A stretch of 64,000 bases of DNA from Sthenelais limicola (lineage: Eukaryota; Annelida; Polychaeta; Phyllodocida; Sigalionidae): NCBI GenBank assembly GCA_942159475.1, contig OW804095.1:88363740-88427739 (forward strand), written 5' to 3'. Shown here piece after piece: positions 1 through 64,000 of the stretch. The position numbers and the translations under genes are program-made. Position 1 is the stretch's first letter, and each line of letters opens with the position of its first letter. Under the pieces are notes generated by a model. The model was given only the letters and a program-made list of their open reading frames with translations. It ran no database searches and was not told the DNA's origin.

Positions 1-8
1 ACCCGGGA

Positions 9-9
<1 letters not shown>

Positions 10-84
<75 letters not shown>
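10..84. repeat. (TA)n microsatellite
   Basis: Almost pure alternating A/T, broken once by a TT step. Directly visible. Confidence 0.98.
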
Positions 85-1520
85 CGTGTGTGAGTATAAC
101 CTAACTATTAATGTACATGGAGCCGGAAAGAGTGAAGCCCGGTATGTATAGTGTGTACCTTGTGTCCCACTAGACGGAAGTCTAAAAAAGGACATCACGC
201 ACCGACTAATTAATTCCCATGCATCCAATCACACGCGGGTATTCAGGCTTTATAACGTCACGTTGGGCCAAAGCGTCACGTTTCTATAGCAACAGACGAA
301 TAAAAAGGTCCATCGGCTTGGATCGATCGTGAATAAGCGAATGAAGAATTCATTTGGTAATGGCTTGTTGGATATGATATGTTCGGGATAGGCTACTGAC
401 GTTACACGAAAGAAAAGCCTGGTAAAACAATGTAGTAAAGGATGGCTATAAATGTGCGGTTGCTTTTTACAGCCTTGGGCATTATCACATTTAGACTAAT
501 AAAACTGTCAATATCTTTAATTATATATCCATTCTATAGTAGATACTTGTTCTTTGTTTATAAACGTGTATTGATCGAATTCTGAGGGTACATCTGGGGG
601 TTATTTAACAGTTTTTCGTCTGTCACCCAAATGTATACCTATTACAATTTTACCAAAAAATTAGAATTTTACCAAATTAATCATATTAAATACATATTAA
701 GCGTAAATCTCTATAAACACTTGGGGGAAAGGTCATTTATACCTACACCTATGGTCATAAAGATTGCAGGCATGATATTCATTCGCAAACACAGCTAACT
801 AAGCCATGTTTCCCGAGAGGTTTATAGTGACCTTTGGACACCCTAAGTTTATCGCCGTCGTCGTGCCCTTGGCCATGATCCCGCGATTAAAAATAGAAGG
901 AATAAAACTGACAAGGTTAAGGACCGCATTGGTATCACCTGACCCCGCCAGTGGCGCTTTGTAGTTTGGTGATGAATGAGCGCCTGGGAATGGCGGCTGG
1001 GGCTTCCCATGCACCGTATCTCACCAATCATACATGTATTCCAGCAGCCAGTATCTTCTATCAGTGGGCGGTATTCTCTCCTTTGACAAGTGTATTCCAT
1101 TACCAAGGAATATACAGGATCCGAATAGCACACACACACCTACACACTTCACCCGACACCCCATCCCCGCCGCAGATCAAATGGGAAGTATGCGGATAAG
1201 ACAAAACCGCGAGCGGGACTCACGCCGGTCGTTTCTTCCAAACATGTCTGCCACACGCTGCTATGACACCAAGGTAACGCACACTCTCGCGAGAGGGAGT
1301 CACGTGGGTGAGATTATCCATCATGGCAAGATCATGATAAAAGCGCTGTGATATATCCTCGGGACTTTGGTGAGATTTTTTCAACATCTAGCTATAGTAC
1401 CTTCCGTTGCTGGGTCAAGTGCGTGAGACATAGTTCATAGTATTGTCGGCAGAGGGCCAGAGGGCCTGGCAGGGACAATACTCGAGGCACTAAAATGGTG
1501 CATCTTGACTCGATGCTACA
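85..1520. other. No gene recognised
   Basis: Unique-looking, moderately AT-rich DNA. The short open frames overlap on both strands and resemble no family I know. A 25-bp string at 1356-1380 recurs exactly at 3620-3644, so both places probably carry pieces of one dispersed repeat. Confidence 0.5.
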
Positions 1521-1523
1521 TCA

Positions 1524-1525
<2 letters not shown>

Positions 1526-1573
<48 letters not shown>

Positions 1574-1652
1574 ATATTATTATTATGAATTAAGTGACGC
1601 ATATGTTTTTTGTGCATCTTTCTTCAGAATAATTCCTAGGGGGGGGGGGGGG
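1526..1652. repeat. (TA)n microsatellite and G14 homopolymer
   Basis: Alternating TA runs from 1526 to about 1585. A run of 14 G follows at 1639-1652, a likely site of sequencing or assembly length error. Confidence 0.95.
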
Positions 1653-2039
1653 CGTTATCTACATTATATATATTAGGGTTTTGCCACCGACCTCGCCTCT
1701 ATGGATTGCATGAAAAATAGAAAGTGTAAGTGTATAAAAAGAAGTCAGATAAATACTGTATCCGTTTGTAGATGTGTAGATATATAGAATCTAAACATGT
1801 TACGCCGTAAACATTATTGTTGTTGTAAATATTTCTCCTCAGATATGGGGAAGTTATACCATTTGTGTCTAGACCAGCTGCTCTCCAATGAGCTGATCGT
1901 GGATTAACAGAAACGGATTGAGGATTTGAGATCTTATAAGATCCTAAATATATAAATGGTCTTTCTCCATAGTTCTAGGGAAAGTAATCCGCCTTTAATA
2001 TAAGTCATTGTTATGAAGATAATTTGAGGGATGATTGCA

Positions 2040-2735
2040 AATATTCTAGCTGCCAAATCGTGCATCAAATCTTGTATGTGTGTGTCTGTGTACGATTTGT
2101 CGTAGGCTCATATATTAATGCTCACGACTAGGCTAATCGGGAGCAGTGCCACGTCAATCCAAAATATGGATTGACGTGGGCAACGCCCATGGTCTCACTG
2201 GCTGCACCCCAGATTACACCTTTAACAAGTCTTTTGCTTATAACCCTGAAAGTAATGCACTGCCATCTAATAAAGTTTTTTTGTTGTTGTTTATTTATTC
2301 ACGACCATACATGTTTCGGAGATGGGTTGTCTCCTTCTTCAGTGGTAAAGAAATAAATCAATGATCGAAAAAAATCAATAAAAGATACTTACATAAAAAA
2401 AACCGCACAATTGTCATCTCCATGGAGAATTTAGAATTATCCAGATCTGTTCAGATCTCGCAAGACTACAACCCTTTATCTTACATAATGTCTATCATTA
2501 TCACATATTTGGATTTACCAATAACTAGCAAACCAAATCGTGGCCAGATTATTTCATGAAATTCTGAGTGTGTGTGCACATTTCCCACGATCTCAGGTTT
2601 TCACTCCATTTTGCCTGAAATCCTGAGTGTGTGTGCAGTAAAAATCGACACGATTTAAACAAAATTCCACCCTAGATCAGTTGTGAACACCAACATCGTG
2701 AGAACATCTGAAATCGTGACTGTGTGTGTCGGCCT
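2040..2735 (+). mobile_element. MITE-like dispersed repeat, right end defined
   Basis: The right end at 2711-2734 is the reverse complement of the terminus of the repeat at 13904-13927 (shared core CACACAGTCANGATTT). Two more end-like strings of the same type sit at about 2558-2580 and 2616-2638. An internal block at 2135-2276 matches 14030-14172 in reverse orientation at roughly three quarters identity. The left end is not sharp. It is non-coding; the 72-codon frame at 2146-2364 is inside the repeat and looks accidental. Confidence 0.6.
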
Positions 2736-4520
2736 TTACCTTGTCCATGTTATAAGATAAGGGGAATGAACTCCTATACGATCTGATTATACTTTAGCTT
2801 TCATTTAAATCTCTTGAGTCCTAGAGCTACAAGACGTTGAATTCTGTGTTTGCTCTGGGTGCACGTATACCATTTCATAACGCAGGTATAATAACAAGAC
2901 CCTAAATCGCTCTTGGCAGTCTTGCATTAAATGCATAGAGGATAGATAGACTTGCTTCCCAAATGGTCGGAATAATAGGACTAGAGGGTTTATGTTGGTC
3001 ATTGCGGGAGGAGGGGGGGGGGAGCGTATAGCAGTGAAGGGAGTCTCTCACATGGCGCAACCTAGCATCAATAGATTGTGATAGGGCCTGTACACAGCCT
3101 GCTCTCAAGCAAGAGAACATCAGCCTTTGATAGGGAAAGGAACGCGTGATATGCATTCTTGTGGCTGCTTTCATGTGAACGAGTAAATGAGTATTGCCAC
3201 CCTGTCAGTGGGAGTTTCCTCCAACTATCTTCATTCTCCGCATACCGTAAGTAATCATATTCCCCTCCCTTTGTATTTTTATCCATAGAACGCTGGTTAG
3301 AATATTGAGAACATTAATACCCAGCTACAATGGAGATCACTGAACTTCGCCGCGCCCAACATCATCAGTGCTTAAATACTTTAATTATAATTAGACATCC
3401 ATGTTTGGGGTGGCTTGGATCATTTGGAGTGGCTTGGATCACGAAAAGAAAACTCTTTTATTGCTATTATGAGCTATGTGTCTAAATTTATCAGTATTCT
3501 GCTGCTATCATATGTTTATACAAGAATATAAAGTCGAATCGGTCGAGAGAGAAAAAGGCTGCCTGTGCGTGATAGTATTAAGTAAAGTCACCTCAGTTGA
3601 TATTTCGGCGAGTCATTGGTCCTCGGGACTTTGGTGAGATTTTTACAATGGCCTGTATCAAAGGCAACTGGATCAAATTCTGGTAAAAAAGATGGGTTTG
3701 GAAAAGAACGAAACAAAAAATTAAAATATGACCGATGTTAGTTGAGACAGCTTTCAACTGCTCCTCCTACTATGGACAACATTTCAAATTGAGAAAGTTA
3801 TTATGCGCCACTCTCTGGGGAGGGCCGAAATTATGAACGTAGACGCCGAATGGCAAGGAAAACAATTCAATCATTTGGAGAAAGACAAATGATCAAAGTT
3901 GAGTGAAAGGCAGATAGGGATCCATCACATCAGAGAACTGTTTGTTTTGTTTGTTATCAGTTGAGCAGGGAGTAAGTCCAATACTGTCTCGAGGCAAGTC
4001 AGATCAATACAAAACCCTGTTGGGAGATATCTGCCTGAGAGCACGAGGGTGTCTGTAAAGTGAGCCCGGTCATACATAATATTCATCTTGATTGTTGACC
4101 ACTTTCGGGATGGATACTATGGCTTGTCAGGTCCTAGACTGGCTGCTGTTGTGGACAGGAGCGCCATATGCCAACATTGCCTCTTGATAAAGACCCCAGA
4201 AATTCTTATCGGGACTGAATGGGTATTGGCGTATCAGGGTGTTCTGACATTTCAGAAATTAGGGACGCGACAATAGTCACTGGTAATCGATCAATGTCAT
4301 CTGCAAGGCACCTTTGGGCCGGCCAAACGTTCTATCGCTTACTATGAATTAGATCATGAAATGTGTTTTAAAGTGTATCATTTCCGGTCACTTCTTGTGA
4401 TATTTTCCATATTGCTTCATACCATATTTAGCCTGTCTATTCATCATATTACTTACAAACTTATGGATCACTATGGAGAGACGATTTAGAAAAACGTATA
4501 TGGAATATTAGTATTTGCAT
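2736..4520. other. No gene recognised
   Basis: Contains the second copy of the 25-bp string (3620-3644). About 3480-3550 resembles 33100-33230 (both end in a TCGAATCGGTCGAGAG-like string). I see no coding signal that I would defend. Confidence 0.45.
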
Positions 4521-4666
4521 ATAAATACACAAAATTGACTCCTGGCCGAGTAAGAGGATCTCCCGCGGGAGTAGCAATTTCGTAAAGGTGCGTAGCACCA
4601 GACAAAATTGTGTAGCCCAAGGGAGATATCCACCTCTTACACTGCCAGAAGTCAATTTTGTATTTA
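4521..4666. mobile_element. Foldback MITE
   Basis: The left arm (4521-4567) and the reverse complement of the right arm (about 4621-4666) match over about 43 bp with a few substitutions and small gaps, and weaker complementarity continues inward. The whole 146 bp could fold into one long hairpin. This is the usual form of a non-autonomous foldback or MITE copy. It has no coding capacity. Confidence 0.75.
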
Positions 4667-4869
4667 GTATACCTCCCCCGATGTTCTTGGTGAAAAAATA
4701 GTGAAAATTCAATGGAAATTAGGGTCGGACAACAAGCTCTGTTCACCACATTGTTTTGTTTACTTTTCTGACAGTTTCACACTTCCGGTCCCCATCACTG
4801 ATTTCGGGTCTATTTTTCTATTTAAATACGCAATAAATTCGCAATTTCACAGTTGCTTATCATTATAAT

Positions 4870-4965
4870 TGTAGTGAACCGCAGATTTGTGGGCTTGAGT
4901 CGAAAGTTTTGTGAAAGGAATAAACAAACGATAAATTTGTTTGACCAATTTTATTGACCCCAAAA
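4870..4965 (-). repeat. LTR 3'-end-like repeat
   Basis: On the minus strand this reads AATAAA, about 80 bp, then an end in CACTACA. The same arrangement with similar sequence occurs at 55830-55925, and the LTR at 49548-49931 ends the same way. I infer the R-U5 end of an LTR family. No partner LTR or internal region is nearby. Confidence 0.4.
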
Positions 4966-6135
4966 CTTAATCCACAGTGCGGCCCAAGTCTGTTGTGTTA
5001 AGCGACTGCGGGATCCTATGATTCTTTGAGACAGCCTCCGTTCATCTGGTCACATGACAGTGCATCCACAAGTCTGGGAATGAACTGATTTTGTTCAAGT
5101 TTGAACTATTAATCATATGTAATATTAATTCCATATCATAAAATGTATTTATCATGGACATCAAAAACATTTCCACAACATTTATTGCCTAAGAACAATA
5201 GTAATTCTTAGATTTTACCCATTATTTAGTTTTCCTCCACTGGCAGGCAGTGGGCCAGGTCGTGGGGGACTCCAGCCCTTGACAACAATAGCAACCAAGC
5301 CTAAAATCTCCAACTTTCCCCCTTGATTTCTTAAATTATACACAATTGTCGGGAAAATGGAACAAGTGACTACTATGTATGAACAATACTTGATATATCC
5401 ATGTAAGATCATAGCATTTTGACCCGTTTATGTAATATTTCAAAGGGGTTGAAAACAGGTATTTTAGCGTTAGCGCCTACGGGACACAGCTGTTGTATTC
5501 ACCCGAGCGCTTGCCGCCGATCATAGCGCCACCTGTAAATACCCGGATTCTCATCTCAAAGAATGATGGAGATGTAGACTTTTCCTACCGCCCGTGAAAG
5601 GGTGGCGACTTTGAGATGATCATGTGTCGCCTCCTGGCGGGACCTCCTGGCGGGACTGGCCGCCTCCTGGCGGGACTGGCAGGAGACCGATATTTGTGTT
5701 TGAAACTGGTAGAAATGGTCACTGCTGCCGCTAGGTTGGATGGTACAGCAGTGTCACCGTGCTGTAAATGGGGAGACCCACTACACTGCCCCCTCACTAG
5801 TTGGAGTGGATAAGGTCCCGAGAACTAGTTACGTAGTGTCTGCCTAGACATCGTGGAGATCAGTTTCTGCCCAAGACTGTGCGACAGGGTTTTTTAATTT
5901 TCAATGCTCCTGTTACATGAATATGAGGATGACGCCTTCACTTCGCCCTTGGGTTGTGGCCTAATTTTGCCTAAAAAGGCACACAGATAAGCCTATCCGG
6001 CCCGACAGAGTCGAGGACATACACCACAAACTTGTATTGTTAAAAGTAAGGCTATTTGCATACACCAGACCTACGGGTAAAAACTTTTCAACCCGTAAGG
6101 TCACTGATAGCCTGCCGTCCCGGCATTAAAGCATT
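4966..6135. other. Unassigned stretch with a short tandem repeat
   Basis: About 5629-5690 holds three close repeats of a CTCCTGGCGGGAC unit. No gene is recognised; the opposing small frames at 5585-5813 are produced by this GC-rich repeat. Confidence 0.5.
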
Positions 6136-6700
6136 CTAGGACTTTTGACATGTAATCGCATCATCGAAGATGTCCATGTCGTGAGGTGGCACCACAGTGT
6201 CCCTGTCAGCATCGCCGAACATTTCGGCATCGCCATCCAAGTGCAGCAGCTGGTCCTCTGTGGCCTGGTCTACCGAATCCTTGTTCAGCGAATGGTACCA
6301 CACCACTAACTCCCAAAGAAGCTGAGTTGTTAGCCGCCCCTGGGCTTTCAACTACAGAGCTTTCACCCTCACCACCTTGTGCTGTATCAGCCACAGTTGA
6401 TGACTTTGTAGGAGAGCTTTCCAGTGAGGCGCGCTTAAAGGGCAAGCTCTTCCTCGAAGAAGAGGTTCCAGGTCTTGTTGTGACCTCAGAGCGCTCTCTC
6501 ACACAACCTCCTGAGCCCCTGCCCAGGTGAAACGCATTAGCCACTACGAGTGGCTCTTCACAACTTTCTCGTGGAGATGGCCCCATCTGCCCCACAGTAG
6601 CGGCAGTGATCAGAGCCTGGGCCCTTCACATAGTCGGCCCCCATACGGGCGCCGACAACAGTGATCGCATACTCGCATTGGAACGCAGGTTTCGCGGCCT
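6136..6700 (-). pseudogene. Degenerate Ser-rich frame, unidentified
   Basis: Two minus-strand frames abut and look like one former protein split by a frameshift near 6330: a basic, Ser/Thr-rich part (about 6595-6330) followed by an acidic part (about 6330-6136) that ends in a normal stop. A C-x2-CG motif appears upstream at about 6620-6640, also shifted in frame. The composition resembles the low-complexity N-terminal part of a retroelement ORF1, and a LINE tail lies just downstream on the other strand. The family is not identified and the link to the LINE is only positional. Confidence 0.25.
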
Positions 6701-6854
6701 CCAACGGTGTCATGAGTTTAACAGATGTGTTCATGCATTGCAGTCTTCAAATTCGATACATAATATACGTTTGAGTCAGTCGAAAAAGGCGGCAGTGGAT
6801 CAACAACCGGAAGCATTCTGCCGCCATGACAGTTTTAATGCTATGGATTCATAC

Positions 6855-7237
6855 GGAAGAAATACACACAGAATCGAAGATTCCTACCTTACAAACAAGG
6901 AGGGAAATGCACATTTTAGAAAGGGCGTTTATGCGAACGAGGGTAGATGAAAATATTGACACCAGAAAAGTACGTCCGCATGGACTATCTAGTGAAAAAA
7001 AACTTATATATTATTTCCTCCCCCCAGGAATGAAATTTTCAAGAAATCGTTTTTTATAGTATGCCTGAGCTTTGGAATAAGCTTGATTCTAAGTTTCAAA
7101 TGATGCCATCAAGAAAGGAATTAAAGAAAAAAAGTTACTTAAAGAACAAATACCATTTTGAATTCGATCCATTCTTAACAAAAAAAGAGGATAAGGTCCT
7201 GAATCGTGAATCATTGCAAGGGGAAATTCAAGTATAG
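6855..7237 (+). pseudogene. LINE reverse transcriptase, C-terminal remnant
   Basis: This is the end of a non-LTR retrotransposon polyprotein. The frame ending at TAG 7235-7237 holds the typical tail: an FKKSFFYS segment, then ELWNKL, then a basic stretch. The part just before it (about 6880-7020, with a RAFMRTR segment) is in another frame, so one frameshift near 7025 separates them. The same domain, clearly the same family, is on the minus strand at 37868-38134. The RT catalytic core and endonuclease are absent, as expected for a 5'-truncated LINE copy. I cannot place the clade. Confidence 0.6.
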
Positions 7238-8430
7238 GGGGACGGAAACTGGGAATCATAGAACCCAGGAAAAGTGAAAATCAATATAACGATAACGATA
7301 TACATGGGGAGGGGGTGAATTGAAACTTTTTAGTCGGAGTGGGTAATGATTTATTGTTGTATAAAAATGTACAATAATACAAGAGACTTGAGTTAAAGAG
7401 TGGTGGAGTAGGGATTTACACAAGTAAGTTTCGTAGTGTTTTATTATTATGGTTCACTAATTAAATGTGGCAATGTTCCTTGGAGAACATTAAAAAATCT
7501 CCATAATTATGGGTATTACTTCATACGATCATCCAAACTGTAAATTAATGATATTTCTAAGGGTTATAACTTGTAGTTAATACTCCATACTATTGATATT
7601 GTCAATTTATTATCTTGAATGATCCAGACAAGAAATTGTTTAAATCACTAGCGAAGAAAACTCTGATATGGTCAGACCAACACTTCATTGAATAGCGTAC
7701 TCATTGTCCATTTGACTTAATCAGGCACTAAGCCTTATGACAAATCATGGTAACAATACTGAGGTAAATTTCTACATAAGATCTAATGCGCCTTTACAAA
7801 AACTTCAACAACAGTAAAATCCTATTTAATTGATTATAACAGTGAGCTCCTTTCGTCAATGACAACTGGAGTATTGTGGACTGTTAGGAGAACATGTAAA
7901 AAAAAAAACAGGAAACGTGTGATCCTCCCTTTGCTGGAGATATGCTTCCTGAAAGCAACAAGTCGAAAATAAATGTATCTTAATCTTAATCTTAATGATA
8001 GACCGATGTACGAGAGGTTCAAATCAGGAAACTCATAACATAAAGTAAGGTTATACTTGATACAGAATACCATTTTAAGCAGTTCAGCTTAAAACATATA
8101 CTTATATAATGTAAATGAATTTAAAATTAATTCAAAATATAATAGTGTTGTATAATAAATGCTCACAGATGAAGCAAGTCAAGTTATCAACAAGACAAGA
8201 AGATACCAAGACAAAACGTAATACTTATTAATACCACTATCGGATTATACTGACAATTGACGCTGTAATTGACGCTGATCTATACTATAAAACAATTTAT
8301 TTAATGTCATCTGGAAAACCTAGCTTTAGAGGATGCTTTACCCTGTCTTGATGCGATAAATTAGGTACGGGATTGTAACATCGTCTATGTATGAAATGTA
8401 TTGGAATAAAAATGTATAAAATAAAATTAA
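7238..8430. other. No gene; possible LINE 3' UTR
   Basis: AT-rich. AATAAA followed by a short repeated CTTAAT at about 7970-7996 looks like the microsatellite tail of a LINE 3' end. If so, 7238-7996 is the untranslated end of the LINE remnant just upstream. Nothing else is seen. Confidence 0.35.
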
Positions 8431-9191
8431 TTAAATATTAATTAATATTTTCACCAAATAAAAGGTGTTATGATCCTTATGTCGAGGACTATCATGTACA
8501 AAGTGGACATAACTGTCACTTGGCTTGAGAAACAGAAGGTCATCCGGGCTAGCAGGCACAGCAGAGAAATGTAGCTGTAGTAAGCTATATAAGCAGTAGT
8601 GAGAGTCCGCGACTTTAGCCACAGGAATTCTCAACACCCTTTCTCTGTGCCTCAAAGTCTTGGTAGAGGCCACATTAACCACCAAGCCATCAGACGACCA
8701 AGATATATCACGACGACACAGGAGGTGATCAGCATTGGGGCCGCCAGGTAAGTAGTTGCATTTCCTCAGGAGGGTTCTGAATCCGAAGAGGACCGCCGTC
8801 CAACAGACTATGCTCAGTGAATCCTTAGGCATAACACTGTAAATGTCCTTTAAATTCTGAATGCTCAATCCGATTTTTGGAGCTGATACACAACCAAGAG
8901 TATTCTTCAGGCCAGAGAGCACAATTTTAGTGACAAAGTAAGAGCGGAAGTCGATATCATGACCATGGTACTTGTGGAGCATATTTATAGCAGAGAGATA
9001 ATTGTTGATTGTCACATATTTCTTGGACTCACCCAGGTGTACCAAAAATCTAAGGACTGTCAGTACATCAGCTGGCAGAGGTTCCACCCCCATAGTATAA
9101 CAAAAAGTGATGAAGGACTTCCATTGGGAGTTGAGAGAGTGTTAACAGACCAAGCTCTGGACATGACCGAAGACAGCTTGGCGTCCAACAT
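8431..9191 (-). pseudogene. DIRS tyrosine recombinase, 3'-truncated
   Basis: A YR-family recombinase would insert the circular cDNA of the element. The natural start is the ATG at 9191, which overlaps the RNase H frame; the DIRS copy 2 protein begins the same way (MLD). Two extra bases in a CT run near 9137 shift the frame, so only the part from about 9135 to 8431 is open. The N-terminal SAM-like core-binding part is complete. The first catalytic Arg is in the segment LLRKCNYLP. The frame stops at 8431 before the H-x2-R box and the nucleophilic Tyr, which are missing from the genome here. This copy cannot make an active enzyme. Confidence 0.85.
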
Positions 9192-11433
9192 CGATATTTG
9201 CTCTGCAACATAAGGAGAAGTTGGTTAACTCACTCAATGAATTAGTATGGTGGATCCGAGACAAAAAATCAGCAGTGATGTTCTCGGTACCAGGTAGGTA
9301 GTGCATAGCGATGTACACATTATAAGCAACACATATCCAGAATATTTCACGGATAACCACCATACAAGATTTATTGGAGCTAACACCTTTGGACAACATG
9401 AACACCACTTGGGTGTTATCTGTGTACCCGTGAAGGAGCTCTCCCTTGTACATGGGAGCGAAGCGAAGGAGAGCTTGCCACACAGCGATAAGTTCCAGTA
9501 AATTGATGTGACTGTCAGTAGCTTCCACCAACGGGACATACATGTTGGCCCAGTGGCAGTGAAGCGGGTCTAACAGACTCAGACCCCTTGGGAGGAGATC
9601 ACAGTAAAAAAATCCGGCAACCCAGTCAGCACCACTGACAGCACCATAGCCATTAAGGCTCGCATCCGTGACAAATCAGGGATCCAGATTACCTTTGGAC
9701 ATGATGACAGTTTCCATGCCATTGAAGCGAGTCAGACACCGCTCCCACCATGACAAGTCGAGTCTGAAGTCGTCAGTCAGTTGAATCCTGGGGTTTTCTT
9801 GTCTAAGGCCCCTGAGAAGATCTATGATCCTATGGGTGAAAGTGCGAGCCCCCTTAACCACCTTGGCACAGTGGCATAGAAGACCGCAGAGTCGCTGTAT
9901 TTGACGCTTTGAGGCTTTCTTCCTGTCCTTGAAGAACAGAAGTTCAGATCTCACCTTCTCCATTTTGGCTGTGGGGAGAGATAAGGTCATATCAATTGAG
10001 TTAAACAGGAGACCAAGATATTTAATGCTGGTTGCCGGGGACACACACTTCTTCCAACTCACTTTAAAACCCAGTGCACCTAGTAGATTGATGAGAGCAG
10101 ACTGGGCAATCTGGCATTGGGAGAAGTCATCACCAAACACGATGAGGTCATCAAGGTACACAGCCAGTCTGTCAAACCCTCTCCTCACCATGCACCTGAG
10201 GACAAAGTTAGTCACCTGAGTAAACACAAACGGGGCGCATCGGATACCAAAGCTCAGCCGAGTATCAAAAAGAGGTACCTTCGTTCCCTCAAAGTTCCAC
10301 GAAATACTCTGGCGAGTCCAGTCTATAGGATTAATATTGATTGAGCGGTATGCCGCAGCAATGTCAACCGATGCCATATAGGACCCCTTTGTCATTAATG
10401 CAGAGACTTCATCAATTGACGTGTAGGAGAATTTCATTGCAGTCTGATCCATAAAGTTGTTGATGGAAAGGCCTATTGGCCGCTTACAGTCCGTTATAGG
10501 TCGGAAAGTGCCATCACCCTTGGGGATTGCACCAAGGGCGTGGACACAATTGGGAACACAGTCAGCATAGATAAATTTCCCTTCACTCATCTCCTGTTTA
10601 ATCAATTCAGAGACAAATTCATGAGCTTCATTCTGCTGCACCGAAGCATAATTGTCACAAAAATAGGGGGGAACAATAGCATCATCATCAACAATATTAA
10701 ACCCCTGTGAAATACCTTGCAATAAGTAGTCTCTCAACCAGATATCACTTTCGTGCCTCAACTCATGAACCCATACAGAGTAATTCATTTGTGACGACAA
10801 GCCACCAATAGAGTGAGAATCATTCACACGTACCCAAACAGAAGCATCATTAATACAATCACAATGTGTAATATCAACATAGCCACGGTGGGGAATAGTA
10901 TCAGTGTGGAACATAACATCAGTACAATCATTAGAAATGGTACAGGTACATAGTTCAACATCATCGACAAACCCAGAATTAGTTACATTATCAATTACTG
11001 CATCCTCTGGGGACGAGCAAGCATCAATAGGTTCAACATAGTTATCTACAGAGGTGACATCAGTCAAAACGTAAGAAACCGGAACACATGAGTTATTGAC
11101 ATGACTAAGTTCAATGGGGAGCGGAGTGTCACACACAAAATACAGGTCAATTTCAGAGGAATAATCACTTTCACAGTCTATTGAATCGACATCGGGTAAC
11201 AGAACAAGACAATCATCATACAAGTCTATACCAGAGGTGGAAGTAGATCCCAGTCCATCCGCAGGGGGTAAGCTAGGAGAAGAACTGTTGTTGTTGTCAT
11301 TGTTTCCCTTGGAAGGTGAGGGATGGGTGCCGCCATGTAGGATGACGTCATTACAAATAGTCTCATGTGAGACCATGTCCAAAGTCTCCTGTGAGCTCTC
11401 GGGAGGCACGAGAAAACAACATTGGCGGCCCAT
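9142..11433 (-). pseudogene. DIRS reverse transcriptase-RNase H
   Basis: One frame of 763 codons starts at the ATG at 11433, with a single internal TGA at 9676-9678. Residues 1 to about 220 are acidic, Ser/Asp-rich and unassigned. The RT core follows: first catalytic Asp at about residue 357 (MASVDIAAAY) and the YLDD box at residues 426-429 (AVYLDDLIVFG). After the TGA the same frame continues straight into RNase H: TDASLNGYGA carries the first Asp, LLELIAVWQ the Glu and YTDNTQ the next Asp. The lack of any other damage on either side of the TGA points to one recent point mutation; programmed readthrough is the alternative. Domain content is certain, functionality is not. Confidence 0.92.
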
Positions 11434-11466
11434 CTCACATAGTCACTCCTTCTTGCTAGTTGTAGG

Positions 11467-12568
11467 TCAAGAAATAGCACGATGATTTTTCCTGCAATTC
11501 CGACAGACGTGGTCTCGGCCACAGTTGCCCTGGCAGGAACCATAGTTCCAATGGTAGCATAAGTCGGATGGGAAATCATCGGGAACTTGCAGTTTGTTGC
11601 CCCTTCTCCTGCCACGGCCACGCCGGCCACCACGGGATGAGTCATCAGAAGAACCAGGGTGAGATCGCATATTAGCGGCATGAAGATTGCAAGCGACACC
11701 CATTGGATCGGCAGCGATAAACACTTCACTCTCTCCAGGAGACCAGGGCCGAGTCGTTGAAGGCATTGTGTTGCGCATGAAGGGAGGTGAAACACATATG
11801 CTCAATATATGATGAGATGTCAACCCCCGAACCATAGAGCTCTTTCAAAACTCTCACCTGACCATACCATAAATCTTCCTTGGAAAGCTTAGTATGGTCC
11901 AACGACCGTAGAGGAACACCTTTTGCAATATATTGGCAGTAATACTCAGGACGGAGGATAATACCTTTTGATTTCATAGCTGCTTGAGGATCAATGGCGT
12001 GGGACAGCTGGGAAAGTAGGGGTGAGAACTCACTACTAGCTGGAGCAGACGTGGTAGGTTGCCTAGCAACAACCCCAGCCAACAAGGCCGCGGTAGATGG
12101 GCTGACAGCGGTGACAGTTGGATTGTGATTGCTGACAGTAGTGGATACAGTAGAGACTGGATTAGTGACAGAGGTGGTAACAATAGGCGTTGAGATAGTG
12201 ACAGGCGTTGTGACAATGGTGCCCGGTGCATTTTGCTTGATACTAAAGTCTTTAAAACTCCTCAACAAATCATCTATCTGAGACTGCTGGCGAACATTTA
12301 AATCAATTAATGCCCTGATATCCGACCTAGTGGTGTCAGTGGACCCCGGCTCTACTTTAATTGCTGTACCTTTCATGTTGAGAATGCCACCGGCCGCCGA
12401 CGCCATTTCTTCGTCGTCACTATCAATATCAGGTAAGTAGAGCTGCCAGTCAGTAACTGGGTCGACACCTAATTCCCTACACTTCCTATGAGCAGAATTC
12501 CTATATTTGCACACTGTAGCTCCACAGGGGCGAACATGAGTACGGTTACAGCCCACACAGTTAGGCAT
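11467..12568 (-). pseudogene. DIRS Gag-like ORF1
   Basis: This is the structural, RNA-binding protein of the element. I choose the ATG at 12568; the frame is open to 12592 but only through a GTG. The N-terminus carries a Cys/His cluster (C4, C7, H11, C15, C20, H27, C30). Then come an acidic segment, a short helical stretch and a long Thr/Val/Ser-rich linker. The first frame ends at 11726. The natural continuation is in the next frame (about 11740-11467), holding a basic Arg/Gly run and a second zinc motif, C-x8-C-x3-C-x3-H-x-C-x2-C. So one frameshift near 11740 splits ORF1, and a TGA at 11467 ends it early. The same zinc motif is recognisable in DIRS copy 2. Confidence 0.8.
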
Positions 12569-12776
12569 TATAGAGTTAATAACTTCACTCACTCAGAAAA
12601 AGTTCCTAGGTGCAGGTGTGTACGGAACGGCGGTCAGCAGCAGACTGACCACTGTAAGAGGCAGAGTGAGGGTTAGACAAAACTGACCACAAGGTGGCGA
12701 CACATCACATTAACATTTATACCCACATAGGCAGTCGCCCTATATGTTACTATATATATATATTAAACCATAGAAA

Positions 12777-13142
12777 ATACACAAAATCAGAACCTCCACA
12801 CAAAATTTAACCAAAAGTTGTCAAATAAAACCCATAAAGTATGGCATGCCTCCTAGGAGAGAAATATAATTTCGTACACACACTAATACGCATTCAACAT
12901 ACACAAAATCCGAACAATCTCACAAATATCTCTTGTAAGAAAATATAGTTCAAAACTGGCATGCATGCAAGGAGAGAAATCAACATTGGCAGTCTTCAAA
13001 TTTGGTAGACATATTGATATATATTGATATAATCAATATGAAAGCATGGGAAATACACAAAATCAGAACATTCACACACAAATTAACCAAAAGTTGTGTA
13101 AAAGAATTTGTTGAAACGATATGCATGCAAGGAGAGAAATGT
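12777..13142. repeat. Degenerate tandem repeat, three units
   Basis: Three spaced copies of a two-part unit: an ACACAAAATCAGAAC-like string (about 12779, 12903 and 13055) followed by a GCATGC-AAGGAGAGAAAT-like string (about 12843, 12959 and 13122). Spacing is about 115-160 bp. It lies upstream of DIRS copy 1 and may be part of the element's leader region or an independent satellite-like repeat. Non-coding. Confidence 0.6.
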
Positions 13143-13786
13143 ATATTCAAGACAATTATGCAAAGGTAGATTCACATAGGTATAATTTCATAAGTATGAT
13201 TCAACAACCATTTAATATAACATACATTCGAATGTTGGAAAACACAAACAAAGTAAATACACCGATTATGTGATATTTGATTGATTTATTAATCAATAAT
13301 ATAATATTAAGTTTCGAAGTGGTAGAAGACTACTAATAACGATAAGACAACTTTTTTATTGTAGCATATAAAATATGTTTAACCAGAGAAGAGGTGGTTG
13401 AATAAAATGGAAACTATAATATATACTTTCACAACCTCTAAAATCGGTAACTATACAGGCAGTGTATAGACTAGGATTTGAGCCTGGGATTCTGAACAAA
13501 TTGTCCTTTTTTTCCCTGCACCCTTTTCCCCTGAGGAATTGAATTCTATTGTGGGCAATTTGTTCTCAAATAAACTAGAGATTATCCAACTTGGGTCCAA
13601 TTTATAACTTAGATAAAATACTGCGTAACTGACGTATTCCTTTTGTTATCTAGCTTGAGCTTGCTAATGGCGACAAGAGATGAGGCTCCTTGAGTCCGAT
13701 CGTGAATTGACTAAAATAGGAGGGAATGGAGGTCATTAGAGCGACAAGTACAAATGGCTAAGTGCCTATTCTGTTGCGTTGGTTGT
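13143..13786. other. No gene recognised
   Basis: AT-rich single-copy-looking sequence. Nothing supported. Confidence 0.4.
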
Positions 13787-14475
13787 ATGCCGGCGCACAC
13801 ATTCACGAACTCAAAGCCGAATTGGGCCTTAAGACAAGTTGTACGAATTCAAAATCATTCTTAAGAAACTTATTTGAGTTCAGTAATGTGTGGGCTTTCT
13901 TAAGGCCGATGCACACAGTCAAGATTTCCCAAATAAATGATTAATTAATCAATACAAAAATATTTATTAGATTTAGAATTAAGTGACTGGTATCAATCGA
14001 TGGGGAATAATGTGCCCAAAAATTGTTTTTATTTGATCTAAGATGGCAGTGCATTATTCTCAGAGTTATAAGCAAAAGACCTCCTCAAGGCCTAATCCTG
14101 GGTTCAGCCAGTGAGATTGTGGGCGCTGCCCACGTTAATCTATATTTTTGATTGACGTGGCACTGCTCCCGAGTAGTCGGACGATTTCACGTTTTAGAAA
14201 TTTGAACCTACGACTAGTTGTGAGGCCTCCGAATCCTGACTGTGTGCATTGGGTTTTACAAAGAGAACTCCAATTCGTATGACAAATCTTGGGTCCTTAA
14301 ATCGTAATTCCTTAAGAAAAGTGCTAAGACAATTCGTAAGACAATTCGGGAATGTGTGGGCCATGTGTAGGCCACGAAAACTAAAACAAGTTAGTACGAA
14401 CTGGCCAATTTGATTAAGAATTCATCCACGAAATGTCGTATAAATTGTCAGTTCTTGAATGTGTGGGCCCGGCAT
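13787..14475. mobile_element. MITE with 25-bp imperfect TIRs, containing another MITE
   Basis: The left end (13787-13811) starts ATGCCGG. The reverse complement of the right end (about 14451-14475) starts the same way and matches with about three mismatches, both including CACACATTCA. A second inverted pair lies inside (13904-14254). No transposase is encoded. The flanks show no clear target duplication. Confidence 0.65.
13904..14254. mobile_element. Inner MITE, same family as 2.0-2.7 kb
   Basis: Inverted ends ATGCACACAGTCANGATT at 13909-13926 and in reverse complement at 14231-14249. It holds the block 14030-14172 that is also present, in the other orientation, at 2135-2276. It sits wholly inside the 13787-14475 element, so it inserted later. 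Confidence 0.65.
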
Positions 14476-15012
14476 TACCGTATACACACCTGAAAACTGT
14501 ACACGGTGTGTCCAATACTTTCTACCCAATGAATTCTTGCAACGGTTGCTATTCTGTTCTACGTTCAACGCAACCGTTGATCTTCCGTTCTACCTAGATA
14601 GAGCGCATCACGTGAAGGAATTCCCATAGACAATTTCCCATTTCTTAGCTTATGAATACGGATGTTCCCCTTACTTCGGTGGTTAGGAATACAACATATT
14701 CCTACACTTTTCCTGCTGACTTAGGTGGGTAGGAATAATTATATAAAACTAATTTGATTTGTCATCACACAATTACATAGCAATTAAAGAAAGAAATAGG
14801 ATGGTCATCGAGTTATGAATATGTATCTACATTCTCATTGTATTTATATCCCTCTTAACCTTATCCTTTGATTTTAAAGGGATACCGGGAAGATCTCGGC
14901 GTATTATTACATTGAGAGGGACCATTCCTCTTCAGTATTACATTAAACAGAAATGTACATGTTTGTTGAATAAAAGTTTTATAATAATAATAGTAATAAT
15001 AATATATATATA
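14476..15012. other. No gene recognised; shared repeat segment
   Basis: About 14595-14740 shares its vocabulary (a GTGAAGGAATTCC string, TTCCTACAC, GGTGGGTAGGAAT) with the reverse complement of about 57200-57370, so both are probably copies of a dispersed non-coding repeat. Confidence 0.35.
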
Positions 15013-15807
15013 TGAGCAATTCCACCAAAAGTGCACCATTTGGGTTGAAAAACAACAGCTCATCCAGAGGCTAAATTACTCATCTGATATTATTTTCCTC
15101 GGTATTTGTTGATCCAGGGGAGAAATATCGTCTAGGGGGAAGGTATCCTACAAAGCTTCTTCAATTTTTTTAATCATGAGGCCAACGAAATGCTTATTTT
15201 CGTACCATCACCTCTCAGAAAAACGAATGTTTTCATATCCAAACCACTGTTTAAAAAATATAAACCAGTAATATCGGGGAAAAACTCATTATTCTGAAAT
15301 ATTATGTTGGTTTGATTAAAAAATCACTATAGTTAACTTTTTAATTAATTTCTTGATGAAATAATGTAAGGTTGATTTATTTGGAAGCCCCCTGTCGCCG
15401 TAACGGGGGTCTAAATTATTTTTGGAATATATAGACCTAGAAGAAATTAAAATGAAAGCACCCCTACCATAATTACCTATAACATTGTATATGATTAGTA
15501 CATCCATTATATTCATTGAAAATTCTCCAGCTAATTCTTCCCAGCTCAATAATGGGGCAAGGATGATAAGAAGAAATGGTGGGAATATTAATGTAGCCAT
15601 AACGGGGGTCTAGCATTCGTTAATACATGAATTAATAATAGCATGAATCATTTTCTCTTAGTGTTAAAATATGTAATAAACATCAGGGCACATAAATAAA
15701 TACAATTTTATATAACTAATCAAGTTTAGGGCCACAGGCATAAGAGAGTATGTCGCCATAACGGGGGTCTAGAGGGCGACCATGTCGCCATAATAGGGGT
15801 CTAGAGG
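15013..15807. mobile_element. Left end and interior of a TGAGYAATTC-TIR element
   Basis: The string at 15013-15046 (TGAGCAATTCC, later CACCATTTGGG) matches the left TIR of the 58933-60160 element and resembles 32286. Downstream lie four copies of CGCCATAACGGGGGTCTAG or close variants, at about 15393, 15592, 15751 and 15783. The 58.9-kb element has a similar CGCCGTTACGCCATA pair inside. No right TIR was found, so the copy may be truncated. Small frames inside are hydrophobic and not recognised. Confidence 0.45.
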
Positions 15808-17828
15808 AGGTGGGGCTCTGGAGGGGGGGTTGAAACTATTTTTTCTAAATCTTTCCCTGTTAATTTTTCCTCTAAATACCTAAATATAGCTTATATTTAC
15901 CTTCATAAACAACCAAAACAAGTATATGCAAATCAACTTAACAGGACAACGAGGGGAAAGCAATGTTATGATATTTTTGCACATATTCTAGATATAATGG
16001 GTTGTTGTATGTGCATAATGGGCCAGAGGGTCAATGACCTTTGACCTGTGCCACGGCCATTGACATTACCATTACTGAATGGTTATTTGGCTGTAACTTT
16101 TCTGCTAGTTGGAATATTACAAGTACAAATCAAGTACACACTTATTTAAAATATTATGCATACAATTTTATCATTTATTTCTAATTGTAATCATCATTTA
16201 TGTTAAAAAATGTACCTTTCCCTACCCATTTTAAAGATGTGGGTTTTAGTTATGGACTGCCTTTTGTTCATGAGTTTGACGATGGAAAGACAATAATTTT
16301 GTTTATGCCATTACAAAGCACAAACTAGTATAGCCTATTATTAGGGGTTATGAAATCATGATTAGGCATTTATACTTATTGCCGATTAATGTTCTATGCT
16401 TGATATATATAATACTAGGTGTTAAAGGTTCATAATGTGTATGTCATTCACTCTCTACATTCATTCTGCCACATTAATGATGAATACATATTTTAGCATA
16501 TATAATCAAACAAAATATCTTGCTATAAATCCAAGCATAATTTCATTCTGTTGCCTCGAAATCTTAAAATCTTACTTTGTGTTTCAACCAGTTTTCCATG
16601 TGGGCTATTAAGCAACAGCAGTCTGGTAAAGTGTATTCAGACTGAGAATTCTGTAGGGGAATGAGAACTACCGCAGCTACGAGAATGAATGAATCTCATT
16701 GCTTGAACCTCATGGAACCTGTGTCATCTGTTGTTTTGCTATGCAGCCAGAGACCCAACTACCCAGCCGCCTCATTATCATCCACTCTGCATTGTAGTCA
16801 CAGTGAGGAGCTGTTTTTCCAAGAGATAATAAATCCTATATCATTCCCCAAGTCAATAAATCTACTCCATAATTGACTTTGTTACATGCATGATAGGATT
16901 GTATGTAGCATGTTTGTGGCAAAGTTTTACTTTTTTCAATATCATTCTCATACGTGTGTGGCGTATCGACGATAAAGGCGAGTAGTACGAGAGAATAATG
17001 ATGGTGGGATATGTGAAGTACAGATTCTGCTTGTCCCTTTTTTAGGTTACAGGTTACCTCATTGTATAGTACCACAAAGAAGGTACACTATAGTTGGCAT
17101 CATTTGCCCTCATGTGTACTAACAGCCCTATTCCCTCCCATCATATGAAGCCACAATCCAGTACACATATTTATTCATGGGATCTAAAGATGCAGTCAGG
17201 GTTGTTTACTGTAAATCGACCAGCCAACGCTAGGATCTCGCACAATAAACCGCCCTCAAAGGGGGTCTCGATTTCAACTAAAATACAAGAGAGTATACAA
17301 GTTTAGGCCCCTCATTTCCATTCTGAATAACCCCTTCGGGACAGATGCAATCACATAAAGTGATGTAGGTATTAGAGTATTAGTCTGATGGCATACTGTC
17401 ATAAGTAGGTGCTTGATTACCAATCCCCAAGTTACAATTGTTAGGCCCGTTCTAGGTGAATTATTGGAATAAGTCCCCCCTGGAGACATCTTATGAATGC
17501 TATTAAGAAAATCAGCCTTCTCCTTCCATGCATGAAAGCTTGTACATATATATCAGATCAGAATTTGCATATTTTCAATTACAACACTGTAGCTGGGTTC
17601 TCTCATTTTTCACTAAGGTGGAGGACAACAACTAGCAGGCGACAACTCTATGCCAAGATGTTAAAATGTACAAAACACAGTCCATAAAGCATCAGCTTTC
17701 TCATGCCGCTACACTGCCATGATTGTTGCTGCATCTGAAGTTCAAAGATGGTTTAGATGCCAGTGTAACTTCAGGAGAAATTTAGTTTTTAACCAATGTT
17801 AACTGAGAATGTAGCTTTAATACTTCTG
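15808..17828. other. No gene; one dispersed repeat copy
   Basis: Within this stretch 16015-16114 is the inverse of 31576-31680 over about 100 bp at high similarity (shared strings include GAAAAGTTACAGC and ATTCAGTAATGGTAATG on the opposite strand). The rest shows nothing. Confidence 0.5.
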
Positions 17829-17848
17829 GGCTTTGTTGCACAATGAAT
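17829..17848 (+). mobile_element. PIF/Harbinger-like left end, fragment
   Basis: Twenty bases identical to the left terminus of the element at 27675, including its 15-bp TIR, and also preceded by CTG. The next part of that element reappears at 21726-21803, after 3.9 kb of other elements. I infer that one copy was split by later insertions. Confidence 0.7.
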
Positions 17849-17874
17849 GTCTGTTATTTGTTTATCTATATAAA

Positions 17875-18369
17875 CTAGCAAATACCCGCGCTACGCACAG
17901 GATTTGCTAGTGGGACAGTGGGGCCCATATCCTCATCTCTCCTTATTCCCTCTCCCACTATCTTTCTCTTTCAAGTTGTCTCTATAACTTAGTATGTTCA
18001 TACCACAAACTTCAAAAACCATCACAAACAATAGTTTATGAACTGATTCAACTCTGACAATGCTTCTTTTGGTGGAAATATATCAACTCCTGTCCCATAG
18101 TGAAGCAATGATGCTTTGGGTGACCCAGAAACCGGATGTAGGGGCACTGATAGGTTTTTTTTCAGGCAGTGCTGGGGGCCCTGGATGGGGGTGCTCAATG
18201 TAAACCCATTTCTAACCCCTTTCCAACCCTAATTTGTTAATGCAACATAGTGCAATGGTTTGGCACCATTTTTGGCAATGTGCATGTGAAATATAATGGA
18301 GATCTGGCCAGCGGTTTCAGAGAAGATAGGGGTTTAAGGCTCCAAACCCTTATTTTATTAATATAGAGA
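17875..18369 (-). mobile_element. Non-autonomous Helitron
   Basis: On the minus strand the unit begins A|TCTCTATATTAAT and ends with a GC-rich hairpin (CCTGTGC GTA GCGCGGG), six bases, then CTAG|T. A 5' TC, a 3' hairpin just upstream of CTRR, insertion between A and T and no target duplication are the hallmarks of Helitrons. At 495 bp it encodes no Rep/helicase, so it would depend on an autonomous relative. Confidence 0.7.
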
Positions 18370-18553
18370 TAATATATTCATAATATAATGTATAGATAAG
18401 GTTATAACTGCGATGTACTATAGGGCCCCTGAATATTCCCACTGCTGTTTGCTTACCTAGTTCCCAGCCACGGTTACCAGCCAGTATTGCGCCTGTCTTT
18501 CAATACAGCATTTTTGTACTCCTCGTTGCAAATTTTTTCTTTCTCCGAGTATC

Positions 18554-19470
18554 ATGCCTGTGTTACCTTTAATAATGGAGAAGCACTGCTCTGCTAAAGC
18601 GCCTTTTGGTGCTCGTTGCAAGAATATTGTGAGGCCCAATACTTCTAATACTGCCATGTCTTCCCTCATTGATGGCATTGAGCGTGACGATGACAAATAC
18701 CTAACATCGCTTTAGGACACATATACCAGGTCCAAGTGATTAGTGAAAAAGTCTGTCCATGAGAAGGCTCAGCTTCTAGAGAAAATCAGGGACATGGAAT
18801 CTAAGGTTGATTCTTCAGCTGGATCTTCTGGAGCTTCGCCTAAGTCACTCAAACATGACTCTAAGAACACTACAACTGCAGATGTCATGGGGTCCATGCT
18901 AAACCGCCTAGCGGCCTTGGAGCTCCCCCAGGCCCATGGCAGTGGCTTCCGTCAAGCAAAGGATTCTTCGTCCTCCAAGTCTACCCAAGGCTCGTCTTCT
19001 AAAACTCTTGCTTCGGATGTAATCAATGATCCTCTCACAAAAGCCCTTGCCAAATTGTCAGTACAAGAGGCAGACCAAGGTAAATTGCTCTGCCCTGAGT
19101 GTTATGTGCAGCCTGATAAGAAAAAGCGCAACCATACGAAGCTTGATTTTGCTGTTCCAACTTCAATATTCGGGCATGTAAGGTTGAGAATTGTCCGAGG
19201 CAGCATATCTGTAAGAAATACTAAGGCAAACACCGCGCGGTGGGTTGCACTGAAGCTGCAAAGTGCCCCGCATGCCATGTTCTCGCCACCAACGAGACTC
19301 TCTGTGACCGGATCCAAAATGGTGTCATCTATCTGCAAGGTGCGGGGTCCGAGCCTTTGATATATTCTTCTTCTACCAAACCTTCATCTATACGGCCTCA
19401 TTTCTCCAAATGTAAGTGTTCTAGGCCGTGTTCTTGCCAATACTTCTACTTGCCAGGGCAGTGATACATA
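18554..19470 (+). pseudogene. DIRS copy 2 Gag-like ORF1
   Basis: Starts at the ATG at 18554. The frame has two in-frame stops near 18713 and 18740, then stays open to about 19150 with a charged helical segment and a Ser/Lys-rich linker. A frameshift follows. In the new frame a zinc motif, C-x4-C-x4-H-x-C, is seen (ACKVENCPRQHICKK), equivalent to the second zinc motif of copy 1, then a Cys-rich tail to about 19460. The structural protein is broken in several places. Confidence 0.7.
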
Positions 19471-19749
19471 GTCTCTTTGGTTTTTGGCTCAATCATTCAG
19501 TGCTTCACCTCGCCGACTCGCCTGTGACCCTCCCGACTTGCCTGTAATACTGCTCAATCGCCTGATGTTTATAGTGTTGGTGGTACCGCTGTGTCCGCAC
19601 ACTACATTGACTACACCTTACCTTGTGATTCTGATCTCATGTTCGACATGGAAGATGGATTTAGCCACTGCGCTGATTATTCCCCAGAGTGCTTCTGTAC
19701 AAAGCTATTATTAAGACAACTATTCTTTGGCGACGCTAGGCCCCGCTAA

Positions 19750-21120
19750 GGACTATTTCGGCCAGTTAATTAGTTCTGAGATCCAGGATGGTAAATACCG
19801 CCTTTCTTTCTCTAAACCACATTGCCTCCACACCATTGGAGCTGTGCCAAAATCCAATGGGAAGTAGCAGCCGATAATGGATTGTCGCCAGCAATTGGGT
19901 TGCTCTATTAACAATTTCGTGGAGACTACATGCAGGACGTTTTCTTACAAACAATTGACAATGTTATTGACATGATTACACCAGGCTGCTTTATGGCGAC
20001 TTTAGATATTGGGTCAGCATATAGAACTGTTTTGGTGCATCCCTCTCAATGGACTTTCCAGGACATCAGTTGGCCTGTTGATGGGGTTGATCATTATGTC
20101 ACAGAAATGCGCATATGCTTTGGCCTCAAGTGCACACCGTATATCTTCACCCAGCTGTCTAACTTTGTAGTTTGATGCCTACAGCACAGGGGTTACAGTA
20201 CTTTTATCAATTACCTGGATGACTTTATTTGCTTTGGCCAGACTTTTCACGAGTGCCAGGAGGCCCCGATGTGCCTAGCGAAAATCTTAGGCTCTTTGGG
20301 TTTCAAGGTGGCTTGGGAGAAGTGCTCTTCCCCTAACACTTCAGTCCTGTACTTGGGAATCCGCTTCGACTCAGTCACCATGCAAGTGTCACTACCGGAT
20401 GTTAAAATGGCTAAGTTGAGATCTGAGCTTGATTTCTTCCGTGGACGTTCTAGGGCTTCTAGGAAACAGATTCAACGTCTCTGTGGGATTCTAGTGCACG
20501 CTTCCAAGGTAGTCAAAGGAGGGCGCACATTCTCCAGAAGGTTAATCGACAAGCTAAAAGGTCTCCCTGTTGGTAACCCTAGAATCAGAATCTGAGCCAC
20601 CTCCCAGGAGGATATCAGTTGGTGGTGTGATTTTTCCCATTTTTTCAATGGGAAACAGCTGATGATTGCTCACAATTATGGACTAGGTCCTTCTCCGCAT
20701 ACAGACTCCTGCCTGAAAGGCTACGGTCTTCAATTGGGCATCGACTGGCAGGCAGGATTTTTCAACAGTTCTTCCCTCCCTCACAACCATGACTTACTTA
20801 GTCTTGACCACTCGCATTGGGTTATGTCAGGAATGCTAGGAATGTCAATGTGTTGGAGCTGCTGCCAGTTAAGCTGGCCTTAATCAGGTTTCGGGCTTCT
20901 TGGTCCAATGTGCATGTGGTTGTGTATACCGACAATACTCAAGTCATGGCTGCTATAAACAAAGGTGTCAGTAAGAATCACAGTAGTATGTTGTTACTAC
21001 GTGAGATATTTTGGCTGTGCACAAAATTCAACACTCATTTAACTGCTTGACACGTGAAAGGTTCTGACAACTGCATTCCAGATATGTTGTTGAGAATTTA
21101 TTTTTCTGATGATATTTCTG
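19750..21120 (+). pseudogene. DIRS copy 2 reverse transcriptase-RNase H
   Basis: RT pieces run from about 19775 to 20595. They include IGAVPKSNGK, the first catalytic Asp in MATLDIGSAY, and the second box as INYLDDFICFG near 20212. An RNase H domain follows, with DSCLKGYG, VLELLPVKLA and YTDNTQ, to about 21050. At least two in-frame stops (near 19866 and 20173) and several frame changes interrupt it. All expected blocks are present in order and aligned with copy 1, so this is a decayed full-length gene, not a fragment. Confidence 0.85.
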
Positions 21121-21177
21121 ACATTGCTCCCTTTACCTTGTGTTGCAGTGAGGCGCTCTCTCAGTGTGGATCTCTCA

Positions 21178-21453
21178 ATGTTGGATAGAGAGTGGAATTC
21201 TACCGTCGCCTATACATGGTCAGTTAATACGCTCAAGACGAGGAATAGCTATTGGGGGAAATTTATAGATTTCTGCCATGATAAGGACCTTCAACCCCTT
21301 CCTGTGTCTGACAGGACGGTCGCCCATTTTGATGTCTAGCTTGGAAGGTCACTGGCTTATTCTACTATCAACAACTATGTCTCTGCAGTGTGTACCCTTC
21401 ACCGCTTCTTTGGCCATGAGGCGGGATTCAGAGACAGTTACTTGGGTAAGTGA
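21178..21453 (+). pseudogene. DIRS copy 2 tyrosine recombinase, N-terminal part
   Basis: Starts with MLD at 21178, like copy 1, overlapping the end of the RNase H region. The core-binding domain is recognisable (WSVNTLK, then STINNYVSAVCTLHRFFGH). One in-frame TAG lies near 21337 and a TGA at 21451-21453 ends the frame where the purine-rich tract starts. All catalytic residues of the C-terminal domain are absent. Confidence 0.75.
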
Positions 21454-21575
21454 AGGGAGAGAGGAGAGAAAGAGGGAGGAGAGAGAGGGTGAAGAGGGTG
21501 AAAGAGAGAGGAGAGCAAGAGGTAGAGAGGAGAGAATGAGGCAGAGAGAGATGGGTGGAACTGGAAGAGGAGAAC
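21454..21575. repeat. GA-rich tract
   Basis: Purine-rich, mostly GAGAGAGG-type. Similar tracts are at 23745-23900 and 62220-62510. Open frames here on either strand are produced by the composition. Confidence 0.9.
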
Positions 21576-21725
21576 GAGATTACAGCAGTTTGGCATTTTT
21601 GTACTCCTCGTTGGAAATATTTTCTTTTGTTTCATATTGAATAAAGAGCGGACTTATGGACGCCGTTGACACTGCCTTCCATTCTCTGTTTATGTTCCCA
21701 CTAATTATTATAGAGTGAGTTATAA

Positions 21726-21803
21726 ACGTGCAGCCTAGGAATTAAATCGTGGTAGATTTTTGGTTAAGAACGACCAGGATTAGAAACGATCAGGCTCTGA
21801 TGC
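21726..21803 (+). mobile_element. PIF/Harbinger-like fragment, continuation
   Basis: Matches 27703-27780 of the 27675-29115 element in the same orientation at about 88% identity. Together with 17829-17848 it makes the first 100 bases of that family, minus 8 bp. It ends abruptly at 21803; no right TIR was found. Confidence 0.7.
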
Positions 21804-23409
21804 ACTATTTTTACTTTTGGCTTGTTGAGGGAAACATTTTGTCTGCCCGCTTGCACAGACAGACATTGGCGATAACGTCTGGGAATGGAAGCAACGTCTG
21901 GCGATAGGGGGACATATTTTGTATCATTCGCATCATCGTATGATCGCTGATCGGAAAATCAGTATTTGCCAAAATATAACTATGAGGACCTAATCCTGCT
22001 CTAGGCATACGTTGCTCCTGCCCTCGTTGTGCTAACGAAATCTCGTATTTTTATTTTAAGAGGCCAAGTTTTGCTCCTGGAAATATCCCATCATGTAAAG
22101 CATTTTTTTTTGTGTGTTTTTTTTAGAAAAATCATCTTAAAATCGTCCTAACCATCCCTTCAATGTGACATCTTGGTGATTGCAGGAGAAAAGATACAAC
22201 TTGGGCGACTTTTGATAATTCATTTGGTCTAAACCACCACCAAAAGCTAGATCTTTTTAATATTTCTATATTTATCTCCGACTCTTGTTGAAAGCGCAAT
22301 TATCTCCGGAGATCCATACAGTAGGTGTATATTTCGCAAGTTTGATTAATAGTGGTCATTCGTTACAGTCCTACCCTGGGCGTTGATTGCAATAGAATTG
22401 GCAGGAAGTAAGCGCGTCGTCTGCAGGGTGGGGCGATGCGATTTGTCCTGACGGATGGGTAGTAGGGATTGATGGAGTGGGACAGACGAGAAAGGGCGGG
22501 CGAGACTGATGCAATGAGCAGTATGGTAATAGGTCTTGATCACACATTATAAGCATACAGTCAAACTTCACAACGCTGTCTGATTTGTCTGCCATGACAT
22601 AAGGTCCTTTATTGGATCATGATATTCTACCCAGTTTAAACGTTGTCTCGAATATTTAATGTGAGCATGTGTACGCCAGAGTGTTCATAATGAGTGGATA
22701 AGGACGTTATGTTGCATTTCCGAAAGCAGCTTTCCCTCTGTCATTGGGAGGGGAGAAGGCAAAGTCTCAATCATAGATAATCACCGGATGGAAATTGTAT
22801 CTTGCAGCATAGAATCATGTCTCTGGGCTGCAAGGGTGTATCTTGGCTTGGATTATAAGCTTATAGGATATGAGGTTCGCAGACACATGATGCTTGGGCG
22901 GACAAGACAAATGCCCTTGGTCAGTGGACGTATGGGAAATTGGCAAGGAAAATATTGGCCTTGTTCTATCATTAGGGTGGACGTCTGACCACACAATCTG
23001 TACACAAGGCCGCGATAGCATCCCCTCTACCCTTACCTAGTTGCCAACGTCCTTGTTCCCCCTGGCCCGATCCTATGTGATCATCTAACTTATAGGACGC
23101 CTTAATTAAATGTTTAGAGTAACAGTTAATTAATGATAGAAAGCTCGGGTGCAACTGTCCGTAGGGTGAATGTGGTCTTATTTATAGCCATTCCAGGATA
23201 TCATCATGGACACAAGGCGCCAAAACATGGGGGTTCTCTTGATCAATAACAAAGATATATTGAGAACAATTCGATCTAAGACGTGATCATAGTAAGTTAT
23301 TTTTCGATCAAAAGTTAAAGATTTTTTTTCTTTTTGGTCCGTTCTTTTCCTACTCATCTGAAAGTCATTTGGAGGGTATACATCGAGTCGACACATAACC
23401 TCACCATTA

Positions 23410-23442
<33 letters not shown>

Positions 23443-24134
23443 AAATCAGTAATCAAATTAAAAATAAAAGGTTTAAACACAGGATAAATATGTATCCACA
23501 CTAATTATTTGTTGTGTACAACATTGAATGCTGTACACAAACCCATGAAAGGGTTTGTACTCACTGTATGTACAAGGCTCTAACTTTCGGGATTGCTTGT
23601 ATAGATCTCAAGTGAGGTTACCTGGGTATTGGCTTTTCCTAAATATCTATTTTAAAGAAGTTGAATTCGTTTCTGCAATGAACCGGTTTGTGGCAGGCAC
23701 AAGAATAATATTGGTACTCATCTGTGTCCTGAGAGCACCCTGTCTAGAGAGATGGAGAGGAGAATGAGTGGAAGAGTGAGTGGGACAGAGAGGCAGGAGA
23801 GAGAGTTGGGAGAGTTGGGAGAAAGGTGAGTAAAGAGAGAGAGGGAGGAGAGATAGGGATGACAGATAGAGGGAGGACAGACTGGGGGAGAGTGGGGCCA
23901 GCACTGAAGAAACGGAGGACAGACATGTGACAGTCAGGAAACACGGGATACACAGGGGCTTTTCGTACTATTAATATAAGCGTTAGTAATATTTATCAAC
24001 TATTGCACCATAACAATCACGTTGTACCATACCCAAAGCATCATCAACTTTAAGTAAACATGTAAGGGCAAAATGGAAGACCTACGCTGTATAATCTATT
24101 CCATGTAACTGAATTTTACAAACTGGAAGAAAAA

Positions 24135-24176
<42 letters not shown>

Positions 24177-24271
24177 TGAATGGATGCAGTGATGAACTGA
24201 GATAGCAGGCCGCGAACAATCAGTGATCGGTCTCAGGCAGATGTATCATAAGTACTAACCAACATTTTAGC
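21804..24271. other. No gene; simple repeats
   Basis: (TA)n at 23413-23440 and 24138-24172 and a purine-rich tract at about 23745-23900. No conserved coding frame. Frames on the minus strand at 23647-23953 are the complement of the purine tract. Confidence 0.6.
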
Positions 24272-24571
24272 TCATTTTAACTCTTGAGTGAGTGTCTTAG
24301 TCATCCACCCAAGGCTCCATAATAGAACTATATAGTTAGGTAAACCATAGTATAAATCGGTACAATTGTCCACAATTTTAAAACCTCTACAAATACCATT
24401 AAGAATGAAATTGTTACCATCTAAGTCCAGGCCGCATTGATCAATGATACACGCAAACGTACAAGGTTTCATTTGGGTAGGGACACCATTACAAATTAAA
24501 CACAGGTGCAAGTTCCAGCGTAACAAGGAAATGGTGAAGATGAAGATACTGAGAATCGTAAACTTTGACAC
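24272..24571 (-). pseudogene. DIRS reverse transcriptase N-terminal scrap
   Basis: A 99-codon minus frame contains FILNGICRGFKIVD, which lines up with YLLQGISQGFNIVD just before the RT core of DIRS copy 1 (near its residue 235). Nothing of the RT core follows. I read it as a short fragment of another DIRS family member. The match is short, so confidence is moderate. Confidence 0.45.
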
Positions 24572-25129
24572 TTATCACCTAGTCAACAGGTTAAATAGGG
24601 AACCCGGTCAAACCGGATATGATCACTTACTGGAATGCAGAAGAAAACATCACCTAAACAAACACCACTTTCATCCGTTACAAGGGCGTTTAGGAAATAT
24701 CCCATACATGATGTATAACCAGACACGTTAAGTGCACTAAAAAGGCCATTTTTCAGCATTTGACCTTGAAATAAATGACCTTGACCTTGATCAAGGTCAC
24801 CAATTTTGTATTTACTGAATGGGCTATGGAACCTGCCAAATTAGAACATTCTAGCCATTATTTTTGCAAAATGGGATGCAATAATGTATATTTTTTTTAA
24901 TTTTCCACATTTTTGGTGACCTTGACCTTTGACCCCTTGTAAAAAAATATCCTCAATTTTGCCAGGTCAAAAGTGGCCAGATTCAGATTCGGCATACCTT
25001 AATTTACAATAATCAACAATAAAATCTCGTTAGAACTCAATTTAACATTCCGCCCCTCGTCTGCCGGACTATTGCTATCTCCGGATAATTGCTGTTATAG
25101 TCTATTACTATTAAGTAGTTCTGGTTATT
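24572..25129. other. Non-coding, TGACCTTGACC-rich
   Basis: About 24760-24930 repeats TGACCTTGACC/CTTTGACC strings. These occur in dispersed invertebrate repeats; no gene is seen. Confidence 0.4.
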
Positions 25130-25621
25130 CTAGAAAAATAAATCTGCCGCTACTTTTTGCCACGGACCCCACATAGTTTTGTCCTTCATGAAGGTTTCCT
25201 TCTGTTGGCTGACCCTATGTTTCAGACATATGGGACAGTTCAAAACCTGGTTTTCAATATCACTGTTCATGCGGGGCCAATACATAACCTCCCTGGCCAT
25301 CCTGCGCAGTTTTTCTACCCCCAAGTGGCCCGTGTGTAAGCGTTTCAACATGTCTTGTCGCATACTGACCGGCATAACGATGCAATCTCCCTTAAACAAT
25401 ATGCCATTTATTATGGCCAGCACGTCTTTGAATGTAGCATAGGCTGGACAAGCCCCAGTCTTCCATCCTTCCAGTATACAAATTTTAACTGGACACAACA
25501 TTTCATCATTGTCTGTTTCCCTTGCGATTTTCTCCAGCTGTTCATGTAAGGCTGGGATACTAGAATAAACCATGTTTTCTTGGGCTGTCATTTCATCCCC
25601 GATACAATACCTCTTGTTCAC
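25130..25621 (-). pseudogene. Gypsy integrase, N-terminal zinc domain only
   Basis: The H-x3-H ... C-x2-C zinc domain is complete (HTGHLGVEKLRR, later NCPICLKHR), with the usual spacing of about 30 residues. The frame stops at WQKVAADLFF, at the position where the catalytic core would begin, so D, D and E are absent. This is where the element is truncated. Confidence 0.88.
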
Positions 25622-25631
25622 CTAACCTACT

Positions 25632-25995
25632 TTAGCATGGTAGCATGGTAGCCAGGTACAGAAATTTACCTGGGGACCATTGCAGTTGGACATCGTACAT
25701 TTGCAGTTCTAACATTAGTCTCTCTAGCCTTGGTGACATGTCATGCATCGGTTTCTGTGATAGCAGAACCAAAGGTTTGTGGTCTGTCTCCAGAATTACA
25801 TTTCTGAGCCCGTAAATAAAATTGAGGACATTTTTACAACCGTAAACCAAACCCAGTGCTTCTTTTTCAATTTGTGCATACCTGCATTCACTCTGGTTTA
25901 ATGATCTAGCCCCATACGCTACAGGCTTCCAGCTCTCTCCATGGAGCTGGAGTAACACCGCCCCGATTTCGTCATGAGAAGCATCCGTGGAGACC
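25632..25995 (-). pseudogene. Gypsy RNase H
   Basis: Family blocks are clear: TDASHDEIGAVLLQ (first Asp), VAYGARSLNQSE, RYAQIEKEALGLVYG (Glu) and LETDHKPLVLL (Asp). A stop at 25632 separates it from the integrase frame. It would remove the RNA template during reverse transcription. Confidence 0.9.
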
Positions 25996-26121
25996 TTAGT
26001 TTGTTTATTGACATCTTAATATGCTAGTACCAGTTTTGTTGATAATACCTGTTTTATGCTATTCCACTCTTTCTGGTGAGCCTCCGTCCATAACCATTCA
26101 ACCTTATTACATAATAGTTTC

Positions 26122-27079
26122 CTAATATTTGTACAGTTTGCTGCTAAATGTGGTACAAAACGTTCTACAAAATTCACGCAAACCTAACACCCTCTGTGCA
26201 TCTGATGGACAAACTCCTTCACTATCCATGGACTCCCCCAAGAATGTTACCTTTGTTTTACAATCTTTGACTGCTGCCAGCCTCACATCATGTTCCTCCT
26301 TGGTCAAGCCCCAAACCAAGATATCATCAATTATATGTTCTAACTCCTTGGCAATCTTAAAAAATATATGCCATGCTTCTGCGAAATATCTCTGGAGCAC
26401 TACATTATCCATACGGCAATCATTTGTACAAACATCTTCCAAATGGAGTGGAAAAAGTAGTACATTTCTGAGATTCCTCACTTATTTTCACCTGCCAAAA
26501 TGCCTGAGTGGCATCAAGTTTGGTAAAAACTTTAGTCCCATGTAATTCACCAAAAATTTCATCTCGAGTTGGCAGCTGGAAATGCTTTCTTTTGATTGCT
26601 TTGTTTAAATCCTTTGGATCTAAACATACCCTTAGTTACCCATTTGGCTTTATCACTACCACCATAGAGTTTACCCACTCAGTTTGTTCAGTGACCATTT
26701 CAATGACCCCTAATTGTTCCATACGCTGTAATTCCTTCTGTAAATCATCTCTAATTGCCAATGGAATGCGTCTAGGAGGATATACCACAGGCCTGGCCTC
26801 TTCAATAAGTTTTATATCATATACAACTGGTATAGCTGAGAGCTCTGTCTTACCATGCTCAGGCACAAAACATTGATCCATTTTGTGTACAGTTTTTTCC
26901 TCCTTGATATTTTGTACACCAACACCTGTACATGAGACCTCATTTATTTCATTGTTATCAAATACCCTCTCGATTAAACCTAATCTCCCGCAGGTGCCTC
27001 CACCCAGCAAACTGGATCCCTCACATACAATGAAAACCACCGGAGCCCTTTCCTGAAACACCTTGCCTCTTAGTATCAT
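26122..27079 (-). pseudogene. Gypsy reverse transcriptase
   Basis: The N-terminal part (27079-26636) ends in VVVIKPNG, then an in-frame TAA, then the same frame continues with LRVCLDPKDLN. The first catalytic Asp lies in FTKLDATQAFWQV (about 26510). After a frame change the second box reads HIIDDILVWG (normally Y[IV]DD), near 26320. Interrupted by at least one stop and two frameshifts. Confidence 0.88.
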
Positions 27080-27104
27080 CCCACCTTTGACAGGAATCTC
27101 ATGG

Positions 27105-27510
27105 TTAATCAGTTAATCTAATGTTAACCTTTCTTAGTGCTGGAGCATTTCTTAACCCTACATAATCTTGCATGTTTAACAAATTCGCCCCTGCTCCTGT
27201 ATCCAATTTTACAGTAATCAATGAGTCATTTATTTTCAAGTAATGTACCCATTTTGATTGTGATGACTTACTCAGGCGTATCTCTTTCAGTGCAGTGCTT
27301 TTGTTTACTGCGCTAATGATGAACGTGTTGATGGCGTTGACCTCCTGCTTGTCTGCTTCCTCCACAATGTCTGCCCTCACCGCAGCCACTTTACTGTAAC
27401 ATTGTTTCTCAAAGTGACCTCTTGACTTGCATCTTGGGCATATCTTGTCCCAGGCTGGGCACGCCGTTCTTAGATGCTTTGTGCCGCACCTTTTGCAGTC
27501 AATGGTCTGC
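27105..27510 (-). pseudogene. Gypsy zinc knuckles and aspartic protease
   Basis: Two zinc knuckles come first: CKRCGTKHLRTAC (about 27460-27497) and the canonical C-x2-C-x4-H-x4-C of CPRCKSRGHFEKQC (about 27414-27455). In the same frame follows the protease, with active-site box VKLDTGAGANLL near 27195. A frameshift near 27105 separates it from the RT frame. Gag and protease are thus joined in one frame here. Confidence 0.85.
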
Positions 27511-29655
27511 TTCCTCCTGGCTCCTCCTTGGCTTGGGCCTTGGTTGGTGACAGCATTATGATGTGTTCTGTCATGATGACTGTGAGTCCTATTGACAGCA
27601 TCAACGATTGAGACTGAAGTCCCACCATCTCCATCATTCTTGCCTCCATTTGGCTGACACTTTTAGCTGATCTGGGCTTTGTTGCACAATGAATTCCCAC
27701 GAACGTGCAGCCAAAGAGTTAAATCGTGATAGATCTATGGTTAAGAATGACCAGGATTAGAGACGATCAGGCTCTGTTGCACAAGCACCCCTCCTAACTC
27801 TACACACTCATGCACATTCTCAAGTTGCACACTCTTGCACATACCTATACATGCAATACGGTAATGACCAACAGGTAACCAGTAGACGCAAGAGGAATTC
27901 CTTTTTATGACATCAGAATGCCAGGTGTTTTCCAACCCCATTCTTTATTTGTATAAATTTCCCCTTGAATAGAGGTCCCTGACTGCTGCTTTTGTTTCTA
28001 ATAATAGGTCTTTGGTCGAGTTTGGGTGATCTTGGGTCCAATCTCATGCAACTATTAATTATGCCCTCCCACCTTTCCACCCTCCCTTCCTCTGAAGACT
28101 AATACAGATTACCAACGAGTAGCTGTTGCAAAACAAATTCGTGGGTTCACGTTTGTGCTTATTCGTGAGGAGATATATACCAAATACTGCTTGAAAATCG
28201 TGTTGGACAAGTCAAACTTAGGTGCACCTCTAAGGGTGTCCTAAGTCTGTTCCTAGCCATAATGAACACATATATAAATAATTGATTCATTGATACCCCC
28301 TCATAAATGAATAAAAACAATATTGTAAGTGTTTTCACGGTGATTCTCCATTTTTTAAAACATTTAGCTATTCGTGGGTATAATGCCTGCTCTTTGCTAT
28401 TCACTCCTGTTCGTTCGTCTCTGTTCCCTTGGCCTAATGTGCTAATGCTTTTTTACCTTTCCCTCCCCTGTAACACACATGCAAAAACATTCTTTTACAA
28501 ATCAGGAGATTTTTAGTCAATTAAACTGTTAAGATTAGGAGGAGAGACTGGGGTGATGGTCTGGAAATCCCTGTCCCCCACCCAAAAGCAAAATATTCAA
28601 AATATATTCCAATGATAAGAAGGTCATTTGTTTACAATGGACCACTTGCACCCACTAGTACACGCCAATCACACAATGTCCATCATATAGTGAGTACCTG
28701 TATTGCAAGCCATGCATACGTCATGTGTGTAGGTGATTAGGTGGGTAGGGGTGTGTGTGTGATATATGTGTGTGGGTGTGTATGTGAATTAAATCAATAC
28801 GTAAATCAACATGGTCTATTTCAACCTTTTAACTCCTCAATGTTTCTGCTGGGTCGTTAATTGCCACTAATAATTCTAATAATAGTGCTTGAATTGGCAA
28901 TTCAAACCAACAACACAATTAAACCCACTCTGGTATGTTTATGTTCCTATGAGTTTTCACGAATGTGGACCCACGAATTAGTTGTGCAACATATTCTCGT
29001 ATGTTGGCCAAAGAACGAACGCGATTAGGTAAGATTAAGGAACGAACAAGGCATTTAGACAGTGTACGAACGAACAGCAAAGATTGGGATACGAGCAGCG
29101 TTGTGCAACAAAGCCCTGCACAATCTAACTGCATCTTGCAAGTTTAAGTCCACTTTCCGGAGTAGTCTCTCCCTTAGTGACATATCCCTGATTCCGCTCA
29201 CTACTTTTTGACAAAGACGATCATCCTCCAGTGCTTCCCACTCACATGAGTTTGCCAAATAACACAGATCAGTAAAGTAGTTCTCAAAGCTCTCACAGTC
29301 AGCCTGCTTTCTTTCAAGGAATACATGTCTCCTATGAGATTCTTTAGAGGAGAACAATGCGCCTCAAACTTAGCCATCACTGTTTTGTATTTCTTGTTGT
29401 CCTCGTGCTCTGCATACTCAAATGTTTTGTAAACTTTGGGAGCATCCATGCCCATGCAGTTGAGTAAGATCCTGAGCAGGCATTTGTTCTTGCCTTCCGT
29501 GATGTCTACTGCATTGAAATAGCTCTCTAGCTGTTCTTCAAACAACTCCCAATTATTTGCAACATTTCCAGAGATGAGATTCAACCTTTGGGGTGGGTTT
29601 ATACCATTGATGACTGCTGATCTGCACTTTTCCGCACTTTTCTTGTCTTCTTTTC
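27511..29655 (-). pseudogene. Gypsy Gag, split by a 1.44-kb insertion
   Basis: The N-terminal part is open from about 29652, without an ATG in frame, and reaches 29119. It shows the usual Gag pattern WELFEEQLESYF and, after one frameshift near 29345, SFENYFTDLCYL, LRERLLRK and DAVRLCR. The C-terminal part resumes at 27671 with QMEARMMEM. Between them lies the element 27675-29115. Without the insertion and one CTG copy the two halves join in the same frame, which identifies the exact insertion point. Confidence 0.88.
27675..29115. mobile_element. PIF/Harbinger-like non-autonomous element
   Basis: Perfect 15-bp inverted ends, GGCTTTGTTGCACAA, at 27675-27689 and 29101-29115. Both flanks are CTG (27672-27674 and 29116-29118), a 3-bp target duplication. 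TIRs of this kind with a 3-bp duplication suggest the PIF/Harbinger group; other groups are not excluded. It encodes no transposase. Another TIR-like string (GGCTCTGTTGCACAAG) begins at 27770, and an inverted pair at about 28125 and 28970 suggests internal nesting. Its left 100 bp also occur at 17829-17848 plus 21726-21803. Confidence 0.8.
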
Positions 29656-29667
29656 ACCCTGGTACCA

Positions 29668-32600
29668 TGTGTTGTCAGTTAATACAGACCAGTCAACTCA
29701 AGTGCTAGTTGAAGAGTGACTCTCTATCGTCTCTTTTTTCAAGAGTTCCACACTCTAGTTACACTGCCTCACCAGGTCCATAACACTAACAAATGAGGTT
29801 TTAACAAGGGCTTCAAATTTAATTTAAACCCACTTCTTTTACGCCCACCTGTTAACGTCTCACTTTCCATAAGAACGCAGTAACGGGACAACCAGTGAAC
29901 GTGAGTCAAATAAGTTCAATGATGCGTCATAAGAAAGAACGTGGGGCCTCTAACGCACGAGAACTGTGGCCAAGATTTTGCGAGATTTGAGCATATGTAT
30001 TCTCTCTTTCCTACGCCACATTAAACATTAACAAACGATTGCATGCCAAGATCTATCACAGACTCAGCTTAGAACACAGCTCAGAACCGAGTTTATTCAG
30101 TTATCCAGAGCCAGAGCTGTTTTCGTCAGAGCATTTTTGTTCATCCTCAGAACCCATTAATTAAGTTTCGCTATTTTTTGCCTTGATTCGCCGGGATCTT
30201 GAGACAATGATCACCATTGATTGGATCTTTAAAGCTCTAATTAATAACCTAACATCTTTGAAATTGTATTCCTATGCGGTTGGATTAATCAGGCGGTCTT
30301 GTAACATCGAACATTATTATGCACTTTAGTGCAGTTTTTAACAATTTTAGACATTGCGATGCACAGGGTTTGCAAACATATTTCAGGAACGCCAATAAAG
30401 CTGCAAAATGCCAACTTGATTCGTTCCCATGATTGTTTTAGATGACATTTAAACACATTTCATTCTTAGAGATCCAAGATTTCGTTAAATCTTCTCTGCA
30501 CGCTTGGTCTTTGGAGGTACAAACACCGAAACGTGATTTCATCATTGATATATATAGTGGCTTCATGGAACTACATTTTAGTAGTGGATTTGATAAATCC
30601 TGGCAATTACTCAAGTCTCTAATATATGAAATAATATTGCGAATAATATGACACAATCACACAGTTGTAAAGTATTAGTCAATGTTGGCAACATGGTAGC
30701 AGTGGTCAGTCAGATTGGGCTCCAAAATGGCCCCCTAACTGTTATGGAAAATGGACAGACATTTTACAATAGAAACAGTGGAAGCAGAAATGTAACTAAT
30801 GTACAACAAGACTACTTCACTCCTTGAATGTAAAGCGATTGCGATGCCAAACTATTTTAAATCAATCTATCATCACGCATGATATGATTGTAAATTAGCA
30901 CAATCTTTTAATAAGTGTGATTTGATACCCTTACATTTTACTAATTATTATAGAGAGGGGAATTCATCATAAGTACTAATAATTCTGTGTATTGAGACCT
31001 TAATTTTGAGAATGAAAAGGTTGCATAATGGTTATAAGAACATGAATCTTTAAGTGTTTATAATCAGTCTTGTATAGATCCATCAGATGACGTTTGTCCA
31101 AGCGTGATTGCCTCATTGTTTTTATGGCAACAATCGGGGACTTGGATGAGATATAAATGCTGGTGGTTGCCATGGAAATAGGAGATCCTGAATCCAATGC
31201 CCATCGTTACAGTTTGTGAACCGTCTGTGAAGTAAAATGTGAAACCGGTTTACATGAGATCGCATGATAAATTTACTTTTTTATACAAAACGTAAGCAGG
31301 TCTATATTTTTATTAAAGTTTAAATAAACAACTGCATTGCATGTCGTTGGCCGTAGCACATTGGTTATGAACAGGAGGGGGCTAGAGTAAATTCTGTGAC
31401 ATAGGAATAAAGGTAGGTTTACTTAGCCCTTGTTAATATCACACAGCCACATTGCACTGCTGAACCTTTTCGTACATAACTTTATTCGTACATAAACTAG
31501 ATATGTTGCTGCTAATATAGACGAAATTGGGTCTCGACATAAGGGTCATAGTACTTTTTAGTTCGTTAAAATATGATTCCAACTAGAAGAAAAGTTACAG
31601 CGAAATGACGATTCAGTAATGGTAATGGTTATGGCAGCAGCAAGGGTCACAGGGGGATTGACCCTCTGCCCATATGTGTATAATGTCACATAATTATTAC
31701 GTCACATAACTTATGTCACCGTAATGTGCCGCAACATGACATCATGTTTTAGCACTCTTGAGGTGCAATAATGCACAGCAGCGGGATTATGTGGCTGTTT
31801 ATGTTTGAGCTATATGATGACTTACCTTCAGCCATACTTTTATTTATTCAAGTCTAAATATTTTAATTTCTATTGACTAAAATGTCCGACACATTACGGT
31901 GTCATGAATACTTCCCAAATATATATTGTATGCTCTAATTTCGAGAAAACTATATTCATTATTATACTGGAGAATACATTGAAAACAATATAAAACATCT
32001 CCACTTGGCCCATCTTGGAATAGTCAAATCTATATTTATTCTAGGGTTAAATACGACACGTTACGGTGGCATTAATATTAATTAAGAGTTCTCAACATAT
32101 TTTTTTATTTTCATTGTACCAAACACATTGTATCCATAGTGAATGAATAAAAATTCATGGAGTAGCTAGGGTCAAGTGTCAAGGGTAAAATAAGTTTGAA
32201 CTATGTTCGACTAAATATTTTTGGGAATAATTATTTGGAATAATTATTTGGAGCACTACTTTCTTGCTAAATTGTAGGTCATATATGGGTAATTCCACCA
32301 TTTGGTCGTCATTTGACCCTAAAGTCGTCTTTTCCTTATTTGAATGAAAAAAAAATCGGACACATTTTTCAAGAGTTTTTATCGTGTCCACCCGGCAGAA
32401 ACACATCGGAAATCCCAACCCCTATTTGCAGAGTTTTTCCTATGAATTTAGGTGTTGGAGTAAATAAACCCCTTGATTTTAGGGCCTTAAAAATGCCGAA
32501 AATCTAAGGGAGGCCCATAAAACTTTTGACAGTAATTTATGTTAAACTATTTATGATATTGATATAGTATTTACAGTACATACACGTATCCAACACAATG

Positions 32601-34255
32601 AAGCCCCACCAGGCCACAATTCTTACAGGTATGCACACAATACTTATCATTAGATAATACTACCTACTAGTATCTACTATGATATTCCCAATCATACTAG
32701 TTACGAGCAGTTATGTAACCAAATATCATTTTTTCTAAGCTGTTGGGCAAAGAATAATATTCACTGCAATAACTTTTTCAGTCCTTCTTATATCCCAATT
32801 GGCTATGTAGGCAAAGCTAGAATTCTGCACGCGCTGTATCATTTGCAGGTAGGAAGCCAATCCATGACCACATTAAAAGAGCGAAAAAGCGCATCACGGT
32901 GGCTTGTTCATTGGGATTGCTCATATATATATAGTCAATGCCATGTCCAGCTTTATATTGCTACCGCAATCGTAAATTACAGGCTGAGGGTCACCCAGTC
33001 TACATGCGTGCAGCCTCTAAGATTCGCATGTTAGTGATTGGACGCCTACTGCGCTAATGGCTTTCGTGATTCATATGACTGAAGTTGTCAATATTTTGGT
33101 GCTGTTATATGTCTATACAATTACTTATAATTATGTGCTTATTATTTATGTTTATACAATATGTATTATACAATATGTATTATGTTTATAAGTTTATAAG
33201 TTTAAGTCTAATTGGTCGAGAGGCAACACAGCGGCGGTAAGCGATAATGAGTTGAACCACCATCGCAAAGGATTTTGGCGGGTCTCCTAAATATAGCCAT
33301 GTACACTCATGTACACTGCAGCAAAAACGACCAGTGGAAATCCTCAACAATTTTAGGCAAATGACTTTTAGATGAGTATGAATATAAAGGAACAAAATGT
33401 AAAAAATTGAGCTCTATTGATCGATGTTAACTGAGAGTGCAACTTTAAGTATTAATCCAACAAATAAGTAAGTCTGAACCATCTGCTTTCTTCCTATGTT
33501 AACACCCTTATCTCTAGGGTCATTCAAGCAGCTTTAAACTTGATTTAGGTACAGCCAACATGTGTGAATTATCCTCATTCGACATTCACACTTAGTTGAT
33601 TACCCGAGGCAGGAGGGCAATGAACTATCTTAACTATCTTCTATAATAATATGGGCGTGTAGATTCTATTTGAATAGTCTAGTCGATCAGCACTCTCCAA
33701 GGGTTGATGAAACCTTGTTGGAATGGGCGTAGGGATTTGTCAAATCTCCACGTTTGGTTATCTACTGTGAAATATAGTCCTGTTAGGTCGGCAGGCTTGT
33801 CCCTGAGGAAATGAGTCTAAGGTTTAAAAAGTAACGGTTAATAGATTTTTTTCTCTTAAAACTTTTTAGAAGAAGTTAAGAGTCTTTGCAGCGAGGTACA
33901 TTTTAATAGCTCCCTGGTCTGAGGAGAAGAATTCCCCTGAACACTAATCGAATAGTGGTTAGGGTAAAGCAATGGATACACAATCTATTGTTGTTTTTTA
34001 GGCAAAATCTCGAAAGAGTTATTCGCACATGAGCTGAAGGAGCGTGATTGAATCATGTTTGGAATAGCAATGCTAACATTTGGGGATAGGCGATGGTACA
34101 GTATGGTCCCTGATTTTGTTGAAACCATAATTACGTATCCATATAGGAAATATAAGAGATGTTGGATCACTTAGTTGGTCACTTAAGTGGAATTTCTGAT
34201 TAAGATCCAATAGCCGTGAAATCTCTTGAAACCTTTTCAGCTTAATTATATAATA
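29668..34255. other. No gene; putative LTR part and repeat copies
   Basis: From 29668 a putative Gypsy 5' LTR should run to the right (first bases TGTGTTGTCAG on the plus strand), but I cannot fix its outer end. A dispersed repeat copy is at 31576-31680 (inverse of 16015-16114). A possible MITE at 32286-32923 has weak ends TGGGTAATTCCA / TGAGCAATCCCA flanked by TA. Nothing else is recognised. Confidence 0.4.
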
Positions 34256-34389
34256 CAGTAGAACCTCTTTATTGAGACCATTGAGACCGTCTTAATAGCA
34301 AGGTGGTCTCATTAGAGGGACTGAAAGAAACTGGTCTTAATAGAGGGGTGGTCTCTATAGAGAGGTGGTCTTTATGCGTGGTTCCACTG
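34256..34389. mobile_element. pogo/Tigger-like MITE
   Basis: A 134-bp unit with ends CAGTAGAACC and, in reverse complement, CAGTGGAACC, each flanked by TA. CAGTNGAAC termini with a TA duplication are typical of pogo/Tigger-type Tc1/mariner elements. The interior is made of repeated GGTCTC/TTAATAGAG strings. No coding capacity. Confidence 0.75.
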
Positions 34390-34562
34390 TATATACCAAT
34401 ATATATGGCAATATTTGAAGTACAGAGCACCATCATTGTGTTTGAAGGGGTCATGAGGCTACCGACCACAAGTAGAAAAGAATCAGCACAAGGATTACTC
34501 CTAATGGTGCTTGTTGTCAAGCCTGGTACTCCTGCTAGAACTTATAATTATATATGTGCTAT

Positions 34563-35291
34563 ATGTTATGAACAGGGAACCATTAGAACCAGAGAAAGCC
34601 ATTTTTATGACAAGTCCACCCTGCTCTATTCCAACTGTTAACGCTTCACTGTCTCTGCTGTTTCACTGACTGCTGCTGTTCTTTTTATTAATAGTAACCT
34701 AGCTTGTGCAAACACAAACAGAACAATTAATCCTTCCATACACACACTAAAGGCTCTCTAGAATTTTAGAGAGTCTTTGCACATACACACACTCAACCTG
34801 CGTCGCAGAAATCAAGAAGCAGTCTGCAAACAATAACAAAAGATATACGTTTATCCATTTATGTTATATGTTATGAACAGGGAACCATTAGAACCAGAGA
34901 ACCAGAGAAAGCCATTTTTATGACAAGTCTACCCTGTTCTATTCCAACTGTTAACGCTTCACTGTCTCTGCTGTTTCACTGACTGCTGCTGTTCTTTTTA
35001 TTAATAGTAACCTAGCTTGTGCAAACACAAACAGAACAATTAATCCTTTCATACACACACTTAAGGCTTTCTAGAATTTTAGAGAGTCTTTGCACAAACA
35101 CACTCTTGGAAGAGCTAAGGCCACCATAGAAAGGGAGACCAATTTCCAGAATTATTATTATTGTTATTATAGGTATTTGTCATGTCGAATCTGGAAATAA
35201 ACACTATACACTATACACACTCAACCTGCATCGCAGAAATCAAGAAGCAGTCTGCAAACAACAACAATAGATATATGTTTATCGATTTATG
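34563..35291. repeat. Tandem duplication, 305-bp unit, second copy with insert
   Basis: Unit 1 is 34563-34867 and unit 2 starts directly at 34868. They are nearly identical. Unit 2 carries about 121 extra bases at about 35098-35218 that end in AAATAAA and an ACTATAC repeat, resembling a short retroposed sequence. Non-coding. Confidence 0.85.
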
Positions 35292-36901
35292 TGTGGAAAT
35301 GAATCAATCAATCATTGAAATAATATCCGTTATGGTTACAACCAGTCCACTGCTATAGTAAGTGACCCTCAACCTGGTGAACAGTCTACCCAATTGAAAA
35401 TGTGTCCCGTGTCGGCTGTCGGCTGAAAGCCGCTAGGCAAAACCAAAACTGATGTCACGCCCCCTTTCCATAGGAACGGCCTACATAAGACCAGATTTTG
35501 CTCTCAAAGCCCTACAGCCTTAAAACATCATATGAATCCCCTTGATTTTCCCCTCAACACACAGCTATGCAAAGATAAGCATCAAAATGTGAGGGTAGTT
35601 TACCTTTATCTAGTAGGGCAGCTTAGCAAATTAATGTGGACGTTTGTGACAAAAGCACCAAATCTTTTCCATGTGTTGACAATCGCCCAAGCTTTCAATT
35701 TTCGGTAGGTACCACTTTCTCCTGATATATCTTAAAGTTCTCTTATGGTTTCAATAACTATAAGGTATTTCCATGTCACATTGAGTCGGGGAAACGCCAC
35801 ATGCCTATGGGACTGAATCTTGTTTTATTTTGATAAATAATGCACAATCCCAATCACTCACACCCATTTTTGATAATGGCACTATTCATGACTGTAAGGA
35901 TATACCTATGCTGTGGGGTGTACCCTAAACATTGTTGCTATACAGGTGCTATGCTGCATCTCTACTAGCATAATAAATTGAATGAATACATCAATATTCA
36001 TAGTACTGTCAAGAATATACAGCGAATTACAGTGGCTATCAAATTATTTGAATATTCCTGTATTACAATAGGCTACCCTAATGATGGGCACATCATACCC
36101 AGAGGTAGAGAACATGTAGTAAAACATCCAGCCCGGGGAAATTAACTAATAAGCAACATGAAAAAGGTGTTTATTATTTCAATTTCAAACAGATTAAAGT
36201 GAGTTCCCCTACTGCACCATGCATGTCTTACGCTTTGTCATTCAGCTACTGATCGTCACAGTCTCCAAACTGGCCTTAATTTCAAGCAAAATTTATTTTC
36301 TCCTACTACTCATGCAAAGCACTTCTCTCGCATGCCAAAAAATACCAGTCCCCACAGGCCAACCACTGGTGCGACAGTGCACGCTCTAATGGACAGAATA
36401 GACTGTCGCACATGCCTTACAGTCATGTGTATACTACTAGAAGAACCATAAGAACAGGTTTTGCAAGATTTCCGATATTATGACGACTACCTGATTTGGA
36501 CATATTCACTGATCAAAAAGGTTATCACACAATTTTGAATTCCTGCAGTATTAACAGAGATATGATTATCTGCATTTATACAAAATTCATACATACATTA
36601 AGATTTGAAGGCTTCAAGACAGCTCGCCTATACTTATATCAAACGAGGGAGACAAAGGTAAAAATAAATACCCAGAAAGGCCATTTCAAAGTAGTTTGTT
36701 CACAGTTTGTTCACACTGCTGCTCAACCTGCTGGCTCACTGTTTGACCATATGAGTCACTGAACATCTACACCTGAAATGTATATAGGATAAGTATACAT
36801 TTGTAGTGTCTGCTATTCTGCTTGATCGTATTAAAAAGCAAATGAGACTCAACTCAGGTCCTTGGTCCTTGCCAGCTTTCCATCTTTATTCAGCCTATAT
36901 A

Positions 36902-36946
<45 letters not shown>

Positions 36947-37867
36947 TTTTATTCGCAATTAAGACGGTACAATCAAGAATAGGGCTGAGCCTCACAGCAG
37001 TGATCTTCCATGGTGGCCCTTGGAAAATGAAATGTAATAAGATAAATGATGCTTAGGTACTAACATCATGATAATACTATAACTTTAACAAAGTGATGTG
37101 ATCTTAGCGGAGAGTATTAATATTAAATGTCAAGCGAAGGTCCATGTAGTGATTTAGCTATAAACAATTTTATATATTTTGTCGATGTCCATCATTGTTC
37201 TGGAATAATGGCTTTCCATTACTTATGAGTGTCCGCGAAAATTCATTGTTTTTAATTTTTCAATTTTGGGAGATGTTGGAATTTATCTTCTTGCATGATA
37301 TGTTGACATGATGATGTATCTTTCTCAGGTTGGTGAAAATAGATGTTCATTGGCCCATGGGTCCTTTGTGTTGACATAAATCTTAAATTGTTATTTGAGA
37401 CCGAAAAAGTAAAATTTCCTTGATATACGATTTGACATTATTCTGATAACGTCCCCTTTGACTAGGAAGACGCTTACAAGATTAACCTATTATTACCGGT
37501 GTGGTTGGAACATAAAATGAAATATCACATAGATTGGTACCAACACTTCTTCTCTCATTTCATAGATTAACTTCAAACAGAGCGAGGACCTATACTGGTC
37601 CATCGATAATGGACTCTCTTGTACTGGAGAGGAACAAAATCTGTTGATTTGAGGAAAATATCGGGGTAAAAGAACAATGAACATTAAAATACATTTATCC
37701 CCTTTCCCTTCCCCTCGGATGAACCGAGTTTTACCAATGTCTTGGTCATGCACATAGGTCTTACACGCCTATATCCCCCTCCCACAAAATACAATATTGC
37801 AGATCAGAATTTATACTCTTGTACAGGTTATAAATTTTTCCGATTTTAAGGAGGATAAATCCAAACA
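35292..37867. other. No gene; (TA)n
   Basis: A (TA)n tract at about 36903-36943. No supported coding sequence; the 88-codon frame at 36496-36762 has no recognisable motif. Confidence 0.5.
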
Positions 37868-38134
37868 CTAGATATTATCTTCTCTTAAATATTGGTCGAA
37901 TTCCTGGGTGTAGGTGTTCTTTAAATAAACTTTAAACTCTTTCCTATTTGGTATCTCTCTGGGTTTCTGGGGAAGCCCATTCCAGAGTGTCGCTAACTTA
38001 TAGATGTAGGATTTTTTAAAATTTTCGTTTTTAGGTTGTGGGGTGCTAAGCTTTTTCCCCTTACTGAGACCCCTTAGGGAAATTTTCCGACTATCTAAAT
38101 TCTCAGGAATGAGTGCCCTCCTAAACGCTAACTC
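37868..38134 (-). pseudogene. LINE reverse transcriptase, C-terminal remnant
   Basis: An uninterrupted minus frame ending at TAG 37868-37870 carries the C-terminal tail of a non-LTR polyprotein: AFRRALIPENLDSRKISLRG, NFKKSYIY, LATLWNGLP and NRKEFKVYLKN. It lines up block for block with the plus-strand remnant at 6855-7237. A stop at about 38136 and loss of everything upstream show 5' truncation. Confidence 0.68.
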
Positions 38135-41100
38135 CTAAAGGTGAGGTTGTATATACAGCACTGTCCTGCAAAATCCCCAGTGGATTATATAGTCACTACA
38201 CCTGGTGCCTGTATAGGGAAGGAGTTGTACCAAGGCCAGCTAGCAATACTGACCACAGACACCACACATTGCTATATCATTCCTAAGAGTTCAGAAAATA
38301 TATCCACTAGCTACCTAGCGCTGAATGCCTCTTTTGCTTTTATTCAGCAACTAAATATCTACTATTTCCTTTCATGGTGTCCTTACAAGCCATCTAGGAT
38401 TACTAGCTCTATCAACGTCAGACATGTGCCCATATAAAGCCCTGGAAATGAACAATATCTCCGAGTCAGCGTTGTGGGGTCATTTAAACTGTTTTACTAC
38501 ACCACCGTGCATACAGTGCCTAGTCTTTAAAACGTTATTTGAGGGCAGGCAAGTTGATCCTAGTTGTCTGCCACCCACGCATGCACCTCGACAGAAACCT
38601 TGAGGTTACGAGTGCCTCCACATCGCACAAAATTACATCAAAGCCTCACTTCCGGGCAGGGAACTAGCCCCCTCTACATCAGACATGAGGAAAAGCTAAT
38701 CACATTAACTTTGGTAGCAACCGTGTTTAAGAGTGGCAGACCTTGGATATATACTTTCCCCACAGGATAGCTTTATCCCTGCCTGGCGTTCCCAAATGTG
38801 ACTGTTCACATTACACTCTGTATGAAATGTAAGGACTCCACTGGCCAGAGAGTGTTACTTTTCCTCTTAGGGATTGAGGCTCTCTTAGTATAACTAATGA
38901 TGGAGATCCCTTAAATAAGAGTCTCACTGTGTGACTTAATCGATTCTTAACTCTTGTCAACATTTTCGGTGAAATATTTCAATTTTAATGAATATACATT
39001 TTGTATAAATAACATAATCTTCACTTAAAATGATACACTCTCCTGCGAGATCTGTAAATTTGGATAAAAAAAATGTCATTCAATATGTTAAATTTGTGTT
39101 AGTACATGATATAAATAGTTACAGTTAACGAGTTAGTATAGTAAAGGTTAGTTGCAGTCTAGGCTCACATCCTCTCAGATCAGAGAAGAATCATATGTCA
39201 GGGAATGGACGCCTACTGCGCTATTCGTTGCCCTGCTAATGGGATTGTTATTGCAGTTTGGAGCGAGAGGCTTTCCCTCAGTTGGGAGGGACTTTCTCAA
39301 TTTGAACCTGGTTCTGAGGCTTGTTAATTGGTGGAAATTCGAGTGACAGTTGGAAGACCTACACTGTGCAGAACATTTGCATGTACCTATTTTTCAATTT
39401 AAAAAAGGGGAGATGGATGACTAAATTATGAAGAATTATATATCATTTTTTATGGTACATGTATCCATCAGGTCTGTTTCCCTAAGAGGCACATTCCCTT
39501 TCTGTCTCTAAACAAATGAGTGCAGGAGAGGCTGACTTCTAATTTAAACATGTGTCTGTGTCAGTGCATCCCATGGCATTACCTAGCAGCCCTAATAATC
39601 CTTTTGCCATTCCGAAAGGTTATTGCACGATCAATTGGTTATGCAGCAACATATCATCTGATCCTCCATTTCATTTCCTTCCCAAATCCATGAATAAACC
39701 TTGCCACAGTTAGACACACATCGCTGTATCTATTCACAAATTTAATTTTCTTAACTTTTGAATCTTGAAAGTCATATTTCTTCACCAAATGATTAAGAAT
39801 AGCATTACAGGGTCCTCTCAATAGAACAAAAGCATTCGAACCACATCCAATGTTATACCAGGGCATGCTCCCCAACTTAATTATTTCATCAATATAGAAA
39901 CCGTGGAATAGGATGTGCAAACGCAGTGTGGGAGCACTAATTGAAAGCATACAGTGCTTGCCCACACAAAACCTTTCAGAGAAACATGGCAGACTCTGGT
40001 CATGTGACACGACTCGCATGAATCATGTGACCGCTGGCCGTACTGACAGTGTTTGCAATAGTGAGAAGCCTGTCCATAGATCAAGGTCAAAGTGACACAT
40101 TTTATGATCTATGCGCATCCGAGAACCAAGATCAATCAAGCAAATCTTTCAAGATTTCATGCCAATAAATATTTATCCAAATCTCGGGAATCCAAACTGA
40201 GCTTTGTTCTGCACTGCCTGAATATCATGTGTGGGGTATCGAGCTGTCGTAGCTTGCTCTGAGCATTGGAGAAGCATCGGCAGAGAGATCAGGTTTGTTC
40301 GTGTAAACGTGTTGGGAGGGAGGAATGAGGTACATCACATCCCGGCATGACCTGATTTGTATGCCACATGAAACTTCATGCCCTAACACATACAAGGACA
40401 TCTGCGTCCTTCTTCCTAGCATAATGCAAAAGGAACAGTCCTGGCCAAATATAATATCTGGTGGTTAGGGTTGAACATGCCTCATATTCTTATATTTATT
40501 TGATCTTTCATCTTTTATAGTTTCATGCTAAAGGATTAATGACCGACATTAAGGGGCAGATGGTGCACTGTTTGATTTATAATTGTCCGGCTGCGCCACT
40601 GGATTATGCAGAAAAGGTGACCAAAAGAGAGGTTATTAATCCTCTAATATCTGCTTTAGGTAATTATAGCCCCAAGACAGTGATTAAAGTAAACACAAGA
40701 ATCAGTTACAGTAAATGTGTTATAATGTATATAGATTCATATTTTTCGGTTTTTGCGTTTTAAAGTCAATGATGACTAGTGTCAATATAATTTCAGCAAT
40801 TTGCGTTTCCACTGGAAATGTAGACTGATATCAGTCTATCTATAGCATCTGGAATATGTAGCCAAAGGACCAAGGTTTGAAATATCAAACTAAGCAAACT
40901 GCTATGTTTGTAAGCAGCTCTGAAAGAAATCATCAAGAGACAAATACTTTCTTCATCCAAACTATATTCCTCCATATAGTGTAGAATTTCGAATGTATGA
41001 GTACACAATAAATTCTTGGGTATAGAGGCACAAAATCTCAATTTGATGCTTTGGTTTTTTATCTAGGACCACCTGAAAATTAATAAATTCGTCCTCACTG

Positions 41101-44100
41101 ACTGATGAATGAATGTGTATTCTGACAAAGGTATCAGTACATTTCGCAACGAAAAAAATCCAGCATGTTCAAATGTATATGAATCATATAATTATATATT
41201 TTCAATCATAGAGAAATAAAGCTAAGAAAACCGACCAAATTGAGATATACGTTATAGATTCTATGGGACACTAGCATGTCATGCAATATTGAATTCGCGG
41301 ATTAATTTTGGCAAGACAACATGTCGGCCCCTTTTAAAGAAAAATACAACCATTTTAAAAATAATTTAATGGTCGGGCTCAAGTACTTAAGCAAATATTT
41401 AGTAAATCTATGATAACTGTCACAGGGAGATACAATACCTTAAAAGATTTCGCTTTCAACCTATATTTGGTGCGGAACTAAATAGAGATCATAGAATTTG
41501 CATTATTATTTGTAGACTTCGGGACTGGGAAATGAAACGAACAAGATATTGCTTCTACGGATACAAAAACAAAAAAAATAAGGGCATTCCATTTCCTGTC
41601 CCTTTTTCAGTCATATAGACAGTTTGAATACGTCTAAAGAATTCCTGCCTGAATATTTCTTTGAATATCCTTAATAGAAACAACTTAGTGTTAAGATCGA
41701 TGAACCAAAAAAGATGGTTGGAGATGTTAATGTCCCCTGATTAATGATTTACTGTGTTTTATTACCCTACTTATACTTGATGTTTTATTATTCTAATCAC
41801 TAAGCATGTATGAATTATTCATGTATTGCTTAAATATATTGGTGTATGTGTACATTGTTCGGTTTTGTCGGTGTACTAGATAAATTGAATATTACTAGAT
41901 CTGTCCTGATGACTAAAGATTAATATTTTGATGGTTATATGTTAGAGAGTTGTATAGTTTTGTTAAAAATTATACTCATATTTGTCTCCATCAGCGATGG
42001 CTGAGAATAGCAATGAAAATGCGTAATGCTGTCTCCTGAATAGATATATCTTAAACTAAACTAAACAGTCTTCTAGTGAAAAGGACTCCTAAATTGCTAT
42101 AATGCATATGGGTAACGTCGCCTGAGCATGTTGGATTCGACTTCACCAATCCTCTCAAATAACCCAACTTTTAGACAAGAACTATTTTGAGAATACAGTC
42201 CACCCTAACCTAGCATATCTTGTAAAATAATACAATACCAAATATACTCATGTATATGATTTAGTACAAGTGTAACATTTCACAGCCACATTTAGCAGAA
42301 TTTACTAAATGTGTAGAGCTGCCGATTACATATTTATATTCTGACCCTTATATATCTTCATGAGTGTGAATTATACCTAAATCACAGCACATCGAGGCCT
42401 GGATGAACTGCAATTGTGTCCATGGCGCCCTCGCAGTCAATTTATCGCTCTACCAACATTGCCTCGACTCTCCAGTCCTGGTGACGTGTTTATCAGACGG
42501 AGATGACCTGCAGTTCCTCCAGTGACATGACCTGCACTCCTCCTCCGTTCCCCGCAAGCCACCCATGCAGTCCCAGCTCATCGGTCCTGTGACCACGAGG
42601 CGATGACGAGTATATATAGCTCAGCACCTACTTACTGGAATAATCCTTCTTGTTTCCTTCCCTTTTGTGTGGCGATTGGTAAGATAGATAGAATGATCTT
42701 TAGGCCCAATGTCGACTAACCCCGCTTTTCCCCCATTCAAGTCACCATTCATCGGAAGAATCCAATGGACGGGGAGTGAACCTTTCTATGAGACTGGCTC
42801 AGAAACCTGAGACGCCAGAAACGCATGTCCCGCTTTATTTTGATAGAATAATTAGATCGTCTATCTATCTAAAACATGAAAGTCTACTAGTCGAACAGAC
42901 ACAGGGGAGTCATTCAGCCTCATACACAGTTGTATTGGCTAGGAGCCGCGTGGCCTTGGAACTCTATTATATAATTGTATTTGGCAAAGACAATGAGGGA
43001 CAATATACCATAGCATGCAAGGAGAAGATGTCATCTATAGGCTATATAATATTATGCATGGATATTGGTCCTGGTATATATGTCTTTAACAGCAGCACAG
43101 ATATATATATGCTTTTACGTCTAGGGGACTCAGAGAAGCGTTTACCCCAGGGTTTGGCCAGTGTCTGTCTCTTTACCACATTATGTATACATACACAGGG
43201 CCGGCCAGAAAGTCTGGGAAGGGGAGCTGTCTGCCTGGGATGACATATGTGAAGGTAATGGCCTCTTCTGATTCGTGTCATGGGCGTTCAGTTCACACTC
43301 AAGCAGAAACAAATACAAGGTGTACTCCCCTCTGAATATCAAGCCAAGGCCAACATCTCTTGTAAACCTTCCACAGCAATATGCCTCATATCTACAAAAA
43401 CTACAACAGTTAAATTAAGGGGTTCATTGTAATACAAACTCTCAATGAATTGATAAAGTCTGTCCTGTAATAATATCATATGATTATCATTTGCGACCAG
43501 CGTGAACAAAGGTCATTCTAATGGGTGTTCAAGTCAATATTGTAAAATGTGACCTGAATAAAAACTTAGTAATCAAATCATGATAATGCAAATGATGTCA
43601 TAATCGGTTGGTTCTATATTGTAATACAATTCAGTTCAATTCAAGAATAATTAATTATTTTTTTCTTAGTACATTTAGAAAGAACATTTCAGACTTTCAT
43701 CTTCTTCCAGTGCATGCCTTGAAGAACTCATGTATTCGTGCTGTATCTGTGTCACAGAACTAGGAAAAGTGGGGAAATAGTTATTGTCCGCAGTTGCCAT
43801 CCACACAGAATATGTTATCTACTGATAATAATCAGCATCCATATTCAGGAGTCCTACACTTAGGAAATATAATGTCATAAAAAAGGGACTCCCTGATAGC
43901 AGGTGCCTTGATACCTCTAAATGCACGCATACAAAAGCGGGTGAGAGCATCCAAGAACGGTTATTGACCTGCCTTGGAGTCAATGTTGACTCAGTTTAAT
44001 CGCAGGGCCTGTCATGGGAATTGCCAACAATACGAGGCATAAGGTTTGCTTCTGCAAGCCTAATGCTAAGGTGAACACATTAATGTATTTTTTAATCAAG

Positions 44101-44345
44101 ATTCATAAGCGATTACAACATTTAAAATTTGGCTGCACGTTCACGTTTCTCAGGGTCAAATACTATACTGAATTATAGAATATAAAAAACTTAGAAAGTT
44201 GATATCTCAAAAATGTGGGTAGGGTGACAATGAACTGTAGGATCATCATGTAAACTCTTAATGACAAATTTGTCAGTAAGTTGAGACAATATATCGGGAC
44301 ATTCATATTCATATTATAGTCTTAATAATATACAAAGACAGACAT
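38135..44345. other. Large stretch without recognisable gene
   Basis: Open frames at 39654-40019 (minus) and 42776-43243 (plus) are the longest, but show no motif. A LINE-like 3' tail with AAACTAAACTAAAC is at about 42050-42066. Around 42400-42680 the sequence is GC-richer, with TATATATA at 42611-42618 and a splice-donor-like GTAAGAT at about 42679, a possible promoter (see findings). Confidence 0.4.
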
Positions 44346-44397
44346 ACAGACAGACAGACAGGCAGAAGAAGAAGAAGAAGAAGAAGAAGAAGAAGGG
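44337..44397. repeat. (ACAG)n and (GAA)n microsatellites
   Basis: Short ACAG/CAGA run followed by about ten GAA units. Confidence 0.95.
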
Positions 44398-44475
44398 AGG
44401 AGAGTTGAATGTGTAAAAGCTACTGACGGTTACTTAAGAAATTATTCCCTCGGTTTTGTCTTCTCGCGGGTACCG

Positions 44476-44521
44476 TTGCCTGAGGGAAGTTTGAGGGCTT
44501 GCCCGAACTTCCCTCAGGCAA
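44476..44521. repeat. Strong hairpin
   Basis: Perfect 16-bp arms, TTGCCTGAGGGAAGTT at 44476-44491 and its complement at 44506-44521, with a 14-base loop. Weaker complementarity continues outward into GGTACC/GGTTACC. Probably the centre of a small palindromic element. Confidence 0.85.
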
Positions 44522-45449
44522 TTGGTTACCGGAAGCGCGAGGGGAGGGCTCCAAAAACAATAGATCCCGGCAGACCAGTGATCATACGATGCAGCGGGGG
44601 TCTAAAGGGAAAAAATACATCCCATAATCTCATCAAATCGCGTCTAAATTCATATAATCAGGTGATGTGCTGAAGTACAAAATGATGTAGTCGCACAGAA
44701 TGGGTGGGAGAGAGTTGTGGCCGCAGCAAAACATACAATTTTTTCTTCACATATATAATATGATAGAAAGTATCTATATAAGACATGGTGGTTTAGATAA
44801 TACATGCTAGTGTTATACATTTTTTGTTATCATTTACAAGTATAATGCATAGTCAGTCGATATTGCTATTACACAGAAGGGGCATAGAAGTGACCCTTTG
44901 AGATGAGAAGATTATTGAACTGGTTCGCGAGATTGTTATCAATTGATTGGATCAGATGGTAGATAAAATACAATTGTTTGGCTTGTGTAATAATCATATT
45001 TTCTGGGTAGGTCATAGTGCCCTGGTCCATCGTTTTTGTTCCTGGTTTATCTTCAATCAAGTAATGCAATCTTGTAATTGTTGGTTCATAGTAGAGAGTT
45101 TGGTGTCAGTGGAACACGATAGGCTGGTGGGAGTTACGACTCCTGTGTGGTCAGTTGGCGGTGGGTTTTCATATAAGCCTATGGTGGAGATTGGTGAGAG
45201 GAGAGCATGTCATATTCAGCACTGACCACTGTGGTGGAGATAAAACTAAGGTTGCAGGGAGAATGAGCAGCGAGGCGTGACATGACATAATGGGTCTTTG
45301 TGTAAAGTCTCACGCCCTCTATCAAGTATGCAAGTGGGGAAATGGGAATGGCAACCTGCAAGTGGGGGAATGGGAATGGCAACCTGATTGGTTGGTGACT
45401 TAGGAATTACCGTAGCCACACACTGTGTTTACATTTCGGCAGACCTATC
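44522..45449. other. No gene; 28-bp tandem duplication
   Basis: A 28-bp unit (CAAGTGGGG-AATGGGAATGG...) occurs twice at about 45331-45386. It may belong to the leader or gag region of the Gypsy remnant that follows, but no Gag motif is seen. Confidence 0.4.
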
Positions 45450-46256
45450 ATGGTTGTAGGACCATATTGGCTAGGGGACGCCTGTGATAGTAGCGTGGGG
45501 AGGATGATCTGCACAGATCGTCTGAAGAATGGACTGGTGAGGGCAACATGCTCAGTGATGGCAGTGCACATGGGTGCGCCGGAGCATGCTTGTTTGCATG
45601 GACAGATACTCAAGGTGGAGTATCGGGGTTATACCTCAGAAGTGAGCAAGATAATGGTCTGTGACCTCCGGAAATTTGACATAAGGGTATCCGACCGGGA
45701 TGGTCCGCTACTGGCGGATAGAATGTATGCGGATGTGACGCTGGGGAATGTGACCGGGCAGTTCTTGGTGGACTGGGGTGCGTAGTGTACTTTGCTCAAG
45801 AAGCAGGTATACAAGAAGCTGACAGTAAGGCCCTTTTTAACACCGTGCCGTGTGATGTGCTTTGCTGGAACCAGCCATCATTTACAGACACATGGGTGTG
45901 TACGGATCACTCTGGGGATTGGTGGCATATGGTATGCCTTGAATTGTTTGGTGGTGAGCGGGTTAAAGGGAGAGGAGGCCGGTATACTGGGAATGGATTT
46001 TATCCATATACATCGGTGTAATTCCGACTGGTCGGGCAGGTTCACTTTAGAGGATGGTGAGCAAACCGTGTGGTGCCAGACACTGCAAAGCGGGTCCCTT
46101 ACAGTCAATAATAGCGAGGGGATCTTTGTAGATGCGTTTACTAATGTCTGTAGCGGCATGGACCTGGAGACGGCGGATGAAGACCTTTTCTTTGAGCCAG
46201 ACGAGTTGGAATTAGGAAAATATGTGGTTGGGGATCACTTGTTGATTGCCGACTGA
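45450..46256 (+). pseudogene. Gypsy 2 protease region
   Basis: The first frame (from about 45430) ends FLVDWGA*, where a retroviral-type protease has D-[ST]-G-A; the Trp replaces the conserved Ser/Thr. The same frame continues after the TAG. It contains AGILGMDFIHI, the usual second conserved block of these proteases, and then an acidic linker to 46256. The stop at 45783-45785 and the changed active site make it inactive. Confidence 0.7.
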
Positions 46257-46539
46257 CTGGGTGGTTCTGTGTCCCTGTAATGTAATCCTACCGGATCCCT
46301 GCTTGTCTTATGTTTAACTGCCGGACAAGTGTGGGAGAAGAATAGTTCTCCTATTGTGGATATTGACTTATTGGAACCGAAGGTTCTGATGCAACCAAGT
46401 TCCATTTGTCCATTGAAAAAATTAGTGAGGGAGTCAGACTTGGAGGTAGCGGTCCGATGAACCAAGCTCCTGCAACGGTTACGGAATTATAAAGAATGCT
46501 TCCGGTTGCCAGGAGAAATGCTGGGCTAAACAACAAAGG

Positions 46540-47187
46540 TCCTGCACAGCATCAACACTGGTGATGCGGCTCCAGTTAAAATGGGATATAGGCGTCTGCC
46601 GCATGCTAAGCGGGAATCAGCTGAAAGACAGATTAAGGAGATGCTAAAAAAGGGATAATAGAAACCAGCACCAGTCTGTGGGGAGCGGGAATAGTGATTG
46701 TGGGCAAGAAGGAAGGAACAGACCGGTTCTGTTCCAACTATAGGCCGCTAAGGTCACGAAAAAGGATCCTTTTCCGCTTCCCCAGATAGATGAGTGCCAT
46801 GAAGTGTTGGGAGGAAACAAGTGGTTTATTGCGTTGGACCTGAAAAGTGGGTACTGGCAAATAGCCTTGGATGAGCAAAGTAAAGAGAAGACAGCTTTTG
46901 TGTCTACTGTGGGGCTGTTTCAGTATCGGGTTATGCCGTTCAGACTATGCAATGCTCCGGCCACATTTGAGAGGATGATGGAACAAATGCTCCAAGGGCT
47001 GCGTTGGAAGTGTTGTTTAGTCTACCTGGATGATGTAATCATTTTCGGGCCCACATTCAAAAAGACAATGGGAAATCTGGAATTGGTTCTTAACCGGATC
47101 CGGAGCTATGGTCTGAAATTGAAACCTAAGAAGTGCGAACTCTTCAAGTTACTGGTGCAGGCATGCGTCCAGACCCCAAGAAAATAA
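46540..47187 (+). pseudogene. Gypsy 2 reverse transcriptase, partial
   Basis: Blocks in order are APVKMGYRRLPHAKR, then IVIVGKKEGTDRFCSNYRPL (the fingers), then after frame changes DPFPLPQIDE, the first catalytic Asp in FIALDLKSGYWQIAL (near 46840) and the second box LVYLDDVIIFG (near 47030). The thumb follows as far as KPKKCELFK. At least one stop near 46655 and one frameshift near 46760 interrupt the gene. Confidence 0.9.
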
Positions 47188-47189
47188 GC

Positions 47190-47888
47190 AATAAATCGTT
47201 GGTGGCTGGATATAAGTGTATGCCCAAGGAAGTACTCACTTACGGATGCCAGTGGTTTACCAGGATGGGACAGAATGAGTGGGAGCAGATCCTGGCTTTG
47301 TAGTCCAGAGCGATGTTGCCTCGCTTCAAAAAGTTGGTGGGGTGTCCGCCAGCTACAGCTCCAGAGAGGAATGCCTGGGTGGGAAGGGGGCCAGTACTCG
47401 CCCCACCCTCTCCTGTGGCACCTGTACCCGCACCACGGAGGATCCCCCCAGCTGCTGCCTTTGGGAGCGCACAGCAGATGGAGACAGCTGCTGCCAAACT
47501 GTCCGCTAGTGTTGTGCCTCAGTGGGTGGCCACGGCAACGGTTGAGCCAGTGGTTGAGCAGGAGGAGATACGCCCCGTGGTAGCCAGGGGTCCGGATGCT
47601 CCGGGACTGCCCCCGCACGAGGAGGTCACCCGAGCCCTGGACATGATTGATAGCGGAATGAAATAGGGAATCCAAAATACGGAGAACGCTGTGATTGTTG
47701 CTATGGACGCGGTGCGAACTAATGTGGGAGCTGCCCTCATGTTGTTCGGTGACCTGGGATATGTACGAGATGCGGCAGCTCAGGTACCCGGACTGGAGGC
47801 CCGGGTCAATGAACTGGAGAATCAGTTGGATTTCTTTCAGTTGCTCAAAATGGGTAACTTAAGTGAGGACGATGTAGGAGACTTCTAG
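47190..47888 (+). pseudogene. Gag-like frame with two TAG stops, unidentified
   Basis: One plus frame runs from about 47190 to the stop at 47886-47888, interrupted only by TAG at about 47301 and TAG at 47664-47666. It encodes an aromatic segment (YGCQWFTRMGQNEWEQ), then a Pro/Ala-rich linker with repeated PVAPVPAP-like strings, then after the second TAG a helical stretch with heptad-like spacing (GLEARVNELENQLDFF). The layout recalls an LTR-element Gag, but it follows an RT remnant, which is the wrong order for one element. It could be the start of a neighbouring copy. The family is not identified. Confidence 0.4.
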
Positions 47889-49547
47889 GAGAGGTTACCG
47901 TGCAAAGGGAAAGATAGTGCACAGAACTAGCCCCCATGGAAAGCTTACTCTGGGCCGCTAATGCTTGGGCCTATGGGAGTATGTTATGAAGCACCACCCC
48001 TGCCCCTACTAGCTGACAGGCTACTTCCGCTTTGGCTTTATCATACTGAAAGTTGGTGTTTATGATGTGAATGCCCATTGTATTTTGAGCATTGGTGATT
48101 AAAACATGTCTGTCTAGTAATTTCATGAATGTCAGGGTCTTAACTATGGTATTACTTCTCACAAAATGCCTAAATATGTCCTGAGTACATACATGTCTGT
48201 GTTTAGGAGCACAAGAGTGCAACTCTGTGTGTGTGCTCTTCTACTCCACTACGGCCAGGGGTGCGTTGGTCATGGCATGCACTACGGGTACCTGCCCCGG
48301 TCCATGCACTCTGACACAGACCAGTGCAGGCATGTGTACACACAAGCATGGTACCCCGATGTATCATCATATCTTGAGTTGAATTATCTCACTTTGTATC
48401 TGACTGGTAAAACGTCTAATATCCCAAAGTAAAACTATAACTTACCTGGAAAGGTATATGGTACTAAATCTTAGTTACATGCTCTTATAATGACAACTAT
48501 AGGCATCCAAACTTAAGTGTCCCCCTTTGTTTTGATGGCGGACATACTGGGCTGTTGCACAAGTAGAGATGAATAACATTGAGGGCTCTAAACTCGGTCA
48601 TTTCTTTAAAAACAAAGCCCAAAAGGTTCTCATGTTTTAGAAAAAGGGTCCAGTAATCTTTCCCTCGATTCAAGTTTTTGTCTAGAAGTCCTAAGTTTTG
48701 TCTAGAAGTCCTAAAAGTGGACTGTGATGACGGCCGAGTATGCATACACACTGTAGCCGGAAGTCAAGTGTCAGCTACTAAGCGGGGCAGGGGAGGATTG
48801 GAACATCGAGGAGAGGAGAGGCCAGTGGTTCTTCCATGGGGTCTATTTTCTATGGATAGTGCAATGGGAGTATGTTTTTTTGTTTTTTTTTAAAGATTTT
48901 ATTTTATCTTGGGTTCCCAACTCCCCTGGTCGGGTTTGTTAAAATCTGGCAAGCCAATATGTCAGCCAATATTGAAGAGAAAAGAATGTTCTCTTTATGT
49001 GTTTTATATACAAGAGTGTAACAGTATGAGTGCATTATTATTTTTTTCTTACCTCTACAAAAGATAGACTTACATCTACAAAAAGGGACTTACCTCTACA
49101 AAAAGGGACTTACCTCTACAAAAATGGACTTGTTTCTACTAAAAGGAATTTTACCAAAACAAACTTTTCCACACAAACAAGAGGTTGTTCAAGGAAGTGC
49201 AGCAAAGAAGAACTTGTCTAGGTCGGTGACTTTACAGTTCCAGTCATATTTATTGGACACTTACGTGAAAATGTGAATGACCTGTGGTAGTGCCAATAAG
49301 AACTCTATGTTACGGACTCAAGGATTAATAACCAGTCACAGTAGACCAAGAACAATCGTGTATACATTGGAGTTGTGACAGTGTGCTGTATTATAAATTG
49401 TATGTCGTTCTCTTCCATGTACTGCTCTTTACTTCTTTTTACTTCCAATTTTTGCTAAGCATTTATATGTTTAGGCAACCTTATTGTCCAGCCACTTTAG
49501 GGTCTGGTGCGGTCGCCGCCTCCAAAAATAAAGAGGGAGGGGGGCAT
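47889..49547 (+). other. No recognisable gene; 20-bp tandem repeat
   Basis: Five units of about 20 bp (TTACCTCTACAAAAAGGGAC-like) at about 49049-49147. No integrase or RNase H motif was found in the space between the Gag-like frame and the LTR. A GGGCTGTTGCACAAG string at about 48551 resembles the ends of the PIF/Harbinger-like family. Confidence 0.5.
49531..49547 (+). promoter_or_regulatory. Polypurine tract
   Basis: Purine-rich AAGAGGGAGGGGGGCAT directly before the LTR start. This is the position where plus-strand cDNA synthesis of an LTR retrotransposon is primed. Confidence 0.6.
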
Positions 49548-49931
49548 TGTGGTGCCGGCGGGAGTCAGGCCAGTACTGACTCTGTCCGGCACCATGGTTC
49601 CGGGTGTCCTTATGCTCTCCTTATGGGACTAACCCAGAGCTGAAGTGGTGTTGGTAATGGTGTATTCCGACAGACGTCGAATGTACTCATTTACCCTGCA
49701 TTTTATATTATTTTTGTGTATTGACTCTTGTACTTCTTCATATTCTCTTGTAAACACCTTTTACCCTTATGTTGTTCTGCATTGTCATATCTTACCGAGC
49801 TCCAACCGCGGCAGGTGTTTTGAGGTGTAATAAAGGATTTGGCTGGTGAGGACCATAAGAACCTGGTTGTGTCGTTATTTCTATCTAGTCTCATAGCCAC
49901 TACGATACAAGGGAAATAACTGGACACTACA
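49548..49931 (+). repeat. Gypsy-type 3' LTR, 384 bp
   Basis: Begins TGTGGTG and ends CACTACA, near-perfect 7-bp inverted ends with the usual TG...CA. It is preceded by a polypurine tract and contains AATAAA near 49829. It shows that a plus-strand LTR element once ended here. No second copy of this LTR was found in the window. Confidence 0.75.
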
Positions 49932-49958
49932 CATACATACATACATACATACATATAT
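49932..49958. repeat. (CATA)n microsatellite
   Basis: A short CATA run that exactly fills the gap between the LTR and the left TIR of the next element. Confidence 0.9.
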
Positions 49959-49993
49959 GAGATGCGCTCCATCAAAAAGAGTCCCATGTCGGC
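49959..49993 (+). repeat. Left terminal inverted repeat
   Basis: Starts GAGATGCGCTCC and contains GAGTCCCATGTCGGC. Pairs with 54490-54524. Confidence 0.85.
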
Positions 49994-50289
49994 AACTTTC
50001 ATTTTGAGATATAGGGCTCCAAAGGTGGTATAGGACTTTTTCGGTCGAAAACTTTTTTTCCCGTAATATTAATCTTTATTATGTTTTTTTTGAGACTGGA
50101 AAATATTTTGTACCAAAAACAATAATTTACGCTTCATAACGGCCGGTAAACATTTTCCTAACATGGTTGGATGGGTTTAAACAAAGGAGCCGAAGGCTAT
50201 TTTTCACTAAATTCACTGGTACGCCGTGGACATTTGATCGTAGGGTACCCCAGCACATTTGGTATCCTCGGAAAGCCGCGAATCTCCTC

Positions 50290-50475
50290 TAGCCAATGGG
50301 ATTCTTCCCTTTTGAATCGCCGCGTAAGTAAACCAATCACAGAGCTCTCTCCAAGTGCATTCGGCGTAAACAATGGTTGCTAGGGTCGTCAAGGGAGCCC
50401 ACGTGGGGTCGATACAGCCCTGTGATTGGTCCAGCCGCTCCGAAAGATCAACTTCCGGCTGACGCCATCTTCTAG
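50290..50475 (+). promoter_or_regulatory. TATA-less promoter with CCAAT, ETS and YY1-type sites
   Basis: CCAAT at 50293 and 50333, inverted CCAAT (ATTGG) at 50425, an ETS-type ACTTCCGG at 50451-50458 and a YY1-type GCCATCTT at 50464-50471. This is the composition of a broadly active housekeeping promoter. The motifs are spaced normally and lie 110-300 bp before the ATG. There is no TATA box. Transcription probably starts near 50470. Confidence 0.55.
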
Positions 50476-50587
50476 CGTGGTCTTGGATTTGAATCGAAGC
50501 GACCAGTTATTCCTCGATTCCAGACGATACAAGACGTGTTTTACTCTCCAACAAAGTTTTAAATGGACCAAGGTTTATTATTTAAAC

Positions 50588-53500
50588 ATGGAAGCTGAGG
50601 CCACCGTCGCAGAAGCTCTTAATGGCATCGCTCGAGCCAATTTGGGAGGTGTTGTCGACAACGCCGAATGGCGTAACCTCATCGAAGAGTATTTTGTGTT
50701 CAACGAGGAAACAGAGACGGTGGAATCTGACTCAGATGGAGAACCAGACGTCCCTGATCAGCCTGAAACTCCGGAGACGAACGAAGAAGAAGTTGAGGAA
50801 GCATCAGAACCTATTCTTATTATTGATCACATGCAGGCAGTCGTGGACAAGGAACGGGAAAAGTGCTCCACGTTTCGGTAAGTGTTGGTGCTCTGCAGCC
50901 ATCTTTTCTATCGTGTGTGTTGACATGCTGGGGGACGCGATCTGAAAACTATGCTATGTACATCCCTGGAAATCATTCCAAATCTATAATCCAATGCTGT
51001 TATATGTGCTAGATACCTTGTGGGTATATTTAGAGGTTCTAAAATTTAATTGGTGTATGTTTTAAGTCGCATGGTGTTGTTCGTGCGTGGGGAGTTTAAG
51101 GCCCTCGAGATCTGGGGAGTAGCTATTTACTTGGGACGTCTGAGATTCCTTACTCGTCTCGTGTGGAATGTAGGGTTAAAAATACATTGTTTGTTTGTGT
51201 CATTATGGGCAAATTAAAATCTAGGATTTTGTCCATTTCAGATGTAACTGCCGATTGTTTAACGGCGGGCCATGCATAGACCAGTTCACTGTGGAACAGC
51301 GCATCTCTCATCGGTCGGAACATGACCAAATCGATCGAGGTAATTTCAAAGTAATGTTTTTCTCTATTGCCTCATTGCCCATACATGCCTGTATAATACT
51401 CATTCAGTATTTTAATCAGTATTTTAAGCTGTAGCTTGTTAAATAATGAGGACACGTGCTACCCAATTACATAGGATAACTAATTACGTAGGATAACTGT
51501 AGGGACTCAGACTAAGATTGGTGTCGGTGATATTAGTCAGTCACAAATTCATTTTTACATTATTGTTATACTGTCGTTTCAGATGAGCTCGACATTGGTT
51601 AAGCGAGGCAACACTCTTTGGTGTTTTCAATACTGTTACTGACAACAGTGATCGATGCAGTCCAACCAAGAAGGGGCGCCAGTGGAAGGGAGAGAGAAAA
51701 CACCCAAAGAGCCACTACAGGATGCATAACAAGCCTATTTGCAAAGCTACCTTTAAATTCCTTTACAAGTGAGTGTTATCATGAATCTTGTGGTGCCCAT
51801 TAATACTGAACATTAGATAGCTATTCATAATAACATGATTATTTGCTAAGAATCAATATTTTGGTATTGTCATTTTAAGATCCTGCATTATGTTCAATTT
51901 CTTCCTTTGTCAACGATTAAATTATTATTAATTATTTTTTCTATTTCTTTTCTCTCCCTTCACTTCTAGGATTAACCAAAACTTGCTGACAGTTTTGCTA
52001 AAATCCTTCGCTGAGGATGGTCTGGTCACTCGTTCACGACAGGGTGGTGGTCACCGTGCTGTGAGGTCTTTGCCAATAGATGACCTGAAGAACACTATCA
52101 ACTTCATCACATCTTATGCCGAAATACATGCTCTTGTCTTGCCAGGCAGAGTATCTTCTCACCACAGAGACGACATCTTAATTCTCCCCTGCCGTTCTAC
52201 AAAAGCTGAAGTTCATCGTCTTTACACACAAGCCATGCAAGAGACTGGCAATAGGGCTGTTGCCTACTCCACTTTTGGTCATTTATGGCGCAAGTATCTT
52301 CCTAAAATAGTCACAAGTCGTCCCATGACAGACCTCTGCTGGGAGTGCCAGCGTAATAACAGAGACATTTCCTGTAGTAGTAATTTACCTGATGTTGTGA
52401 AAGCTGCCAAGTTAAAGAAACAGCAGAAACATTTAGACACTGTAACCGCCGAAAGAACTCTTTATCAGAAATTTTGTGCTGATGCAAAAGAAGCGTACAG
52501 AGACAATGGTGAACCCCTCCTTGGCAAACATGCCCCTTGCTCATGTGACATTCGAGTACATCTCAGTTTTGACTTTGCACAACAAGTGCATTTACCTTCT
52601 TACCCGATGCAACCAGGTCCCCTTTATTTTCTCACCCCGAGGAAGGTAGGCCTGTTCGGTATTTGCATGGAAGGAATGCCTAGACAAGTTAACTACCTTA
52701 TAGATGAGAGCCATTGCACCAGTAAGGGGTCAAATGCAGTTATTTCTTATCTGAATCATTACTTTGAAAACTATGGTCTGGGGGAGAACGATTTAGATCT
52801 TAACTGTGACAATTGTAGTGGCCAGAACAAGAACCGGTATGTTTTGGCCTATTTGATGTGGCGTGTCCTTACTGGAAGGCACAGGTCTATTACACTTAAC
52901 TTTTTGATTACTGGGCACACTAAGTTTGCCCCCGACTGGTGCTTTGGTCTCTTGAAAAAACAATTTCGTCGGGACAACGTTTCTTCTCTTCAGCAATTAA
53001 AAGACAGTGTGCAGCGCAGTACGCCAGGGGGGGTCAACCAGGCCCAACTTGTAGGTGATGAAAGGGGTACTGTTTTTGTTCCATTGTACGACTGGCAGGC
53101 ATTCCTGTCACCTTTCTCCAAATCTTTTCCAGGTATCAAAGGGTATCATCATTTTGAATTTTCTAGTGACAAACCTGGTGTTATTTCTTTCAGGCCATTT
53201 GTAGGCCCTGAAGATAGTGGTACTTTTAAAATGCTTACTGTTGATGTGGGTGATGTCCCTCAGGACAACCCACCCATTGTACCTTCTCCTGGACTGTCTG
53301 CATACAGACAGTGGTATCTTTTTAATTCTATTCGTGATTTTTGTACCGAAGAAACCAAAGACATTATGTGCCCCAAACCAACTGTACCTGAAGAAGGGCC
53401 AGGGAGGGGGGGGGGATGGCTACATTGTACAGGCTCCTGCAGTCGCCCCAGTAAGAGGTAGAGGGAGGGGAAGTGGAAGGGCTAGAGGAAGAGGGAGGGG

Positions 53501-53850
53501 TAGAGGAAGGGGAAGGGGAAGGGGAAGGGACAGGGAATCTTCTTCTGATGAATCATTAGAATTAGGTGGTGATGAATCTTCTGAGGAGGAGGAGGAGGAG
53601 GAACCTCAAGAGGAACCTCAAGCTAGGGGTAGGGGTAGGGGTAGGGGTAGGGGTAGGGGTAGGGGTAGGGGTAGAGGAACAGTAAGGGGAAGGGGCAGGG
53701 TAAGGGAATCTTCAGAATCTTCTTCGGATGGGGAGGTTGCACCTCCTCCAGCAAAGAGAGGTAGGGGGAGGGGAAGGGGAAATGTTGAGCAACGCCGGCC
53801 AGGGAGGGGTAAAGGGAGGGGTAGGGGTAGGGGTAGGGGTAGGGGCTGAC
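50588..53850 (+). CDS. DUF7869-type putative transposase with Arg-Gly-rich tail (4 exons)
   Basis: Exons: 50588-50877 (ATG; ends at a GTAAGT donor), 51242-51339, 51583-51768 and 51970-53850. All junctions are GT-AG and phases fit except in exon 3. Exon 1 is acidic. Exon 2 has [15 protein letters not shown], a Cys motif I know from a large family of invertebrate proteins. Exon 4 carries the conserved core: LCWEC, then [22 protein letters not shown] and [12 protein letters not shown]. Their Asp residues (about D197, D276 and D318 counted from 51983) suit an RNase H-fold active site; that role is inference. The last 145 residues are mostly RG repeats with two Ser/Glu patches. Two lesions: one base is missing in exon 3 near 51597, and the G10 run at 53406-53415 shifts the frame. 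If sequencing errors, the gene is intact; otherwise this copy is broken. Confidence 0.75.
53406..53848 (+). repeat. Purine-rich minisatellite encoding RG repeats
   Basis: Repeated AGGGGT/AGGGGA units, including a nearly pure (GGGGTA)n run at about 53632-53672. In the protein frame they encode Arg-Gly dipeptides. The run is G-rich on the coding strand and could form G-quadruplexes. Confidence 0.9.
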
Positions 53851-54004
53851 TGCTATTTTATTGATTTTATTACTGATTTTATTACTGGTGAATACTGTTG
53901 TACATTTTGTTTTGTTAGAATGAATAGGTGTGTTATCATGTATATATTGCAAGCACTGCACCGAAGAATTTTGTACAATATTATTATACTCGTGTTAACA
54001 GGGT

Positions 54005-54010
54005 AATAAA
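54005..54010 (+). terminator. Poly(A) signal
   Basis: AATAAA about 155 bp after the stop of the RG frame, inside the TIRs, so the element carries its own 3' end signal. Confidence 0.6.
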
Positions 54011-54489
54011 ATAAAAAATATTAAATGAAATGCACTGATTTTTTTATATATTGTGGTCCTACTAGTCTATAATACCTGCCCCAAATCTGAGAAAAATCCA
54101 ATCATATGAACTGGTCATTTTGCATGACAACGCGTCCGACATAAATCCCACAAAAGTCTCCTAGAAATGTATTTTGCCCAAATTTCACCCAATTTTCATC
54201 GCGCGATAAAATGATAAGTTACTAAGTAAATGAACTGAATTTGGTATATGTTATGGCTATGGCAGTTAGTAAAGTGTGTCCCAAATTTCATAGAAATCGC
54301 TTGATAAGGTCACTCGCCGAACTTTGACAGGCTGTATCTCAGTTTCCGGCTCCTCCAGTAACCGCGTCCCTTAAATACTCACCGCAACCATAGAATTATA
54401 CCCAATAGGCCTAAAATTAAGCTCTATACATCATTGGAAACCTCTTTCCTGCTGCTTACCCATCCAATAGCTAACTCCAAAATCGATTT

Positions 54490-54524
54490 GGCCGACATGG
54501 GACTCATTTTGATGGAGCGAGTCA
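54490..54524 (-). repeat. Right terminal inverted repeat
   Basis: Reverse complement starts GTGACTCGCTCC and contains GAGTCCCATGTCGGC. Pairs with 49959-49993. Confidence 0.85.
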
Positions 54525-55828
54525 CATATATAATAGATTACTCTATTAAAGCTGCATTCTCAAGTGTTACTATTGAATGGTTCTTTTGAATTTACATTCA
54601 GATTAGTTCCCAAACTCACTATTATTCATTCTTTATTTAATGAAAACTTCAATAAATATCTGAATTCAATGATTTTCGAACTGATTGGGGACAAATGGGG
54701 ACCAGATAAATACCGTTTCGTTACTGCTAAGGTAACAGGGCGATAGTACCGTATGTATAGTATAGCCCCACCACTGTAGGCCTGTAAGCATGCTGTTCAT
54801 ATACTGTGTCTCTACATTGGTCAAATTTTGGCGAACTCAAATCAGACTGAAATGAATATTTCAACTCGAATATTTATCTTCAACATAATGAAAGAGAACC
54901 ATACTCTTTGGATAGGGTGGGGCAAGATATTTGTGATCTAAATAAGGGAAATTTGAGATAGGGGACAGGTGGGAGGGCAACTTTAAATGGATATAATTAT
55001 GTAGGCCTACTGAAATATAATTTCCGTATCAACCTCTGTATGTTAGAGTAAATTAGTTTACCTCCCGCATATATATTGTTTGCCTCAGCTCTCATTAGTT
55101 CCATAGTATGTAAGTGTAAACATAACATACAGGTGTAGTGTTCTTTGCTAAAAACCCAGTTCACTTAGCATAGAATAAAAGCCAAAGAATGTTTCCTCAA
55201 CGTTTCTCTGTTTATTCAACTCAAGAGGCAAGCAGAAACTGTCCAAAGCTTGTTCTCGGACCACTAAACCAATCCAGGTACACAGTACCACATGGTATAA
55301 GTATACAAATGGAAGTACAAATTATCAAAAGATTTAATATCATTTACAATAGCACAGGCACTAAGGTCCCAGTCCCTTATACATTAAGGTTAACCAATAA
55401 CACCGTAAAATGTTGCCAGAGAACAATAAGAGGTAGAAGTGCGCATGACTAGACTCAGCAATATTATAGAGAAACAAGCCCACAGTGGTAGTTCCACCTG
55501 GTGCTTTGGAGAAGAAGCGACCATTACCACTAGACAGGGATAAATAAATCTTTGTCATAGATAAAATGTGCTTCATTTTGATGGTAGTATATTTTACTTG
55601 CATTACAATACCTTGAGCTCCATGAGATAAACAACAGTCGTCTTGGAGTGTTAGAGCTGGACATCGTAAAACAAAATGCTCATTTAATTAGTTGGTGAGA
55701 GAATGTTTTAGTCTTTTCACGTATTACCCGGCAATAAGGTTTAATGGTTTTAATGATAAGCTTGGTGTACCAAGAAGGAACATAGCGAGTGTCTAAATGA
55801 TTACACAGGTTCATGTAACATTATATGT
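54525..55828. other. No gene recognised
   Basis: AT-rich DNA. The small frames at 54564-54746 and 55189-55603 have no motif and overlap on both strands. Confidence 0.45.
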
Positions 55829-55829
55829 C

Positions 55830-56331
55830 TGTAGTGAACTGCAGATTCGTGGGCACGAGTTTACGAAATTCAGGAAAGAATCACCAATACGAGGAAATTC
55901 ATTTGAACCGTGTTTTATTACCCAAAGGTATACAGTTACAAAGGTATTGTCGTTGAACAAAGGGTGCTTAATTTGAACAACAGAAATATCTCGGTCAGCG
56001 GCGCGGCTCGAGTCCATAATGTTAAGCGAAGCCTGGATCCCCTTGCGGAGGTAGTAGTATCCTCCACCTACCATCCGTCGGAGGGTGTCTGCAGTGCTGT
56101 CGGAACGATGGCGTATGTCGCCCTCTGACGGAAGCGGCTGGAACTGGTCGTCTCCGACTCCAGTAGAAGTGCCCCCGCTGTCATAGCCTGGTTGGTAGTT
56201 GGCAATGGTCGGCAGCATTGATGTATTCCGGGTGGGGATCCAGGCTTCGCTTAACATTATGGACTCGAGCCGCGCCGCTGACCGAGATATTTCTGTTGTT
56301 TCTGTCTAACTGCATGTATGTTGCACCTATA
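55830..56331 (-). repeat. LTR-like segment containing a perfect inverted repeat
   Basis: On the minus strand it could read TGTTATATA ... AATAAA ... CACTACA, with AATAAA about 90 bp before the end, like an LTR. The final 95 bp resemble 4870-4965. The flanks show no duplication, so the outer limit at 56331 is a guess. A 148-codon minus frame (56257-55811) covers it; its product has no known motif and I do not call it a gene. Confidence 0.35.
55976..56300. repeat. Perfect 67-bp inverted repeat
   Basis: Arms 55976-56042 and 56234-56300 are exact reverse complements over 67 bp; the spacer is 191 bp. A perfect match in such a decayed region means a recent event, or an artefact of assembly or amplification. 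Confidence 0.97.
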
Positions 56332-57831
56332 TATATAACAGCTGGGATTCTAGGGGTTGTTTATTGAAGATATTCTGTTTCCCTTTTTCAGGGGAGCTAC
56401 TTTATATGTTTGAGAATAAAAATTAGATTGAGTATGTGTATACTACAGGGCTACATGTCTAAATTGTGTATTTATTGGCGTTCTGTTCTAGTGTCAGTCC
56501 AATCGCAGGGAGCCATGCACATACTAGCCCTTCCAAAACAACCTGTTCATTCTCAGTTTACGTCAGTTAAAAACTCAAGATTTTCTCAATCTCATTCCAT
56601 TCTATCCAGCAAACCTATTTTGGAGAATAATGTCCAGTTGTTTTCGCTATAGGGCTTCACCAAAGTCCACATGTATTTTTCAGGGACCCGCCAATTGTAT
56701 TCGGTAAGAATTAATACCTACAGCACAACACAAGATTTAATCTCAATTCAGCCAATCAAAGACTTTGCTATGTGCGCTACATAAACTCTCAAACCAATGG
56801 CCCCAGAAACAGGGGAAAACATGCTTAATTGGGCTTTGGCTACTCTTTATGTTCACCTGGTTAAAATATGATAATACAAAAAAAACCAGAATCTATCCAC
56901 CATCCCTTTTTACACATGTCCTTGCATGATCACTCGTAGCACACGTGTAAGCACAACAAATATATTTAGAGCTAAACATTATTTGAAGCTACATCTCCAA
57001 TTTTGTGGCCCTCCTACCGCCTACCGCTGTTTCCTAGTAGTAAATCAAAGGAATATCTACGTATTCATGTCACCTTATACATAATACTTATACTTTGGTT
57101 ATCCATTCAACACGAGTGAAGTAGTTTTACTACCGTATGCACTCTCCCTACTTGCTAGCTCACCATCAGGGGCTGTTGTACAAGCTAATGAAAGAGTTTT
57201 TCTGTGTGAATTCCTTCACTTGCATGAAGGAAAAACTGCCTTCTTACGTGAATTTCTGAGCTGGTAGGAATAACTTGCACACAATGGTGACAACATTCCT
57301 ACCCACCGAATGATGGGGGGAAAGTGTAGGAATTCCCAGACAGTATTTTCCTTTCCTTAGCTTATACCACAGGCCCCAGGTCACCCCTAGTTTATTCTCT
57401 CCACCTGCCGTTATAATTTTATATTCTTTTTTCATCTGTGTTCATGGTTGGCGAAATTTATTGTATTAAATTGGACACAGCAGGGTGCTCAAATATTATT
57501 CAAGTTTGCGTCTCACATAGTTTCATGTTCTATTCATTTGTCATAATCGGTTAATAATGTTGGTTAATATAAAGGATTATCGCCCACCAGACTGACCACT
57601 CATGCAAGCATATCAGCGATAAACTCAGGGAAGAGTAATAAGTAAATACACACAGTGTAAATACCCATAAAAAGTTGCAAGGAGCACGGACATTAGAAAG
57701 GAACTCTTGGTGATACCTTAGGACTTAGGGATTATCATAAATAAGGTGGCCATGCACGAGGGTGAAATGGTCAACGACCGGTGGCTGTAAGCAAAAAACA
57801 ATACAAAGAGAGTAGAGGCGCCACCTCGTGA
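56332..57831. other. No gene; repeat segment
   Basis: 57172-57370 begins GGGGCTGTTGTACAAG, similar to the PIF/Harbinger-like ends, and shares strings with the reverse complement of 14595-14740. No coding sequence is supported. Confidence 0.4.
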
Positions 57832-57838
57832 TATATAA
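57832..57838 (+). promoter_or_regulatory. TATA box of the 57.9-kb ORF
   Basis: TATATAA 43 bp before the ATG at 57881, followed by a pyrimidine-rich leader. This spacing is short but possible for a TATA promoter. Confidence 0.4.
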
Positions 57839-57880
57839 TTATAAGACTTTCACTCTTTCGTTCCTCCTTCCTCCACCACT

Positions 57881-58476
57881 ATGGGTGAAGAGGGAGAACC
57901 CCCTGGGGAGTTAGGCCTCTTGGCACTGGTGGAAAAAATGAGGGTCGAGTCTCTGGAATACCACCGAAAAACTCAGGAAAACTTTAAAACCCTATTCGGA
58001 TTGCTGGAGAAGCGTGAAAAATTGCTTGAGAAATGTGATGAAGTTGAAGGTGGTGTAAGATCCAACGAGGTGGATGATGAAGTTGAAGTGGATGTAAGTT
58101 CCAACAAGGCGGATGTAAGTACCAACAAGGGAGTCATGCTGGAGGACCAGAAGTTCAACCTCATGGTACTGTCGGAAAGACCTGATAACATTGAGAAGAA
58201 TGATTACCTAGAACAACAGATGATGACAGAGCAAAGAGCTGCAGAACTCATTCAGAAAATATATTCCCCAGGCAACGAATCCCAAGACAACCTATACACT
58301 AAAGTCTCCAACATTATTGAAAAGCTCTTGGCTTTCACAGACACAAAAATAAGGAGATATTATAGAGTAATTGGACAGTTGTGGTTGGATACAGGTTAGA
58401 CTGGTCTTAGAGCTAATGTGATATTACTCCAAGGACTGGCCAACATATATCAGGCAGCTTCTGGAGCAGAAGAATA
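57881..58476 (+). CDS. Small charged coiled-coil-like protein, unidentified
   Basis: The ATG at 57881 opens 172 codons to TAG 58397-58399. The same frame then stays open for 25 further codons to a second TAG at 58474-58476. The protein is Glu/Lys-rich with heptad-like helices (LEKREKLLEKCDEVE), two near-identical short repeats (VDVSSNKADVSTNKG) and a helical C-terminus. The continuation after the first TAG (TGLRANVILLQGLANIYQAA) faintly resembles the stretch after the second TAG of the 47.2-47.9 kb frame. An upstream TATA box and codon-like composition favour a real gene, probably element-derived. No family recognised. Confidence 0.45.
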
Positions 58477-58932
58477 GGTTGAGTGTTTTTGTTCTAGAAT
58501 ACAATATTCCTCATAATTCCTTGAAATGGTGATGAAACGGATATCATTCAATATATTATGAATAAGGTGGTATAAACACATGGAAGAGACAAATCGTTGA
58601 ACATTATTCTTTCATGCTTGAGTCATTTTCATGTGTCCTTTGTAATTGAGTATTATCATAATGGCACTATATAAGAAGTAGGAATACGTTTTAAGGGAGG
58701 TGGAAGTTAATGACCAATAATAATGGCAGTTGATATAGTTACATGTTTTTGTGGGGTTATCCAGGACGAAATATGTTGTTCATTTAACTGGCATGATCCG
58801 TTCTGTATGTAACATTGTTTAACAATATCCTGTGCCTTAGAGCATAGATAATTTATAATTGTTCTATACTTCCAGATAAAAAAATGTAAGCGGTTTATAT
58901 TCATAAATTTACATATTCATTATGTGAGTATA

Positions 58933-60160
58933 TGAGTAATTCTCCCAATCGAGCATCATTTGGTTTTCCAGCCTAGGGTGTCTACAACCTGTATTTGTGA
59001 TTATCACACATGATTTTAATCATTTTATTTGAATTCCTTGGCCAAAATGAGGCCGTGGGAACCCCCCTTTCAAAGCCCTTATGCCAAAATCTTCGCCACT
59101 ATTGTGATAAAAGAGCTTTTTCAGGCTAGAAAATAAGTAATGATTATGTAATTTGAACATAATACACAGCCTGATTTAGAAAATATATTACTCCTGATGA
59201 AGAAAAATAGTTTCTACACATGCACACACGTTCATTATTATGAAAAAAACACAATATTCATGTAATCATACACTTAAACTGATCTAGAACTGGAAAATAT
59301 TGTTTTGGAATATGTGTGTCGCGTTACGACATCTATTAGCTTCAAAATAATTAAATACCCCAAGACAAAACATTAATATTAAATAGCAATAAGTATTTGT
59401 TGACGAAAATATGCACATATATGTATATTTTGATCAAAATAAAAGTTGCTAGCCCACGATGTATCTGAAACCTTTTATTCCCTTACATAAAATTCCTTGA
59501 ACAGGTAAGGGAATATTTTATGTAGGGTTACGACATGTGATATATCTCCAATATTTTTTCTAAAAAAACATTTTTATGTAATTTCGACCTTCCTAATAAT
59601 TATCTAAGCCTGCCTTAAAATGATGAAAAATATAAATATGATTGAATATTGGTATTGTTAAAGTCAGGAGAGTTTGTGTACCAATGTCGCCGTTACGCCA
59701 TAGCGTCGCCGTTACGCCATAATCATTACAAAAAAGAGAGATCCTCCTCTTCCAACACAATGATTTTATAGTAATAACATGAATATTTTTACAAAATCAA
59801 GTCAAACTTCTGATTAGAACCAGGTCCTCGTTTACCAACAAAGATCCATTCTCTACCTTTGGATTTTTATTTAATTTTGCTAGACGAATTAGTGAGTAAT
59901 ATATCTCATTTTTACACGAAATAATTTGATTAATCGGGCTTATTGAGGCTGAAATAAGGCAAAATAATAGGGAAAATATAGGTATCCGAATCATAGGTTT
60001 AGGATCGAAATATTGGTCCAAGCCTTCCCAAATTTCACCTGCATTATGCTGATATTCCCCGCTATATGTACACAAAAAATTGTAGAGATTGAACAAACTT
60101 TATTTTTTCTTAAAAAATGGCCTTCTGAAATCAAATGCTGCCCGTTTGGGAGATTACTCA
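58933..60160. mobile_element. Non-autonomous TIR element with TGAGTAAT ends
   Basis: The left end (58933-58972) and the reverse complement of the right end (about 60121-60160) match over roughly 40 bp: TGAGTAAT, CTCCCAA, then GCATCATTTGG or GCAGCATTTGA. TA flanks both sides (58931-58932 and 60161-60162), so a TA target duplication is plausible. The interior (1.15 kb) has a doubled CGTCGCCGTTACGCCATA string near 59700 and no recognisable protein. Relatives of its left end are at 15013 and perhaps 32286. Confidence 0.7.
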
Positions 60161-62046
60161 TATGGTGAAACCTAAGGTTATAACACAAAATGATAAACCC
60201 AAATAAAGGTTGTTGTAGCGTTGTAGAGGCCAAGACGGCAGGTTAAGGAAATGAAGCGGATTTGCAAAAATAAAAAAATATATCAGGTCCCTTCCCCCCT
60301 CTGCAAAGGGGGTGGAGTAATGTATAACAGGTATATTTATCCTTGATGTAACACAAATGAAGAAAACTGTCTACATGTGAAAGAAATAAATGGATGTTGC
60401 AAAAATAAAAAAAAAATAATGTTGGTTAAAGATGTGTTGGTATGCATAGTATTAAAAGTAGCATTGCTCACGAGTTTTCATTTACCTGTTAGTGAGAGAG
60501 AACTCACAACAAATGGTAAATAGGTATCTCAGTTAAATCCATATAATATACGGGTAGAGCGATTTCTATGAAAAGAGGTGGAACTCCATATAAGGAAAAG
60601 AGGGGTTTCTTTGTCTCACATATTCTTGGAATTTGTCATTTTACAAACCATCTTATTCATCTGTAGAGTTCTGTCCAACCTGTCTGTATATGTTTATAAT
60701 ACCGTTAGTAAATCAATGTAAATTTCTGAGGTCTATGAAATAGGAACCTGGTCAAAACCAGCATGTAAATGTAAATATACTGCCACTCTTAAATATAAAT
60801 ATCGATTTTGACATTCTCCTCCCGAAGAATGTTGCTGATGATGTCTAATTCTAATCTAATTAAAATTGTTAATTTTTACTGTTACCGCAAACTCCAGATT
60901 ATGCTCTGGATTGTATTGTATTGATTGAATAATTGTATGTCTTCTAATGTAAGCTTTTGAAGCTCAAATCACCAAATAACCGCAAGCATAACGTATTATT
61001 AAATCCACCCTTGCTAAGGGATACCTGGAAGAGCTGCGGGACTTTTATGTTTCTCAGAAGGAGCTAAAGAGAAGGCTGTGTATAGCTTCTCCCCTTTTTC
61101 CTTGACAATGTAAATGTTTGAATGGAAATAAAAGTAATACATACACATACATACATACATATTATATGTCGTTTATGAAGGTATCTGGGGTGAAAATGTG
61201 ATTTTGAAGCCTTTTTTAAATCGGAATATCAACACTCTATTTATAGCCTGGGAAAGCCCCTGTGAGATACTATGTCATTAGCCACAAGCTACAGCGTCAA
61301 TTCAAAATTCAAGGGGTCCCGACTACATGCAGAGGAGTGGGAGAGTATTTTGTATTTTAATATTTTTATTCAGCAATAGAACATTATGTAAAAGTTACAG
61401 TTTTCTCAGGACGTGCTGACCTAATTATACAAAAAAGAGTTCATTTATAGTAATAATCTGTTGACAAGCAATTTATATAGGATCATAAGATATTCACTAC
61501 AGATGTTATAAACATCAAATAATATACTAATTACAATTTCTAAGAGCCTGGCACATAGGCAATTTAAAGTATAATAAAGAAAAATTAAAATCCAATCCCA
61601 GCATTGTGTCTAATTCATATAATCCTAATGGGTGGATTCTTTATATATATATTTATTATATGCGCATGCTATATGGGAGGTGCTATAAGTGGGGTGTTAT
61701 AAAAATATTCATATAGGACGCGTCCTATAAAAATGTAGTTGTCTAAAAATAGCTCTGTTGATATGCTTCGTGGAGCTTTGGCTCTAGAGAAATACATAAT
61801 AAAAACCACATAATTAAATGGAGCAATTGTCTATTGAATGGTATAAGTTTTATTGATATAGCTCAAGAAATGGCTGCGATATGAACGTTTTAAGTCAACA
61901 ATATAACTTGGCTAATAACGGGACTGTCAGCGGGGCTGTCAGTGGGGCTGTCAGCGGGGCAACGGGGCTCTCTGAGACTTCTTTAGTATTTTTTCAGTGA
62001 TACCTGATGACATATGATCAAATTTTATGCACATATAATAAATATA
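60161..62046. other. No gene; LINE-like 3' tail and short tandem repeat
   Basis: About 61000-61165 looks like a LINE 3' end (a GGAAATAAAAG string followed by ATAC repeats). At 61919-61965 a GGGGCTGTCAGC unit is repeated three to four times. Nothing else is seen. Confidence 0.4.
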
Positions 62047-62186
62047 GAATGGAACTCGCCGGCAATAATCCAAAATTTATAGGACTTGATTATCCACATT
62101 TATGCACTCTGCCTACGGCATCGTGCTTATGTGGACGAATCTCGTCCTATAAATTTTCGATTATTGCCAGCTCGTTCCATTCTCTC
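62047..62186. mobile_element. Foldback element
   Basis: Arms of about 39 bp (62047-62085 and about 62148-62186, sharing GAATGGAACTCGCCGGCAAT-like ends with few mismatches). A second inverted pair (CCACATTTATGCAC / GTGCTTATGTGG) fills most of the middle, so the whole 140 bp is near-palindromic. Non-coding. Confidence 0.8.
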
Positions 62187-62219
62187 TATGTATATATTTG
62201 ACATGCATAGATTATCCAT

Positions 62220-62538
62220 AAGAGTGAAGAAGAGGGGTGGGAGAGGGTGGGGATATTGGTGAGGGGGAGGGGAGGAAGAGGGTGTAGGAGGGAGAGTGAG
62301 GCAAAGGGAGAGGGTGGGGAAATAAAAGAGGGGGAGGGGGAGGGAAAGAAGAGGGGCAGGGAAAAGAGGAGGGGAGGGAGAGGATGTATGGGAAGGGACA
62401 GAGGGAAGGGAGAGAAAGCGGTGAGGGGGAGCATGAGGAAGAGGGGAGGGAGAGACAGAGAAGAGGCAGAGGGAAAAGAGGCAGAGGGGGAAGTGTGCGG
62501 AAAGAGGGGGACCGTCCGGAGGACGGGTACTTTGCTAG
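62220..62538 (+). mobile_element. Helitron 3' end with GA-rich body
   Basis: The purine-rich tract (about 62220-62510) is followed by a perfect hairpin CCGTCCGGAGGACGG (62512-62526), eight bases, then CTAG|T at 62535-62539. Hairpin plus CTRR before T is the Helitron 3' end, and the last 16 bases resemble the end of the Helitron at 17875. The 5' end (TC after A) could not be fixed. The foldback just upstream may be part of the same unit. Long frames here are low-complexity artefacts. Confidence 0.55.
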
Positions 62539-62539
62539 T

Positions 62540-63455
62540 CACTTAAAAATATGCGGGATGAACAACCGAATCACAGGTCGAAGGTTAATCATGCAAGAAA
62601 ATCTTATAGAAGCAAACATTGGGCTTGCAGTAATTATCCCTTAACTCGTTGCATGTAACTGTTAGGTAACATATCACATATGTTATATTCCAATGCCAAT
62701 TGATATAATTGAAACAATTCGACTTACGTGCCACCCCAAAGTGCACAGTAAACCAAATTATTCCAATCCATTAGTGAAATTCACTCACAACTTTAGAAGG
62801 CTTAACGGTTGTTCTACAGTCATTTCAATCTATCAAGGGCCAAAGGATTACAGATTGATCAGCTATTTCGAGGCTCTGACTAAAATCTTGCCTTAATTTT
62901 TTCCGATAGACGCTAATGTGTGAATATGAATAATTTCTGGCTTCCCCAACGTTCTTGGGAGCTTGGGCGAGAAATGTAATCAAGCTCATCCAGTCCTCCT
63001 TGTGAGAGGGGGTAGCAAACGAGTCAGATAATATCAGGATCTCTAGCGAAACCTAGGATGAAATGAATTAGCCAGCGCTTGTCTTGCATAATTCATCCAA
63101 ATGATGATTTATTAGGTGATAACACCTAAAAGGCAAATTACCATGGCGACAAAGATCGGAGGAGATGTATGCTTTTAATAGAGGTATAATAATTGACATG
63201 AGAGAAGTCTGGGTGAACACCCTCCACGGTTCGATATATAGAGAACAATGTACTGCCGTTATTGGGGTTCATGCTCTGGCACCAACATAATTTATATGTA
63301 TAATCTAGTGAATACTTAGCGAATCTTTCCGTCCGAGTATCTGGACGATTTGGATGTGCGTACTTCTGGCTTCATATTGACTCATGTTTCATGATCCCAT
63401 TTTATTCCCTCATTTCCTATGATTAATGTTGTGCCTTTGGCAGGATATGTGGGTC
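62540..63455. other. No gene recognised
   Basis: Unassigned AT-rich DNA. Nothing supported. Confidence 0.45.
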
Positions 63456-63570
63456 TAAAGGGCCCAGTCCACCAAGCCGATTCTCATGCGATTTTGCGCC
63501 GTAGAGGACTCTTTTGGACTGAATTATGTGAGAATTGCATGAGAATCGGCTTAGTGGACAAGGCTCTTTA
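63456..63570. mobile_element. Foldback MITE, 115 bp
   Basis: 38-bp inverted arms (63456-63493 and 63533-63570), starting TAAAG[GA]GCC and sharing AAGCCGATTCTCATGC, with about five mismatches. The interior is 39 bp. Confidence 0.8.
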
Positions 63571-64000
63571 GTTCCAATGCATCCTGTGCATATACATGTA
63601 TATCGATAATTTCCACTGTATACCAATATCTGTTCAAGTTTAATGACTGCATGCATCCGATGCAAACGAAAGAATGCATGCATAGATCTAGACAATTAAA
63701 TCACAGTTGGGGATGACCTCGCTCAATCTAATAAAACTACATTTATATAAATGAAACTTGAAGCCAACATAAGAGTTTGAAATATGCATTTATCTAGTAT
63801 TCAGTTCTTTGATTGTTAAGCACAAAAAAAATTTCGTCAGCAGAGATAATAGTTTGCAATATTTTTATTTCGTGTTCATTGAGACAGTCCAGCCAGTAGG
63901 TTTTATATTAGGATTTAGACATTGAACTATGACGCTACATACTTCCGTACTAACTGTGTAATTACTCTTAATTAAACAGATGTACCCTACTTGTTTACAT
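63571..64000. other. No gene recognised
   Basis: AT-rich; nothing supported up to the window end. Confidence 0.45.

Follow-up and report, generated by a model that had tools for sequence, protein, structure and literature searches.

The window analysed here, a stretch of 64,000 nucleotides from the annelid Sthenelais limicola, carries a member of what is almost certainly a dispersed DNA transposon family, in which the sole gene found has a DDD transposase as its predicted product; this enzyme likely cuts at the terminal inverted repeats (TIRs) and pastes into AWWT sequences. The family is read as a DNA transposon because of its TIRs, the linkage of these TIRs to the gene, a 4-bp AWWT target-site duplication (TSD), empty sites, low divergence among copies, and open genes in copies elsewhere in the genome. 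This kind of element is already known; the assignment of DUF7869 and the young transposon family are new.

The whole transposon is 4567 bp long (49959 to 54525, + strand) and has type II ends, which were set by comparison with 20 other copies. Its features are as follows:

49955 to 49958, no strand: left TSD, ATAT (AWWT), extendable to 6 bp (ATATAT) at this AT-rich site
49959 to 49993, + strand: 5' TIR, a 7-bp tip (GAGATGC) and a 28-bp core
50588 to 50877, + strand: exon 1, acidic, begins with ATG; GT/AG borders common to 21 of 21 copies
51242 to 51339, + strand: exon 2, with a CxC...C motif; GT/AG borders in 21 of 21 copies
51583 to 51768, + strand: exon 3, frame broken in the window copy; GT/AG borders in 21 of 21 copies
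51970 to 53849, + strand: exon 4, predicted catalytic core and RG-rich tail; frame broken near its end in the window copy
52571 to 52573, + strand: Asp 201 of exon 4 (SFDFAQ), predicted first catalytic Asp
52652 to 53179, + strand: DUF7869 match (PF25273) in exon 4, Pfam search, E 4.8e-21
52808 to 52810, + strand: Asp 280 of exon 4 (in a motif of 10 residues), predicted second catalytic Asp
52934 to 52936, + strand: Asp 322 of exon 4 (GHTKFAPDW), predicted third catalytic Asp
54005 to 54010, + strand: AATAAA, possible poly(A) signal
54491 to 54525, - strand: 3' TIR, a 28-bp core and a 7-bp tip (GTGACTC)
54526 to 54529, no strand: right TSD, ATAT (AWWT)

The 28-bp TIR core, GCTCCATCAAAA[A/T]GAGTCCCATGTCGGC, is present at 49966-49993 (+) and 54491-54518 (-). 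The two cores are identical at 27 of 28 positions, and 100 shuffles gave no match. The outermost 7 bases of the 35-bp inverted ends, which the sequence-only reading had called near-identical, differ more (GAGATGC vs GTGACTC, alike at 4 of 7 positions). That reading had also placed the element at 49959 to 54524. The left end stands, while the right end, by comparison with other copies, lies one base further on. From the window alone, the duplication could be taken as 8 bp (ACATATAT); this reading was abandoned because the other copies place the start of the tip at G and give a duplication of 4 bp. A search of the window against Rfam produced no match.

Only one gene is found between the TIRs, a DUF7869 gene of four predicted exons. 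DUF7869 is the only domain found by Pfam in the window protein, exon 1 alone has no Pfam match, and in alignment A3 conservation of the exon 2 cysteines is 90% or more. The Pfam match and the splice borders common to all copies bear out the earlier description of a DUF7869-type gene with introns, and the AATAAA does lie inside the TIRs, where it may act as a poly(A) signal. However, the window copy has an interrupted frame, which had been missed: one break lies in exon 3 and a second in a G-run towards the end of exon 4. With these two breaks, the copy is non-autonomous as sequenced and would require protein from another copy in order to move. A frame open from ATG to stop is present in 11 of the 21 copies, with the stop at codon 802-808 (801-807 aa). 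The tail of the protein, encoded by 53439-53846, is Arg-Gly-rich with acidic blocks; it is also present in the relatives P0001-P0004 and absent from the bacterial frames L031 and L029.

Within the host genome (1.13 Gb) the TIR core has 342 exact matches, and the reversed pattern has none. Among the 100 of these matches that were listed, there are 22 inward-facing TIR pairs (including that of the window) about 4.5 kb apart. The copies compared (n=21) are the window copy and 20 of the 21 other pairs; the pair at C2 114292574 was left out. As in DDD/E DNA transposons, the TIRs lie at the exact ends of dispersed copies. Type I tips, which start with GTGAGGC and end with ACGTCTC, are present in 17 copies, and type II tips, which start with GAGATGC and end with GAGTCAC, are present in the window copy, L012, and L025; L017 is a type II relative with an altered tip. 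Most of the unpaired TIR ends (L054-L073) carry the tip GAGATCC, a third type that is probably older. Around L025 (C2 84264077-84275565), part of the element is apparently arrayed in tandem.

AWWT is present on both sides of 20 of the 21 copies (ATAT in 14, ATTT in 3, AAAT in 2, and AATT in 1); L017 has no target duplication and is kept as a miss in all counts. The duplications of the window copy and L020, 2 of the 20 copies with AWWT, can be read as 6 bp (ATATAT). At 20 further ends (unpaired hits on contig C1), AWWT is directly outside the tip in 17, compared with 3.8% of window positions, and 3 are without it. The duplication is thus constant in length and type, as had been anticipated for a mobile element and as is seen with DDD/E transposons.

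Empty sites are available for three insertions (L009, L014, and L016): when the two flanks of each are joined, they align over the insertion point with sister copies of the repeat that was interrupted, at 71-93% identity. A single AWWT and no element is seen at the junction in 9 of 11 such alignments, again as for DDD/E DNA transposons; in the other 2 the tetramer differs. These sites are paralogous sister repeats and not allelic haplotypes, so the earlier expectation of empty sites is realized, but not in related haplotypes as proposed. No such alignment was obtained for the remaining 18 insertion sites among the sequences compared. Over about 4.1 kb, the 17 type I copies show 0-16 substitutions, with five copies free of any difference; gaps and the RG-coding tract are excluded from this count, and because the copies were picked via exact TIR cores, the sample leans to young copies. 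Four unpaired hits with flanks (L003-L006) extend into diverged copies, with 88-94% similarity across about 1.55 kb.

A DUF7869 profile search of the host genome yields 422 candidates, of which 150 were scored and listed above the cut-off; the profile has no match in any of 14 control genomes. On contigs C1 and C2, a listed DUF7869 domain is found no more than 5 kb from 86 of 98 exact TIR hits, compared with 0.22% of random places (n=20,000); conversely, 66 of the 84 listed domains have an exact TIR at most 5 kb away. The other 12 of 98 TIR hits have no listed domain within that distance, only 150 of the 422 candidates having been scored. Other copies with the same TIRs around the gene, which the sequence-only reading had proposed as a check, are therefore abundant, and neither of the opposite outcomes that it had named, TIRs never near the gene or gene copies at conserved syntenic positions with no TIRs, is seen in the host genome.

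The genome also contains a second family, represented by four loci (L074-L077), with another DUF7869 gene and a different TIR, GTGAC[C/T]GAA...TAGTACTTATGTCGCAC. AWWT duplications are clear at L075 (AAAT) and L076 (ATAT). L074 has ATAT too, within an AT run that makes the exact end ambiguous, and L077 has only the 3' part in common with L074-L076. This combination of another TIR with AWWT extends the pattern past one family.

The structure model of exon 4 contains an RNase H-like core (residues about 157-355) that resembles retroviral integrases, Mos1, and IstA, in line with the RNase H-fold enzyme suggested at the outset. In the model, the three conserved Asp residues are located at the expected strands and helix of this predicted fold. 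A Foldseek search with the model places TnsB on top, weakly (TM 0.22), with Argonaute, NurA, and terminase next below. Although these structural neighbours (the integrases, Mos1, IstA, and, by Foldseek, TnsB) share an RNase H-like catalytic core with the model, identity is about 10%, and a sequence search of the PDB found no relative up to E 1. In the proposed mechanism, the DUF7869 protein would bind the inverted repeats; D201, D280, and D322 (exon-4 numbering) would coordinate metal ions and so serve in catalysis; strand transfer would be staggered by 4 bp; and movement would be by cut-and-paste rather than replicative.

Over a thousand DUF7869 relatives are present in protein databases, and bacteria, fishes, and sea animals are all represented. 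Among prokaryote contigs, a scan gives 12 DUF7869 loci, including L031 (Desulfocicer vacuolatum DSM 3385, 148-kb contig). In both bacterial loci tested, L031 and L029, Pfam confirms DUF7869 (E 2.7e-18), and the two are 36-37% identical to exon 4. Inverted repeats of 36-61 bp bracket 7 of the 12 loci, each with a single DUF7869 frame: L031 (43 bp, 100% identity), L029 (39 bp, 87%), L030 (42 bp, 88%), L034 (42 bp, 98%), L033 (40 bp), L036 (61 bp), and L039 (36 bp; found with one cut of the flanks and missed with another). No bracketing repeat was found at L032, L035, L037, L038, or L040; the frame of L032 begins at a contig end, and those of L038 and L040 are short. When the element end is placed, by a convention of our own, where the repeat has its first G, 13 of the 14 flanking tetramers fit AWWT by eye; the tetramers on the two sides are equal in 3 of the 7 elements (L030, L033, and L039) and unequal in 4. 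Bacterial loci share the domain and, at 7 of 12, the bracketing repeats with the window element, but differ from it in having one exon, a length of 2.0-2.7 kb, G-rich TIR tips, and no RG tail. The right flanks of L029 and L036, though these loci are distantly related, both start with ATTTGTAAT past the inverted repeat.

Among 389 genomes from the class to which the L031 genome belongs, a match is present in 11, and several of these are incomplete. With the L031 protein as query, 551 relatives are recovered among 7996 candidates scored, and the name "transposase" is on none of the 120 of these that were listed. Many bacterial-type DUF7869 proteins (within P0121-P0240) come from contigs of about 2.0-2.5 kb. 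Most bracketed bacterial elements are of nearly that size (2.0-2.3 kb), a pattern that assemblies interrupted at repeated copies might leave. One of these proteins, P0138, carries the source name chaperonin, which is probably mistaken. Plasmids and phages contain no relative of the bacterial protein, and viral contigs contain no TIR match and 28 stretches that fit the protein pattern, none encoding a relative. In a tree of 45 proteins, 20 eukaryote-labelled and 11 bacteria-labelled rows lie on opposite sides of one branch (support 88/94), which argues against a recent transfer of the window element's family from bacteria.

A Sola superfamily with a Sola2 group was reportedly described by Bao et al. 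in 2009. By superfamily, the window element probably belongs to this Sola2 group, with which it was compared by description only. The placement follows from the AWWT duplications (ATAT, AAAT, ATTT) described for Sola2 in section 11 of PMC3627910 and from the 4-bp TSD, DDD transposase, and bacteria-to-metazoan range given for Sola in a passage of PMC10741241. A 4-bp, AT-rich AWWT duplication is found both in the window family (20/21) and in the second family; on the window side, the DDD enzyme is predicted from the three conserved Asp residues and the modelled RNase H-like fold; and the element's size and TIR lengths are inside the 2-9 kb and 11-1124 bp reported for Sola in the same passage of PMC10741241. 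Amoeban Sola2 elements, however, have TIRs of 12-21 bp, compared with about 35 bp in the window element, and an enzyme of 888 aa, compared with 801-807 aa in the window family. A search for such an enzyme among proteins of at least about 886 aa returned only two relatives, one a fish protein and one unnamed; this speaks somewhat against the Sola2 placement, although the amoeban enzyme is possibly absent from the database. The superfamilies piggyBac, Kolobok, and Sola3, which target TTAA, were rejected because the duplications here are ATAT, ATTT, AAAT, and AATT. Also rejected were hAT and P, with a duplication of ~8 bp (in a passage of PMC3706591) as opposed to 4 bp, and Tc1/mariner, with a 2-bp TA duplication (in a passage of PMC10741241) as opposed to 4-bp AWWT duplications that include AAAT, ATTT, and AATT.

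Alternatively, though with distinctly lower probability, DUF7869 may represent its own DDD transposase superfamily of bacteria and animals, which would use the same mechanism and be Sola2-like only in its AWWT target. DUF7869 is not named in the literature searched, the long proteins include no relative like the 888-aa amoeban enzyme, and neither the window protein nor L029 or L031 matches an NCBIfam model above cut-off (L031 has one match, far below cut-off). However, AWWT duplications are already described for Sola2 (PMC3627910, section 11), and the cited passage of PMC10741241 already describes Sola as DDD, with a 4-bp TSD and an occurrence that extends from bacteria to metazoans, which favors placement in Sola2. 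It is similarly doubtful that DUF7869 constitutes an unrecognised superfamily that has an AWWT target and is, in this host, probably still jumping. The literature searched, its broader part judged from titles and abstracts, holds no assignment of DUF7869 as a predicted transposase; AWWT occurs together with transposon in PMC3627910 only, PMC2836005 and PMC5718144 have no match for Sola, and the string GQNKN retrieves seemingly unrelated papers only, judged from the listing.

It is very improbable that the DUF7869 protein is a passenger and that an unrelated transposase moves the element in trans. Many copies would need such help, since the frame is broken in the window copy and in 10 of 21 copies overall. 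However, the DUF7869 gene is the only one found in the element, the modelled protein has the fold of DDE enzymes, DUF7869 lies between inverted repeats in two animal families with different TIRs, and seven bacterial elements have a single DUF7869 frame inside inverted repeats. TIR linkage, duplications, empty sites, and the predicted fold instead support the protein as the element's own transposase, as first claimed from the letters of the window, with a catalytic role that is predicted. There is next to no chance that the copies arose by plain duplication of a host gene located by accident between inverted repeats: three direct TIR hits 3483 bp apart (C2 84264077-84271043) look like part of the element repeated in tandem, and element sequence is present in the left flank of L025, but base-exact ends, differing flanks, short duplications, and empty sites contradict it.

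Assignment as a transposase gives a testable function to DUF7869, a Pfam family of unknown function. Genes called "uncharacterized protein" in marine invertebrate and fish gene sets become recognisable as transposons, and hypothetical proteins of bacteria that match no NCBIfam model above cut-off are now tied to flanking inverted repeats. The very young full-length copies with open genes are candidates for an activity assay.

Other mobile sequences may be present in the window. A reverse transcriptase frame at 8431-11442 (-) (RVT_1, E 2.9e-16) adjoins a frame that has no Pfam match and resembles a tyrosine recombinase by eye; this region is possibly a DIRS-like retroelement. The region 25130-29653 (-), where the frames are broken and one of them contains an integrase zinc-binding domain (E 1.9e-15), likely represents a decayed LTR retroelement.
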